Source of the DNA: Methylocucumis oryzae
Lineage (GTDB): Bacteria; Pseudomonadota; Gammaproteobacteria; Methylococcales; Methylomonadaceae
DNA length: 64,000 nt
Reading direction: 5' to 3'
Assembly (NCBI RefSeq): GCF_000963695.1
Contig: NZ_LAJX01000015.1
Location: forward strand, 1 to 64,000
The notes below the pieces were generated by a model. That model was not told the DNA's origin, did no database searches, and saw only the letters and a program-made list of their open reading frames with translations. How positions within the stretch are numbered: position 1 is the first letter of the stretch; each line of letters starts with the position of its first letter. A program made the translations under genes and the position numbers. Below are positions 1-64,000 of this stretch, piece by piece.

Positions 1-138
1 CAGGTGTTGGCAGCAGGGATGCTGCCGCCAAGCCTACAGGGATGTATTCACGGCGTCCTCGGCAACTGCTCCTGCGTTGCCCTACTACACGCCATCCCTG
101 GCGTTATGCACTCTGAATACCCTGTCCCTACTTAAAGT
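1..138 (-). repeat. Dispersed inverted-repeat element, copy 1 (cut by window edge)
   Basis: This is the reverse complement of sequence found again at 24136-24250 and 45092-45257. It shares the core AGGCTTGGCGGCAGCATCCC (as read in the other two copies) and the end motif CTTAAGT/GGGACAGG. Its inner end, CCTGTCCCTACTTAAAG at 121-137, lies 13 bp beyond the dhaK stop. No open frame is supported. It is a non-coding, MITE-like or REP-like element; the other end lies outside the window. Confidence 0.75.
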
Positions 139-150
139 GTGTAGCCAGCG

Positions 151-1141
151 TTAACAGCCCCAGCGTAAATGCGCAGTATGTACCGGGGCATCCCAATAAC
201 GGGTTAATTCCTCATCCAATAAACATAAGCTTAACGAGCACCCCGCCATATCCAGCGATGTTGTATAGTTGCCGACCAGCGAGCGGGTGATGGTTACGCC
301 GCGTTGTTGCCAATAATGCGCGGCTAAATGGTAGACGGTATACAACTCAACCAAGGGTGTAGCACCAAAGCCATTAACATGCAGTAATGCGGTTTGACCG
401 GCAGATGGTTTTAGCTCTTCGTTAATCGCGTTGGCTAAATGTTCAACAATGTCACGGGTATTAGCGATCGGTAAAGTTTCACGACCATGTTCGCCGTGTA
501 TGCCTACACCCATTTCCATTTCTGTTTCGCTTAGATGGAATGTCGGGTGACCTATGGCCGGTACAGTGCAGCTAGTTAAAGCGACTCCCATAGATGCAGT
601 CGCGGCTAACACGCGTTCGGCTAGCTGTTTACAAGCTGCTAGACTTGTCCCTGTTTCTGCTGCAGCGCCAACGATTTTTTCAACGATTAACGTACCGGCA
701 ACACCACGTCTTCCAGTGCTATGGGCTTTCGGTAATGCGACATCATCGGCGACAATCACTGAGGCATTGGCTGTTTCCAACATTTCGGATGCCATTTCAA
801 AATTCATGACATCGCCAGCGTAATTTTTTACGATAAATAATACGCCGCCACCTTGGTCGACAGCTTGAGCAGCTGCAAGCATTTGGTCTGGTGTGGGTGA
901 CGTAAAGATTTGACCAGGACAGGCCGCATCTAACATGCCTTTGCCGACCAGTCCTATATGCAAGGGTTCATGGCCTGAGCCGCCACCGGATATTAAAGCG
1001 ACTTTGCCCGGTGTGCTTGGCGCTAAGCGTTTAATAAAAAAAAGGGTCTTTATTCAACGCAACAATATCCGCGTGTGCTAATGCGAAGCCATCAAGGCTG
1101 TCTTCTAATAAGCTGTTGACGCTAGTAATAAATTTTTTCAT
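151..1141 (-). CDS. dhaK: Dihydroxyacetone kinase, DhaK subunit (one frameshift)
   Basis: DhaK binds dihydroxyacetone covalently and presents it for phosphorylation to dihydroxyacetone phosphate. The restored 329-residue protein has GGGSGHEP at about 52-59 and the substrate-binding histidine in GVGIHGEHG at about residue 215, the position of the hemiaminal His in known DhaK. The start MKKFITSV at 1141 is in one frame and the rest in another. Removing one A from the eight-A run at 1036-1043 joins them, and the length becomes divisible by three. It lies 11 bp downstream of the HAD phosphatase gene on the same strand. No DhaL domain follows; a repeat element begins beyond the stop. A DhaL gene might lie outside the window. 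Confidence 0.88.
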
Positions 1142-1152
1142 AACATGTCCTG

Positions 1153-1986
1153 CTAGGTGGTCATGGCTTTTAATGCTTCAGTAACTGCTTGAATATCAGA
1201 CATAACCCAGGTTGGTTGATAGTCAGAATGCTGTAAATCGGCTTCGGTAGAAACACCGGTTAACACCATTAAGCTGCGAATACCAGTACGCACTGCACCT
1301 AAAATATCAGTTTCTAGTCTGTCGCCAATGGCAACTGTTAAATTAGGGGGTACCGCTAGTAAGCTCATGGCTTGCTGATACATGATAGGTTCGGGCTTAC
1401 CAATGATAGTTGGACTCACGCCTGTTGCTGTTTGCAAGGCCGCTAAAATGGCGCCATTGCCATGTGTAATGCCATGCTCGGTGGGTAGTGTGGTGTCAGC
1501 ATTCGTGCCGATAAACTTTGCGCCAGCACGGATATTCAATGATGCTGTAGCCAATTTATCCCAAGTTAACGTTTGGTCTTTGCCACATACAACAATATCA
1601 GCGCCTTGTCCTGGTGTGTTCTCGGTATTGAGTTGATATAAGTCTGTTAGCGTGAAACCTTTTTCGAGTAAGGGTTGCTTAGCACCGTCTTCGCCGATGA
1701 CAAAAATTCGGGTTTTGGCCGGGTCTTCGTGTTCTGCCAGGTAAAGAGCTGTGGCAATCCCTGATGTCATTATTTCTTCAGGGCTAACAGATACGCCCAT
1801 GTCAGCGAGTTTGCTGACATATTGCTGTTGGGTTAGGCTGGCATTATTAGTGGCTAAAATAAAGCGAATATTTAATTGACGAAGCGTTTGAAAGAAGTCA
1901 ACAAGCCCAGGAAGAGGGTTGTTACCATGCCATAAGACGCCATCCATATCAATAATGAGGGCGCGAATGTTGCTGAGTATTGCCAT
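1153..1986 (-). CDS. HAD-superfamily IIA phosphatase (NagD-like)
   Basis: This 277-residue protein has the HAD nucleophile motif DMDGVLW at residues 13-19 (both aspartates present), motif II TNN near 47 and motif IV GDRLETDI near 221. The C2-type cap between them is typical of NagD and p-nitrophenylphosphatase/phosphoglycolate-phosphatase-like enzymes. It should hydrolyse a small sugar or nucleotide phosphate in the cytoplasm. It sits directly upstream of dhaK in an apparent two-gene operon, so the substrate could be a triose or C1-related phosphate, but that is inference from position. Sequence alone does not fix substrate within this family. Confidence 0.85.
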   Translation of the reverse strand: MAILSNIRALIIDMDGVLWHGNNPLPGLVDFFQTLRQLNIRFILATNNASLTQQQYVSKLADMGVSVSPEEIMTSGIATALYLAEHEDPAKTRIFVIGEDGAKQPLLEKGFTLTDLYQLNTENTPGQGADIVVCGKDQTLTWDKLATASLNIRAGAKFIGTNADTTLPTEHGITHGNGAILAALQTATGVSPTIIGKPEPIMYQQAMSLLAVPPNLTVAIGDRLETDILGAVRTGIRSLMVLTGVSTEADLQHSDYQPTWVMSDIQAVTEALKAMTT

Positions 1987-2328
1987 GCATTAATCTCGAA
2001 AAGTTAGCTGAGGTGAATATTAAAAAATCTGCCGCTTAGTATAAGAGCTTTCTCTTGAAAAAGAATAATCAATACCTAATTCAACTTACCTTTAACGAGT
2101 ATAGTCATGAAAAATAACTAAATAAATTAAGTGATTATATTATCATGCGAAAAAAAATAACTGGGTTTTAAGCGAAAATCAACACGGCATTAGCTTAACA
2201 ACAAATGAATCCAATGAGTTGATTGTGTAATGGGCATTGACAGGTCTGCCCTTTCTCCTTTACAGTTACATTCGCAAAACAATTATGCAACCAAAATATA
2301 ACTAATATAACCCTTCGGAGCACATATC
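1987..2328. other. Divergent intergenic region upstream of RuMP cluster
   Basis: This 342-bp AT-rich gap lies between the HAD phosphatase (leftward) and hexulose-phosphate synthase (rightward). It must hold both promoters. The only signal I can point to is the sigma-70-like pair described separately near 2237-2266. I see no open frame, repeat or riboswitch. Confidence 0.6.
2237..2266 (+). promoter_or_regulatory. Candidate sigma-70 promoter for the RuMP cluster
   Basis: A perfect -35 hexamer TTGACA lies at 2237-2242. After an 18-bp spacer comes TACAGT at 2261-2266, four of six matches to the -10 consensus. The start codon is 62 bp further on, with a GGAG ribosome site just before it. This is the best sigma-70 match in the gap, but the -10 is weak. 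Confidence 0.45.
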
Positions 2329-2976
2329 ATGGTTAGACCATTAATTCAAATGGCATTGGACTCATTAGATTTCGACGCAACTATTGCTTTAGCTGATCAA
2401 GTTGCGCCTTATATCGATATTTTTGAAATCGGAACTCCGTGCATCAAACACAATGGCGTCAATTTGGTTAAAGCAATGAGATCAAGATTCCCAGATAAAT
2501 TAATCTTGGTTGACCTCAAAACCATGGATGCTGGTGAATATGAAGCAACGCCATTCTATGCAGCTGGCGCTGATATTTGTACGGTATTAGGTGTTTCTGG
2601 CTTAGCGACTTGCAAAGGCGTTATTAAAGCAGCAAACGCACACGGCGCAGAAGCTCAAATCGACTTAATCAATGTTGAAGACAAAGTTGCTTGCGCACGT
2701 GCAACTGCAGAAGCAGGTGCTCATATCATGGGTGTGCATACAGGTCTTGACGCACAAGCCGCAGGTCACACACCTTTCACTGATTTAGCAGATATTGCTA
2801 GATTAGGTTTGAACGTTAGAGTTTCTGTTGCTGGCGGTATTAAAGCATCAACTGTTCAAGACGTAGTAAGAGCAGGTGCAAGCATTATCGTAGTTGGCGC
2901 TGCAATTTACGGTGCACCATCTCCAGCAGAAGCGGCACGTGAAATTCGCGATTTAGTAGAAGCAACAGAGGTTTAA
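2329..2976 (+). CDS. hxlA: 3-hexulose-6-phosphate synthase
   Basis: This enzyme condenses formaldehyde with ribulose 5-phosphate to hexulose 6-phosphate, the fixation step of the RuMP pathway. The 215-residue length and TIM-barrel sequence match the family, which is homologous to orotidine-phosphate decarboxylase and keto-gulonate-phosphate decarboxylase. The signature DLKTMDAGEYE begins at residue 62, carrying the catalytic Asp/Lys/Asp pattern. A second phosphate-binding segment, VAGGIKAST, follows near the C-terminus. The isomerase gene begins 3 bp after the stop, so the two are co-translated. Its presence is the strongest evidence that the host is a RuMP methylotroph. Confidence 0.97.
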   Translation: MVRPLIQMALDSLDFDATIALADQVAPYIDIFEIGTPCIKHNGVNLVKAMRSRFPDKLILVDLKTMDAGEYEATPFYAAGADICTVLGVSGLATCKGVIKAANAHGAEAQIDLINVEDKVACARATAEAGAHIMGVHTGLDAQAAGHTPFTDLADIARLGLNVRVSVAGGIKASTVQDVVRAGASIIVVGAAIYGAPSPAEAAREIRDLVEATEV

Positions 2977-2979
2977 TTA

Positions 2980-3513
2980 ATGCATCAGCAACTTGTTGTC
3001 GATAAGATATCCAGTATTCTGGACGCTACTGACAACACCTACGATGTCAAACTGACCGAAATGTTAGACAATGCAAAACGCATTTTTATCGCAGGTGCTG
3101 GTCGGTCAAAATTAGTAGGCAATTTTTTTGCAATGCGTTTAGTTCATGCTGGATACGATGTTAGCGTCGTAGGTGAAATCGTAACGCCAAGTATCAAACA
3201 AGGCGATTTATTGATTATCATTTCTGGTTCTGGTGAGACTGAGCAATTAATAGCCTTTGCTAAAAGTGCCCAAAAAGTCGGTGCAAAAATTGTATTAATC
3301 TCTGCTAAAAGTGGGTCCACTATCGGTGACATGGCCGAGACTGTACTGCAAATTGGTACTGCCGAACAATACGGAAAAGTGTACGGTATGCCAATGGGAA
3401 CAGTATTTGAACTCTCTACATTGCTTTTCTTGGAATCAACCATTTCTCATATTATCCATGATAAAGGTATTCCTGAAGAAGTGATGAGAGAAAGACACGC
3501 TAATTTAGAGTGA
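2980..3513 (+). CDS. hxlB: 6-phospho-3-hexuloisomerase
   Basis: This 177-residue SIS-domain protein isomerises hexulose 6-phosphate to fructose 6-phosphate, the second RuMP step. The sugar-phosphate-binding segments GAGRSKLVG near residue 38 and SGSGETEQL near residue 79 are intact, and the whole protein is one SIS domain as expected for PHI. It follows hxlA by 3 bp and ends just before a strong hairpin terminator, so hxlA-hxlB forms a transcript separable from transketolase. Confidence 0.96.
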
Positions 3514-3516
3514 TTT

Positions 3517-3553
3517 AAAGGAACGAGAGGGTCTTCCTCTCGTTCCTTTTTTA
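3517..3553 (+). terminator. Rho-independent terminator after hxlAB
   Basis: A long stem AAAGGAACGAGAGG pairs with CCTCTCGTTCCTTT around a four-base loop and runs into a T tract. It begins 4 bp after the hxlB stop. Confidence 0.9.
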
Positions 3554-3637
3554 TTAACTACACACAATAACAGTGACGAAGCCTTAGGCCCTCACGGTCA
3601 CGATCGAATAATTTACCTACGCAGTAAGGAGAACAAT

Positions 3638-5630
3638 ATGACTTCGCGCCGAGAATTAGCGAACGCCATACGCGCTTTGAGCATGGATGCCGTTCAGAAA
3701 GCAAACTCCGGACATCCGGGTGCGCCCATGGGAATGGCTGACATAGCGGAAGTGTTGTGGAATGATTTTATGACACATAACCCTGTCAACCCAAAATGGT
3801 CAAATCGGGACCGTTTTGTGCTTTCAAATGGACACGGGTCCATGTTGATATACTCTTTATTGCACTTAACGGGTTATGACTTGCCAATAGAAGAGTTAAA
3901 AAGTTTCCGCCAATTACATTCAAAAACGCCAGGACATCCAGAGTACGGTTATGCGCCAGGTGTTGAGACAACTACAGGTCCCTTAGGACAAGGGATTACT
4001 AATGCCGTAGGGATGGCTATCGCCGAGAAAGCATTAGCAGGCCAATTCAACAAAGACGGCCATGCTATTGTCGATCATCATACTTATGTCTTCATGGGTG
4101 ATGGTTGCTTAATGGAAGGTATCTCACATGAGGCGTGTTCATTAGCTGGAACGTTAGGCTTAGGCAAGTTAATTGCGTTTTGGGATGATAACGGAATATC
4201 TATCGATGGCCATGTTGAAGGTTGGTTTACTGATAACACGCCTAAACGCTTTGAAGCTTATGGTTGGCATGTCATTCCAGATGTCGATGGTCATGATAGC
4301 GAGTCTTTACTAAAAGCCATTAGCATGGCTAAAGCGATGACCGATAAGCCAACATTGATTTGTTGTAAAACGACGATTGGCTTTGGTTCTCCTAATAAAA
4401 AAGGCTCTCATGCTTGTCATGGTGCGCCATTAGGTCAAGATGAAATTAATTTAACCAAGGCAGCTTTAGGTTGGGATTATGACGCCTTTGTAATTCCCGC
4501 TCATGTATATGCTGCGTGGGATGCTAAAGAGAAAGGTGCAAAAGCAGAAGCTGCATGGAACGCAAAATTTGCGGCCTATAAAGCGGCGTACCCAGAATTG
4601 GCGGCAGAATATGAACGCCGTGTAGCAGGCGATTTACCTGCAACTTGGCAAGCGGATGCCGACGCCTTTGTTGCGGCCGTGAATGCTGAAGCAAAGACCA
4701 CAGCGACACGTATGTCATCGTTGGCTTCTATCGAAGGCTATGCGAAATTATTACCTGAAATTTTTGGTGGCTCGGCTGACTTAGGTTGCTCGAACATGAC
4801 CGAATGGAAAGGTTATAAACCCATGTGCGACCATGCTGACGCAAACTATGTTAACTATGGTGTTCGTGAGTTTGGCATGTCAGCTATTATGAATGGTATC
4901 GCTTTACATGGTGGTTTTATACCGTTTGGTTCGACATTCTTGATGTTCTCCGAATACGCGCGTAACGCTTTACGCATGTCTGCGTTAATGAAGATTCGTT
5001 CGATATTTGTTTATACCCATGATTCGATTGGCTTAGGTGAAGATGGTCCTACCCATCAACCGATAGAGCAAACAGCAACATTACGTTTAATTCCTAATAT
5101 GAACGTATGGCGTCCGTGCGATGCGGTTGAAACCGCTGTTTCATGGCGCGCTGCACTTGAGCGTAAAGATGGGCCGACGTCATTGATTTTCTCAAGACAA
5201 AACTTAACTCACATGGCTCGCACTCCTGAACAAATAGCGGCGATAAGCCGTGGTGGCTATGTGATAAAAGCTGTTGAAGGCGAAGCTGATGCGATTATTA
5301 TTGCTACAGGTTCTGAGGTTGAACTAGCCGTTAAAGCCGCCGAAGAATTAGCGGGTAAGGGCAAGAAAATCAGTGTGGTTTCAATGCCATCTACCAATGT
5401 GTTTGACGCACAAGATCAAGCTTATCGGGAATCTGTATTACCGTCTTCTGTGACGAAAAGAGTTGCTGTTGAGGCAGGTTGTACGGATGGTTGGTGGAAA
5501 TATGTCGGGAGCCAGGGCAATGTTATCGGAATTAATCACTTCGGTGAATCAGCTCCGGCAGGACTGCTTTTCAAGGAATTTGGCTTCACAGTTGAAAAAT
5601 GTTGTGAAACACGTAGAAGCAATACTTTAA
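3638..5630 (+). CDS. tkt: Transketolase (one C-terminal frameshift)
   Basis: Thiamine-diphosphate transketolase moves two-carbon units between sugar phosphates to regenerate ribulose 5-phosphate. SGHPGAPMG near residue 24, GPLGQGI near 114 and the ThDP motif GDG at 154-156 followed by DDN are present. As written the frame runs on to 5689 with an atypical tail. Deleting one A from the five-A run at 5595-5599 restores the ending [14 protein letters not shown] and a stop at 5628-5630. This gives 663 residues, the normal transketolase length. A clear AAGGAG site precedes the start. It follows the hxlAB terminator and precedes two repeat-protein genes. Confidence 0.95.
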
Positions 5631-5738
5631 TAATAACAATTCAAAGCAATAATGAGGAGGCGCTTCGACTGATACTACGATTTAATTAAATCAGGTTAAG
5701 TTGAGGCGTCTGTTAATTCTGACGTATAGGTGAGCAAA

Positions 5739-6431
5739 GTGAACAAGAATTATCTGATTAACAGTCTATTTATCGGTCTTATCGCAGCCAGTCCATTAGC
5801 AGGAGCTGAAACAAAATACCCAGCCTCTGATTTTCAACCCCAAGTCGTGTTTCAAGACGATGACTATATTAAAAACACTAAAGTAAATGCCGCAGCTGCA
5901 GATGCAAAACCTGCTTATAGTGCGAGTGAAGCAGACCCTAAATATCCTGCTGCTAATTTTCAACCACAAGTTGTTTATAGCGATGCGAACTACAAACACA
6001 ATACTGCTCCCGTAAGAGAATCAAAATCAGATGATTCTGTATCGGCAGCTGCATCTACCACTTCTGAAAGCGCTAGCTCTGCCAGCAAAGCAGAGGCTAA
6101 AGATAGCTCATCAACATATTTGATTGGCTTAGTCGGTTTAGTGTTAGCGGGCGTATTCTTAATGAGAGGCCAATCTCAAGGCGGCTCATCCTCTTCTACA
6201 AAATCAAGTGGCTCTGGAGTTGCTGCGCATCCAGGTGGCTTAACCGGTGTTGCGCGTTACATTAATAAAGCTAACGGCACAGGCGTATCGCGCTACTTAG
6301 AAAAACAAGTTAAATCAGCGGCTACTAAAACCGGTGTTGCCAAATATGTAGCAAAACAAGCTTTAGCTGCAAAATCTAGCGCTACCGAAGCAGCTACAGG
6401 TGTAGAGAAATATTTGCGCGATAGAGGCTAA
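5739..6431 (+). CDS. Unrecognised membrane-anchored TGVxKYL-repeat protein 1
   Basis: I do not recognise this family. A GTG start at 5739 is favoured by AGGTGAG four bases upstream; an in-frame GTG at 5730 is the alternative. Residue numbers use the 5730 start. A signal peptide ends near residue 26 (SPLAGA). Two copies of KYPAxxFQPQVV lie at about 30-41 and 71-82, followed by a Ser/Ala-rich linker and one membrane helix at about 129-146. After the helix come four repeats, TGVARY, TGVSRYL, TGVAKYV and TGVEKYL, which should face the cytoplasm. The gene lies between transketolase and the second repeat gene, 3 bp apart, in the RuMP cluster. A scaffold or anchoring role is only inferred. Confidence 0.8.
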   Translation: MNKNYLINSLFIGLIAASPLAGAETKYPASDFQPQVVFQDDDYIKNTKVNAAAADAKPAYSASEADPKYPAANFQPQVVYSDANYKHNTAPVRESKSDDSVSAAASTTSESASSASKAEAKDSSSTYLIGLVGLVLAGVFLMRGQSQGGSSSSTKSSGSGVAAHPGGLTGVARYINKANGTGVSRYLEKQVKSAATKTGVAKYVAKQALAAKSSATEAATGVEKYLRDRG

Positions 6432-6434
6432 TTC

Positions 6435-7229
6435 ATGAATCAGAATCACGTTAGCGGGTTAATGTTTCCTGCTGTGGCTGGTTTATTCTTTTTTCTAAAG
6501 AAGCCTAAGGCAGAGGAAACTCACTTAGCTTATCCGGTGTTTACACCTGATTTAAGCGGAGCGACCGGCGTTGCTAGGTATCTTGAAAAACAAGAACAGT
6601 TGTTACAGCTTAAATCAGCCGAAGCCGTTGTCGCCGCGCAAGCTGAAGAGGCTAAGCCTATGCAAACAGGGGTGGCAAAATATTTGGAGCAACAGGAACA
6701 GCATAAAGTGACTGGTGTTACTAGGTATACTCGTCGCTTAGCTCTCACAGAAAAACAAGTAAAAGCTTCTTCTACAGGTGTGGAAAGATACTTAAGCAAT
6801 CAAAAAGGCAAGCCAGAATTAACTGGTGTTGCTAAATATTTGAAAAAGCAAGAAGGTCTGCCTAAACCCAGTAAAGTATCTAAATACCTAACAAAACAGC
6901 ATTTAGCCGAAAAACAAGCAAAGCAAGCACAAGTTGTTGTTAATGAATCTAGCGTTACTAAGTATTTAAAAAATCAAGAAAATACTCCGCCTTTATCTAA
7001 AGTAGGCAAGTATTTATTGCGCCAAGATTTGTTAGCAAGACAAGCTCAAAAAGAAAAACAAGTCGCGCCTAAATCAGAATTGACAGGTGTTGCTAAATAC
7101 TTGAAAAGTAAAGAAAGTGAGCCGCAATTAAGCCGAGTAGCAAAATATGTTGCAAGGCAAACGCTTATGGCTAAGCAACAACCCTCTTCTGAGACCGGCG
7201 TAGAAAAATATATGCGTCAGCAAGCTTAA
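6435..7229 (+). CDS. Unrecognised membrane-anchored TGVxKYL-repeat protein 2
   Basis: This 264-residue protein has a short N-terminal hydrophobic helix (about residues 8-22) followed by KKPK, which predicts a cytoplasmic remainder. That remainder is almost entirely repeats: eleven copies of [TS]-[GKSR]-V-x-[KR]-Y-x, for example [20 protein letters not shown] and [10 protein letters not shown]. The later copies form a higher-order unit of about 40 residues that alternates a TGV/SSV half with an SKV/SRV half. Segments between copies are Lys/Gln/Glu/Ala-rich and probably helical. It follows repeat protein 1 by 3 bp and precedes transaldolase by 64 bp. I cannot assign a function; co-location suggests a link to RuMP enzymes. 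Confidence 0.8.
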
Positions 7230-7293
7230 CGAAAAAGCTGAAGAACAGAGACGCAAACAATCAGTTTTTTTAACTAATAGACTAGGTAATCAC

Positions 7294-8280
7294 ATGGCAA
7301 AAAATTTACTCGAACAGCTCAGAGAAGTAACGGTTGTTGTTGCTGATACGGGTGATATTCAAGCGATTGAAAAATATAAACCACAAGATGCAACCACAAA
7401 CCCATCATTAATTACAGCGGCAGCACAAATGCCGCAGTATCAAGGTATTGTTGATGATACGTTAAAAGGTGCTAGAGCAACATTAGGTGCTGATGCCGCG
7501 CCTGCGCAAGTTGTGTCGTTAGCATTTGACCGTTTAGCCGTTTCATTCGGCTTAAAAATTCTTGAAATCATTCCTGGTCGCGTATCGACTGAAGTTGATG
7601 CGCGTTTGTCGTATGATACTGAAGCAACTATCGCAAAAGGTAGAGACTTAATTGCCCAGTATGAAGCAAACGGTGTTTCGCGTGAGCGTATCTTGATTAA
7701 AATCGCAGCCACTTGGGAAGGTATTCAAGCGGCCGCTGTGTTAGAAAAAGAAGGCATTCACTGTAACTTAACGTTGTTATTCGGTTTACATCAAGCGATT
7801 GCTTGTGCCGAGAATGGTATTACTTTAATTTCGCCATTTGTAGGTCGTATCTTAGACTGGTATAAAAAAGATACTGGCCGTGATTCTTACGCACCTGCGG
7901 AAGATCCAGGCGTATTATCTGTCACGCAAGTTTACAATTATTACAAAAAATTCGGTTATAAAACTGAAGTTATGGGCGCAAGTTTCCGTAACATCGGTGA
8001 GATTACTGAATTAGCGGGCAGTGACTTGTTAACGATTGCACCTTCATTATTAGGCGAATTACAGGCTACTGAAGGCGAGTTACCTCGCAAATTAGATCCA
8101 GAAGTCGCGAAAACTCAGGATATCGAAAAGCTTTCTATGGATAAAGATACGTTCGATAAAATGCATGCTGAAAACAGAATGGCCACAGAAAAACTATCAG
8201 AAGGTATTGCGGGATTTACTACGGCATTAGAAACTTTAGAGAAATTGTTGGCTGAACGTTTACAAACATTGGAAGCATAA
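7294..8280 (+). CDS. tal: Transaldolase
   Basis: Transaldolase transfers a dihydroxyacetone unit between sugar phosphates in the rearrangement phase of the RuMP and pentose phosphate pathways. The 328-residue protein is of the TalB class. It has the N-terminal TTNPSLI motif near residue 34 and the Schiff-base lysine in [11 protein letters not shown] at about K136. The later [13 protein letters not shown] and GASFRN segments are also present. The start is preceded by a modest AGGTAA site. It lies between the repeat-protein genes and aldolase, and a hairpin follows the stop. Confidence 0.97.
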
Positions 8281-8289
8281 AGAAACAAT

Positions 8290-8317
8290 GCGTTTGGCTT
8301 TACTAAAGCCAAAACGC
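8290..8317 (+). terminator. Hairpin after transaldolase
   Basis: GCGTTTGGCTTTA pairs with TAAAGCCAAAACGC over a very short loop, with a partly T-rich tail (TCATTTGTTT). It is probably a weak intrinsic terminator or attenuator before the aldolase gene. Confidence 0.55.
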
Positions 8318-8355
8318 TCATTTGTTTATATTCACACTACCTACAGAGTTGTTAA

Positions 8356-9438
8356 ATGTCACAAAAGATTTTAGATGTGGTCAAACCCGGTGTTGTTACC
8401 GGTGATGATGTGCAAAAAATATTTGCAATTGCGAAAGCCAATAGTTTTGCATTGCCTGCGGTCAATGTAATCGGAACCAGTTCTATCAATGCGGTTATGG
8501 AAGCTGCCGCAAAAGCAAAAATCTGCCGTTATTATTCAGTTTTCTAACGGTGGTGCGCAGTATGTTGCAGGGAAAGGTTTGAAATTAGAAGGCCAGAAAA
8601 CAGCTATCTTAGGTGCGATTTCTGGTGCGCAACATGTTCATGCATTAGCGGAAAGCTATGGTGTACCTGTAATTTTTGCATACCGATCATGCTGCAAAAA
8701 AATTTATTGCCTTGGATTGATGGTTTATTAGATGCAGGTGAAAAATTTTATGCTGAACATGGTAAACCCTTATTCAGCTCGCACATGCTGGATTTATCGG
8801 AAGAAAGTTTAGCGGAGAATATTGAAATTTGCGGTCAATATTTAACCCGTATGGCTAAGCTAGGCATGACCTTAGAGATTGAATTAGGTGTGACCGGTGG
8901 CGAAGAAGATGGTGTTGACAATAGTGATAAAGACCACTCCATGCTTTACACGCAGCCTGAAGATGTGGCTTACTCTTATGAGCACTTAATTAAAATTAGC
9001 GATAAATTCACGATAGCGGCTTCATTTGGTAATGTTCACGGTGTTTATTCACCGGGTAATGTTAAGTTAACTCCGAAAATCTTAGACAACTCACAGAAGT
9101 ATGTTTCTGAAAAATACGGCATTCCTGCGAACAGCTTAAACTTTGTTTTCCATGGTGGCTCAGGCTCATCTGCAGAAGAAATCAAAGAGTCTATCAGCTA
9201 TGGCGTTGTGAAAATGAATATTGATACTGATACCCAGTGGGCAACTTGGGCCGGTATTATGGAATATTACAAAAAAAACGAAGGTTATTTACAAGGTCAA
9301 ATAGGCAATCCAGACGGCGCTGATAAACCTAATAAGAAATATTATGATCCTCGTGTATGGCAAAGAGCAGGTGAAACCGGTATGGTTAACCGTTTATTAC
9401 AAGCATTTGATGAATTAAACTCAACTGGAAGCTTGTAA
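8356..9438 (+). CDS. fbaA: Fructose-bisphosphate aldolase, class II (three frameshifts)
   Basis: This zinc aldolase cleaves fructose 1,6-bisphosphate to two triose phosphates, completing the Embden-Meyerhof variant of RuMP. The reading frame breaks three times. One extra base each in the A run 8517-8521, the T run 8673-8677 and the TTT at 8703-8705 accounts for all breaks. The restored protein is 359 residues, the same as E. coli FbaA, and regains HTDHAAKKLLPW with its metal and catalytic residues. ELGVTGGEEDG, GNVHGVY and FHGGSGSS follow intact. A strong terminator lies 20 bp beyond the stop. All breaks are most likely base-calling errors. Confidence 0.93.
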
Positions 9439-9457
9439 GCTCGCCGCTTATTTAAAC

Positions 9458-9488
9458 AAAAAAGCCGATCATTGATCGGCTTTTTTTT
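9458..9488 (+). terminator. Strong terminator at the end of the RuMP cluster
   Basis: AAAAAAGCCGATCA pairs with TGATCGGCTTTTTT, followed by T residues. The A-rich left side could also make it work in the reverse direction. Confidence 0.9.
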
Positions 9489-9715
9489 GAACTAAAAAAA
9501 ACGTTAACATTTTCGTCACGCTAGACGTAACTGATAGGAGGTAAGGAATCGTTGCGAGTTGCCAAGCTCGTTAAGTTAGCAACAGTGAAAAAAGCAATTA
9601 CCAAATAAGGCAAAATAACATGGCTGTTATCATTATCTACGGATTTTCGTCAGGAGTGGGTCTTACTTCTCGTGGCTAATCCAATAATAAAAATTAATAT
9701 AAAAGAGGATAAATC

Positions 9716-10762
9716 ATGTCTGTTTCTATGCTTCCTTATCATGAGCAATGCCATGCTCGTGAGTATACCTTATCGTTGCGGACGATATTAGGTATATACG
9801 CAATCATCCCCGTTTGTTTTATTTTACAACTTATTGATAAGTTCGTTCTCAATGGCAGCATTATGGCTGTGTTGCCGACATCGCCAAACCATTTCGTATT
9901 ATTTCAAGTTTTATTCGGTACGCCACATATCATCGCAAGTACGTTGATTTTAGCGTGTAATAAAGAATATTTTGTTCATTATCGTAAGCAAATAGCGCTG
10001 ATGACAGCTTGTGTCGCGGTAATTTTTGGTATTGGTAGTTTATTTATTTCTTATAGAGTTTTTTACATAGCTGTAGCATCATGGACGGTACTGCATGTGA
10101 TTAAACAGCAATACGGTATTGCACGAGGTGTTTGTAAGTTGCCTGCATGGAGCTATAACATCCTGCTAGCCTTAAGTGTCATGGCCGGTATTGCGATTTA
10201 TTTAGCGATTTTTTTAAGAAACCAGTTATCGCCTGAGCAAGCGCAAGAACTAAGTCAAGTTGCCAGTGTTTTCTGTTTTCTGTTTATTTTGTTTGCGTTT
10301 TACGCCCAGCGCTTTGTGACTACCCATTTTGCCAAGTGGTTTTATTGGGCGAATGTTTTGTTAATTATCAGTAGCTTTTATTTTTATTCCGAAAAATATT
10401 ATTTTTTCGCTATTTTAGTGCCACGTTTAGTACACGATTTAACTGCGTATATGGTCTACATCACGCATGATTTGAATAAACACCAACTCGACACGGATGC
10501 CGTGTTGTACAAAAAAGCCAAACAGTACAAAATTCCTGTTGCTGCCGTTCTACCACTTTTATCGTTTGGTTTAGCTTTTGTGTTGCAAGCTTATGGCGAT
10601 GATTTAGTGCAATATATTACGCAGGTGTTATTTGCCACCGAAGTTAAAAAAGCGGTGACTGTTGGCGTGATTGGTTATTTAGCGTTGCTACATTATTACA
10701 CCGAAGCGTTTACTTGGAAGCAAGATTCACCGTATCGACGTTTTTTACGTTTTAGCAAATAA
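9716..10762 (+). CDS. Unrecognised multipass membrane protein with conserved-looking histidines
   Basis: I cannot name this 348-residue protein. It has roughly nine or ten hydrophobic segments. Polar residues sit at or near helices in a way that suggests a buried site: FGTPH near residue 67, LHVIKQQYG near 125, PRLVHD...YITHD near 238-256 and LHYYTEAFTW near 323. Several membrane metalloenzyme families use such His and Asp residues, so a membrane-bound oxygenase or desaturase-like enzyme is possible, but this is inference only. AGAGGA precedes the start by about 7 bp. It stands alone between the RuMP terminator and a convergent PhoX-like gene. Confidence 0.75.
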   Translation: MSVSMLPYHEQCHAREYTLSLRTILGIYAIIPVCFILQLIDKFVLNGSIMAVLPTSPNHFVLFQVLFGTPHIIASTLILACNKEYFVHYRKQIALMTACVAVIFGIGSLFISYRVFYIAVASWTVLHVIKQQYGIARGVCKLPAWSYNILLALSVMAGIAIYLAIFLRNQLSPEQAQELSQVASVFCFLFILFAFYAQRFVTTHFAKWFYWANVLLIISSFYFYSEKYYFFAILVPRLVHDLTAYMVYITHDLNKHQLDTDAVLYKKAKQYKIPVAAVLPLLSFGLAFVLQAYGDDLVQYITQVLFATEVKKAVTVGVIGYLALLHYYTEAFTWKQDSPYRRFLRFSK

Positions 10763-10763
10763 A

Positions 10764-10790
10764 AAAAGGCCGCTGTGAGCGGCCTTTTAA
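10764..10790. terminator. Bidirectional terminator between convergent genes
   Basis: AAAAGGCCGC pairs with GCGGCCTTTT around TGTGA, with an A tract on one side and T residues on the other. It serves the membrane-protein gene and, on the other strand, the PhoX-like gene if that gene ends at 10793. Confidence 0.85.
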
Positions 10791-10792
10791 TG

Positions 10793-12347
10793 TTAAAACG
10801 TTATTTTTACCGACTTTAAAACCTGTGATTTTAATTAAATCGTCAGTTACATAATCATCATGTTTTTGGCAGTTACTGCTATCGGTACAAGCAGAGTCAT
10901 CGCTGTGTTGAATGTAGAGGTAAGCGGTTTTGCCATCAGCAGTGAAAGTAAAGCCAGTTGGCTCAGCGCTACTATCACGAACTGATAACACTTTGATGCA
11001 GCCGTCAGATTTAATATCACGGTCTTTGCCGTCGCGTAAACAAGCCCATACATCACCGAAGTCATGATCTTCAATAACATACATATTGCCGGTGATAGGT
11101 TGGAAGGCTAGGTTATCGGGTTGATTTAAGTCAGTATCGCCTTCTACAGCACGGTTAGCAACAGCAACGGCAAAGCCTTTGCTCTCAGTGCTATCCGCTA
11201 AATAAGTTAAGCCATGGCTGTTAACACTAGGATTATTAACCGTTACTTCCCCCGTACCTACTGGTTTCGCATCGATTAAACAAACGACTTCGCCATAGTT
11301 CTGCGCGCTGGCACTGCCAGTATTTGTCCAGCAGAATTTAACACCGGTGCCCACATATAACGGATCGAAGTGACCATCTTCAGGACGGTAGTAACCTGTT
11401 GCATGGTTAGCGTCAGCCGATGCGCGTAAATTAGTGCTATCAACTTTTACCCAAGCGCCTTCACCAATTTCACAACCTTGACCAAATTGCGGGAAACTGC
11501 TGCTATTTCTATTTTGGCAAGAGGCTTGGTAAGCGTAAATCGTACCTGCTGTTAACGGTGATTGGCTTAAGTCGGTGACAGCCGTGCCATCCCATAATTT
11601 GCTGGGTACAAATTTAAAAATACTGCCGCCATCTGAGTTAGCGCCTTCTGCGCCTGGACGTAATTCATCGCCGTAATATAAAACACCTTGCGCGTTTAAA
11701 TCCAATCCTTCCCAAGCGAGTTTGCCTACGGCACCACGATAGGCGATTTGTCCAGTGACAGCTTTACCTTCACTGTCTATTGTTTCACTAGCGCCACGAG
11801 CCACTAAGGTTTGCTCGGTAGTGGCTAAGGGGTTAAGAATTTCATATAACCCGCCGTCATCTTCTTCTTCAGTAGCGACAATCGTGTTCCACGGTGTCCG
11901 ACGAATGCCATCGCAAGCAATCATACCGCGTAAAATGGTATTAACTTCTCCCGTTTTAAGATTGACTGTTTGAACAGAAGGGGTGAGTTTTACAGTACCG
12001 CTAGCATAAGTACCGATAGCATCGTTACCGGCCTCGATGCAGGTAACAATGTGAGTTGGTTTGGTATCATTCGGCCAGAATGCCATCATGTCAGAACTAT
12101 CGCCTGCTTGGCGCGTTACAATTTCAGCGGTTAAGCCATTGGCTAATTTGATTAAATCATTCGCTTTTTGACCATCAACGCGAGGCACAGATGTGGTTTC
12201 AGAGCTGTTTAATGGTTTTACGATGCCGAAAAATTTATAAGATTGTGCTTTTAATAAATTTTGCACTTCTAAACCAAAATCATTTGCCGCAAAAGCCGTG
12301 CTTGATGTTGCAATGCTCATAGCTAAAGCAAGAGTTGTTTTATTCAT
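10793..12347 (-). CDS. PhoX-like (DUF839) secreted phosphatase, probable 3' frameshift
   Basis: The N-terminus is a signal peptide cleaved near STAFA. The body matches the PhoX/DUF839 type: RRTPWNTIVATEEE near residue 149, GDELRPGAE near 225, LNQPDNLAFQP near 408 and EPTGFTFTADGKTAYL near 460. Such periplasmic proteins bind Ca/Fe and hydrolyse phosphate esters, though not all DUF839 members are proven phosphatases. As written the frame runs through the terminator hairpin to 10752. Removing one base from the T run 10804-10808 ends it at 10793 with FKVGKITF, just before the hairpin, giving 517 residues. I see no clear Pho box upstream. An AGAGAGG site precedes the start. Confidence 0.8.
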
Positions 12348-12548
12348 AAGATGACCTCTCTGTATTAATATTAGATTGCCGTAAGGCGAGGTTACTTTAC
12401 ATTTACCATATTAAAAATAAGTGAAATAGTGATACAAAATCATGCTATGCAACTTAACTGGCGTTAAGCGTATTAGTAGGCTGTGATTTTCTTAATTTCA
12501 TGCTATAAGAAATGCTAATCTAATCAGCCAACCTGACAGGTTATACCG

Positions 12549-13725
12549 ATGAAATCGCTGGATGTGCGCACCATGATGGTGATGGTGGCTTGCTTAAATT
12601 TACTCTTCTGTGGCTTACTGGCATTAGCTGGATTACATGCCGGTAGTATTCGAGGTATGCGCCACTGGGCGGTAGCGAGTTTTTGCGCTGGACTGAGTTT
12701 AGGGTTAGCCCTACTGCAAGAAAGACCGAGTTTAGAGCCAAATTGGGTTATTGTTGTGGGCTCTGTGTTGCTAGCGTTAGCTTTATGCTTATATTGGAAT
12801 GGTATTAAGGCGTTTTAAGGAACAACGTCAGCTATGGTTGTTATCCAGTATTTTTATTGTTTTAGTATTGTTGCAAAATCTGTGGTTTTGCATTCTTAGG
12901 CCAGATATTAATGGTCGCGTAATTGCCAATTCGTTAGCGTTTGGTTTAATTAATGCGTTATGTGCTAAAGCATTACTCATCCGTATTGAGCAACCGCTAA
13001 GAACGGCTTATTGGTTTACCGGCGGTGCGTTTGCGATTCAAGGCGCTATGTTTTTTACTAGAGCACTAAAACTGATTGTTTTTCCTGACCCGAATTATTG
13101 GCTTTATGCTTCCGCGTTAATTAATCCGGTAACATTTTTTGTCGGTAGTGTGACTCAGTTATGCTTAACCTTTGGCTTTGTGCTCATGCTGAATTATCGC
13201 TTGGCGATGCATTTACAGATGTTAGCCACGCATGATCAATTAACAGACGCCTTAAATCGACGCAGTTTAGAGGAAAAAGGTGCGATGTTTTGTTCGTTAT
13301 TTCAACGCACAGGCAAAACGTTTGTCGGTTATGCTGCTGGATATTGATTATTTTAAGGTGGTTAACGATACCTATGGGCATCAAACAGGTGATTTAGTAT
13401 TAAAGCGCTTATCTGAAATGGTAAACGCTACGATACGCAATGCAGATTGCTTTGCGCGTTATGGCGGCGAAGAATTTTGTATTCTAATGCCTTCGACCAG
13501 CGAATTAGATGCGCTGGTATTAGCGGAGCGCATACGCAATGCTTATGCCGCATTGGTCTTTGAAGTTAACGGGCAATCATTTCAAAGCACGTTAAGTATT
13601 GGCGTAGCGATTCTAAAAGCACTGGATTGCAGTTCGATAAGCTTATTACAGCGGCCGATAAAAGTCTTTATTATGCGAAACAGCATGGACGAAATCAGTC
13701 GATTGCTGTTTCTAGCATCATGTAG
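12549..13725 (+). CDS. Membrane diguanylate cyclase (three frameshifts)
   Basis: This is a GGDEF enzyme making cyclic di-GMP. The restored 391 residues contain about seven N-terminal membrane helices, then the linker [14 protein letters not shown] and the cyclase domain with [12 protein letters not shown] and RYGGEEFCI (the active GGEEF form). Breaks lie at the T run 12813-12816 (one extra), the A run 13315-13318 (one extra) and near 13610-13613 (one missing). Correcting them gives the typical ending [16 protein letters not shown] and a stop at 13725. The convergent murU gene overlaps the end by a few bases. The membrane part is an unassigned sensor. Confidence 0.85.
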
Positions 13726-14386
13726 TGCCATATTTTGCTGACAACACTTGCAAGCGCTCTGGTGTGCCTATGTCTAACCAAAAACCTTGATGATGGCAGC
13801 CATGCACCTGGGCTTGTTGCATGGCAGCTCGCAGAATAGGCGCTAATTTTAAAATACCGGGTTGACAGTTGTTGAATAAGGCCGGGTGATAAACGCCAAT
13901 GCCGCTAAAAGTGAGTTTATGTTCACCACATTCCTTGAGTTGTCCGTCATCCGTCAGCGCAAAATCGCCTTGAGGATGATGCTCAGGGTTATCGACTAAG
14001 ACTAAATAGGCTAAGTCTATCTCGATATTTTGTAGTAGCCGGTAGTCAAAATCGGTGGCTATATCGCCATTGACCACTAGAAACGGTTGTTCTCCGAGTA
14101 AGGGCAGGGCGTTAATAATACCGCCAGCGGTTTCTAAGGCTGTATTGCCTTCAGCGGAGTATTGGATAGTAGCGCCAAATTGTTCACCATTACCTAAATA
14201 TGCTTCGATTTGCTCACCTAAATAGGCGTGGTTAATAACAATCTCAGTGAAACCGGCAGTCACAAGCTGATTAAGTGTATGTTCGATTAATGGTTTACCT
14301 GCGGCCCGTAATAACGGTTTGGGGGTATGGTCGGTGAGGGGACGCATACGTTCGCCACGTCCGGCGGCTAAAATCATGGCTTTCAT
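13718..14386 (-). CDS. murU: N-acetylmuramate 1-phosphate uridylyltransferase
   Basis: MurU makes UDP-MurNAc from MurNAc 1-phosphate in the cell-wall recycling route that bypasses de novo synthesis. The 222-residue protein has the nucleotidyltransferase signature [14 protein letters not shown] at residues 5-18, [13 protein letters not shown] and the metal-binding segment VVNGDIATD. Its ATG overlaps the amgK stop (ATGA), indicating translational coupling. A generic sugar nucleotidyltransferase is the alternative, but the amgK partner supports MurU. Confidence 0.9.
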
Positions 14387-15380
14387 AGGCTCTCTGCTAA
14401 AACAGGCTTTATCTGGGTGTTTAAGAACAGGTGAAAGTCGGCTAATTCTTCATAAGCTGAGCAGGTATTTAAGGCATAGCTGAAGGTCAGTGGTATGTCT
14501 TTTAAATAACCGGGTTTGTTGTCACGCAAGCTTAAGCGCGAGAAAATCCCTAAGACTTTTAAATGTCGTTGTAAACCCATAAAATCAAACCAGCGTTGGA
14601 ATTGTTGCGCTGAGCAGTCAATTAAACCCGCATCTAATAAACGTTGATGGTAATGTTGAACCCACTCGTGCACGCGAGGGATTGGCCAAGCAATATAACA
14701 ATCTTTAAGCAACGATACTAAGTCGTAAGTGATAGCGCCTACCACGCATCTTGAAAGTCTAAGACGCCAGGTACCTGTTCCGGTAATACCATGAGATTAC
14801 GTGAATGGTAGTCTCGGTGTACCAGTACCTGAGGTTGTGCGAGGGCGGAATCAATTAATAAGTGTTTTGTTTCCTGCCATAATGCGTCAGGGATAGTTAA
14901 GTCGAGTTTTTGCTGTAAAAACCATTCGTCAAATAGATTTAACTCGCGGGTTAATAGCGCCTGGTCATAGGGTGGTAGCGCAACGTTTGCAAGCAGTGGG
15001 TTGCTATGTAGCTTAAATAACACATCAAACGCCCGGTGGTAAAGCGTGTCAGCGTTGTGTTCTGTTAAATGGTCTAAGTAGTTAATAGTGCCAAAATCTT
15101 GTAGCAATAAAAAACCGTCGTCTAGGTTTTGTGCATAGATTTGCGGGGTGTTGATACCGGCTGAGCGTAAGAGTTCTGCGACATGAATAAACGCCGTCAG
15201 ATTTTCTTTATCAGGCGGTGCGTCCATAACAACATAACTGCCTTGGTCGGTTGTTGCTCTAAAATAACGCCTAAAGCTGGCATCACTAGAGGCAGGGGCT
15301 AGGTCGAGTAGGTTTAATAACACATCATGTTGCAGCCAATCGACGAGGCTAAGGGCTCTAAAATCTTCGGTAATTATCAT
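14383..15380 (-). CDS. amgK: N-acetylmuramate/N-acetylglucosamine kinase (one frameshift)
   Basis: AmgK phosphorylates MurNAc or GlcNAc at C1, feeding MurU. It is an aminoglycoside-phosphotransferase-fold kinase. The catalytic loop is [13 protein letters not shown] and the metal motif is VLDFQDA. After DFQDA the frame is lost. Adding one missing base near 14744 restores [17 protein letters not shown] and a 332-residue product of normal length. The start at 15380 ([12 protein letters not shown]) is chosen because the longer in-frame extension to 15419 looks unlike the family and crowds the divergent lptD promoter. Confidence 0.9.
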
Positions 15381-15434
15381 TCGTAGCAGGTTGGTTTGGC
15401 TAGGATTAGTGATACACACCTAATATAAGGTAGA

Positions 15435-18197
15435 ATGCACGCCCGGCATTTTATTCGTTTACTATTTGTTGCGCTACTTAACTTAATGTCTTTTATGTTT
15501 CGACGTTTTATTTTGGTCTGTTTGCCCTCTTTATCGGCTTCGGTGAGTCTTGCCGATAGCTCAGCTTGGAATTGCAAGCAAGATGCTCAGACTAAACAAT
15601 GGGTTTGCTTGGGTGATACCAGTCAAAAAGCAGTTGCGGAATCTGAGCCTAGCGCGTCGATACCGATTAAGCCACTTGCTGAACCTGCCCCCGCAGTTAT
15701 TGAGCCAGTTAAGCCTGAGTTAGCTAAGCCTGACGTTCGCATTCAGCCTATAGAAAAGAAACCGTTGAGCATACCGCGTGCTGAATCCATAACCCCCATA
15801 CCTCCCGTAACGGTTAAAGCGTGCGATAGTGAAAAATCGTGTGCGAGTCGTAAGCTACCTTTGCCACCGTTTGAAACGCAAGACCATAGCTTTCGTTTGT
15901 TAGCGCCGATATTTGACCATGAACAAGAACGGGTTTTTTATAATCTGTATGGTCAATTAAAACATGATCCTTGGGAAAATTGCTTGTCGTTAACCAATAC
16001 ACCACGTTCATGGGCAGCGGATCATGCCTTGAGAAACCAGTCGCCATTAGAAGTGACATCGAATTATTCGGAAATTTTCGATAACGAAATTGGCACGTAT
16101 TCTGGTCAAGTGCAAATGGATAGAGCCGATCAACATGCCGAAGCCCATATTGCTAATTATGACAGCGTGTCACAAACTTTAGATTTACACGGTGATGTTT
16201 ACTATAGCGAGGATGAAATCGCGTTGCATAGTGATACCGCTAGTTTGCAATTGGATAGCGATCAAGCAACGTTACGTGATACGTTATTTATTTATCCTTC
16301 TACGCCACTACGTGGTTTAGCGAAAGCCGTTTATCGCGACAGTCAAACGTTATCGCATTATAAAGATGTGACCTATACGAGCTGTAAACCCGGTAATCAA
16401 GATTGGGCGATACATGCCTCTGAATTAAAGTTAAATAAAGAAACAGGCAAAGGTTCAGCCAAACATACTTGGTTGGAATTTAAAGGCGTACCGGTGTTTT
16501 ATTCGCCGTATTTAGCGTTTCCGGCCGATAATCGTCGCTTGTCAGGCTTTTTAGCGCCGTCGTTTGGTAATACTCAAACCAGTGGCTTTAATATCATGGT
16601 GCCGTATTACTGGAATATTGCGCCTAATTATGACGCTACCTTAAGCCCACGCTATTTTACTAAGCGTGGAGTGTTATTGGGCGGTGATTTTCGCTATTTA
16701 AGCGAACAGTCCAGAGGTATTATTAGCGCGGAATACATGCCTGAGGATTCAATATTAAATACAGATCGTTATCAAGGTTCGTTAAAACATACGACGATAT
16801 TTACGCCTAATTTAAGCGCAAATTTAGACTTAAATTATGTGTCTGATAAAAACTATTTTGCTGAGTTAGGTAATGCATTAAGTTTCCCTAACTTCAGTTT
16901 TGTTAAAAGCGAAGCGAATGTCAATTATGTTCGTCCCGGCATGAGTTTTATGACACGGGTAGAAAGTTATCAAACCATTGACGCCAGTTTAAAAGGCGGG
17001 CAAATTCCGTATCGACGCTTACCGCAAGTCAATTTGAGTTTTAACCATAGTTTTGCCACGCCGATAGCGCTGGATACTTTATTTGAAACGGAAATGGTTA
17101 ATTTTCAGCACGGCAGTTTAGTAAATGGTCAACGGTTTAATATTAAGCCGTCGATAAGCGTGCCGTTACAAACGGCCAGTACTTATGTGACGCCTAAGTT
17201 AGCGGTGCAACACACTCAATATTGGCTAAACAACCCTAATCCAGGTTTGTCTAGCGAGTTAGATAGAACACTACCTATCGTTTCGGTGGATAGTGGGCTG
17301 TTTTTGGAGCGTGAGGTAACTATAGCGGATACTGGATTAGTCCATACGCTTGAGCCCCGATTGTTTTATTTATACATTCCTAAAACCGATCAAAGCCAAA
17401 TCCCGCTGTTCGATACATCGGTTTACGATTTTTGGTATAGCAGCATGTTCCGGGAAAATCGCTTCAGTGGTAGCGATAGGATTCAAGACGCTAACCAAAT
17501 TACGGCGGCGTTAACGACGCGTTTAGTCGAGCCATCTACCGGTTTAGAGCGTTTAAGATTTAGCATAGGCGAGATTTTTTACTTCAGAAATCGAGAAGTC
17601 ACGTTATGCGGTGAATATCCATCGAGTTTTTGTGCGATTAGTCCGGTTGAAACGGCGACGCAATCACCGTTAGCGACTGAGTTAAGCAGTCAATTGACGC
17701 GCCATATTAGCATAGACGGTGGTTTGCAATGGGATCCTGATACGAATAGCATTGTGCGCGGTAAAGCGGCGTTGCATTTTGTTAATCAACCCGATCAAAT
17801 CATTAATTTGGGCTATTTATACCGCTTAAATCCATTGATTCCAGATAGAAGTAATGATATTACCCAAAGCGATATTTCTTTCCGTTGGCCAATTTATGAT
17901 AATTGGTATGGCGTAGGGCGTTGGCAGTATTCCTGGTTATATAATAATACCCAAGATGGTTTTATTGGCGTGGAAAAAGAAAATTGTTGTTGGCGTTTTA
18001 GAGTGATATACCGTAGTTATCTGAATAGCTTAAACCCTGTTATTGATGCTAATCAACAACTTAGCAATTATGTTGTAGAAGGTACCCAGCAATCGGGCGT
18101 GTTCTTTCAAATCGAGCTAAAAGGCTTAACTGGCATAGGTGAAAAATTGGATAATTTCTTTGAATCCAGTATTTATGGTTATCGGAAACCGGATTGA
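15435..18197 (+). CDS. lptD: LPS-assembly outer-membrane protein LptD
   Basis: LptD is the beta-barrel that inserts lipopolysaccharide into the outer leaflet with LptE. The protein has an N-terminal hydrophobic region, a Pro-rich linker (about residues 65-130), an OstA-like beta-jellyroll domain (about 195-335) and a long C-terminal barrel. At 920 residues it is somewhat longer than E. coli LptD because of the linker. AAGG before 15435 supports that start. An internal ATG at 15495 would give a cleaner signal peptide (MFRRFILVCLPSLSASVSLA) and may be the true start. surA overlaps its stop by one base. Confidence 0.93.
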   Translation: MHARHFIRLLFVALLNLMSFMFRRFILVCLPSLSASVSLADSSAWNCKQDAQTKQWVCLGDTSQKAVAESEPSASIPIKPLAEPAPAVIEPVKPELAKPDVRIQPIEKKPLSIPRAESITPIPPVTVKACDSEKSCASRKLPLPPFETQDHSFRLLAPIFDHEQERVFYNLYGQLKHDPWENCLSLTNTPRSWAADHALRNQSPLEVTSNYSEIFDNEIGTYSGQVQMDRADQHAEAHIANYDSVSQTLDLHGDVYYSEDEIALHSDTASLQLDSDQATLRDTLFIYPSTPLRGLAKAVYRDSQTLSHYKDVTYTSCKPGNQDWAIHASELKLNKETGKGSAKHTWLEFKGVPVFYSPYLAFPADNRRLSGFLAPSFGNTQTSGFNIMVPYYWNIAPNYDATLSPRYFTKRGVLLGGDFRYLSEQSRGIISAEYMPEDSILNTDRYQGSLKHTTIFTPNLSANLDLNYVSDKNYFAELGNALSFPNFSFVKSEANVNYVRPGMSFMTRVESYQTIDASLKGGQIPYRRLPQVNLSFNHSFATPIALDTLFETEMVNFQHGSLVNGQRFNIKPSISVPLQTASTYVTPKLAVQHTQYWLNNPNPGLSSELDRTLPIVSVDSGLFLEREVTIADTGLVHTLEPRLFYLYIPKTDQSQIPLFDTSVYDFWYSSMFRENRFSGSDRIQDANQITAALTTRLVEPSTGLERLRFSIGEIFYFRNREVTLCGEYPSSFCAISPVETATQSPLATELSSQLTRHISIDGGLQWDPDTNSIVRGKAALHFVNQPDQIINLGYLYRLNPLIPDRSNDITQSDISFRWPIYDNWYGVGRWQYSWLYNNTQDGFIGVEKENCCWRFRVIYRSYLNSLNPVIDANQQLSNYVVEGTQQSGVFFQIELKGLTGIGEKLDNFFESSIYGYRKPD

Positions 18198-19501
18198 TGA
18201 TTAAAAACTCGCGTATGCAGAAAATTATTAAAAGCTTGAGATGGATGCTGATTTTTTTAGCGATGGGGCAAGGCTATGCTGAGACATTGGATAGAATCGT
18301 TGCCATTGTTGAAGACGATGTTATTTTGGCGCGGGATTTAGCGCGTGAAGAGGCGGTCATTAAACAGCGTATTGCCGCAAGTAATTCGCAAATGCCCCCC
18401 GATTATGTGTTGCGTAAGCAAGTACTCGAAAAAATGATTATCGATAAACTGCAACGCCAGTTAGCAGAGCGTGCGGGCGTAACGGTTAGTGAGGAAATGT
18501 TAAACGGCTCAGCGGAGGACATTGCTCAACGTAATCGCATGACGATGGAGCAATTTCGCGCCGAAATAGAAAGCCAAGGCATCACGTATAAAGCGTTTTT
18601 AGAAAATTTACGCAATGAAATCATCGTCAATCAATTACGTGCCAGGGAAATCGGCGCTAGAGTTAAAGTGACCGATAGGGAAATAGACCATTATATTGAA
18701 ACACAAGGAAAAATTGGTGACCAAGCGATTCAATATCATCTAGGTCATATTTTATTAGCGGTTAAAGAAAATGCTTCAGCCAGTGATGTGCAAAAAGCAC
18801 AGAGCAAAGCCAATGAGTTGTTCGAAAAATTAAATGCTGGGCAAGATTTTAGCGAAACTGCGATAAGCCAGTCGAATGATGCGAATGCGTTAAAAGGTGG
18901 TGATTTAGGCTGGCGTACCATAGCCGATATACCGAGTCTGTTTACCGATGTCGTTAAGGATATGAAACGAGGTGATGTTGCCGGGCCTATACGCAGTCCT
19001 AGTGGTTTTCATATTGTTAAAATGTTAGACGTCAAAGGCGTCGATGACCATATTATTACCAAGACTAAAGTTAGGCATATTTTGATTAAAACTAATGAAT
19101 TAGTCGATGATAATGAAGCTAGAAAACGCTTGTTAGCGTTGCGTGCCCGTATTGATGATGGTGATGACTTTGCGGTATTAGCCCGCTCTCATTCCGACGA
19201 TAAGGGTTCTGCGATTAAAGGTGGCTTATTAGATTGGGTGAGTCCAGGGGATTTGGTTAAGCCATTTGAAGAAGCGATGGCAAAGTTAGGCGTTAATCAA
19301 ATCAGCGAACCGGTACAAACTCAGTTTGGCTGGCATTTAATTCAAGTCTTGGATAGAGAAAATAAAGACAACAGCACGGAATACCAAAGAAACTTGGTCA
19401 GGGATGCAATTCGCAAGCGTAAAATTGAAGAAGAAACCGAACTATGGATGCGTCGGTTACGCGACGAGGCTTATGTAGAAATCTACGATGATAGGCTGTG
19501 A
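18197..19501 (+). CDS. surA: Periplasmic chaperone / peptidyl-prolyl isomerase SurA
   Basis: SurA escorts outer-membrane proteins, including LptD, through the periplasm. The product has an N-terminal signal peptide (cleavage near GYA), an N-terminal chaperone domain beginning LDRIVAIVEDDVIL, and two parvulin domains at about 173-275 and 283-385. Each parvulin domain carries a GGDLGW or GGLLDW-type motif. The ATG overlaps the lptD stop (TGATG). lptD-surA order is the usual gammaproteobacterial arrangement. Confidence 0.95.
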   Translation: MIKNSRMQKIIKSLRWMLIFLAMGQGYAETLDRIVAIVEDDVILARDLAREEAVIKQRIAASNSQMPPDYVLRKQVLEKMIIDKLQRQLAERAGVTVSEEMLNGSAEDIAQRNRMTMEQFRAEIESQGITYKAFLENLRNEIIVNQLRAREIGARVKVTDREIDHYIETQGKIGDQAIQYHLGHILLAVKENASASDVQKAQSKANELFEKLNAGQDFSETAISQSNDANALKGGDLGWRTIADIPSLFTDVVKDMKRGDVAGPIRSPSGFHIVKMLDVKGVDDHIITKTKVRHILIKTNELVDDNEARKRLLALRARIDDGDDFAVLARSHSDDKGSAIKGGLLDWVSPGDLVKPFEEAMAKLGVNQISEPVQTQFGWHLIQVLDRENKDNSTEYQRNLVRDAIRKRKIEEETELWMRRLRDEAYVEIYDDRL

Positions 19502-20096
19502 TTTGGAACAACAAGATAAGCAAGATGATGTTGCGCTAAAACCGCTGGCTCATTACGAGCTGGTTTTGCATAATCAACTGCAGTGCCTCATAGAGACCGG
19601 CGGCTTAGAGGCCGAACGGCGGTTATTGACGACATTAGCACAACGCTTAAACGTCGATGCTGTTTTGTGCGCCGCTGCCTTATTGCATGTAGCGCATAGC
19701 CAGAATTGGTTAAGTCAACTCTCTGAGCTTGTTGAGACTAAACCAATTCCTATGCCAACAGTGACTATGAAGATGGTACGTTATCGGTTAGCGGTTGGTA
19801 GCGTGCATCTTGTCAGTATTGACGAGATTAAGCGAGTCTTGGTTGAAGAATCCGGTGTCGATAAAAAAAACATTACGATTATTGCGGTTCGCGACACCTA
19901 TACGCTGATTGAATTACCTGATGCAATGCCCTCTGATATTTTTCAGCATTTAAAAACTGTTGAAATAAATCAGCAGCCTCTGGATATTAAACGCGTTAAA
20001 CTGCGTAATAACAAAAAGCGTCATTCGTCTTACCATCGCCGGAGCAAGCAACGTCCGGTTAAAACTAGCACGGATGCTATCAGGTCGGTAGGTTAG
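19488..20096 (+). CDS. Stand-alone DbpA-type RNA-binding domain protein
   Basis: The 202-residue protein has an N-terminal helical part (about 20-75). It then has a segment like the C-terminal RNA-binding domain of DEAD-box helicases DeaD/DbpA: MVRYRLAVGSVHLV near 95, DKKNITIIAVRDTYTLIELP near 124, MPSDIFQHLKTVEINQQPL near 146. The tail is strongly basic (NNKKRHSSYHRRSKQRP). No helicase motifs are present in the gene or nearby. The start overlaps the surA end by 14 bp, so it is co-transcribed with lptD-surA. It probably binds structured RNA; its target is unknown. Confidence 0.75.
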   Translation: MIGCDLEQQDKQDDVALKPLAHYELVLHNQLQCLIETGGLEAERRLLTTLAQRLNVDAVLCAAALLHVAHSQNWLSQLSELVETKPIPMPTVTMKMVRYRLAVGSVHLVSIDEIKRVLVEESGVDKKNITIIAVRDTYTLIELPDAMPSDIFQHLKTVEINQQPLDIKRVKLRNNKKRHSSYHRRSKQRPVKTSTDAIRSVG

Positions 20097-20152
20097 ATTG
20101 AACTTTTCTCACACAAAACTAGCTTTTTAGCGACTGCTACCCACACCTGCCG

Positions 20153-21329
20153 ATGACAGCCCGTATTGATTATGTAAACACTCCTGAGCAATTAACGCAG
20201 TTATGCCAACAGATTAGAAAAGTATCCTGGTTGGCGTTAGATACTGAATTTTTGCGTGAGAAAACTTATTATCCAAAGTTTTGCTTATTACAACTGGCGA
20301 CACCAGAGTGGGTTGCCTGTGTTGACCCCATCGCCTTGCCGCAATTAAAGCCTTTATTCGATGAGCTTTATAATCCGGCGATAACCAAAGTCTTTCACTC
20401 TTGTCGTCAGGATTTAGAGATTTTTTATCAAATCACTGGCGGTTTACCAACGCCTGTGTTCGATACGCAAGTTGCCGCTCCTTTGTTGGGATTTCAAGAC
20501 AACCCAGGTTATGCGATGCTGGTGTCAAGTTTATTGAATGTTAACTTAACGAAAGCACACACACGCGCTGATTGGAGTAAACGCCCGCTTACCCAAGCAC
20601 AAATTGAGTATGCGGCCGATGATGTGATTTATCTGTGTCAGATTTATCAAATCGTTTTACAAAAATTGGAGGAATTAGGCCGGGCGGATTGGTTAAAACA
20701 CGATTTTGCTGAATTATCGAATCCAGCCCATTACCAAATTCAGCCTGAACACGCTTGGTTAAGAATTAAGGGTAAAAACAAGTTAACCGGTAAGCAATTA
20801 TCCATTATTCAAAGCTTAGCTGAATGGCGCGAGGCAACGGCACAGCACGAAGATAAGCCGAAAAAATTGGTTGATTCGCGATGAGTTATTATTCGATCTG
20901 GCAAAATTACAACCTGAATCATTAACTGAGTTAATGGCGGTTCGCGGCATGAGTGAGCGTACCGTGGCGCGTTATGGTAAGGAATTATGCCGGTTAATTA
21001 TCGATGCTAAAAACCGAGGTCCTAAGCCCTTATACGAAAAAGGCAGGCCGGCGAAAAAAACGCAGCAACAAGAAGCGATTTTAGATATGTTGACCGCACT
21101 GGTGAGGATTAGAGCGGAGCAAAACGCGTTGAATCCCAGTATATTAGCTTCGCGTAAAGACTTGGAAATGTTGTTACTTGGAGAAGAAGAGGATTGCCCT
21201 TTGTTACATGGTTGGCGTTATACCATGGCCGGCCAAGAATTAGTCGGCTTAATTCAAGGACAGTTATTATTTGGTATCGATGACGGCCGCTTAACCGTGA
21301 TAGAAAAACAAACTAGCTTCCAACCATAG
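20153..21329 (+). CDS. rnd: Ribonuclease D (one frameshift)
   Basis: RNase D trims the 3' ends of tRNA precursors. The DEDD-exonuclease motifs are visible: LALDTEFLREKTY near residue 25, FHSCRQDLEIF near 82 and the YAADDVIYL motif near 160. The frame stops after KPKK. Removing one T at 20867-20868 continues into WLIRDELLFDLAK and the first HRDC domain, giving 391 residues, close to the usual size. It lies 56 bp after the RNA-binding protein gene and 45 bp before fnr. Confidence 0.92.
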
Positions 21330-21374
21330 GCACATCAACGCGTTGTTTTAGATACCCTCTTACGGACAAACTCG

Positions 21375-22115
21375 ATGCAATTTAATAAATTAGGAACATC
21401 TTGCCCTGACTGTCGCTTAGCGGATTTATGCTTGCCTTATGGTTTACCGGCTAATGAAGTTGTTCAGTTAGCTAATATCGTGCGCAAAAAAAGGCCGTTA
21501 AAAGCCGATGAACATTTATATTTGCAAGGCGAAGAATGCCAAAGTCTGTATGCCATTAAATCAGGCTCATTTCGAAGTTATATCACTAATCCTGATGGCT
21601 CTGAACAAATTATTGGCTTTAACTTCCCAGGTGAGTTAATGGGGATTGACTCGTTGTATTATGGTCGCTTTACTAGCTCAGCAGTGGCTTTAGAGACCGG
21701 TTCCGTGTGCGAGCTACCTTTGCCGCGTTTAAATGCGTTATGTGCTGAGTTTCCAGGCCTACAATCGCAGGTGCTCAGGGTATTGGGCAAAGAAATAGCG
21801 GCCGATAGAGATAAAATCGTGTTATTAGGCCATCGTTCGGCGCAAGAGAAAATTTCGATATTTTTGCTAATGCTGTCTAAACGCTATGGCGCATTAGGCT
21901 TTTCCGAGCGGGAATTCAATCTACCGATGCGTAGACAAGATATTGCCAATTTTTTGGGGCTGACGATAGAAACGGTGAGCCGCCAACTTGCTGAATTAAA
22001 CAAACAAGGTATTGTCAGGATTAAACATCGTAATGTTGAGATTAAAGACCCGCTCCAGCTTAAAGCGCTGGTTGAGCCTTGTCACTCGCATTGTTCTTCA
22101 GCCAGTTTAGGGTGA
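21375..22115 (+). CDS. fnr: FNR/Anr oxygen-sensing transcription regulator
   Basis: This CRP-family activator carries an oxygen-labile [4Fe-4S] cluster and switches genes under oxygen limitation. N-terminal cysteines C10, C13 and C19 have the FNR spacing CX2CX5C, and a further cysteine lies in GSVCELP (about residue 116). The cyclic-nucleotide-binding fold has lost cAMP-binding residues as in FNR. The recognition helix TIETVSRQL carries the Glu, Ser and Arg that contact TTGAT half-sites. The 246-residue length fits. A hairpin follows the stop. Confidence 0.94.
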   Translation: MQFNKLGTSCPDCRLADLCLPYGLPANEVVQLANIVRKKRPLKADEHLYLQGEECQSLYAIKSGSFRSYITNPDGSEQIIGFNFPGELMGIDSLYYGRFTSSAVALETGSVCELPLPRLNALCAEFPGLQSQVLRVLGKEIAADRDKIVLLGHRSAQEKISIFLLMLSKRYGALGFSEREFNLPMRRQDIANFLGLTIETVSRQLAELNKQGIVRIKHRNVEIKDPLQLKALVEPCHSHCSSASLG

Positions 22116-22135
22116 AGGCTGCCAGATGGCAGCCT
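22116..22135 (+). terminator. Hairpin after fnr
   Basis: AGGCTGCC pairs with GGCAGCCT around AGAT, directly after the fnr stop; the following T tract is weak. It lies between convergent fnr and yebC-like genes and could serve both. Confidence 0.55.
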
Positions 22136-22143
22136 AGGCTTTC

Positions 22144-22860
22144 TTAATACTCAGCGTCATGATAAACGTTTTGCACATCATCTAACTCGTTTAACATGTC
22201 TAAAAACTTTTCAAACATCTCTATATCTTCACCGCTAATCGTTGTCGCGTCGCGCGGAATAAATTGAATCTCATCGACTTCAAAGTCAATGTCGCCAAAA
22301 GCGTCAGCTAAGGCTTGTTTGGCTTTGAAGTATTCGGTGTTAGGCGTAAAGACGGTAATTTTCCCATCTTCGTTTTCAATATCCGAAACATCGACATCGC
22401 CTTGCAACAACGCATCCAATACGCTTTCTTCGTCAGCATGTTTAAATGCCAAGATAGCGGAGTGGTCAAACATGTGGCTAACCGTGCCTTGAGTGCCAAT
22501 TTTGCATTTGGTTTTAGTAAAACATAAGCGAACATCGCCGAATGTGCGATTAGGGTTGTCGGTTAAACAATCCACAATGACTTTGCACCCACCGGGACCA
22601 AACCCTTCATAGCGAGCTTGTGCAAAATCCTCGCCTGCACCGCCTTTGGCTTTTTCTAGTGCTTTATCGATGACATGACTAGGTACTTGGGCTTTTTTAG
22701 CGCGCTCGATAAGTCCACGCAACGTTAAGTTACCCGACGGGTCATGTCCGCCTGATTTCGCGGCAACATAGATTTCGCGGCCATATTTACTGTAGACTTT
22801 TACCTTTGCATCGGCTGTTTTAGCCATTGACTCTTTACGGTTTTGGTAAGCTCTACCCAT
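22144..22860 (-). CDS. YebC/PmpR family regulator (YeeN-type)
   Basis: This 238-residue cytoplasmic protein belongs to the YebC/TACO1 family. Members act as transcription regulators or help ribosomes through difficult sequences such as polyproline stretches. The N-terminal MGRAYQNRK resembles the YeeN branch, and the family segments ANLTLRG-like [31 protein letters not shown] and FTPNTEYF are present. It is convergent with fnr. No ruvC gene is adjacent, which also fits the YeeN-type paralogue rather than the ruvC-linked YebC. Confidence 0.9.
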
Positions 22861-23073
22861 TGAGTGGTTACTCCATTGACAAAATAAAGCGAGAATTTTA
22901 CCGTAAACATAAGCAAATTTTTACTTATGATTAGCGCTTTGCTCGTAGTAAGCGTCTCATTTTGCACAACTGATTGATTTAGTAGCCTAATGTTTCATAA
23001 TGGCGTGATCAATGAATGACGTATCAATCAGCTTGAGCGACGATTATTTTTTCCAAAGTGGTGGAGGTAGACA

Positions 23074-24124
23074 ATGATGAAGAAATGTTTAGGTATCGGG
23101 TTGTTTATCACCGTTTTATGGGTTGATGTATGTGCTGACAGTCTTCCCGCCAAGCCTGTATTAGTTGCGCCAGTCGCTACGATTACGGCAGCAAAACCGG
23201 TATTTCAATGGCAAGCCTTGGCTGGCGCGCTGGCGTATAAACTGGTGTTAAACGATGCAGAGACGCGTTGGATAAACCAAGTTGTGACTTCAGAACAAGC
23301 GCAATGTGCGGCGGGGGAGGCGTTGTGCAAGTTTATAGCGCCGGTTGCTTTACCCGTTAATAGCTATCTTTGGTCGCTTAAAGCTAAAAATGCCCAGGGT
23401 TATGGGCTGGCGGCCAGTAAACGATTTCGACGCGGGGCGCCGGATACGCCTGTTCCGGTGGCGCCTATAGGCGATATAACCTCGGCAATGCCGCAGTTTC
23501 AATGGCAAGCCGTATCGGGAGCTGAGTCATATCAGCTTATTGTGAATAACGCTGACGCTAAGGTGGTAGATAAGCTTTATTCAGCATCACAAGCAGGTTG
23601 TAAACAATCGGGTAAACCATGCAGTGTTAATCCAGGTATTGCGTTGACTAAAATCGCTCATACTTGGCAAGTCAGAGCAAAAAATAAGTTAGGCGCTAGC
23701 CCTTGGAGCTCAGCGAAAAAATTTAATAACTTACAGAGTTGCTTGGCTACGCTAGTGCAAGATAATACGACGGGCGGTTGTCATGTGCGCCTACAAGAAC
23801 CTGCCGCTTGCGAAGAAATTGACTTAAGTAATGGTAAAGAATATTTACTAGGTTGGACGACGGATGGCACTTATTGTGAAACGCCGTGGACGTTTTTATT
23901 TGGCAGGCAATCCGGCTAACCTAGCAACAGGGGATAATATTTATTCGCAACAATTTTCAACCGATGTCTCGGCTGGCATTACCCATTACGGTGGCTTAGT
24001 GCGTATTTCAGCTAAAACCTTAACCAATTTAGGTTTAACCAGCGATAACGGTATCTATCATTGGGTAGTTGTTAGCTGGTATGGTTCGCATCCAGCTAGT
24101 CAGGCGTTTAGAGTTAAACAATAG
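23074..24124 (+). CDS. Unrecognised secreted protein with two fibronectin-III-like repeats (one frameshift)
   Basis: A signal peptide (cleaved near VCA) is followed by two similar units of roughly 100 residues. Each begins P..PVLVAP/PVPVAP with a conserved FQWQAL/FQWQAV and ends in NAQGYGL/NKLGASP, the look of fibronectin-III-like beta sandwiches. Each unit has a cysteine pair. The C-terminal third is distinct. The frame breaks at the T run 23893-23897; removing one T restores WTFYLAGNPANLATGDNIYSQ and a 349-residue product. GGAGG lies before the start. It is probably extracytoplasmic and may bind polysaccharide or protein; I cannot say which. Confidence 0.72.
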
Positions 24125-24135
24125 GCCTCATAGCT

Positions 24136-24250
24136 ACCTTAAGTAGGGACAGGACATTCAGAGCGCAGGACGCCGTAAATACATCCCTGTAGGCTTGGCG
24201 GCAGCATCCCTGCTGCCAACACCTGCTCTCTAAAACGTCCTGTCCCGTGT
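24136..24250 (+). repeat. Dispersed inverted-repeat element, copy 2 (short form)
   Basis: It begins CTTAAGTAGGGACAGG and ends in CGTCCTGTCCCGTG, so the ends are inverted copies. The core (GGACGCCGTAAATACATCCC and following bases) matches copies at 1-138 and 45092-45257. It lacks the internal segment GGCAACTGCTCCTGCGTTGC found in both other copies. It sits 12 bp after the secreted-protein stop and probably contributes a hairpin to the transcript end. Confidence 0.75.
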
Positions 24251-24280
24251 GGGATTGTCCCGCAAGGCGCATAGCCGGTT

Positions 24281-26755
24281 TTATTGCAGCAACTTAGGTA
24301 TACCCATTTGATAACCTTGCACATAATCGACTTTTATGTCGCATAAAATGTCTAGGATTTGTTGATTTTCGACAAACTCGGCGATGGTCTTTTTGCCCAT
24401 GACATGGCCTATGTCGTTAATTGATTTGACAATGGCTAAGCCCACTGAATTATGCTCAATGTCGCGCACAAAATAACCGTCAATTTTTAAAAAATCGACT
24501 TCGAGATTTTTTAAATAGCCAAACGATGATAAGCCACTGCCAAAATCATCTAACGAAAATTTACAACCGTGTGCTTTTAAGCTGGCAATAAAATGTGTCG
24601 CCATGCTTAAAATTAGCAATAGTTGCCGTTTCAGTAATTTCAAAGCAGACTTTAGACGCAGGTAGCTTAGAGTGTTGTAGTTTTTGTTCGATAAACGCGC
24701 ATAAACCGGGGTCATTAAGACTTAAGCCTGATAAATTAATCGAACAAATGGATAAACTCTTTAAGCGCTCAGGGTGGTTATTAAAATAGTCGAAGACTTT
24801 ACTAATCACCCAGCGGTCAATTTTAGGCGATAATTGGAAGCGTTCTGCCGCAGGCATGAAGGCACCCGGTAAAATAATTTCGTCGTTATTTCTCTTTCTG
24901 ACCAAAATTTCGTAATGTTCACCGCCGTTACCGGACAAAGGAATAATGGATTGGGCATAAAGACAAAACGAATCTTCTTCTAATGCTTGATTAATGCGTG
25001 CAATCCAATTCATTTCGCCGTGATGTTGGATTAGAGCTTGGTCGTCATCATTGTAGATATGGGTGCGATTACGCCCAGCATCTTTCGCTAAATAACACGC
25101 CATGTCGGCTTGTTTTAAATAGGTTTCAGGCCCCAAGCTAGCGTGCTTGATAATGACTAGGCCAATACTGACGCCTACACGAAAGCTTTTGTCTTCCCAC
25201 TGAAATTGGAACTGTTCGACTAGTTGGTGAATTTTCTTAGTGACGCATTCGGCTTGTTCTAGCGAGCAGTGCTCCATAATAATAGCGAACTCATCCCCCC
25301 CTATTCGCGCTAAGGTGTCTTTCTCGCGTAAAATTTTGGTTAATTGCGCGCTAATTTGCCGTAGTAATTCATCGCCTGCCATGTGTGAGCAGGTGTCATT
25401 GACGACTTTGAATTGGTCTAAATCCAGATAACATAGCGCATGTTCATAGCCTTTCTTTTGCGCTGACCAGACGGCGCGTTCTAACCGTCTATCAAATTCA
25501 TTGCGGTTAATTAATTGAGTTAAAGGGTCATGACTGGCTTGATAAGACAGCTTTTCAGTCAGCATAAAACGCTTCAGTGACATCCTCTTGAATCGCGACG
25601 TAATTGGTTATCATGCCGTGGCAATCAATCATTGGGGCAATGGATTGCTTGCACCAATAAAACTCACCGCTTTTCTTTTTGTTTTTTAAAATGCCATTCC
25701 ATATCCTGCCGCTGGTAATCGTGGTCCACAGTTCTTCATAGACGTGCTTTGAGGTTTGGCCTGAGCTAAAAAATTTTAGGATTTAAGCCTATGACTTCTT
25801 CTAAAGAATAACCGGTTGTTTCGGTAATTTTCTGACTGACATATTCAATAACCCCTTCTTGATTGGTAATGACGATTAAGATGGGGCTGTTTTCCATCGC
25901 CAAATTTAATTTTTGGATACTTTTTTCGGCGAGTTTTCGCTCATTAATATCGCGTATAGAGCCATAAATGCCATAGTCTGTTGTTATTTCGCGTAGGTCA
26001 AAGAAGGGGGTAAATGCTAGCTCAACGGTAATGGCTTTGATTTCAACGTAAATAGTTTCACCGCATTGACGGTTTAACCGTAACTCGCAGGTTTTAGTCT
26101 GTTGCAAATCTAAGCGATTGATATGGAAAAAATCAGCGGCTTTGACTAAATCCGCATCGTGAACTAATAAGGAATAATGTTGCTGTTCTAGTTCTGTCGG
26201 TTCATAACCTAACAATGTGCGAGCGGTATGATTAACGAGCGAAAAATGCCCATTCGCATCCAGTAAAAAAATGACATCTGGAGATTGCTCAACAAAGAAA
26301 CGATGCAATTGCTCTGAGCGTTTAAGCTGCTCCTGCATCTGTGCTTTTTCGTAATTGAGCTGAATAAGGCGTTTACATCGGTTAATGGCATTGAGTAATT
26401 CCTCAACGTCATAAGGTTTTTTTATAAAATCATGGACAAAATCAAAACACAGCGTGCGCTTGGCTTCAGCGAACTCAGCTCTGCCGCTGACAATAATAAC
26501 GTGTGTCGCCAGCTTGTTTTGGGCGATAAATTGCAAAATGCTATGACCACTTAAACCGGGCATATTTAAGTCTAACAGCATTAATTGGATAGGTTGGCTG
26601 CTTAACAGCGCTAGCGCTTCGCTAGCGGTCGCTGCAGTGAAAACCCTATGCTCAGAATGCTCTAATATCAAGCATAAACTGTCTCTGATTTTTTGTTCGT
26701 CATCAACAATTAATAGCGAGGTGCATGTGTTCGGCAGCAAGGGTTTTATACACAT
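24281..26755 (-). CDS. Response regulator REC-PAS-PAS-GGDEF-EAL (three frameshifts)
   Basis: The restored 823-residue protein starts with a receiver domain (IVDDEQ near 16, phosphorylated Asp in LLDLNMPG, Lys in FIKKPYD). Next come two PAS domains (about 150-275 and 280-405), a GGDEF domain with intact ARIGGDEF, and an EAL domain with YEILVRKR, SLDDFGSG, FLKIDGYF and QGYQMGIP. It should make and/or hydrolyse cyclic di-GMP under phosphorelay control. Extra bases in A runs 25768-25773, 25566-25569 and 24609-24612 explain the breaks, each joining a domain seamlessly. It begins 42 bp after the histidine-kinase gene, its likely partner. The EAL signature is degenerate in part (AEFVEN), so which activity dominates is uncertain. 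Confidence 0.87.
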
Positions 26756-26797
26756 AATTGGACGTTGGTAAGGGTTTATTGGTAACGGATAAGTTCT

Positions 26798-28910
26798 TTA
26801 TGGCAATAAAATCTGTATCGTGGTCCCCGTATCCTTGGATGAAGTTAAAATCATATTCCCATTCATCTCGTCAATTAGCGATTTGCTAATCACCAAGCCT
26901 AGGCCTTTATGTTGCTCGCCTTTACTGGATTTAACCGGTTTATAAAGTTGCTCTTTAATTGTATCGGGCAATCCAGGTCCGTTATCGGCAATGATAATTT
27001 GGCTATAGCTTTTTTTACCTAAAAAGACGGCGCTTTTCGTTGAAAGACTAATCACGCCACCGTTAGGCATGGCTTCGGCAGCATTTTTTATTAAATTAAT
27101 AAGGACTTGCTTAAGCTTATTACGACTACCGGTGAATTTAGGTTCGGTTTTGTCAAGTTGTAATGTCAATTCAACGGTTTGGGTTTGTAGAACACCCATG
27201 CTAAATAAATGCGTTATATCTTTTATCAGTGCATTAATATCAATCGCATAGCTATTTTCGCTCAGTGGTTGTCCGGGTAAGTCCGGCAAGCTTAACAGTA
27301 ACTGGCCGACTCGATTGATTTCATCTTGAATCAGTTTGATTTCGTTATCAGCGTGATTACCTAGTTTTAATCCGAGCAAATAAAGGTAATTATTGATAAT
27401 ACTGAGTGGGTTATTGATTTCATGCACCATTTTTTGTGCATGTAGCCGATAACTGGCTTGGAGCTGTTCTATCTGCTGTTGGGCGGTGTATTCAGCTTGC
27501 TGCGTTTGTTGCAAAGCCTGACCGACTTCACTGGCAAAAAGCTTGATAAATGCCGATTGGTTTTTTACGTGCACGTTTTGATGCTCGTGAATACCGGCGA
27601 CAATCACGCCGACGGGCATCTCAGCAATGTTAAGCGGAATGGCTAACAGTTGTTCGCAGCCTAATAGACGGCGTAATTGACGGTCTACAATAGGTTCTAA
27701 TTCATTATTAGCGTTTACGCTAGAAAACATGAGTTCATCTTGGGCTAACGCTTTAGCAAGCAAGCTTATGCCTGGGTTGAGCGAAATAGTTATAGACGAC
27801 CAAATGGCGCTGTGCTCCTGCTCATTCGTCAGTCCTTGTAGGCAATGGTTGGCGTCTTGGTAGATAAAAACCGCTGAGCTTTGTAAGCCAAATAATAAGT
27901 TAATATCGCGTTGTATATGGCTAACTAGACGGCTTAAGTTCGTCGCGTTTTGTAATTGCTGATGGCTAATAGCGGTTAAGGCAATTTCTTTGACTTGTTC
28001 ACCTAAGAACTTTTGTAACGCATTGCGTTGCGTCGCGCTGGTGTGGTTGACCAGACCTTTTTCCGAAACGCTAATATTAATCCCATAGCTTTCGGCCGTT
28101 TGTTGAACTAGTTTTCTATTGTCAGCAATAATTTCTTCTAATAAAAAACGACTGATACCAAAGAGCTGCTGGGCTTGCTCAAAAGCCGCTTGATTAATCT
28201 CATTAGCTGAACAGCTTAATTGTGCGGCAAGATTAACGATTTGTACGATTTTAGCCGTGTCTCTAATCGCGTCTGCGCTTTGACGTTGGTATAACACGGC
28301 ATCGGCAATCAATGATTGCAATTGCCAGTTTTCTATTAAAAAACGCGCCAATTTCGTAATGATTCGCGCCGAATAATTTTTTTTCACCATTTTCTATAGT
28401 AAGTTCATTTTGCGTATCTAATAACTCGGCGTATTCCTTGGGAAAGCAATCTAACAAAACTAATTGGCCGATTCGATGCAATAAGCCGGTAAGATACGCT
28501 TCATCAGCCGCGTCATAAGCAATCAAGCTGGCAATTTTTTTTGCTAGCAGCGCACAGTTTAGTGAGCGATACCATATTAATTCTAAAAAATTTTGTTGCG
28601 CGTGGCTGAGTTGGCTAAAAAATTGCTGGACTGCTTTGGTAATGGCGATGGTTTTAAGAGTTGATAAACCGAGTAATATTAAAATTCTATTTAAATCATT
28701 GACTTCTGTTGTTCTTCTATAAAATGGTGAGTTCGCAGTCGCGATAATTTTTGCGCTTAATCCGGTGTCTTGACTAATTATTTTAGTTAGCTCATCAATA
28801 TTTACGCTAGGTTCTCGAGTCGCTTGTATCAAATCGAGTAGCACCCGAGGTACGGCTGGCAAGTTATTAGCATCTATTTTTGCTAATATTTTTTTTACGG
28901 CAGTTTCCAT
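26798..28910 (-). CDS. HDOD-GAF-histidine kinase fusion (one frameshift)
   Basis: The 703-residue product starts with an HDOD domain (about 1-210; LPAVPRVL, DTGLSAKIIATANS, LLHRIGQL). It continues through a GAF-like region (about 270-420) into a kinase with the H-box MVHEINNPLSIINN near 505 and ATPase boxes NLIKNAAEAMPNGG, IADNGPGLP and GLGLVISK. The HDOD domain ends in a different frame. One extra base in the A run 28338-28343 explains this, and correction gives GAFLIENWQLQSL. The start at 28910 (METAVKKIL) is chosen over an upstream in-frame extension. It is probably a cytoplasmic sensor kinase for the adjacent receiver protein. Confidence 0.85.
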
Positions 28911-29226
28911 TTGACACAAGATTAGGCTAAGCAGTCGATAGATTACAGCAAATAGTAACCCAATCAAATAAATTTGTTATTAAAATTTCTAGGCGTATCA
29001 ACTACTTGTAAGCTAAGGGGGGATTTGTGATAGTTTGCGAAACTAAATTGTGAAAAGTGAAGAAATAGAATAGTGAGCAGTGCTAAATAACATCTTTGGA
29101 ATGATATAAACCATTCACTATATGCTTCAAACGGTATTTTTAGGTGCGCACAGCGCACCCTACCTAAAAAATTTAACCGTTTAAAGTATGGATGTACATA
29201 ATAAAACGGGAAGTCAATATGAGCGG
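28911..29226. other. Intergenic region with inverted repeat
   Basis: This 316-bp AT-rich gap contains a hairpin at 29136-29172: TTTTTAGGT...ACCTAAAAA enclosing GGTGCGC ACA GCGCACC. The hairpin lies 55 bp downstream of the adenylate cyclase gene and may end its transcript. It resembles widespread intergenic palindromes containing GTGCGC. A 64-codon frame here has no recognisable content. Confidence 0.55.
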
Positions 29227-31480
29227 TTAATTATTGGTGAATGTTTTAGCCTTACAAAGCGCTAAATAATATTCGGTTGGCCCGTCTTTAAAGTTCTCAT
29301 AATACAGTTGGGTTAAAGCTTTAAGCGCGAGTTGATAGTTTTCATTTTCAAAATTCAAGATGGCGATTTGAAAGCGATTGATAAAATCTAGGGTTTCAGC
29401 GGATAGTTGTTCTGTTAGCCCAATTAATTCATAAACCGGGGCTGTTGAGGCGTGACCGCGTAATTGAAATTCGCCTAAATACCTAAACGTAAATGCAGAA
29501 GCCTCAGTGATAATCTCTTTACTCACTAAGATATGGGTTTTTAATGTTTTATTTAAGTGCTCTAGGCGGCTAGATGCGTTAACCGTATCGCCAAAAACTT
29601 TTTAAGTCTTGATTAAAGGATAGCCAGAACGGGCCATAATTAATGCCTATCCGAATCGGGAAGCTGACACCGTAATTTTGATTAAAATCGGCTACGGCAC
29701 GCGTTAGCGCTAATGCGGCACATAATGCTTGGTGGCGAATATCGTTCGATAAATTTTTATCGGTCATTTGACTAGGACGTTGCCTATGAAGTGTATTCGT
29801 TTTGGGCGGCTGTTTATCTAACCAAATCGCTAACATGCCATCACCAGCCCAATCTTTTACTGTGCCTTGATGCTCACGAATACAACGTTCTACCATGGGT
29901 TGATAAGCCTGCATAAATTGCGCTAACCATTGTTCGCCTTTGCTCGCACCTAATTGGGTAAAGCCTTCACCATCAGTGGCAAAGCTAATGCCTGTATAGC
30001 GTTTACCATCTTCATGTTGTGCTGATTGGCCGTTATTGAAATCGTTTAATAATGGCGCTGGGATTTTGTGCTGGTAGATTTGCGACAGTTGATGACGTTT
30101 GTTGGCGTATTGTTGTGCGCTATGAATGAATGCTATGACGGTAAGTTGAGCCAATATTAATAAATAAGGCAGCCAGATATTGAAATAGTTAATCAAGCTC
30201 AGCGTTAAACCAAAATAACCAAGCCCAAATAAAGCTAAGTAGCTCAATAATTTATTAGGTCTGCAGACCATAGATAGGAATAGTAAGCTTATGGTTAGTA
30301 CACTATAGCTTATACCAATTGCTATTTTGTCTGGGCGGTTTAACAGCTTCTGAGCTTTTAAATTCGCGATTGTGGTGGCGAGTAGCTCAGTGCTGCTAAT
30401 CAAGCTAAAGCCGTTATCAATCGTCCCTCCTTTAACTTCCTGCCCTAAATCAACACTAGGACCAAAAACAACAATTTTATCGCGTAAATAATTCGGCTGG
30501 GTTGTTAATACCTGGCTTAAGTCGTGATAAGCAACGGTATTAATCGTATGCTCAGGCCCATAAAAATTAAGTGTAATTTGGTCAGTTTGGGTATAACAGG
30601 CGAATAAAGCACTAAGCAATGCTTTAGTGGCGTCGGTCTTCGCGGACTGAGCAAGCGAGCGTGCAAGGTCATCAAATAGCGTTGGTTTATCTACCGCTGC
30701 CTTGAGTAATTGATCTGTAAAGTTTTCTAAGGTGCTGCGCTGATTGACCGAGTCGGTTTGAGCGTTGACGAAACGGGCTAGCTCTGGAAAGTGGGGGGCT
30801 AAGACGGCTTGTAACTCGGTGCGGTACGATTGTAAGACAAGTAAATGTAACGCTAGGATAGGCAGCGACGCGCGCGTTTTGCGGTCGGAACGCCTTAGCG
30901 TCAGCTTCTAGCGCTGGGACAAACGTGTTTTGTTTTGCGCCTTGATACTCTTGAAAAATAAACGGTGCCGATGCTGCTACATGGTCAAGTTCAGCAATAG
31001 GGGGGTTAAGCTGTTCGTTTCAACCCCATCCCCCATGAGTCTATATTCTAAAATACTTTGCAATAAGACTCGACCTGACTTTTGTATTGCTTGGGCTAAT
31101 ACTTCATCATCGGAACCGCGTACTTCTTTATATAAAAAATTAGCGACAATGAGGCGGGCGCCACTAGCGTTTAAGGTATTAATGAGTTCGGCTTGCAAAC
31201 GGCGATTAAAGCAACGCATTTCAATTTTACCTTGAGTCAGTTGCATGCATTCATGCAGTAGTGGACTCTCAATAAACGAATCGCGATTTAATTCAACCAC
31301 GACGACATCGTTAGGTGGGGCGGCGCCGAACACTTGATTTCGTATTAGCAACAGTGCTGCTAAACCCGTGCGGTATTCTATGGCTTCATCGAAGTCGTAA
31401 AAGGCTAACCCTGAAAAGATTAACGCGACCAGCACATGCAAGGACAAAATCAATGTTGACGGTTTAGCAAGCACTCGCAT
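29227..31480 (-). CDS. CHASE2-domain adenylate/guanylate cyclase (three frameshifts)
   Basis: The restored protein is about 750 residues. An N-terminal helix is followed by an extracytoplasmic CHASE2 sensor (about 35-400), with VVVVELNRDSF and KIVVFGPS. Three membrane helices (about 420-490) and a class III nucleotide cyclase domain come next. The cyclase part shows DGEGFTQL, the metal/catalytic DWAGDGMLAIW, IRIGINYGP and GDTVNASSRLE. Breaks are at the A run 29593-29597, near 30886-30889, and the G run 31000-31005 (one missing). CHASE2 cyclases often neighbour FecR-domain proteins, as here. It probably makes cAMP in response to an envelope signal. The first metal motif is unusual (ATDGEGFT). 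Confidence 0.82.
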
Positions 31481-32030
31481 AGCAATCGACGTTGTCAGTA
31501 AAACAAGTGGCGTACTATAAATAAATTCAGTGTATTATTCCAGAATTGCCGTGCTCTACTGACAGTAGCGATTGAGCTTTCAGAAGATTTTTCTCGTTCC
31601 CACGCTTGGCGTTACTGCCATTAAGTTAAGGAATATAATGAAATAATCAATAACTTGCATATTGTGTTTTGTGAAATAGTCTTCCGTAGGTTGGGTTAGC
31701 GATAGCGTAACCCGACAACATCGGAGCGTTAAATGTTGGGTTATGCTATCGCTAACCCAACCTGTGCAATTCTAATTATTTGATTTTTAACATTTATCTC
31801 TTAACTTAATGGCAGTGACGCAAGAGCGTGGGGACGAGAAACAAGATTCGTCTGGACGCGTTTGTTAGTGGTGTTAACAAGCAAGTAAACTCGCTTGTTA
31901 ATGTATTGAGATGTGCGATGGATTAAACCGCTAGCAAATAACGTATCGGACACCGTTTATCCATATCACGATACAGCCATTGGTCACGCAAGTTAGAAGA
32001 CCTACGGTTTCAATGTTATCGATGGTGTAT
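31481..32030. other. Long intergenic region
   Basis: This 550-bp gap lies between the cyclase start (leftward) and the end of a 105-residue gene. Nearly half is the inverted-repeat element at 31591-31841. I find no other feature beyond short AT-rich sequence; the cyclase promoter should be near 31500. Confidence 0.6.
31591..31841. mobile_element. MITE-like element with nested inverted repeats
   Basis: The outer ends are about 40-bp imperfect inverted repeats: TTCTCGTTCCCACGCTTGGC...CATTAAGTTAA on the left and TTAACTTAATGGCAG...GGGACGAGAA on the right. Inside lies a second pair: GGTTGGGTTAGCGATAGCGT (31690-) against its near complement ending at 31765. AAGATT flanks both ends (31584-31589 region and 31844-31849), a possible target duplication. 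No open frame is present, so it must be mobilised in trans if at all. Confidence 0.7.
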
Positions 32031-32348
32031 TCAGCGAGGTGCGTAGCATTCGATAGGTTCAACGGCTTTATCATTAACGGTGATAGTAATGCCCTGACCA
32101 CGCGTGTGATTAAGCTTAAAGCTGCCGAGCCCTACCGGATACCAACGATTATTGAGGTTTACCCAACGCGCTTTGCCCGCATCATTGCTTAGGTTCACAA
32201 TAGCGATGGTCTCTACTTGCGCAGTATGAGTCAGTTTAAACGCCGCTGAATTGTCTGCGAGTTTATTACACGAGCAATCGGTAAGCGCGCTGGTGTTAAT
32301 TAAGTTATTTTCATCAATGGTAATGCTAAGCGATTTAATAGCGCTCAT
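32031..32348 (-). CDS. Unrecognised small protein (105 aa)
   Basis: I do not recognise this gene. The product is soluble-looking, with no signal peptide or membrane helix. It contains three cysteines, two in CSCNK (about 25-29) and one near the C-terminus (IECYAPR). Sequence such as FKLTHTAQVETIAIVNLSNDAGKARWVNLNNRWYPVGL suggests an all-beta fold. It begins 17 bp after the FecR-TPR-barrel gene on the same strand, so is likely co-transcribed. It might be an accessory of that envelope protein, but without a signal peptide this is only a guess. Confidence 0.55.
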   Translation of the reverse strand: MSAIKSLSITIDENNLINTSALTDCSCNKLADNSAAFKLTHTAQVETIAIVNLSNDAGKARWVNLNNRWYPVGLGSFKLNHTRGQGITITVNDKAVEPIECYAPR

Positions 32349-32365
32349 TTCTCCCCCCTTCTAAG

Positions 32366-35300
32366 TTATTGAATAGACAACGTGACACTGGAAAAGAAAA
32401 TCCTTTCCGGAAAAAGACTACTGCGTTGAAAATCGGTATCAGTATAGGCAAAGCGGTTATCGAATACATTGAGTACGCCGAGTGTGATTAATCCATAGCG
32501 TTTAGGTAAACGGTATTGCGCGCTTAAATCCAGTAATAAAAAATCAGATTTTTGAGGTATAAAGTTAACAAAATCATCAGAATACTCACCTTTTTGGCTA
32601 TAGTAAGCAGGCTTAATATGTAGGCTTAGGCCGTTGGCACTAAAATATGATAAGCCGAAAGGGAGTTTATGCGTTTCCAGATTGCGTGCGATTTCAAAAT
32701 AAGAGGCATTGTCATAAAAACTATATAAGTAATCGACCGATGCGACTAAGCCCTCCATGATAATGTAATTCCAATATGCTCTATGCAGTCTTTCAGTGAT
32801 GAGTAATGTGCTTTGTGTCTGAATGTCCGGATATTTGATGTCGCGTTGACTCCACTCATAACCTATACGCATGTTATCCAACACTTGTTGGTCTATGCCT
32901 ACGCCATAACGCCAGCTACTTTCACCATTAATGCCATCAAAAAATTGGTTAAAGCCAGCGACTTGGGTGGGCTCTATGGTTTGGTCGTTAACAAAGCTAT
33001 GTTTTAGCGTTCTAAAACGCCGCAGCACGTAATGTAGTGCCGGAATACGGTTGCCAGGTTAGGCCAAATTTTGGATTGACTTGGTTCACACTAGCGCTAG
33101 GGTCGTGCAAAAAATCTGCAGACAATCCTGCTGTTACCGTGAAAGCTTTAGCGAGATTCCAATGCGAATAAAGATACCCGGTGTTGTTTTCTAATTGCGG
33201 GTTAGTGCTTAGGCAAACTGGAAAGAAAGCGGCATCTTGACAGTTTTGGTCGGCATGGTAATGACTGAAACCGCTAATCAAGCGTACAGACGCTAAACTA
33301 TACACGTGTTGCGTCTCTGCGCTAAAGCCATCGTCATCGAGTTTAGAATCAATGAAAGGGACAACTTGTGTGCGATTGCGGTTTTCTTTGTAAGTCACAT
33401 TGGAAATCATGTCTGAGCCGGGGGAAAACTGATGGCGCAAGCCTAGACGCCAAAGGTCACTATCAACATTGTTTCTGAATTTATGACCAAAGCTTCTAAT
33501 CAGGCGCAAATCCCCGCTGTCTTCGTCAGCGTGTTTATATTCGACTTGAATACTGGTTTTTGCGCTGAAGTTGTATTGCGCCAAGATGTCGTAAATATTT
33601 TGCTCAGTATCGTTATTGTCTCGGTAACCGTCTGATTTATAGTGATATTGGCCTAACGAAATACCCAAATCGCCGTGTTGATAGGTCGCAACGGCATCAT
33701 TGGCGTATGTGTTATTGCTGGCAATTAAGCCTGTCGTTTGTAAATACCAGCCGTCACGCATAAATAATGGGTTAAATTCGCGGAATGACGCAGAGGTTGA
33801 GCCTGAGGTTTGTAAAATACCGAGGTTGGGCTGGCTTAGCTGAGGCTGTAGCATCGCAAGGTTATTAGGTTGCCATAACTGCATTTGCAATATTTCTGAG
33901 ACTCTGGCGACTTGTTGATTAGGCATACTGGTATAGGTATCGGCTAAAAAACGATGCGCAGAGAAATTGGTCGGGTCTTGTAATACCGATTTGCTGGCTT
34001 CGGTTAATGCTGCTTTAGTAAAGCCTAAATCGGTATAAATACGAGCTAAGCTAGCACTGCGTGCAGCTTGGTCTTGGTCTAGTAATTGCCTAGAACGATA
34101 AACAGCTCGGTTGTCATTTAATTCTATGGCTTTATTAACCGCAGTTAAGGCTTGTGTCGGTTGATTAGTCGTTTGCTTGGCAATGGCTTGGTAAAAATAC
34201 GGCGTGGGGTCTTTGGGATCGTTTTCTTCGGCAAGCTTAAATTGCAGCTCAGCAATTTTTAAGCGGTTTTGTTCGTAGTACGCTTTGCCTAGGTAGCTTC
34301 TAATCAATGAGTCATTAGGGTCTAAGCTAGCGGCATGTTCTAATTTAGTAACGCCTTCGTCTAAGTGATTTTTTCTGATAGCGGCTAATGCTAAGCCAAA
34401 ATGTGCCAGTGGATCGGAGGCGTCTTTACTAAGCGCTGTCTTAAAGTCGGTTTCGGCTGCTTCTGTTGCATTGTCCATCAATCGAGTAAAGCCTAATACT
34501 GCATAAGCTCGGCCAATATTAGGGTTGTATTTTACGGCCATTGCAGCGGCTTGGGTGGCATTTTGAGTGTCGCCTAGTGAGGCTAATAACTCTGCGTGAC
34601 GACTATGCGCTAATGCATTATCAGGCGCTAGCTTTAGCGCCGCTTCTACACTGGCAAGTGCTGCGGGTAATTGGAATTGAGCTTGTTGTATATACGAATG
34701 CGCAATATGAACAGTGGCGTTATCTGGCGCTAGCTTAACAGCTCGGTCTATATAAGATTGAGCCGTTGTTTTGTTATTTTGCGTTAAGTTAATAATGGCT
34801 TGTTGAGCCAGAAGTAAGGCATGATTAGGTGTTTGTATTAAGCCTTGGTTCAGTAGCTGTTGTGCTTGGTCAATTTTGCCTAAGGTCAATAATAAGCCAA
34901 TTTTAATAGCAAGAATATCAGGTTGAACATCCTGCTCGGATAGTCTGTTCAACGTGGTCAATGCTTGATAAGCATTACCCTTATGATATTGACTGAGAGC
35001 GTCGGTAACGGTGGCATTGCTACTGTCGTCAGCAAAACCTTCGGTGTCGATGATAGGTGGATAATACAGCGCCCATTGTACCGAATCTTCAGGATGCAAT
35101 AACAACTTAGTTACAGGAACTGTATTAGCGCTAGCAGCGGCGGTTTGCCCGTTTTCAATTCGCACTTCTCCGCGTTGGTTATAGGCGCGAACTTTACCTT
35201 CAAAAACGGTAATTTCTACGCCTTCAGCTTTGGCGTCGATTAAAAATTCTGTGCCTTCAATACCGGCATTGAGGTGCGGCGTGGTAATGTCGAATTTATG

Positions 35301-35669
35301 GTGGGTATGGCTGCGCACATAGACTTGGCCTTGCTCAACTGATAATAACACACGCGAACCTAAACCTAAGAAGTTTAGTAACGTATTTTCACTGAGGGCT
35401 AAATAGGTGGCGACGTCTTCGCCCATTGATAAAACGGCGCGGCTTAATGCTTGTGTGCGCACTTTATCGTTATTGCAATAGGTTTGGTTAATGCTGGCCG
35501 GTTGCCAGTTTTCCGTGGTGGCTTTAAACGATTCGACTTTGCCTTGTGCAGAAACTAATTGAGCAATATTGTCTCGACAAGACACAGCATTGCCATCGCC
35601 TATGGCAGGGAAGCCGTAGAGCAGTAGACTACTCAGTAAAATTTTCTGCAACAATGGGTTCTGAATCAT
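32366..35669 (-). CDS. FecR-domain, TPR and beta-barrel envelope protein (one frameshift)
   Basis: The restored protein has about 1100 residues. A signal peptide (cleaved near AIGDG) is followed by a FecR-type domain (about 30-180; LALSENTLLNFLG, IEGTEFLIDA, FEGKVRAYNQRG). A long TPR array (about 220-600; repeated LAPDNA, LDPNDS and ALA patterns) leads into a C-terminal region rich in alternating aromatic strands, likely an outer-membrane beta-barrel ending FSSVTLSIQ. The frame breaks in the A run 33014-33017 and rejoins at LRAAAFRTLKHS. It may be a secretion or sensing porin; pairing with a CHASE2 cyclase is a recurrent arrangement. The substrate is unknown. Confidence 0.78.
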
Positions 35670-35812
35670 CTTACAAGGCTAACGAGAGCCGAAAATGTGA
35701 AGTTAATAATAGTATAAAATGTTTACAGACTAGTTGGTAATAGTTAACAAGATAACTTATCCACAAAATTGGTAAAAATAGATAGGCTTGTCTTGACAAG
35801 ACTAATTATAGA

Positions 35813-37082
35813 TTAACATTCAAATTTTTTTATTTTTAGCAATTCGATGAATTCATGAGCAGCTACCGGTTTCGAGTAATAATAGCCTTGGCCATAATCA
35901 CTGCTCATCCCTTTAAGGATATGGTGTTCGCGATTCGACTCTATGCCTTCCGCTACGATGTTTAAACCTAAAGACTTTGCCAATACGCACAGTGACTTAA
36001 CGATTTCAAAGCTTTTAGGGTTGTCCAGCATGGTTGAGATAAACGATTTGTCGATTTTTAAGGTATCAATCGGGAAGCGATGTAAGTAGCTAAAGCTGGA
36101 ATAACCCGTACCAAAATCGTCTATCGCAATGCTTGCGCCAAGTTTTTTTATTTCATTTAACGTATTAATCGTATTAATGGGATCTGCCATTAAGATGGAT
36201 TCAGTGATTTCAAATTTAATATGCTCGCCGTTGATTCGACTTCTTTCAAAAATGAATTTGATGTTCTCGGCTAAATCGGGAGGAGCAAATTGGCGGCTTG
36301 ATAAGTTAATGCTAATAAAGTTTAACTGGTCGGGTAGGACTTTTTGGAACATCTTATAAGAACGGCAAGCGTCTTCAATGAGCCATAAGCCTAATGCGAT
36401 AATAATATCCGATTGTTCCGCGATGGGAATGAATTCCAGCGGGGGGATTAAGCCGCGTTCAGGATGTCGCCAACGAATCAAAGCTTCAGCGCCAATGATG
36501 CGGCATTGAACTAAGTCAACTATCGGCTGATAAAACAGTTCAAATTGATTTTCAGCTAACGCATGTTTTAACTCGTCCTCAGCTTCTACTTGGCAAGCGG
36601 TTAAATAAGTTGCTTGCTGCAGTGATTGAGAGGATTCGGATGCGATTAAAAATTCTTCGCTATTCGGTGTGGTGACGGCATGTTCTAAACGTTCACGCAT
36701 TTCACGGTAACGTTTTTAAAATTACTTTTAATAAGGTATTAACAAACGGGTCAATACAACTGACTTTCTCGTCGAAGTGCTTGCGAGTAATGATAATGAC
36801 TTCTAGTATACTACTGGCGACTGCTGTTGCTGAACGTAGTCCGTCATCAATTAATGCCATTTCACCGAAAATGGAACCTTGGCTTAAACGGCTAATAAGT
36901 TTGGTTTCGCCATTGATGAGTACGAATAATTCAACTTCGCCTTTGACTATAATGTAGGCGTTATCGCCAGGCTCACCTTCTTTAAAAATACATTCACCTT
37001 GGAAATAGGTTTTGCGCACACTCGTGGTATAACCTCGGTGTAAGCCAGTAAGAATACGAAAAGAGCTAAATGTTGGTTCCAC
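35813..37082 (-). CDS. Cyclic-nucleotide-binding EAL phosphodiesterase (one frameshift)
   Basis: The 422-residue protein joins an N-terminal cyclic-nucleotide-binding domain (about 20-125; EGEPGDNAYII, GSIFGEMALIDDGLRSATAVA, matching the phosphate-binding cassette) to an EAL domain (about 170-415). The EAL part retains GAEALIRW, FEITES, IDDFGTGYSS, LKIDKSF, AEGIES and QGYYYSKP, so it should hydrolyse cyclic di-GMP. A break in the T run 36713-36717 separates the domains; removing one base gives VILKRYREMRERLE. The simplest reading is a cAMP- or cGMP-controlled phosphodiesterase, perhaps answering the nearby CHASE2 cyclase. Confidence 0.87.
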
Positions 37083-37219
37083 GATAAAATCTCGTATCGG
37101 TTAGACGGGCGTGAAGTTAGTTGACTAGTTTTTATCACTAAGTCACTTCAGTTACAACATTTGTTTGGGCTATCCACTTAAGCTGGGACATTTTTAATTT
37201 TAGCCCGTAGCGCTAAACT

Positions 37220-37319
37220 GTCATTCCGGCAGGGATTGCTGGAATCCAGACACCATGGTTGGTAAGGTTTTAAGCACATCTCTGTGTCCTTGAACTCGGC
37301 AATCCATGCCGAGATGACG
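37220..37319. repeat. Intergenic inverted repeat
   Basis: GTCATTCCGGCAGGGATTGC at the left is the imperfect reverse complement of GGCAATCCATGCCGAGATGAC at the right, enclosing about 55 bp. The CATTCC...GGAATCC pattern resembles widespread Nemis- or REP-like palindromes of proteobacteria. No coding content is seen. Confidence 0.65.
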
Positions 37320-37344
37320 TAGCTTTCATTTTAGTTGTCCCGGT

Positions 37345-38325
37345 TTAAGCTTTGCTAGCTGTGCCTGCGCCTGCGTAGTTTAAGCAGATAAATAGAAAAA
37401 ACTGAGTGCCAAAAATTAAATTGGCGAGCAATAAGTGAATCGGTTGCGATACCGGTGGCATACCTAAACGGTCTAAGCTAATGCCGGCGATGATGGCTGC
37501 GGCGACTAGTCCTGCTAAGCTTAATCCTGTTTTAACCAATAGCTGCGTGCGTGGTAGTGCCTTAAATAAGCGCCAAGCCAACCAAGCATTGGTGAATAAT
37601 ATCAACGATGAAAACGAGCGATGCACATAGAAAATAATTGGAAAATCATCACGCCAGTATTTTCTATCGATATAGCCATGCTCGTGGGCAATAAAATCCA
37701 CAGCTTCTCTTACTTGTGTACCCATACCGATTTGTATCAGGGTCATCAGCATTGCGACAATAACAACCGTTTTGATTTTATTTGGCAAACCCTGTGTCTG
37801 AAGTGAGGCAAGACTGTGTTGTTGCGAACGGGCAATGGTGTAAATTAATAACGCGACAATCGCTAAGGCCATTAGCATGTGCAAAGTAATCATAACCGGT
37901 TTTAAGTTGCTAGCGACAACCGTTGAGCCTAGCCAGCCTTGAAAACCGACCAGCAGCAGACAACTTATTGCTAAATAACAAATCATTTTGTCTGTTTTTA
38001 AAAATACTCGCGAAGTCCATGCGGTAGTAAGAATTAATAGGCCTATTGTCATGCCAATGAGTCGATTCGTGTATTCAGTCCAGGTTTTAACGGGATTGAA
38101 CGCTGTGTTTTCATAGCCTAACTGGGCATATATTTGATGATAATTGACCGGTAATTGACTTTCATTGGTAGGTGGAATCCATTTGCCAAAGCAAGTCGGC
38201 CAGTCCGGACAGCCCATGCCGGCGCCCGATGCTCTCACAATGCCGCCGACTAAGATGAGAAAATAAACAGCAGCAATGGTAATGGTGCCCAAACGGCGAA
38301 AATTGACTATGTCAGGATGGGTCAT
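37345..38325 (-). CDS. ctaA: Heme A synthase
   Basis: CtaA/Cox15 oxidises heme O to heme A for aa3-type cytochrome oxidase in the inner membrane. The 326-residue protein has about eight membrane helices and family signatures: VRASGAGMGCPDWPTCFGKW near residue 31 with its cysteine pair, EYTNRLIG near 84, HMLMALAIVA, and the haem-binding VHRSFSS and HLLLANLIFG regions. This indicates that the host runs an aa3 oxidase. The next gene upstream is ygfZ. Confidence 0.93.
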   Translation of the reverse strand: MTHPDIVNFRRLGTITIAAVYFLILVGGIVRASGAGMGCPDWPTCFGKWIPPTNESQLPVNYHQIYAQLGYENTAFNPVKTWTEYTNRLIGMTIGLLILTTAWTSRVFLKTDKMICYLAISCLLLVGFQGWLGSTVVASNLKPVMITLHMLMALAIVALLIYTIARSQQHSLASLQTQGLPNKIKTVVIVAMLMTLIQIGMGTQVREAVDFIAHEHGYIDRKYWRDDFPIIFYVHRSFSSLILFTNAWLAWRLFKALPRTQLLVKTGLSLAGLVAAAIIAGISLDRLGMPPVSQPIHLLLANLIFGTQFFLFICLNYAGAGTASKA

Positions 38326-38354
38326 CGTAACCTCATAAGTTTCTGTGTCGGTAG

Positions 38355-38381
38355 GGCGGATTTGCCGATAGGCAATCCGCC
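38355..38381. repeat. Short palindrome between ctaA and ygfZ
   Basis: GGCGGATTTGCC pairs with GGCAATCCGCC around GATA and is followed on the plus strand by ATTTTTG. It resembles common proteobacterial REP-type palindromes; it may also end ygfZ transcription. Confidence 0.55.
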
Positions 38382-38408
38382 ATTTTTGTGTACACCGATG
38401 GCGGTTTG

Positions 38409-39359
38409 CTATCGCGAATAATTACACTCTAACAAGGTAATAGGCGCGTGATCGGGTAATGTTAGACGATGTTCCCCGCTGTCTGAATACGCTAATACAA
38501 TTAACAGTCGGCAAGACGAGCCTAGACTACAAGCCGATAAAACTTTACCGGCACTGTTTTCTCCTGTTTCTGATGATGAAACACTTAGTTCATCAAGCAC
38601 AGCCGTGTTAACTTCAGGTGGTTGAGGGCTGTTGATTTCAGCGAGTACGAGGCGACGTTTAGCTTTACCCAAATAATGGGTTCGGGCAATAATTTCTTGA
38701 CCGGTATAACAGCCCTTGTCAAAGCTAAGTGCGCCTAACAACCCTAAATTCAACATCTGCGGAATATACGTTTCTGCTGTGTCAGCGTTTAACCAGGGAA
38801 CACCATCGGTGATGTCTAAATAGTGCCATACCGAGTAAGACGTGGGTATATAGCCTTTTTGTACTGACGCTTGCCAAATGCTTTGCGCTCGTTCCAGGGT
38901 TGCAACGATGATAGTTCGGTTAAACCAAGTGACCGTGAGTGGGGCCACTTCGGTGACCTGGTAGTTACTTGTTTGAGCAACTAGATTGGGGTTTAAGCCT
39001 ATTAAGCAATAGTTATCATCATCGTTAATCGAAACCTTGGCACGCAAAATAAAACGACTTAAGCGCGTTTTTATGCTCTCTTTTTGCTCGCTAGGCACTA
39101 TCATTAACCAAGTGTCTTGGTGTTTTATCAGTAAAAAAATCGCAGATACCCGGCCATTCGGTGTGCATATCGCGCCAAGACCGGCTTGTTGTTCGTTGAG
39201 TTGAGTGACATTTAACGTCACTTGGCCTTGCAAAAAACTGGTCGCATCGGCACCTGATACGGTCAACACCGATAACTCTGTTAATGGGAAAATGCCCAGG
39301 GCTAAGTTATCAGTAGCAAGGCTTTGTGTAGCTAAAAAGTTTTTCCAGTGTGGATTCAT
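38409..39359 (-). CDS. ygfZ: Folate-binding Fe-S/tRNA-modification protein YgfZ
   Basis: YgfZ is a tetrahydrofolate-binding protein that supports Fe-S enzyme maturation, including tRNA methylthiolation. The family signature KGCYTGQEIIARTHYLGKAKRRL is present near residue 215, with the conserved cysteine, and FLQGQVTLNV lies near the N-terminus. The start MNPHWKNFL at 39359 is chosen over an in-frame TTG six codons upstream. It lies just downstream of trkA. Confidence 0.9.
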   Translation of the reverse strand: MNPHWKNFLATQSLATDNLALGIFPLTELSVLTVSGADATSFLQGQVTLNVTQLNEQQAGLGAICTPNGRVSAIFLLIKHQDTWLMIVPSEQKESIKTRLSRFILRAKVSINDDDNYCLIGLNPNLVAQTSNYQVTEVAPLTVTWFNRTIIVATLERAQSIWQASVQKGYIPTSYSVWHYLDITDGVPWLNADTAETYIPQMLNLGLLGALSFDKGCYTGQEIIARTHYLGKAKRRLVLAEINSPQPPEVNTAVLDELSVSSSETGENSAGKVLSACSLGSSCRLLIVLAYSDSGEHRLTLPDHAPITLLECNYSR

Positions 39360-39383
39360 GGTTAAGATATAAGGCAAACCTGA

Positions 39384-40752
39384 TTATGCAGCGAGTGAAC
39401 GGAAATGTTCTTCAATATTGGCGACGAGTTTTTTTTCTAACGTAAACATGACCACATGGTCGCCGTCTTCAAATACCGTATCGTGATGAATAGCAATGGC
39501 TTCATTGTTGCGGATGAGCGCGCCTAATACAACGCCATCAGGTAACTTAACGGTATCAACAGTGCGGCCAACAACGGACAACTCGCCATTGCCTTGATGA
39601 GCAACTGCTTCTATGGCTTCTGCCGTGCCATTACGCAGCAAACTAACTTGAGCAACATCACATTGTCTGACATGTTTTAAAATACTGCCTAAAGTTTCAA
39701 CATTCGGTAGTACCGCTAAATCAATGCCAGTACCAGGTAGTAATTTGTTGTAATACAAATGGTTTAAGATACAAATGGCTTTGCGCGCACCGTGAGATTT
39801 GGCTAAAGATGCGGAAATAATATTAACCCCATCGTTATCAGTAATAGCGCAATACAAATCGACTTTATCTATCGACTCTTCAACGAGCAAGGTTTCATCG
39901 CCACAATCACCTTGTAAAACAATGGTATTGCTTAACTCGTTAGCGATTTTTTTCACTCGCTTCGGGTCTTGTTCGATGATTTTAACATAATGGTCTTTCT
40001 CTAAGGCTAACGCCAAACGCTTACCAATATGGCCGCCACCCGCGATAAGAATGCGTTTAAGTGGTTTTTCTAAGCAACCAATATCTTTTAACAGCCGTCT
40101 GACTTCCAGTTTAGGGGCAAAGAAAAACACTTCGTCGCCGGGCAATAACATGGCTTCGCCGCTAACCGCTAAAGGGCTGCTATTACGAAAAATGGCAACA
40201 ATGCGTATGCGCCCTTCCGTTAAGCGGTTTTTTAAGGTTTTAATTTTTTTGCCAGTTAGAAAGCTATTGTCAACGACTTTCACTGAAAATAACCGTACTA
40301 AACCACCGGCGAAATCCGAAATATGCAAAACGCCAGGGAGTTCGATTAAATTGCGTATCGACTCCATAACGTTTTTGTTCCGGGCTAATCACAATATCAA
40401 TTGGTATGCCGTCTTGGCCAAATAGCTTAGGGTTTTTTAAGTAATCAATGGCACGAATGCGAGCGATGGTTTTAGGCCGACTGTAGAGTTTACTGATAAT
40501 CGTACAGGCTAAAATATTGGTTTCATCGCGATTGGTAACGGCAATGACTAAGTCCGTATTGTGAACATCAGCTTGTTCTAAGACTTTGGGGTAAGAAGCA
40601 TTACCTACGATAGTGTTAATTTTTAGCCGAGTTTTTAATGCCTCTAGTTTTACCTTATCCGTGTCTAATATGGTAATTTCATTGGCTTCACCGGCCAGTG
40701 CTTCGGCTACGGAAGAACCTGTACTGCCCGCGCCTAAAATCAAAATTCTCAT
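39384..40752 (-). CDS. trkA: Trk potassium-uptake regulator TrkA (one frameshift)
   Basis: TrkA is the NAD(H)-binding gating subunit of the Trk K+ channel. Two tandem RCK_N/RCK_C units are present: the first begins ILILGAGSTGSSVAEAL and the second ILIAGGGHIGKRLALALE near residue 230. The frame is broken at the T run 40372-40376; deleting one base gives ISPEQNVMESIRNLIELPG and a 455-residue protein, the usual length. It lies 27 bp after kup, so both K+ systems are co-located. No trkH/trkG is in the window. Confidence 0.93.
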
Positions 40753-40779
40753 GACAGCCTTTAACTAATAATGGCAAGC

Positions 40780-42669
40780 TTAAATTTCAAATTGTACACC
40801 TAATTCAACCACACGTGCGGCAGGTATTTTAAAGAACTGAATAGGGGATGACGCATTTCTAAACATAGTAATAAAAATCTTTTCTTGCCAGGGATTTAAA
40901 TCCGGCTCGTCAGATGGAATCAAGGTTTCTCGGCTAATAAAAAATGTCGCTAATGCAGGGTTTACGTTTAACCCTTTAGAACTACATAATTCCAATATTT
41001 TTGGGACATTAGGCGTTTCATAAAAACCATGTTTAGCCGTTACGCGGAAAAACCCTTGGGCTAGTTGGTCTATGTTTAAGCGTTGGTTATCTGCTATGAA
41101 AGGGATGTCTTCGGTAGTAATCGTCAAAATGACAATACGTTCATGCAGCACTTGGTTATGGGTGTAATTAATTTGCAAAGCATGAGGCATACTTAAGCTG
41201 CGTGAATTCATATAAACCGCTGTGCCTGGTACACGCGCGAGTGGCGGCTTGAGTTTAAGTCGGCTTATGAAGCCTGTTAACGATATGGCGGCCTCTTGTA
41301 AATGATACGTTAACACTTCGCGGCCTCGGCGCCATGTGTGCATTAGCAAAAATAATAAGCAACCTAGCAATAACGGAAACCAGCCACCTTGAGGAATTTT
41401 TAAAAAATTAGCGCCCAAAAACGCACTATCGACCAGTAAAAATAACGCAACCGTTAAATAGGCATAGTGAGGGCGCCATTGCCAACTATCTAAAGCGACA
41501 ATTAATGTTAAACAAGTGGTTATCATCATTGTACCCGTTACCGCAATCCCATAAGCGGCAGCCAGTTGACTAGACGAACCAAAGCCCAGCACGGTTAAAA
41601 TCACTAAAACCAATAAAATATGATTCATTGTCGGCACATAAATTTGCCCCTTGGTTTCGCTAGATGTGTATACACGGCGCATACGAGGGATATAGTCCAT
41701 TTGCATGGCTTGGCTAGTGATGGAAAATGCGCCAGAAATGACGGCTTGTGAAGCAATAACGGTTGCGCACGTTGCTAGGCCAATCATCGGGTAGATTGCG
41801 CTTTCGGGTACTAAGAGGTAAAACGGGTTTAGCACTGCATGGCTATCGCGCATGATTAACGCACCTTGACCAAAATAGTTTAAGACAAGCGCCGGTAATA
41901 CTAATAAAAACCATGCGATTTCCACTGGTTTTTTACCAAAATGTCCCATATCAGCATATAACGCTTCCGCGCCGGTGAGTGCTAAAACTACGGCACCTAG
42001 CGCAATAAAGGCGTGCCATTGATGCGTAATGAAAAACTTAAGGCCATGTAAGGGGTTTAACGCTTCTAACACCATAGGCGTTTCGGCAATACTTAAACCA
42101 CCTAAAAAGCCCAATAAGACGAACCATGTCAGCATGATAGGCCCAAAAAACGCCCCTACTTTTGCAGTGCCACGGCTTTGAATTAAAAACAATGCAACTA
42201 ATACCGTAATCGTAATGGGTTGCACATACATGTGTAGCGAGGGCGCTGCCACTTGCAAGCCTTCAACGGCGCTGAGTACTGAAATAGCGGGCGTAATAAT
42301 ACCATCGCCATAAAATAACGCAGTGCCAAATAAGCCTAAAGCTATTAATAATTGCCGCTGCTTGGCTTGGTTTCGGTGGCGTAGTGCTAATGCCATTAAC
42401 GCCATAATGCCACCTTCACCGTTATTATTCGCGCGCATCACAAACAGTACATATTTAACCGAGATAACCAGAATTAAATTCCAAAAAATCAACGACAAAA
42501 TGCCTAGCACATTTTCGGGTGTCGCCGCTATAGCATGAGGGCCATGAAAAATTTCTTTCATGGTGTATAACGGACTCGTGCCGACATCGCCATAGACAAT
42601 GCCTAAAGCCGCTAACATTAAAGCCGGTAATTGAGAATTTGATTCGTGGGTAGAAGAATGAGTCATCAT
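40780..42669 (-). CDS. kup: Kup/Trk-type low-affinity potassium transporter
   Basis: Kup imports K+ with protons. The protein has about twelve membrane helices after the family N-terminus LMLAALGIVYGDVGTSPLYTMKEIF, then NNNGEGGIMAL and a soluble C-terminal domain of about 180 residues. The total is about 629 residues, the normal size. The ATG at 42669 (MMTHSSTHES) is preferred over a Cys/Arg-rich extension to 42702. It is the first gene of a kup-trkA-ygfZ group. Confidence 0.94.
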   Translation of the reverse strand: MMTHSSTHESNSQLPALMLAALGIVYGDVGTSPLYTMKEIFHGPHAIAATPENVLGILSLIFWNLILVISVKYVLFVMRANNNGEGGIMALMALALRHRNQAKQRQLLIALGLFGTALFYGDGIITPAISVLSAVEGLQVAAPSLHMYVQPITITVLVALFLIQSRGTAKVGAFFGPIMLTWFVLLGFLGGLSIAETPMVLEALNPLHGLKFFITHQWHAFIALGAVVLALTGAEALYADMGHFGKKPVEIAWFLLVLPALVLNYFGQGALIMRDSHAVLNPFYLLVPESAIYPMIGLATCATVIASQAVISGAFSITSQAMQMDYIPRMRRVYTSSETKGQIYVPTMNHILLVLVILTVLGFGSSSQLAAAYGIAVTGTMMITTCLTLIVALDSWQWRPHYAYLTVALFLLVDSAFLGANFLKIPQGGWFPLLLGCLLFLLMHTWRRGREVLTYHLQEAAISLTGFISRLKLKPPLARVPGTAVYMNSRSLSMPHALQINYTHNQVLHERIVILTITTEDIPFIADNQRLNIDQLAQGFFRVTAKHGFYETPNVPKILELCSSKGLNVNPALATFFISRETLIPSDEPDLNPWQEKIFITMFRNASSPIQFFKIPAARVVELGVQFEI

Positions 42670-42843
42670 GATGCGTCGGCGCCAACAAAAACAGCCGCGC
42701 ATTTTCTCATTAGCGTACGAAAAAGCTAAGCAAAAATTAATGCGCTATTTTGGTTGGTCATTGCTTTGATTTGGTGCGTGTATTCACGTTTACTGGTCCT
42801 ACTTTATGAGTGCTGGATTAAATACTCGGTGTTTTTTGTTAAC

Positions 42844-42859
42844 TGGCGTGTTAATTGCT
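42844..42859 (+). promoter_or_regulatory. Candidate sigma-54 promoter upstream of the chemoreceptor
   Basis: TGGCGTGTTAATTGCT matches the -24/-12 pattern TGGCAC-N5-TTGCT, with GG and GC exactly 12 bp apart. Initiation would be near 42871, about 97 bp before the chemoreceptor start. Confidence 0.5.
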
Positions 42860-42967
42860 GTTAATAGCCGTTAGCTCAACGGCGAGATAACGGATGACAA
42901 TGGCGTCTTATCATTTCAGCTCTGGAGTTGCGTCCAGTTTTTAGGCAAAAACTTTATTCATCCTCTT

Positions 42968-45071
42968 ATGTTAAAAATATTCTTCCGGTGTTTAAGCATT
43001 AAAACACGCTTTGCGCTCATTGTTGGTCAATTAATACTGGGATTTTCGCTGTTTGGGTTAGTGGCTTTTGAGGCGATGAACACGGTTAATTTAAATAGCC
43101 CTATTTATCAGCGTATTATTCAAGGCAAAGACTTAATTGCTGATGTATTACCGCCACCTGAATACATTATTGAATCCTATTTAGTGGTTCTGCAATTAAG
43201 CCAAAGCCAAAATCAGCAAGAGCGTCAAGTTTTACTCGATAGGTTTAATGTATTAAAAGCAGATTATGAGGCAAGGCATCAGTATTGGCTGCAACAAGAG
43301 CTCAGCGGTGAGCTACGCACTGCATTGGTACAGCGCTCTTATCAGTATGCCACAACGTTTTTATCAAGCTGCCGAGCAAATCTTTTTACCAGCACTTAAA
43401 GCGCAACAAACCGAACAAATGTTGGCGGGGTTAGCTAAGGTAGAAGCCGCTTATCAACAGCATCGTGCGGCCATTGATGAGGTGGTTAAGCTTGCGAGTG
43501 AACGTAATCAACAAGATGATGGCTTAGCACGAGCTAGTCGGCAACAGTATCAAATGCTGTTGCTGGTTATTTTCTTAGCCAGCTTAACGCTGACATTACT
43601 ATTCGTGGTGTTAGTTATTCGTGGTGTGTTAAGGTCGTTATCGGGCATTCAAGAGATTGCTGCCGCGATTACCGAAGGTGATTTAAGCTCAAAAATTGAT
43701 GTACAGAGTCACGATGAAATAGGTACGGCATTAATGGCAATGAATACTATGCAAGCGTCGATTAAGCTGTTTGTCGAGAGTTTAGAGGCATTAACAGCAC
43801 TTCATGCGCAAGGTCAAGTTAAAGAGCGGCTAGCGATTAAAGGCTTTCAGGGGATTTACCGGACTATGGCTGAGCAAGTCGATGAACTTATACAATCCAG
43901 AATTGCTATTAATAGGCGTTTAATAAAATTAGTCAATGATTATGCGAAAGGTGATTTTTCTGAAGATATGGACATATTGCCGGGTGAAACCTACACGATT
44001 ACTGAAATCATGCATCATTCTAAGCAAACGTTTTTAGAGATTAATCATGAGATAAAGACAGTGGTAGCTGCCGGAGCAAAAGGTGATTTTTCCAAACGCA
44101 GTGCGGCTGAGCGGTTTCAATTTTTATTTAATAGCATTTTGACGGATTTAAACCAACTGATTGACACCTGTGACGTGGGTTTTAACGATATTGTGCATGT
44201 GGCTAAGGCGTTAGCTCAAGGCGATTTAACCCGTTCAATCACTAAAGATTATCCCGGTTTATTTGGTCAGGCTAAAGACAGTATCAATAACACCATTACT
44301 AATTTAAGACAATTAGTCAGTGAAATTAAAGCTGCTGCCGACACGATAGATGATGCAGTTGGCCAAATTGCTAAGGATAATGACGATTTATCCAGACGTA
44401 CTGATAAACAAACCAGTCATTTAGAAAGTACGGCGGCTAGCATGACTGAAATTATGACCACAGTACAAGCTAATGCTGATAATGCGCGTCAAGCCAGTCA
44501 GTTAGCAGTCGCTGCAACAACAGTTGCTAATAAAGGCGTGCAAGTCGTCGATGATGTGGTGCTGACTATGCGAGGTATTAACGAAGCGTCAGGAAAAATT
44601 GGTAATATTATTAGCGTTATAGATAGTATTGCATTTCAAACCAATATCTTAGCGCTGAATGCGGCTGTAGAAGCTGCGCGTGCCGGTGAGCAAGGTCGCG
44701 GGTTTGCTGTTGTTGCAGTCGAAGTGCGCAATCTTGCGCAACGCGCGGCTGAAGCAGCCGCTGAAGTGAAAGCATTAATCAATGATTCGGTCGATAAAGT
44801 GCAAGCCGGGACACGTTTAGTTAACGAAGCAGGTTCTACTATGCAAGACATTTTGTCATCGATACGTGATGTCAATGCGATTATGGCGCAAATCAGTGCG
44901 GCCTCTGGCGAACAAGCTACCGGTATTCGGCAAATTCATTCAGCGATTAATCAAATGGACGATGTGACGCAACAAAACGCAGCCTTAGTTAAACGCGCTA
45001 AGTTTTCTGTTGACGCCTTACAGCAACAGACTAGCCATTTAACTGATAGAGTGGCAAGCTTCACGCTTTAA
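42968..45071 (+). CDS. Methyl-accepting chemotaxis protein (one frameshift)
   Basis: The restored chemoreceptor has about 700 residues. A first membrane helix (about 13-36) is followed by a periplasmic helical sensor (about 40-190), a second helix ([21 protein letters not shown]), a HAMP domain and an extra HAMP-like stretch with repeated AKGDFS/AQGDLT units. The signalling tip is [35 protein letters not shown] in consecutive pieces. The frame breaks at the T run 43358-43362; removing one T joins [15 protein letters not shown] sigma-54-like promoter precedes it. No CheW-binding pentapeptide tail is apparent. The ligand is unknown. Confidence 0.9.
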
Positions 45072-45091
45072 CAAATTTTTTAGGCTACCAA

Positions 45092-45257
45092 ACTTAAGTC
45101 GGGATAGGTCATTCGGCAACTGCTCCTGCGTTGCCCTACTACACGCCATCCCTGGCGTTATCAGGGTGCAGGACGCCGTAAATACATCCCTGTAGGCTTG
45201 GCGGCAGCATCCCTGCTGCCGACACCTGCACCCTAAACGCCCTGTCCCGACTTAAGT
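45092..45257 (+). repeat. Dispersed inverted-repeat element, copy 3 (full length)
   Basis: This is the best-preserved copy. It has terminal inverted repeats ACTTAAGTCGGGATAGG on the left and CCTGTCCCGACTTAAGT on the right, and inner segments shared with copies at 1-138 and 24136-24250. The length is about 166 bp with no open frame. It sits 21 bp after the chemoreceptor stop. Confidence 0.85.
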
Positions 45258-45290
45258 GGGTAACCAACTTTTAATACACCAACTGTCATT

Positions 45291-46522
45291 GTGCTAAATA
45301 TTATTTGGGTAGGGCTGTTTATTATTGCGTTTGTTGTGGCGCTGGCAAAGAGCTTAGTATTAGGTCAACAAAACGCTGTTCGCCGATTTAGTGGCGGCGC
45401 TATTTAACCAGTCTAAGGCGGCGTTTGAGATTAGCTTAGGACTAGCCGGTACGTTAGCGTTTTGGCTGGGGATTATGAAGATAGCCGAACAAAGCGGTTG
45501 TATTCAACTGATTACGCGCGGGTTAATGCCGTTGTTTAGCCGCTTAATGCCCGATGTGCCAGCTAACCATCCTGCTTTAGGCGCGATGGTGATGAATATT
45601 TCAGCCAATATCTTAGGCTTAGATAATGCAGCAACGCCCTTAGGCATTAAAGCCATGCAAGAATTGCAAACGTTAAATCCAACACCTGATACGGCGAGCA
45701 ACGCGCAAATTCTATTTTTAGTCATTAACACCTCTAGTGTTACGCTGTTACCGACAACAATATTAGCCTACCGTGCGCAACTCGGCGCGGTTAGCCCTGC
45801 GGATGTCTTTATCCCGATTTTATTAGCGACCAGTGTGTCTACACTGGTGGGACTTTTGGCGGTCGCTTGGGTGCAAAAAATCAAACTGTTAGATGCCGTA
45901 GTGATGGCTTATGGTTTTGGTTTGCTAAGCCTGCTAGGCGGCTTAATGGCATATTTCATCAAGTTGCCACATGGCCAGTTGGCAGACACATCGGCGTTTA
46001 TCAGTAATTTATTGTTGCTAACGATTATTACGGGGTTTTTACTCGTTGCGGCGTATAAAAAAAATTAATGCCTATGAGGCGTTTATTGAAGGCGCTAAAC
46101 AAGGTTGGCACACTGTGATACAGATTTTCCCTTATTTAGTCGCCATGTTAACGGCCGTTGGCGTATTTCGTGCCAGTGGCGCGCTAGACTTTATGACTGA
46201 TGGTTTAAGATACCTGGTTAAGTATGCTGGCATTGATACTCAATTTATCGATGCCATGCCTACCGCGTTGATTAAACCGTTTAGCGGTAGCGGGGCAAGA
46301 GCGATGATGATAGATACGATGAAAACGTTTGGCGCAGATTCGTTAGCAGGGCGCTTAGTCTGCGTGATTCAAGGCAGCACAGAAACCACCTTTTATGTAT
46401 TAACCGTTTATTTTGGTGCAGTGGGGATTAAGCATATCCGTCATGCGCTGAGTTGTGGGATAATGGCGGATTTTTCTGGTGTTATTGCCAGTATTGTTAT
46501 TTGCTATTTGTTTTTTGGCTAA
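45291..46522 (+). CDS. Fused SpmA-SpmB nucleoside-recognition membrane protein (two frameshifts)
   Basis: The restored 409-residue protein is an in-frame SpmA-SpmB fusion. The SpmA half has FADLVAALFNQSKAAFEISLGLAGTLAFWLGIMKIAE and ISANILGLDNAATPLGIKAMQEL in consecutive pieces. The SpmB half begins near residue 255 with YEAFIEGAKQGWHT and has FSGSGARAMMID and QGSTETTFYVLTVYFG. Both halves are Gate-domain transporters. In spore formers SpmA/B act in core dehydration; in non-sporing bacteria the role is unclear. Extra bases in the A runs 45370-45373 and 46057-46064 explain the breaks. The GTG start at 45291 restores the first helix MLNIIWVGLFIIAFVVAL. Confidence 0.85.
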
Positions 46523-46619
46523 ATGGGCGGTGCTCTTTAATGTGGCTATATTGAGAAATGGCCGTTAAAACTAGCTTTGTAAAATCTAGTGAGTCGCTAT
46601 CGCGAAGTTTTATGTTAAG

Positions 46620-46855
46620 CCGGTTCTCGCACCGGCAGGCGAGCTACTTTCTTTTGCGTCGCCAAAAAGAAAGTAGCCAAAGAAAAGGCGACCCGTTGCC
46701 GCTTTATCCTGCGCGCCTTGGTTTTGCTGGGAGGTCGGCAGAGCGGGCGTCCTGCCCGCCTGCCGACGCACGGCATCCATGCCCGTGCCCCTAACGGGCT
46801 AATCCCAGCAAAACCTGCGGTGCTCGGCGCGGCAAACGGGATTAGACCTCCGAAT
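46620..46855. repeat. GC-rich palindromic intergenic element
   Basis: This 339-bp gap between the SpmAB gene and fliH is mostly an element distinctly richer in G+C than its surroundings. It holds GCTACTTTCTTTTG (46643) against CCAAAAAGAAAGTAGC, and an outer pair GGTTTTGCTGGGA (46720-46732) with TCCCAGCAAAACC (46803-46815). Between the latter is another palindrome built on GTCGGCAG/CTGCCGAC. The first hairpin resembles a motif common in intergenic DNA of many Gammaproteobacteria. A short frame across it is not considered coding. Confidence 0.7.
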
Positions 46856-46861
46856 AACTTG

Positions 46862-47713
46862 CTAGTCTTCTTCTCGTTCGCTGCCTAGCATGTTAGCAAT
46901 AACGGCTGCTAAACGATGCTCTACAGTGGCATTAACATAAGATACGTCTGTTTTAACTATGCAACCGCCTCGACTAATCAGTGGGTCTTCAACAATACTC
47001 CACGAAGTCACCATATCATCTAAGGCAAGCAAATTGCGCACTAACTCAGCATCTTCAGGGTGTAGGTGTAAGTTGATTTTTTGCGAAGATAAAGGCAACA
47101 CCTTAATAGCGGCCCTGACTGCGGCAACCACTTCACCGGGATTTAATTTAATCTCTCTGCGTATAATTTGGCTAGCCATAGCAATAGCCAATTCAATGAG
47201 TTCTTTCTCGACCTCTTCATCTAGCGCTTTAAAAGGCTCGCTTAAGGTCTCCATTAAACCAATCATCCGTGTGGTTTGCTCAGTCAGTTTTGCTACGTTT
47301 TCGTCGTAACCTTTTTGCAGACCTTCGTCATAGCCTTGTTGGCGTCCTTCAGCTAATCCTTGCTCCAGACCTTGGGCTAATCCTTGCTCTAAGCCTTGAT
47401 TTAATCCCTGCGCCAAGCCTTGTTGAAATCCTTCATCATAACCTTGGGTTAGACCTAACTTATTCCCTTCTGCTAAACCTTGCAGATAAGCTTCATCATA
47501 AGCTTGTTTCTGCATGGTCTCGACATCTTCAACCGTCGGCAAAGCAATCGATTCTTGCGCAGCCTCTGTAGATTGCTCCGCAAGGTTCTGCTCTTCACTA
47601 CTTGAGTCAACGGCAAGCTCCTCTTCTTCGGCAAAAAAATCTGGTAAGCGCCATAAATTTAATGCCGCAAGCTCAGATGCGGTAAAACCTGAGTTGCTGT
47701 TAGATATAGGCAT
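46862..47713 (-). CDS. fliH: Flagellar assembly protein FliH
   Basis: FliH binds and regulates the export ATPase FliI at the base of the flagellar type III secretion system. The protein has an acidic N-terminal region, a glycine-repeat helix (about 75-140 in the form GLxQG/GYDEG repeated with a four-residue period) and a conserved C-terminal FliH/HrpE domain (AMASQIIRREIKLNPGEVVAAV). The glycine-repeat part is longer than usual. The ATG at 47713 overlaps the fliG stop. fliI is expected next, but the window shows a repeat and an unrelated gene instead, so the operon is split here. Confidence 0.9.
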   Translation of the reverse strand: MPISNSNSGFTASELAALNLWRLPDFFAEEEELAVDSSSEEQNLAEQSTEAAQESIALPTVEDVETMQKQAYDEAYLQGLAEGNKLGLTQGYDEGFQQGLAQGLNQGLEQGLAQGLEQGLAEGRQQGYDEGLQKGYDENVAKLTEQTTRMIGLMETLSEPFKALDEEVEKELIELAIAMASQIIRREIKLNPGEVVAAVRAAIKVLPLSSQKINLHLHPEDAELVRNLLALDDMVTSWSIVEDPLISRGGCIVKTDVSYVNATVEHRLAAVIANMLGSEREED

Positions 47714-48710
47714 CGCGGCCACCATCGCCACCGCCTAGTTTGATTTCGCCCGAGTCAACCATACGCCTGACCACACTAAGAATTTCTTTTTGCGCCGCTT
47801 CAACATCACTTACTCTAGCAGGCGGTGACGCTTCTAAATCATCGCGCAAGATTTCAGCGGCTCGGCGTGACATATTGTTAAAGACTTTTTCTTTTAAATC
47901 TTGGCTAGCGCCTCTTAATGCCAACAGTAATTGTCCGGTCGCAATTTCGCGCAGCAAGCCTTGCATGTCGGTAGCGCTCATTGTGGCTATATCTTCAAAT
48001 ACAAACATTTTATCTTGGATTTCTTGCGCTAATTCAGCACGCAACTCGGAGATTTCACTCATAACTAAGTCACTAGATGAGCCTTCCATGTAATTCAAAA
48101 TGTTCGCAGCCGCATCAATACCACCAAGCGTTGTTGCCTTGACATTTTCACTACCCGTCAATTGTTTTTCCATAATTTCGTCTAATTCACGTAACGCGCT
48201 AGGCTGTACACCTTTCATGGTCGCGATACGCATAATTAAATCCGAGCGCATATTGTCGGGTAAAAACATAATCACTTCGGCCGCTTGATCGCTATCCATT
48301 AATGATAAAATCGTTGCCATAATTTGCGGGTGCTCTAGGCGAATCATGTCAGCTATCGCGCGCGAGTCCATCCACTTTAACTGCTCTATACCGCGTGTAC
48401 TACCACCTTGTAAGATTCTATCGAGAATACTATTGGCTTTATCAGGACCTAATGCGCTAATCAACACAGTGCGAATATAGGAGTCGGTATCCATACCTAA
48501 TGAGGTACGGCTTTTAACCGCAATGATAATATCCTCAACGACTTGATCGACCATTTCGGGGGTAATTTCCTCGATATTGGCCATCGTCGTACCAAGAATC
48601 TGCACCTCGCGCCGATTCATGTGCTTAAAGATTTGCGCAGCCCTATCCATGCCTATAGCCAGCATAAGAACCGCAGCTTGTTCGGTTTGGTTTAATTCTT
48701 TGACGGCCAT
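47700..48710 (-). CDS. fliG: Flagellar motor switch protein FliG
   Basis: FliG forms the rotor ring that contacts MotA. The 336-residue protein has the N, middle and C domains, including the EHPQ motif (LEHPQIMATILSLM) near 130, the helix-linker region around DEIMEKQL, and the C-terminal charged torque helix (SRRAAEILRDDLEA). It starts immediately after fliF and overlaps the fliH start, so the three are co-translated. Confidence 0.96.
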   Translation of the reverse strand: MAVKELNQTEQAAVLMLAIGMDRAAQIFKHMNRREVQILGTTMANIEEITPEMVDQVVEDIIIAVKSRTSLGMDTDSYIRTVLISALGPDKANSILDRILQGGSTRGIEQLKWMDSRAIADMIRLEHPQIMATILSLMDSDQAAEVIMFLPDNMRSDLIMRIATMKGVQPSALRELDEIMEKQLTGSENVKATTLGGIDAAANILNYMEGSSSDLVMSEISELRAELAQEIQDKMFVFEDIATMSATDMQGLLREIATGQLLLALRGASQDLKEKVFNNMSRRAAEILRDDLEASPPARVSDVEAAQKEILSVVRRMVDSGEIKLGGGDGGRDAYI

Positions 48711-50558
48711 TTATTTAATCCATGTTTTAATAACTTCTGAGACAAGCTTGGAATCATTATCAACCAATTGTTTAACATATTCCAAACGGGTTTCATAAGT
48801 AGGCGGCGTTTCGAGTAATAATAAATCAATCGCTTCCTGGTTCGCCTCAAGTTTGCCGTCTTCACTAGGTGTGGCTTCTGGAACATTTGCCTGTGCTTGT
48901 GCCTCTGCATGAGCTTGAGCGGCCGCTAATGCTTGCTGCTCTGCGGCTTGCTGTTCTGCTAATTGCCTTTCTTTTTCTTTTGCTGCCATAAGCTCTGCCT
49001 CCTTCTGGGCCAATAATTTTGCTTCGAGTTCTTGTTTAATTTCTGCCTCTGAACGACCTGCTAATCTTCGCATAGCGGGACGTAAGACGCCAAAGATTAG
49101 GAATAACACGGCTATCGCGGCAGCAATTTGTTTTAATAAATCAATAAACCAGGCTTGTTTCCATATAGGTAGCTCAGGGATGACTTCTGGCTCATCCGGT
49201 TTAAACGCAACATTAGTTACCGTCACTTGGTCACCACGTTCAGCGTTAAAACCTACTGCTTGCTTAACTAAATCCGTAAACCTATCTAATTCCTCTTGGT
49301 TATACGCCTGAGATTTAATTTTGCCTTCCGCATCAATAGTCTTTTTATCATCGACGACAACAGCAACGGTCAATCGGCGTAATTGACCAGTAGACACTCG
49401 GGTATGCGTGATACGCTTGTCTACTTCAAAATTCTTAGTCGCGCTCTTAGATGATGAGCTAGGTAAATTATTTTTTTGATTTTCAGCATTAGTCACCGTT
49501 TCTGGCGCAGTCCCTGCTGGCGTCGGTTGATTCGATAACGCGCCAGGCACGCCTTGCACGCCCGGTAACGTACTGTATTCTTCCGCCGCTTGCTCACTGC
49601 GTAAAGCCGTCGTTTTTAGGGTCGAAATTTTTCTTGCGTTGAGTCGGTTTCGGAAAAATCGACATCTGCCGATAATTGACTACGCACGCCTTCTCTACCG
49701 ACTAAGGGCATTAAAATGTTGCCAATACGCTCCATTAAATGCTCTTCCATGTCGCGCTTATAATCGAATTGCTTAGCCGTTAAATAACCGATAGCATTAT
49801 CTTTTGCGTTTAATAACCGTCCCATTTGATCAACCACTGTCACTTGTTCAGCTTCTAGCTGTGGCACACTAGAGGCCACTAAATGAATAATGGATTCTAT
49901 TTGTTCTTTTTCTAAACTTCTACCCTTATATAACTGCAAAATCACCGAAGCGCTTGGCTTTTTGCGCTCTCTGATAAAAACTGATTGCACAGGTATCGCT
50001 AGCAATACTTTAGCGGATTTAACGCTTTGTATGCTCATAATGGTTTGCGCGATTTCACCTTCTAACGCGCGCTGGAAACGCATCATTTCGGCACTTTTTG
50101 CTCGTACCAATATTTTGTTCTTTATCGAGTAAGTCATAACCTGGAATAGGTTTGCTGCGCGGTAAGCCTTGGCCCGCTAATTTAAGCTTGATTTCACTAG
50201 CTTTACCGCTAAGCACCATAATAGCGCCAGAACCAGGTTCAATTTTGTATTTAATATTTTGGCTATTAAGATAATCCAAAATATCAGCCATATCCTCGTC
50301 GCTAACATCAACGTACAAACGATCATAGCTCGGTGCTTGCGACCATAAGACGACGGCCACCCCCATCGCAACACTAATCGCTAATACCAGCATTAAACCT
50401 AATTGCCGGGCTAATGTTAAGTTCGATAATTTTTTTAACGCAGGATGCGTTTCAGTTTCAGTGGCTAGCACCTGTTGAGCATCAGCAACAATAGGGTTAT
50501 TAGCAACCGCATTGCTGATATTAGGGATGATGGAATTGCCTGGAGGTTGTTCGCTCAT
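48711..50558 (-). CDS. fliF: Flagellar MS-ring protein FliF (three frameshifts)
   Basis: FliF builds the membrane MS ring. The restored 614-residue product has an N-terminal membrane helix (LGLMLVLAISVAMGVAVVLW), two ring-building motifs including LLDKEQNIGTSKSAEMMRFQRALEGE, a second helix (LLKQIAAAIAVLFLIFGVL) and a C-terminal FliG-binding tail. Breaks lie at the T run 50095-50099, the AAA at 49625-49627 and the T run 49613-49617. The last two corrections together restore QEKFDPKTTALRSEQ, the expected family segment. An Ala/Gln/Glu-rich coiled stretch precedes the C-terminus. Confidence 0.92.
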
Positions 50559-50592
50559 ATTCTTTAGGGACTAGAAATGATCTACGTTAAGG

Positions 50593-50910
50593 CTATAACG
50601 GCATATTCATAACATCTTGATACGCTTCGACGAGTTTGTTTCTTACTTGTAGCATGGCTTGAAACGATACACCGGCTTTTTGCGAGGCGACCATGACTTC
50701 TGCTAATGTAACATTCGGCGCGCCGATTTCAAATGCTTCCGTCAATTTTCCGGCATTTTGTTGCAAATTATTGACGTTATCAATCGACTGTTTTAATAAC
50801 GCACCAAAGTCGGTGTTAATAGCCGTATCTGGCGCTGGCTTGGCACTGCCCGCCGCTAGCGACATCGCTCGCATTTGCGCTAGCATGGTATTAACATTAA
50901 TTTCGCTCAT
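50593..50910 (-). CDS. fliE: Flagellar hook-basal body protein FliE
   Basis: FliE links the MS ring to the rod. The 105-residue protein has the typical helical pattern with FGALLKQSIDNVNNLQ, the TLAEVMVASQKAGVSFQAMLQVRNKLVEAYQDVMNMPL C-terminus (given here in family order) and normal length. It is the first gene of the fliE-fliF-fliG-fliH group, and a sigma-54-type promoter lies 33 bp upstream. Confidence 0.95.
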   Translation of the reverse strand: MSEINVNTMLAQMRAMSLAAGSAKPAPDTAINTDFGALLKQSIDNVNNLQQNAGKLTEAFEIGAPNVTLAEVMVASQKAGVSFQAMLQVRNKLVEAYQDVMNMPL

Positions 50911-50942
50911 GACAAATTCTCGAAACGGTTTACTTAGCTAAG

Positions 50943-50959
50943 AGCAGGAATAATGCCAA
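50943..50959 (-). promoter_or_regulatory. Candidate sigma-54 promoter of the fliEFGH operon
   Basis: On the minus strand the sequence reads TTGGCATTATTCCTGCT, close to the TTGGCAC-N5-TTGCT consensus with GG and GC 12 bp apart. Initiation would fall about 20 bp before the fliE start. Flagellar fliE operons in polar-flagellate Gammaproteobacteria are commonly sigma-54 dependent. Confidence 0.65.
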
Positions 50960-51167
50960 GATAGTAATCGACAACTATTTTGTAATTGACAGTATTGTTG
51001 CATTCGCTGCTTGAGGCTTATAACAACCAGTCCAGAGCCTACTGACACATATCGCAGTTTTTTTAAAAAAGCATATACTAAGAAACAGTGACGCCTGATG
51101 CCGGTTTACCAATGCCTGACGTAGGCTTAAACAGTGTTTATTAAGATAAAAACTAGAAGAGGTTATT

Positions 51168-51551
51168 ATGAGGTTATTGCTTTTTATTCTATGGCTAATC
51201 AGTACAAACTTAGCTTATGCCAATGAAGGCGGTGGCGAAGGTGGCGCTCAATATATTGAAGTGGGACCTAAGCTGATTGTTAATTTAGCAAACCCCAAGC
51301 AGCTAATGGCCGTTAGTCCGCAGCTTATGGTTGAAGGAGAAGCCACCGAGGCGGTTAAAAAAAACATGTCCGCTATTAAAAATGCATTAATTATGAACTA
51401 TAGCGGCAGAACTGCCGAGTCGCTAGCAACGGCTGAACAACGCGAGGCTTTACGCAAAGAAACTTTTGAAATTGTAAAAGAAATTTTAGAGAAATATGGC
51501 TCTAGCGAAGGCTTTAACGATGTGTTTTTCTCAGATTTTAGGATTAATTAA
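51168..51551 (+). CDS. Secreted FliL-like protein
   Basis: This 127-residue protein has a cleavable signal peptide (MRLLLFILWLISTNLAYA) and a domain similar to the periplasmic part of FliL. Supporting segments are YIEVGPKLIVNLA near residue 30, MSAIKNALIMNYSGRTAESLATAEQREALRKE in sequence, and VFFSDFRIN at the end. Ordinary FliL keeps an uncleaved membrane helix and assists the stator, so this looks like a shorter periplasmic relative. AGAGG precedes the start. It is divergent from fliE. Confidence 0.8.
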   Translation: MRLLLFILWLISTNLAYANEGGGEGGAQYIEVGPKLIVNLANPKQLMAVSPQLMVEGEATEAVKKNMSAIKNALIMNYSGRTAESLATAEQREALRKETFEIVKEILEKYGSSEGFNDVFFSDFRIN

Positions 51552-51647
51552 TATAACTACCTACCCAGTATACTAGGAAAGCTGGTCATTTTTTTATCAC
51601 TCTAACCACGCAAATTCATTCAAACCTGAATCTGCATCTTAGATACG

Positions 51648-52805
51648 CTAGTTGGCTAAATATTGCAGCAGTAACTTATTTAGCGCGGTGGCTAATTTGA
51701 TGTCAATTTCAGGTTTAAAATGCCCATCAGAAATGAAATTACTTAAATCTGAAGAGGGCGCTATATCATGGGAACTAAAGTAAGGAATATTATGTGCTGT
51801 TAATGTTTCTTGAAAGGCCTTGACTAAATGATCTTCATAGCCTCGGTCTTGTAACAATAGGACTAAAGGTATCTGCCCTTTTTTCCTAACTTGTTGTGCA
51901 AAATTTTTAATGAGAGCATTTGAAACATCAAGTAGCCCATCCGTATTTTTAAACCCCCGCTCATCCCAGTAGCGGGCATTCACTTCATGCACATGCTTGT
52001 GGCTATAGCCGCGACGAATTAACCGCCCTAACGCTGAGTAATCAAAAACGTCAGTGTCAAAAACATAAGAATGATAGGCGGGATCATTGACACGCAAAAA
52101 GTCCTTGTACTGCTCCCAAATTTCAGAATTTTTTAATCCATTGCGTAGTTCATCTAAAGAATTAAAAAATGGCTTAACCACTTTTAACTGCCCTTGTTCT
52201 AAGTAATAACGCGGGTAATTATAAGGAGTAGCCGCTTCAAACCATGTCGTCATCGTAGTCGGCGACACATTTCGTGGCAGTGATGAGGCTAAAACACCTA
52301 ATACCACAAATTTTGCTTGTTTATGGGTGGAATCTTTTTCAAATAATGCGTATGAATGGGCAAGCGGAGCAGCCGGGCCTCCTTGTAAATTTAGTTCAAA
52401 GCGCGGATCAATTTTATGTAATGCATCTAACAGATGAAAAGTAAAGGATTGACCATAAGCAGCAATTAATATTTTTTGCGAACCAGATGCTTGAATAGGT
52501 AAGATTGAGTCTTGGTCAGCGCCAATCCAGCCAGCGTATGCTATAGGGGCAGTCGACTCTTTGTCATCCCTAACCATATAACGGAGTTTGCTTTCAACCG
52601 AGCGACCATAATTAAAATATTGTTGTATTGCGTTTGGTCTAAGTGTTGGTAATGCTGGCATGGAAAATAAAATGTTTATCGTCACGTCTATTAGTAATAG
52701 CCAAAGACAAGCCCACCCCAGCGCGGTAAAAATTTTTCGCCTCGGTATTATCGCATCTGATGCTAAATCAGAATTGGAAGTAGATAAATTGCTCTGATGT
52801 GCCAT
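51648..52805 (-). CDS. SGNH/AlgX-like acetyltransferase partner of MBOAT
   Basis: The 385-residue protein has one N-terminal membrane helix (about 27-50) and an extracytoplasmic SGNH-hydrolase-like domain. Possible catalytic residues are Ser in AYGQSFT (about 118) and the Asp-His pair in SDGHFKPE near the C-terminus, the AlgX/AlgJ pattern. Its start overlaps the MBOAT stop (TAATG). The pair should transfer acetyl groups across the membrane onto an extracellular or envelope glycan. The glycan cannot be identified from this window. Confidence 0.75.
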   Translation of the reverse strand: MAHQSNLSTSNSDLASDAIIPRRKIFTALGWACLWLLLIDVTINILFSMPALPTLRPNAIQQYFNYGRSVESKLRYMVRDDKESTAPIAYAGWIGADQDSILPIQASGSQKILIAAYGQSFTFHLLDALHKIDPRFELNLQGGPAAPLAHSYALFEKDSTHKQAKFVVLGVLASSLPRNVSPTTMTTWFEAATPYNYPRYYLEQGQLKVVKPFFNSLDELRNGLKNSEIWEQYKDFLRVNDPAYHSYVFDTDVFDYSALGRLIRRGYSHKHVHEVNARYWDERGFKNTDGLLDVSNALIKNFAQQVRKKGQIPLVLLLQDRGYEDHLVKAFQETLTAHNIPYFSSHDIAPSSDLSNFISDGHFKPEIDIKLATALNKLLLQYLAN

Positions 52806-54417
52806 TAGAAATACCCATTAACAGCAAGGTAAAAAAGTCCAGCGTAGAGTAAACCCAGAAATAATCCAGAACAGCGAACATAAAAATACTCACTTTGAGT
52901 TTTAAATTGCAAGAATTCAATGAACATGAGCATGACTACACCGACTAACGCCGCTAATGTTGGTTGTTTTGCATGCAATTGCATATTGGAAAAATCCGTA
53001 AACAATATTTTAGTAAAATCTAAAAATTTGCTCTAATGAGTTGGCGCGGAATAATAGCATCCATAACAAACAAAAATCAAAAAAAACAACATCCTCGGTA
53101 AACGAGCCCAGAGTTTACCAGCAAACTCTTTGGTTTTTCCGCCAGTGAATAGCCTATGGATAACCAATAAGCTCCCTTGATACCCACCCCATAAAATAAA
53201 ATTCCAAGCCGCGCCATGCCATAAGCCGCCTAGAACCATCGTCAACATTAAGTTGCGTAGTGTACTTATTTCTGTTCCTCTGTTGCCGCCTAGAGGTATA
53301 TATAGGTAGTCGCGTAACCAGCTAGATAAGCTAATATGCCAACGCCGCCAAAACTCGGAGGGATTTACCGAAAAATAAGGCTGATTAAAGTTACGCAATA
53401 ACTCAATACCAAACCATAATGATACGCCGCTAGCAATATCCGAATAACCTGAAAAATCGCCATAGATTTGCAGGGTAAACGCAATTGTACTGACAACAAT
53501 ATCAAGCCAACCAACGCTACCTGTTGAATTGTAAATGCTAGCAACGGTTCCCGCTAATCCGTCGGCTATGGTTATTTTTTTGACTAGCCCTAATAAAAAT
53601 AAAATTAAATAACCACCGTGAGCTATTTGGTCGAAATTGACCGTACGCTTAGCAAGAATTTTAGGGACTAAATGTGAGGCTCTTTCTATTGGACCCGCAA
53701 CTAATGGCGGAAAATAACAAACAAATAAAGCAAAATCTTGTAAATGCTGGACAGGCTTCATGCGCCGCCAATACACATCACAAACATAGCTTAACGTCTG
53801 AAATGTATAGAAAGAAATACCGATTGGCAAAATAATATCTAAATGCAAGAAACTAATATCTATATTGATATTTTTTGCCAAGTTTTCTGCGCTTGAAATA
53901 AAAAAATTATAATATTTAAATACTCCAAGCATCCCTAATTGACCGAACAGGCTACAACGCAGGAAAAATAACCTTTTTTTTCTGTTCTGGCAATTGCGCC
54001 AAAATTGGATACAAGCCGTGGGCAGTAATGAGTAAACAACATGTCAATAATAAGACGTTTACACCAAAATCAGAGGGAGTCAGCAGTGTAGCGAGATTAT
54101 TAGAACTGAGAAACGCTTGTGACCATGTAACGTCTTGCCAATTAGGTAGCAGAAATAATAAGCAAAATCCCAATAAATGACAGGTAGGCGCTAACCTTTG
54201 CGTAAGGCTCATACTGCCTTGACCTATCATTAAACCAGTACAATAATCGAGAACGGTAGAAAGTGAAACTAAATATAAAAAACGGATATCCCAAGCGCCA
54301 TAAAACACATAGCCAGCAATCAATAAAACCCAGTTTTGTTTTTTATACCCGCTTAAGTAGTATAAAATCAAAAACTATTGGTAAAAAAATAGCAAACGCT
54401 AGGGAGTTGAAAATCAT
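52805..54417 (-). CDS. MBOAT-family O-acyltransferase, AlgI-like (four frameshifts)
   Basis: The restored protein of about 536 residues has roughly ten membrane helices and the MBOAT core: ILPIGISFYTFQTLSYVCDVYW, GPIERASHL, FSGYSDIASG, NQPYFSVNPSEFWRRWHISLSSWLRDYLYIPLGG (seen as successive segments) and the catalytic histidine in LGGLWHGAAWNF. Breaks lie in the A run 54370-54374, the T run 53974-53981, near 53061 (one missing) and the A run 53022-53026. The true start is ATG at 54417 (MIFNSLAFAIFLP). It exports acetyl groups for polysaccharide modification and is coupled to the SGNH gene. AlgI itself is not proven. Confidence 0.87.
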
Positions 54418-54449
54418 ATAGATAACTTTTCACATGATTCTTGCTTAAC

Positions 54450-54487
54450 ACGACAATCTAGCGAGATAAATAAATTAGATTGTCGTA
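54450..54487. repeat. Inverted repeat downstream of dsbC
   Basis: ACGACAATCTA pairs with TAGATTGTCGT across an AT-rich loop of about 16 bp. It lies 25 bp downstream of the dsbC stop and upstream of the MBOAT gene. It may be a terminator, although no long T tract follows. Confidence 0.55.
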
Positions 54488-54511
54488 TAGATTTTGAGCA
54501 GCTAGTGTAGG

Positions 54512-55225
54512 CTACTTCTTTTCACTTTCCAGCGCCTCAACTAACTCACTCGCTGGCAAATAACCTGGATAAACATTACCTTGCTCGGTAACAATCATAG
54601 GTGTGCCTTTGACGCCAAAACTTTCAGCTAAGTCCATGTGTTCATCGACAGGGTTGTCACAGGTTTTAGCGTCTAATTTTTCATCTTTTTTGGCGGCTGT
54701 TAACGCAGCATTACGGTCTTTTGCACACCAAACCGATACGGCTTTGTTATAAGATTCTGAGCCTTTGCCGGCTCTTGGGAAGAATAAATAACGAATCGTA
54801 ATACCTTGAGCTAGATATTGATCGATTTCTGAATGCAGTTTACGGCAATAACCACAATCAATATCTGTAAATATAGATACTGTATATTTTTTTATTTTCG
54901 GCTTGAAAATAATCATCTTATCTTCGCCAAGCTTATCTAATGCAGCAAGCCTACCCGCCGCTAATTTCTGCTCAGTTAAATCAGTACGTGTACCAACGTC
55001 GATTAAGCGACCTTGTAGAATGTATTTACCATCTTCTGAAGCATACAATACACTAGAACCCACCGACAATTCATAAAGTCCAGCAATTGGCGATGGCTTA
55101 ATGGACTCAACTTTTAAGTCTGGCATAGCTTTGCTAAGTGCTTGTTTAACAGCACTTTCATCTGCGTTTACCACCGAGAGAGACAGACTCAAAATAGCTA
55201 GCGCGGTTTTTATCGTGTTTTTCAT
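54512..55225 (-). CDS. dsbC: Periplasmic disulfide isomerase DsbC
   Basis: DsbC corrects mispaired disulfides in the periplasm. A signal peptide (MKNTIKTALAILSLSLSVVNA) is followed by an N-terminal dimerisation domain and a thioredoxin domain with the active site DIDCGYCRKLH and the cis-proline GTPMIV. A second cysteine pair (WCAKD and KTCDNP) is typical of DsbC. The start at 55225 gives a proper signal peptide; an upstream in-frame start would mask it. Confidence 0.94.
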   Translation of the reverse strand: MKNTIKTALAILSLSLSVVNADESAVKQALSKAMPDLKVESIKPSPIAGLYELSVGSSVLYASEDGKYILQGRLIDVGTRTDLTEQKLAAGRLAALDKLGEDKMIIFKPKIKKYTVSIFTDIDCGYCRKLHSEIDQYLAQGITIRYLFFPRAGKGSESYNKAVSVWCAKDRNAALTAAKKDEKLDAKTCDNPVDEHMDLAESFGVKGTPMIVTEQGNVYPGYLPASELVEALESEKK

Positions 55226-55284
55226 AACAGTCTCAATAATAAGAACAAAAGGGGACTTCAAACCTAGCCTGTAATGCTCAGCGG

Positions 55285-56643
55285 TTAAAATAGCCGCTGT
55301 ATGTCTAGCACCATTGCTAACGCCATAAGGGTTAATAAGACGGCTAAGCCAGCATGTTGAAAGGCTAGCTGGACTTTTTCTGATACAGGTTTACCTTTAA
55401 TGCCTTCTATAGCGTAAAACATTAAATGACCTCCATCTAACATCGGAATAGGTAATAAGTTCAATACGCCCAAGCTAACACTGACTAAACCTAGAAACTT
55501 AATAAACGGCACAAATCCCAAACTAGCGGTTTGGCCTGCTAATTGCGCAATACTAATAGGGCCGCTAAGATTTTCTACCGAAGCTCGACCCACCAGCATT
55601 TTGCCTATCATTTTCACAGTGGTCACAGAATAATAATACGTGGTTTCAAAAGCAACAGGGATGGCTTCTAACATCGGTAATGAATATTCGGCGCGCACTG
55701 AATTAAGCAAATTTTCTGGAACTAGCACCATCGCGCCAATCTTACCTTCGGTTGTATCGCCGACTTGCGTCGGTTTTGGGATAACCGTCAAAGACATGAG
55801 CACACCATCACGTTCTATTTTGACATTAAGCGATTTGCCTGGTGCTTTTTTAACAGTTTCAACCCATTGCATCCAATCATTAATCGCTACGTCATCAACT
55901 GTTAATACCAAATCACCTTTTTTGAGTCCAGCAACCATCGCCGCACCCTCTGGTAATAACTCACCTATTATTGGTTTGAGCTTTGGCGCCCAGGGATTAA
56001 AGCCTAAACGTTTATAGAGGGCTTCTGGACTTTGACTATCTGCACCGGTCAAATTAACAACTCTAAGCTCTTCACGCTCATCTAACGTCTTGACCTTAAT
56101 TGTTAATTCAGTTTGACCGTCGAGCGCTGACGTAATCACCGCATTCATCGCTTCAGTCCAAGTCGGCGTCGTTTTACCGTTTACCGTTAAAATTTCATCG
56201 CCTTCTTTGAAATTGGCGCTAGCCGCAATCGTGTTAGGCTCTATAGTGCCTAAAATAGGTTTAAAGCCTGTTTCGCCCAGCACCAGCACTAACCAAAACA
56301 GCATAACGGCTAATGCTAAGTTAAATAAAGGTCCTGCAACAACAATAGCCGACCTAACCCATAACGCTTGGCGATTAAACGCATAAGGCAAATCATCGGC
56401 TGCGACATTACCTTCTCGTTCATCGACCATTTTTACATAACCACCTAACGGGAATACAGATAGCGCATATTCGGTTGTTTCAGGCGATTTTTGATATGAC
56501 CACACTATTTTGCCAAAGCCGATGGAGAATCTCAGAACTTTCACGCCAGTTTTGCGCGCAACCCAAAAATGTCCGAATTCATGTATCGCGATTAATAAAC
56601 CAACGGCAATTATAAAGTAAAATAAGGTGTGAAGAGTTTCCAT
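55285..56643 (-). CDS. rseP: Site-2 protease RseP
   Basis: RseP is the intramembrane zinc metalloprotease that completes cleavage of anti-sigma-E RseA. The HExxH motif is in the first helix (HEFGH at residues 21-25), two PDZ domains lie at about 120-295, and the second metal site is in LLPIPMLDGGHL near residue 395. The start METLHTLFYF at 56643 immediately follows the ispC stop, so the genes are translationally coupled. The expected bamA is not downstream; dsbC is. Confidence 0.95.
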   Translation of the reverse strand: METLHTLFYFIIAVGLLIAIHEFGHFWVARKTGVKVLRFSIGFGKIVWSYQKSPETTEYALSVFPLGGYVKMVDEREGNVAADDLPYAFNRQALWVRSAIVVAGPLFNLALAVMLFWLVLVLGETGFKPILGTIEPNTIAASANFKEGDEILTVNGKTTPTWTEAMNAVITSALDGQTELTIKVKTLDEREELRVVNLTGADSQSPEALYKRLGFNPWAPKLKPIIGELLPEGAAMVAGLKKGDLVLTVDDVAINDWMQWVETVKKAPGKSLNVKIERDGVLMSLTVIPKPTQVGDTTEGKIGAMVLVPENLLNSVRAEYSLPMLEAIPVAFETTYYYSVTTVKMIGKMLVGRASVENLSGPISIAQLAGQTASLGFVPFIKFLGLVSVSLGVLNLLPIPMLDGGHLMFYAIEGIKGKPVSEKVQLAFQHAGLAVLLTLMALAMVLDIQRLF

Positions 56644-56644
56644 A

Positions 56645-57826
56645 TTAATGTAAGCGAATGATGATTCGTTGGGCGACATCCCTGGCTTGCTGATCGGCCG
56701 TTAACACCATCTCTAATGTATTCGCCGATTGCGCGGTGAATGCTTGCATCGTGTGCTCAATGATATAAGCGATATCAGTAAAGCGAATATCATGTTGTAA
56801 AAATGCAGCAACGGCGATTTCATTAGCCGCATTTAATACGGCAGGCATGATGCCACCGGCATGTATCGCCTCATACGCTAGCCGTAGACAAGGGAAGCGC
56901 TCAAAATCCGGGCGTTCAAAATCCATGCGCGCAACTGCAAATAAATCTAAACCATCAGCGCCTGAAGCAAAGCGTTCCGGCATAGCCAATGCATGAGCAA
57001 TTGGAATGCGCATATCAGGCGTTCCCATTTGTGCTAATACGCTTCCATCCACATAATCGACCATGGAATGAATCACGCTTTGCGGATGAATAACGATTTG
57101 TATTTGTTCAGGCAACACATTGAATAATAAACAGGCCTCTATCATTTCTAAGCCTTTATTCATCATTGTTGCCGAGTCAACTGATATTTTTTTACCCATA
57201 TCCCAGTTAGGATGGGCAACAGCTTGCGCTGGCGTTACATGAGGCAAGTCGGCTAATGGCGTTGTGCGAAAAGGGCCGCCCGAGGCGGTTAATAAAATAC
57301 GGCGTACTTGTTGGCTGGTCGTACCAGCCTGATAACCTGCAGGCATACATTGGAAAATGGCATTATGCTCACTATCAATAGGCAATAGTAATGCTCCTGA
57401 TTCACTGACCGCACGCATGAAAATCGGACCCGACATGACTAAGGCTTCTTTATTAGCAAGCAATACTGTTTTGCCCGCTTGTGCCGCCGCTAATGTAGGC
57501 AGCAAACCTGCAGCACCCACAATGGCTGCCATAACCGAATCGACTTCAGCTAAAGTCGCTACCTCGGCTAAGGCTTTTGCACCTGTTAACACCGTAAGCT
57601 GAGTTAAGCCAGATGCTTGTGCTTTGGCTTTAAATGCCTCAGCGTTAACTTCGTCAACAACAACGGCGTAATCAGGTTGATGCTGCTGGCATTGCTGCAG
57701 TAATAAATCGATATTGTTATTAGCTGTTAATGCGACAACACGGTATTTATCTTTATGCCTGGCAACAACATCTAAGGTACTTACGCCAATAGATCCGGTC
57801 GCACCGAGAATGCAAATCCTTTTCAT
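56645..57826 (-). CDS. ispC: 1-deoxy-D-xylulose-5-phosphate reductoisomerase
   Basis: IspC (Dxr) commits deoxyxylulose phosphate to isoprenoid synthesis by the MEP route. The 393-residue protein has the NADPH-binding [16 protein letters not shown] at residues 5-20, LANKEALV near 124 and the metal/substrate site [13 protein letters not shown] near 221. [10 protein letters not shown] follows. Its start overlaps the cdsA stop by 4 bp, as in the common frr-uppS-cdsA-ispC-rseP arrangement. Confidence 0.97.
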
Positions 57827-58695
57827 GAGATGATGCCAGTATGAATTAATAACACGCCTGCGTAGAAAAACGGCGATGCCGCAATAGAGCTGTCGATTCT
57901 GTCTAAGACACCCCCATGACCCGGTAAGATAGTGCCACTGTCTTTAACACCACGTTGGCGCTTAACAACACTAAAGAATAAGTCACCGTATATCGAAATT
58001 AACACGGTTAGTGCTGATAATAAAACAAAATCTGATGCAATCATAATAGGAAAGCGATAGATAAGGCTCAAAACTATAGCGCATATCACGCCTGATGCTA
58101 TCGCGCCATACATGCCTTCAACTGTTTTGCCTGGGCTAATTTCAGGCGATAATTTAGTTTTACCAAAACGTCTACCTACAAAGTATGCAGCGATATCGGC
58201 CATCCAAACTAAAATCAAGTAATAAATAGTCATTTCCGCGCCATATAACGCTCTTAACCGAATTAAAAACATCCAGGTTGCGACTAACACAAACCAACCG
58301 GTAACCAGCTTAAGGTTTATTTTTAACTTTACATTTAAGATGCCTTCAGGTGCTCTTCTGATGATAAACATCATCACAATCCAAAACAGCACAGGTGGGA
58401 CGACTAACCATTCGATAATCCCTGAGTAATTACGCACTTCTGCCCAATCAAAACTTACTGCGATAAACTCTAAAAAGTAGGTCCAAAGATGTATCCCTAC
58501 CATAGGTAATAGCGTTAATACAACAAATGCAGCGCGCCGAATAGGTGATTCTATGCCTGCTAAATAAGCCCATTCCCAGGCACCGGCTAAAGTCAATATA
58601 CCAATTACGATTGATAAATACTCATCCGATTTAAAAGCGGAAAAAAGAATAATGGCGGCTAAAATCGAGCCTGTAATAATTCGCTGTATCAACAT
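57823..58695 (-). CDS. cdsA: Phosphatidate cytidylyltransferase
   Basis: CdsA makes CDP-diacylglycerol, the precursor of all phospholipids. The 290-residue protein has about eight membrane helices and the C-terminal signature [20 protein letters not shown] followed by GVLDRIDS. It lies 17 bp after uppS and overlaps ispC by 4 bp. Confidence 0.96.
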
Positions 58696-58712
58696 GGTTA
58701 AGTGGATTGTAG

Positions 58713-59474
58713 TTATAATTTAACGGAGTTATTTTTAATTTGCTCGCCCGTATGACCGAATCGACGCTGACGTCCTTTAAAGCTAGTAATCGCATCATCT
58801 AAGGCTTTTGCATCAAAATCCGGCCATAAGGTTGGCGTAAAATACAATTCGGTGTAAGCAAGCTGCCATAATAAAAAATTACTAATGCGTTGCTCGCCAC
58901 CTGTGCGAATAAACAAGTCAGGTTCTGGCAAATCGTGAGTTGATAAATGCGCTGCAATAAGGCGGTCATCAATAATAGGATTAACCAGCTCGCCTGATTG
59001 AATTTTAGTTAGGATTGTTTGCATGGCCTGGGCAATATCCCAATGACCACCATAATTAACAGCAATAACAATGGTTAATGCCGTATTGGACTGAGTTTGC
59101 CGCTCACCCTCTGTCATTTTATCTTGTAATGGCTGGGAAAAAGCGCTTCTATCACCGATAAAACGCAAGCGTATGTTGTTTTTGTCGAGAATATTGATTT
59201 CATTTTGTAACGTCGCCAGAAATAACCCCATTAATAAGGAGACTTCTTCTTTGGGCCTACGCCAATTTTCGCTACTAAACGCAAACAACGTTAATACTTG
59301 AACCTGCTGTTTAGCACAATGCTCGACAATTTTTCTAACCGCCTTAACGCCTGCTTGATGACCTAACGCACGCGGCAAAAAACGTTGTTCTGCCCAACGT
59401 CCATTGCCATCCATGATAATCGCAATATGTTTAGGAATTTGAGACTCACTACTGGTTAAAGTGTCGTTAGTCAT
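58713..59474 (-). CDS. uppS: Undecaprenyl diphosphate synthase
   Basis: UppS extends farnesyl diphosphate to the C55 lipid carrier for peptidoglycan and LPS. The 253-residue protein has the catalytic MDGNGRWAEQR near residue 21, FAFSSENWRRP near 68, AVNYGGHWD near 138 and DLFIRTGGEQRISNFLLWQ near 186. It precedes cdsA and follows frr. Confidence 0.96.
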   Translation of the reverse strand: MTNDTLTSSESQIPKHIAIIMDGNGRWAEQRFLPRALGHQAGVKAVRKIVEHCAKQQVQVLTLFAFSSENWRRPKEEVSLLMGLFLATLQNEINILDKNNIRLRFIGDRSAFSQPLQDKMTEGERQTQSNTALTIVIAVNYGGHWDIAQAMQTILTKIQSGELVNPIIDDRLIAAHLSTHDLPEPDLFIRTGGEQRISNFLLWQLAYTELYFTPTLWPDFDAKALDDAITSFKGRQRRFGHTGEQIKNNSVKL

Positions 59475-59495
59475 AACACGCGCCTTAATGATAGC

Positions 59496-60053
59496 TCATA
59501 AAGACAATAAATCGGCTTCTTTGGCTTCTAACAGTTTTTCAACATCTTTAATGTATTGGTCAGTAAGCTTTTGAATTTTTTCTTCAGCTGAGCGTGCTTC
59601 ATCCTCAGAAATAAGCTTTTCTTTTAAGCTCTCTTTAATTTCAGAATTAGCGTCTCGCCTTATATTCCGTATCGCGACACGTCCGTTTTCTGCCTCTTGT
59701 TTGACCAATTTAACCAAGCTGCGTCTGCGTTCTTCAGTTAACGCCGGTAAAGGAACGCGAATAACCGTGCCGTTATTAGACGGATTTAAACCTAAATCCG
59801 ATTTTAATATAGCTTTTTCTATCGCCTGAACCATAGTTTTTTCCCAAGGCGTGATAGATAAAGTTCGCGAATCTTCAACAGCAATATTCGCTACTTGCGA
59901 AAGCGCTGATTCAGTACCGTAATAAGACACGCTTACTTGATCTAATAAGCTAGGATGCGCTCTACCGGTTCTGATTTTAGAGAATTCGTGTTTCAATGCC
60001 TCGATGCTTTTAGCCATACGTGTCGCGGCATCTTGTTGAATATCATTTATCAT
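59496..60053 (-). CDS. frr: Ribosome recycling factor
   Basis: RRF splits post-termination ribosomes with EF-G. The 185-residue length and segments [39 protein letters not shown] and [11 protein letters not shown] match the family throughout. It lies 12 bp after pyrH in the conserved rpsB-tsf-pyrH-frr order. Confidence 0.97.
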
Positions 60054-60065
60054 TGTGTTTGTACC

Positions 60066-60779
60066 TCACTGAATTAAGGAGCCTATGTCTTCGCCTTGCA
60101 TTAAACGCATCACAGCTCCTTGTTCAAAAATATTCATAACACGCATGGGCATGTTGTTTTCTTTGCATAAAACGAGCGCAGTGGTGTCCATGACGTTCAA
60201 ACGCTGATCCAATGCTTCATCATAACTTAAGCGCGGATAAAAAACGGCATCTTTAACTTTTGCAGGGTCAGCAGAATAAACGCCTTTTACCTTAGTCGCT
60301 TTAATCATTAACTCTGCATTGATTTCTATCGCCCTCAAGCTAGCGGCTGAATCCGTAGTGAAAAAAGGATTGCCTGTGCCAGCAGCAAAAATAACTACAC
60401 GACCTTTTTCCAAATGCCTAATCGCACGACGGCGAATATAGTCTTCACAGACTTGATTAATTTTTAGCGCAGACATGACGCGAACGGGCTGACCTAGATG
60501 CTCGATAGCGTCTTGTAACGCTAATGCGTTAATCACAGTCGCGAGCATTCCCATTTGATCGCCTGTCACCCTGTCTAAACCGGTGTCAGCTCGCTCAGCA
60601 CCGCGCAAAATATTTCCACCGCCTATCACTAAGCCGATTTGCACACCTAAATCTGATAACTCTTTGATTTCAGAAGCCAATCTATTAACGATAGTCGCAT
60701 CAATACTGCCGCCGGTTTCGCTCATTAATGCTTCACCGCTTAATTTCAATAAAATTCGTTGGCAAATCAGTTTTGTCAT
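60066..60779 (-). CDS. pyrH: Uridylate kinase
   Basis: PyrH phosphorylates UMP to UDP and is the hexameric bacterial type of amino-acid-kinase fold. The 237-residue protein has LLKLSGEAL near residue 10, [12 protein letters not shown] near 48, [12 protein letters not shown] near 133 and [13 protein letters not shown] near 190. It follows tsf by 56 bp. Confidence 0.97.
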
Positions 60780-60835
60780 AATCTCTAGTCGTGATGGCTT
60801 AGTGTAGATGAGTTAAGAAACGGAAAGCTAAGCAA

Positions 60836-61720
60836 TTATCTGCCGCGCACCTGTGCCATCACTTCTTCAGCAAAGTTTTCTTCTTTCTTTTCAATCCCCT
60901 CGCCGACTTCAAAACGAGTAAAACGGATAACCGTATTGCCTTTAGATGCCGCTAATTTACCAACAGTGATTTTGTCATCTTTAACAAACGGCTGACCTAA
61001 TAACGTCACCTCTGCCAAGAACTTAGTAATACGACCTTGTACCATTTTCTCGATAATTTCCATAGGCTTGCCGCTTTCAGATGCTTGCGCCATAAAGATT
61101 TCTCTTTCTTTATCTATCGTTTCTTGAGCCACTTGGTCTTCTGAAACACAAACAGGCTTGCTTGCCGCAATATGCATAGCGATGTCTTTGCCTAAATCGG
61201 CGTCAGCAACAGCAAGTTCAACAATGACACCAATTTTTTTACCGTGCAAATAACTCGCAGTACCGCCTTCCGTTTGGTATTTTTGGAAACGTCTAACAGT
61301 AATATTTTCACCTAGTTTTGCGATTAAACCGCGACGCATTTCATCGACAGTTACACCATCTTCTAATGGCATGGCTAAAAATTGCTCTTCCGTTGCAACA
61401 TCTGAATTCAATAATGCAGCAGTAATGCTATTAACAAAGCCAACAAAATCATCGGCTTTAGCAACAAAGTCTGTTTCGCAATTAACATCGACGATAGCCA
61501 CTGCTTTACCATCTGCACTGGTTTGTACGCCAATCAAACCTTCGGCAGCGATACGGCCAGATTTTTTATCGGCTTTTGCAAGTCCTGCTTTACGCATGTT
61601 TTCTACGGCTAACTCCATATCGCCATTGGCTTCAACCAAGGCTTTTTTGCACTCCATCATGCCAGAACCAGTTCGTTCGCGTAACGTCTTCACCATGTCT
61701 GCTGTGATAGTATTGCTCAT
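60836..61720 (-). CDS. tsf: Elongation factor Ts
   Basis: EF-Ts is the nucleotide-exchange factor of EF-Tu. The N-terminal MVKTLRERTGSGMMECKKAL, the TDFVAK contact motif (VNCETDFVAKADDF near residue 75) and the C-terminal FTRFEVGEGIEKK identify it. The start MSNTITADM at 61720 is chosen because GAGGAAATAAGAGA precedes it; an upstream in-frame start would absorb the ribosome site. About 294 residues, the usual length. Confidence 0.97.
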   Translation of the reverse strand: MSNTITADMVKTLRERTGSGMMECKKALVEANGDMELAVENMRKAGLAKADKKSGRIAAEGLIGVQTSADGKAVAIVDVNCETDFVAKADDFVGFVNSITAALLNSDVATEEQFLAMPLEDGVTVDEMRRGLIAKLGENITVRRFQKYQTEGGTASYLHGKKIGVIVELAVADADLGKDIAMHIAASKPVCVSEDQVAQETIDKEREIFMAQASESGKPMEIIEKMVQGRITKFLAEVTLLGQPFVKDDKITVGKLAASKGNTVIRFTRFEVGEGIEKKEENFAEEVMAQVRGR

Positions 61721-61754
61721 TCTCTTATTTCCTCGTCGTATTGATGTCACTATA

Positions 61755-61780
61755 AAAACGCCCCCGTGAGGAGGCGTTAT
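61755..61780 (-). terminator. Attenuator between rpsB and tsf
   Basis: Read on the minus strand, AACGCCTCC and GGGGGCGTT form a stem around TCAC, followed by TTTATA. It lies 41 bp downstream of the rpsB stop. A partial terminator at this point is also known in E. coli rpsB-tsf and would set the S2/EF-Ts ratio. Confidence 0.75.
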
Positions 61781-61821
61781 GAGTTTTCTAGTCTGTAGAT
61801 TACGTCTAAAGACGCGTTATA

Positions 61822-62576
61822 TTATGCTTGTTCGTCAGGATTAACGGCTTCTTCAACAAAATCGTCAACTTTAGCCGATAAACCCAGCGTAGCCGTTTTA
61901 GCATCTAATATCGCTGAGCTAGCGCTTTCGCAGTAGAGTTTAATAGCACGAATAGAATCATCGTTGCCAGGAATAATATAGTCGATTTTTTCCGGTGAGT
62001 TGTTTGAATCTACTATGCCTACGACAGGAATGCCTAATTTCTTAGCTTCGCTAATCGCATTTTTCTCATAACCCACATCTAAAATGAAAATGACGTCTGG
62101 TACGGTTTTCATGTCCTTGATACCGCCTAAGCTACGCTCTAACTTTTCTAACTCGCGCTCCATGCCTAACGCTTCTTTTTTACCAAAGCGTTGATATAAC
62201 GTACCATCTGCTTTCATTGCTTCTAATTCTTTCAAACGATTAATCGATTTTCTAATCGTTTTGAAGTTCGTCATCATGCCGCCTAACCATCTGTGATTAA
62301 CATACGGCATACCGCAACGCGCGGCTTCTTCGGCAACTACTTTACGAGCGGCTTTTTTTTGTGCCCACAAATAAGATTGTGCCTTTATTTGCGGCCATTT
62401 GTCCCAAATAGTTCATCGCGTCATTAAACATCGGCAAGGTTCTTTTCCAAGTCGATGATATGAATTTTATTACGCGCCCCAAACAAGTAGTTTGCCATTT
62501 TGGGATTCCAATACCGGGTTTGGTGTCCGAAGTGGACGCCAGCTTCCAGCATTTGCCGCATTGATACTGCTGTCAT
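61822..62576 (-). CDS. rpsB: 30S ribosomal protein S2 (two frameshifts)
   Basis: S2 is an essential small-subunit protein. The restored 250-residue product begins [19 protein letters not shown] and continues through [23 protein letters not shown] (in adjoining segments), [16 protein letters not shown] and IPGNDDS. Two extra bases, one near 62435 and one in the T run 62353-62360, break the frame. Correcting both gives [14 protein letters not shown] and [12 protein letters not shown]. An essential gene cannot really be broken like this, so these are sequence errors. A strong AAGGAG site supports the start. An intrinsic attenuator follows the stop. Confidence 0.95.
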
Positions 62577-62700
62577 TGATTGCTCCTTAGTAACTTTGGG
62601 TTGGGCCTCCGCTAACCCCGTTTAGCAACCGGACGCTCATGGCGCCGACACCCTACCAAACGTGACGATTAAGCGTGAGTATTAATACAAAAATGAACTT
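62577..62700 (-). promoter_or_regulatory. Possible structured rpsB leader
   Basis: The untranslated region before rpsB contains, on the minus strand, GTCGGCGCCATGAGCG, TCCGGTTGCTAAACG and GGGGTTAGCGGAGGCC, which can pair with one another in part. rpsB leaders in Gammaproteobacteria are reported to be structured and to mediate S2 autoregulation. I see the structure-prone sequence here but cannot align it to that motif. Confidence 0.3.
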
Positions 62701-62802
62701 AGCTTTATATCATATAAGCTTTTTTTTTACAATAAACCGAACTCTGTTAAACTCATGTGAATGATTATCAACACGATACGATTTAAGCACACACCTAAAC
62801 AC

Positions 62803-63567
62803 ATGAGCATAACGATTAAAAACGACAGCGAAATTGAAAAAATGCGCATTGCAGGCCGATTGGCTGCTGAAGTCCTTGAAATGATAACACCTTATGTTGT
62901 CCCAGGCGTAACAACTAACGAATTAGATACGCTTTGTCATAACTATATTGTCAACGTGCAACAAGCGATACCCGCCCCGTTAAATTATCACGGCTTTCCG
63001 AAATCAATTTGTACGTCAATTAACCAGCAAGTGTGTCATGGTATTCCTAGCGACAAAAAGCTTAAGTCTGGAGACATTGTTAATGTCGATATTACCGTGA
63101 TAAAAGATGACTATCACGGCGATACCAGCATGATGTTTTGTGTAGGCGACGTATCGCAACACGCTAAACGCTTAGTCAATATTACCCAAGAAGCCATGTA
63201 TTTAGGCATTCAACAAGTAAAACCTGGGGCAACTTTGGGCGATATTGGCCATGCCATACAAAAACATGCCGAATCTAACCGCTATTCAGTCGTTAGAGAG
63301 TTCTGCGGTCATGGTATAGGCAAGAAATTTCATGAAGAACCCCAAGTCTTGCATTACGGCAAACCAGGTAGCGGCGTTATTTTAGAAGCCGGCATGACGA
63401 TTACCATAGAACCTATGATTAATCTAGGTAAGCGCCATGTAAAAGTACTACCTGATGGCTGGACGACCGTAACTAAAGACCGCAGCTTATCAGCACAATG
63501 GGAACACACGGTGTTAGTCACACCAACTGGTTATGAAATTTTGACCCTACGACAACAAGAGCACTAA
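62803..63567 (+). CDS. map: Methionine aminopeptidase, type I
   Basis: Map removes the initiator methionine. The protein of about 254 residues keeps the metal ligands of the pita-bread fold: Asp in NVDITV and GDTSMMF, His in GHGIGKKFHEEP, Glu in TIEPMI and Glu in QWEHTVLVT, plus the substrate His in NYHGFP. The start MSITIKNDSEIEKMR at 62803 is preferred to an in-frame extension to 62761. It is divergent from rpsB, the usual arrangement, and overlaps glnD (TAATG). Confidence 0.95.
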   Translation: MSITIKNDSEIEKMRIAGRLAAEVLEMITPYVVPGVTTNELDTLCHNYIVNVQQAIPAPLNYHGFPKSICTSINQQVCHGIPSDKKLKSGDIVNVDITVIKDDYHGDTSMMFCVGDVSQHAKRLVNITQEAMYLGIQQVKPGATLGDIGHAIQKHAESNRYSVVREFCGHGIGKKFHEEPQVLHYGKPGSGVILEAGMTITIEPMINLGKRHVKVLPDGWTTVTKDRSLSAQWEHTVLVTPTGYEILTLRQQEH

Positions 63568-64000
63568 TGACTAACATTGCGACCTCTTTCGAACAAGATT
63601 CATTGACGTACTACAAGCAAGTACTACGACAAAAATTCGTACAACTAGAAAATAAATTCGACCCGCATTGCTCTGTTTATGGCTTGCTAAAAGAACGCTC
63701 GGATTTTATCGATGATGTATTAACGTGTTGTTGGCATAACTTTTTAGGCGAACACTCTGCTCAACACAGCTTAATCGCGGTAGGTGGCTATGGTCGCCGT
63801 GAGCTATTTCCTTATTCTGATATTGATATTGTCGTTTTATTACACTCTAGCGACACATCAGCGTATCAAGATGCACTCGCTGATTTTCTGACGTTTCTTT
63901 GGGATGTCGGCTTAAAACCGGGTCAAAGTGCGCGCACCATTGAGGAATGTCTCGCCGTCGCAATTACGGATCAAACCATCATGACTAGCTTGCTAGAAAT
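63567..64000 (+). CDS. glnD: Bifunctional PII uridylyltransferase GlnD (5' part)
   Basis: GlnD senses glutamine and uridylylates or deuridylylates PII proteins. The ATG overlaps the map stop and the frame stays open to the window edge (about 144 codons). The nucleotidyltransferase signature VGGYGRRELFPYSDIDIVVLL appears near residue 72, followed by FLWDVGLKPGQSARTIEECL in family order. The HD and ACT domains lie beyond the window. The map-glnD order is common in Gammaproteobacteria. Confidence 0.93.
   Translation, partial: MTNIATSFEQDSLTYYKQVLRQKFVQLENKFDPHCSVYGLLKERSDFIDDVLTCCWHNFLGEHSAQHSLIAVGGYGRRELFPYSDIDIVVLLHSSDTSAYQDALADFLTFLWDVGLKPGQSARTIEECLAVAITDQTIMTSLLE

Follow-up and report, generated by a model that had tools for sequence, protein, structure and literature searches.

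How methanotrophs pass toxic formaldehyde from periplasmic oxidation to cytoplasmic fixation without loss is an open question of both physiology and synthetic methylotrophy, and the locus described here raises a specific form of it: what do two repeat proteins encoded in the middle of a RuMP gene cluster do? We analyzed a window of 64,000 nucleotides of Methylocucumis oryzae (contig NZ_LAJX01000015.1), in which a first-pass annotation had noticed two tandem genes, here P1 and P2, and had suggested a membrane-bound scaffold for RuMP enzymes. Our results favor, with a probability of roughly 0.58, P1 and P2 acting as a multivalent scaffold, anchored in the membrane, on which RuMP pathway enzymes dock, with hexulose-6-phosphate synthase (HPS) together with 6-phospho-3-hexuloisomerase (HPI) as the most likely client.

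The gene cluster (Table 1) has an operon-like layout around the two genes, with 3 bases between P1 and P2 and, as called, 40 and 64 bases to their outer neighbors. As called from a GTG start, P1 has 233 residues, but the likelier start is the second GTG at 5739, which AGGTGA closely precedes; P2 has 264 residues. Given the hairpin that follows hpi, hps and hpi may be expressed more than the downstream genes. Past the run of A at 5595–5599, the other frame of tkt reads eleven residues and a stop, the expected transketolase ending, and the break in frame is probably an assembly error. Similarly, fba and the gene of a GGDEF-like protein (12799–13741) are each split across two frames, probably by assembly indel errors. 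A second HPS gene elsewhere in the genome (G000:C13:3891–4502, locus L194) is apparently fused to HPI in a frame of 399 aa and has no repeat gene near it.

Table 1. Positions, within the window, of the RuMP cluster genes and of the parts of P1 and P2.
Feature	Position	Strand	Basis or remark
hps (hexulose-6-phosphate synthase), first cluster gene	2329..2976	+	Pfam OMPdecase/HUMPS family 1.8e-41; TIGR03128 5.7e-74, above cut-off
hpi (6-phospho-3-hexuloisomerase)	2980..3513	+	SIS domain 2e-18; adjoins hps
15-pair hairpin with T-rich tail between hpi and tkt, possible terminator or attenuator	3517..3549	+	consensus scan only
tkt (transketolase)	3638..5689	+	reading frame probably wrong at the 3′ end
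P1, predicted to comprise a signal peptide, two YPA repeats in the periplasm, one membrane helix, and four TGVx[KR]Y repeats in the cytoplasm	5730..6431	+	
P1 periplasmic repeat 1, YPASDFQP	5817..5840	+	
P1 periplasmic repeat 2, YPAANFQP	5943..5966	+	
P1 membrane helix, residues 127–149	6108..6176	+	hydropathy; AlphaFold2 helix
P1 cytoplasmic tail, motifs TGVARYI, TGVSRYL, TGVAKYV, TGVEKYL	6243..6416	+	
P2: eleven repeats behind a short hydrophobic N-terminus	6435..7229	+	
P2 repeat region: eleven motifs, with a short helix predicted to start at each	6564..7214	+	
tal (transaldolase)	7294..8280	+	
fba (fructose-bisphosphate aldolase)	8489..9438	+	in two frames in this assembly

The fifteen motifs between tkt and tal that the first-pass annotation had counted were recovered by a pattern search for [TS]-x-V-x-[KR]-Y-[LVIMT], which found 4 copies in P1 and 11 in P2, while shuffling each protein 5000 times yielded on average 0.0014 (P1) and 0.003 (P2) motifs and at most one. 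A set of 1064 motifs, drawn from 164 distinct repeat proteins and fragments, most commonly shows the form [TS]-G-V-A-[KR]-Y-[LMV]-x-[KR]-Q, spaced mostly 15 to 27 residues apart, with up to 18 motifs in a single protein. Given that V and Y were preset by the search pattern in this set, the independent test is provided by orthologs aligned to P1 and P2 of the window. Across 24 ortholog pairs, V and Y were unchanged at 15 of 15 places, and identity in motif columns versus the remainder was 0.78 versus 0.45 in P2 and 0.90 versus 0.50 in P1; the spacers between motifs differ in length and sequence. Searching the whole genome with the DNA pattern [TS]GVx[KR]Y yielded 10 matches, eight in P1 and P2 and two out of frame in other genes, and occurrence of the motif elsewhere in this genome was rejected on that ground. 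Within 1.8 Mb of loci, no ORF of at least 60 aa other than repeat proteins and their fragments carries the strict motif, indicating that the RuMP enzymes and their neighbors do not share it, and we rejected the motif as a docking tail on enzymes.

Neither protein could be placed in a described family, as had been supposed: searches of Pfam and NCBIfam returned zero matches for P1 and P2, and hence none above a curated cut-off. Some orthologs match U1snRNP70_N (up to 7e-9), which we set aside as low-complexity matches given that the matched stretches are short and vary in place.

AlphaFold2 models, that of P2 built with an alignment of 20 orthologs, predicted one short helix at each of the 15 motifs (eleven in P2, four in P1). 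The P2 helices each begin at motif position 2, suggesting that T/S serves as the helix cap and that V, Y, and L share one face. Confidence was moderate (70–85 for most P2 motif helices, 55–65 for those of P1), and a global fold was absent from both models (pTM 0.18 for P2, 0.16 for P1). For P1, hydropathy and the model, with helices for the signal, the membrane span, and each of the four motifs, bear out the predicted order of signal peptide, two periplasmic YPAxxFQPQVV repeats, one membrane helix, and four cytoplasmic repeats. For P2, the eleven repeats described earlier stand, and their pairing holds in the central part, where motif helices at 131/173/218 and 147/189/234 define a unit of 42–45 residues. 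The N-terminal helix attributed to P2 fared less well. Over ten residues this N-terminus is hydrophobic in the genus of the window; judged by eye, L026 and L052 have an evident membrane helix here, and other genera show a short segment of amphipathic appearance. Given that the hydropathy cut-off for a membrane helix was reached in only part of the orthologs, it is no sure transmembrane helix. Repeat proteins of other lineages likewise have N-termini that look, by eye, short and hydrophobic or amphipathic. Sequence features support membrane targeting that recurs in varied forms, namely transmembrane helix, short hydrophobic segment, and amphipathic N-terminus, and attachment by such different means suggests that membrane location matters.

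The gene order hps-hpi-tkt-P1-P2-tal, often followed by fba, characterizes the family of the window. In family f4, which we judge to include Methylococcus from the tandem RuMP repeat of PMC517821, a P1-type protein that carries three to five motifs is encoded directly upstream of hps-hpi (R-hps-hpi, where R is the repeat gene), and in family f10, inferred to be perhaps relatives of Methylophaga, the order is hps-R-tal-hps-hpi, with R lacking a membrane helix. A RuMP gene lies within 6 kb in 104 of 118 repeat-gene clusters, but these clusters were found by similarity, include many close relatives, and are not independent trials, so that more weight falls on the three gene orders. The other 14 comprise contig edges, L063, L064, L068, and L070 with their zinc-finger-tailed proteins, L067, L091, and segments of a single Hpt-domain protein that overlap one another. 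Locus L081 (G029) contains three hps-hpi-tkt units with a repeat gene after each; L087 (G035) has tandem hps-hpi-tkt copies and a repeat gene in three pieces between two hps copies. Given that hps and hpi are the enzyme genes in the unit in all three gene orders and hps is the direct neighbor in two of them, HPS is the first candidate client. The RuMP association of the repeat genes is real and survives rearrangement, and the expected conservation beside RuMP genes was found in nearly all genomes of the window's family and, beside hps in other orders, in two more families.

Within the family, each of the 37 genomes in the relatives sample, the window's own among them, had P2-like repeats; across the order, 263 of 301 genomes had P1. 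In a class sample of 369 gammaproteobacterial genomes, with HPS called by the curated cut-off, all six genomes above the cut-off had repeats, against 0 of the 363 HPS-free genomes, as expected if repeats accompany HPS. Five of these six were found with P2 or the L149 protein as query, while the sixth, G039, had a P1 match and two groups of five DNA motif hits close upstream of its two hps copies. A match in G052 looks the same as one in G038, and we therefore consider it probably a contaminating contig. The expectation failed in the other direction: repeats were not detectable in the HPS-bearing genomes of family f6, in G453, G057, and several other f4 genomes, or in G814 from outside the order, and among single pattern hits in HPS-bearing genomes that lack P1, none fell in an ORF of at least 50 aa reading the motif. 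The existence of such lineages means that the repeat protein is not obligatory.

Some repeat proteins are encoded away from RuMP genes. A third type (L063:2734–3519, L064:8442–9272, L068:7779–8555, L070:7776–8633), not located beside RuMP genes, starts with an amphipathic-looking segment and ends in a Cys/His domain (CQAxTxKGTQC...VCxQH). An 849-residue Hpt-domain signaling protein with six TSVERYIQQQ repeats is encoded at L148:3–2549 (minus strand), in a genome that carries HPS and a RuMP-linked repeat protein too, and the L067 repeat gene adjoins a SulP-like transporter gene. Occurrence beside unrelated genes, which would speak against a RuMP role, was therefore seen for the zinc-finger-tailed type and a few others, while in the class sample no genome without HPS had the repeats. 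Family f6 and G044, a genome without HPS, encode P1-like proteins in which signal peptide, YPA repeats, and membrane helix are retained but the cytoplasmic tail is a different one. P1-like proteins that lack the motif adjoin mutS and other genes, those of f6 a mutS-like gene, rather than RuMP genes, indicating that motif tail and RuMP location go together. The P1 periplasmic motif also occurs by itself, in a secreted protein of about 100 residues with three YPAxxFxPxVIY repeats (L187:5581–5994, contig C1 of the same genome, minus strand) that was found in relatives too. In several genomes, this YPA-only protein adjoins a NitT/TauT-type ABC transporter; no methanol oxidation genes, which could have pointed to methanol dehydrogenase, were recognized beside it among genes named by eye.

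How the proposed scaffold could act follows from the membrane topology that we infer for P1 and P2 in the cell. P1 would span the membrane, held in the envelope by its periplasmic YPA repeats, and its cytoplasmic tail would offer four docking helices, while P2, attached by its short hydrophobic or amphipathic N-terminus, would offer eleven. Each T/S-capped helix may turn the face that bears V, Y, and L toward a groove of the client enzyme, most likely HPS together with HPI. Because the clients would be oligomeric and each scaffold carries many motifs, the enzymes could be gathered at the membrane in a cluster that traps formaldehyde on its entry into the cytoplasm. The scaffold suggested by the first-pass annotation gains from the predicted membrane targeting, the multivalent helical motifs, and the genomic association, and loses from HPS lineages that are repeat-free and from repeat proteins elsewhere, namely L067, L091, the zinc-finger-tailed proteins, and the Hpt-domain protein with its six TSVERYI repeats. 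A bolder extension, which we regard as tentative and on balance doubtful, is a natural formaldehyde-fixing metabolon in which P1 would link periplasmic methanol oxidation to a cytoplasmic HPS/HPI cluster or condensate formed via the docking helices of P1 and P2, a one-carbon counterpart of the pyrenoid or carboxysome.

Operon position alone could reflect shared expression, and the main rival builds on this: the repeats would bind a non-enzyme partner, such as an organizer of the internal membranes or an envelope protein, and the RuMP position would only match expression on C1 compounds. This rival stays alive because repeat proteins exist away from RuMP genes, among them the zinc-finger-type proteins and the Hpt-domain protein bearing the same motif, and it is also favored by the periplasmic half of P1, whose motif is found as a separate secreted protein. 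However, three gene orders tie the repeat gene to hps-hpi and not to membrane genes, and repeats are lacking from HPS-free genomes of the class sample, so we consider such a partner unlikely. It is more unlikely still that P1 and P2 are regulators or inhibitors of RuMP enzymes, in the manner of CP12 in the Calvin cycle, instead of scaffolds for them. The tight operon with the enzymes and the flexible chains with short helical motifs would suit a regulator, but a switch needs neither a membrane anchor nor as many as 18 similar motifs. Known regulatory domains are absent from P1 and P2, and by composition both lack cysteine, leaving none of the paired cysteines of CP12.

The two remaining explanations dispense with a partner. 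Repeats that pair mutually could build a coat or lattice at the membrane with no enzyme as client, in line with the joint encoding of two proteins with the same motif and with the hydrophobic face of the motif helices; we regard this as highly improbable, given that overall packing was absent from both models and that the association with hps would be left unexplained. That the repeats are low-complexity filler with no specific function is hardly credible: the variable spacers would fit, but the invariance of V and Y across the ortholog pairs contradicts it, and repeats are present across several families. The docking scaffold for HPS and HPI is accordingly the reading that we prefer.

HPS of M. 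capsulatus is said to have been described as particulate, which we did not use as evidence. In literature searches that covered mainly journals outside subscription, we found no description of a RuMP scaffold and nothing usable on membrane-bound HPS in methanotrophs. The passages retrieved from two descriptions of the Methylococcus RuMP locus name the enzymes and not the repeat gene (PMC517821, PMC8527097). A CRISPRi screen reported that guides against the RuMP operons MCA3040-45 and MCA3046-50 were depleted on methane, with operon scores in which single-gene effects are inseparable (PMC13108547). If the scaffold reading is correct, a conserved, operon-encoded membrane protein pair makes formaldehyde transfer directly testable.

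Two features of multivalent linkers are found in P1 and P2, namely many copies of a short conserved motif in a flexible chain (4 + 11) and genetic association with a candidate client enzyme (three gene orders and 104 of the 118 clusters, related as these are). P1 and P2 would work like CsoS2, EPYC1, and PYCO1 by analogy, and no family match places them there. CsoS2, the scaffold of alpha-carboxysomes, is a flexible protein that contains many short motifs and whose gene lies next to that of the carbon-fixing enzyme it gathers. P1 and P2 are also flexible, rich in motifs, and encoded beside carbon-fixing enzyme genes, but they appear membrane-anchored and shell-less, and the enzyme would be HPS/HPI and not Rubisco. 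No Pfam match linked P1, P2, P2 orthologs, or other repeat proteins to the CsoS2 repeats, and the cluster, with the same neighbors in most genomes, holds hps, hpi, tkt, tal, and fba and no carboxysome shell or Rubisco genes. Weak matches to diatom pyrenoid component 2 (DPC2, Pfam PF25195) in the repeat regions of L064, L067, and L068 (15.9–17.7 bits versus a cut-off of 70) are due to chance or a convergent motif, and P1 and P2 give none. EPYC1 is a pyrenoid Rubisco linker, as is PYCO1 (PMC10288592). With these, P1 and P2 share one short motif per repeat and the proposed clustering of an oligomeric enzyme, but they have another motif, are bacterial and seemingly membrane-tethered, and belong to the RuMP pathway. 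Engineered Mdh-Hps-Phi assemblies are cited as having improved methanol conversion (in PMC8879981), with the same proposed effect of bringing formaldehyde-producing and formaldehyde-fixing enzymes together, though by artificial fusions or complexes instead of a natural repeat scaffold. If our reading is correct, P1 and P2 would be a natural component for the engineering of strains that use methanol, and the linker-protein principle known for Rubisco would extend to a second carbon-fixing pathway.
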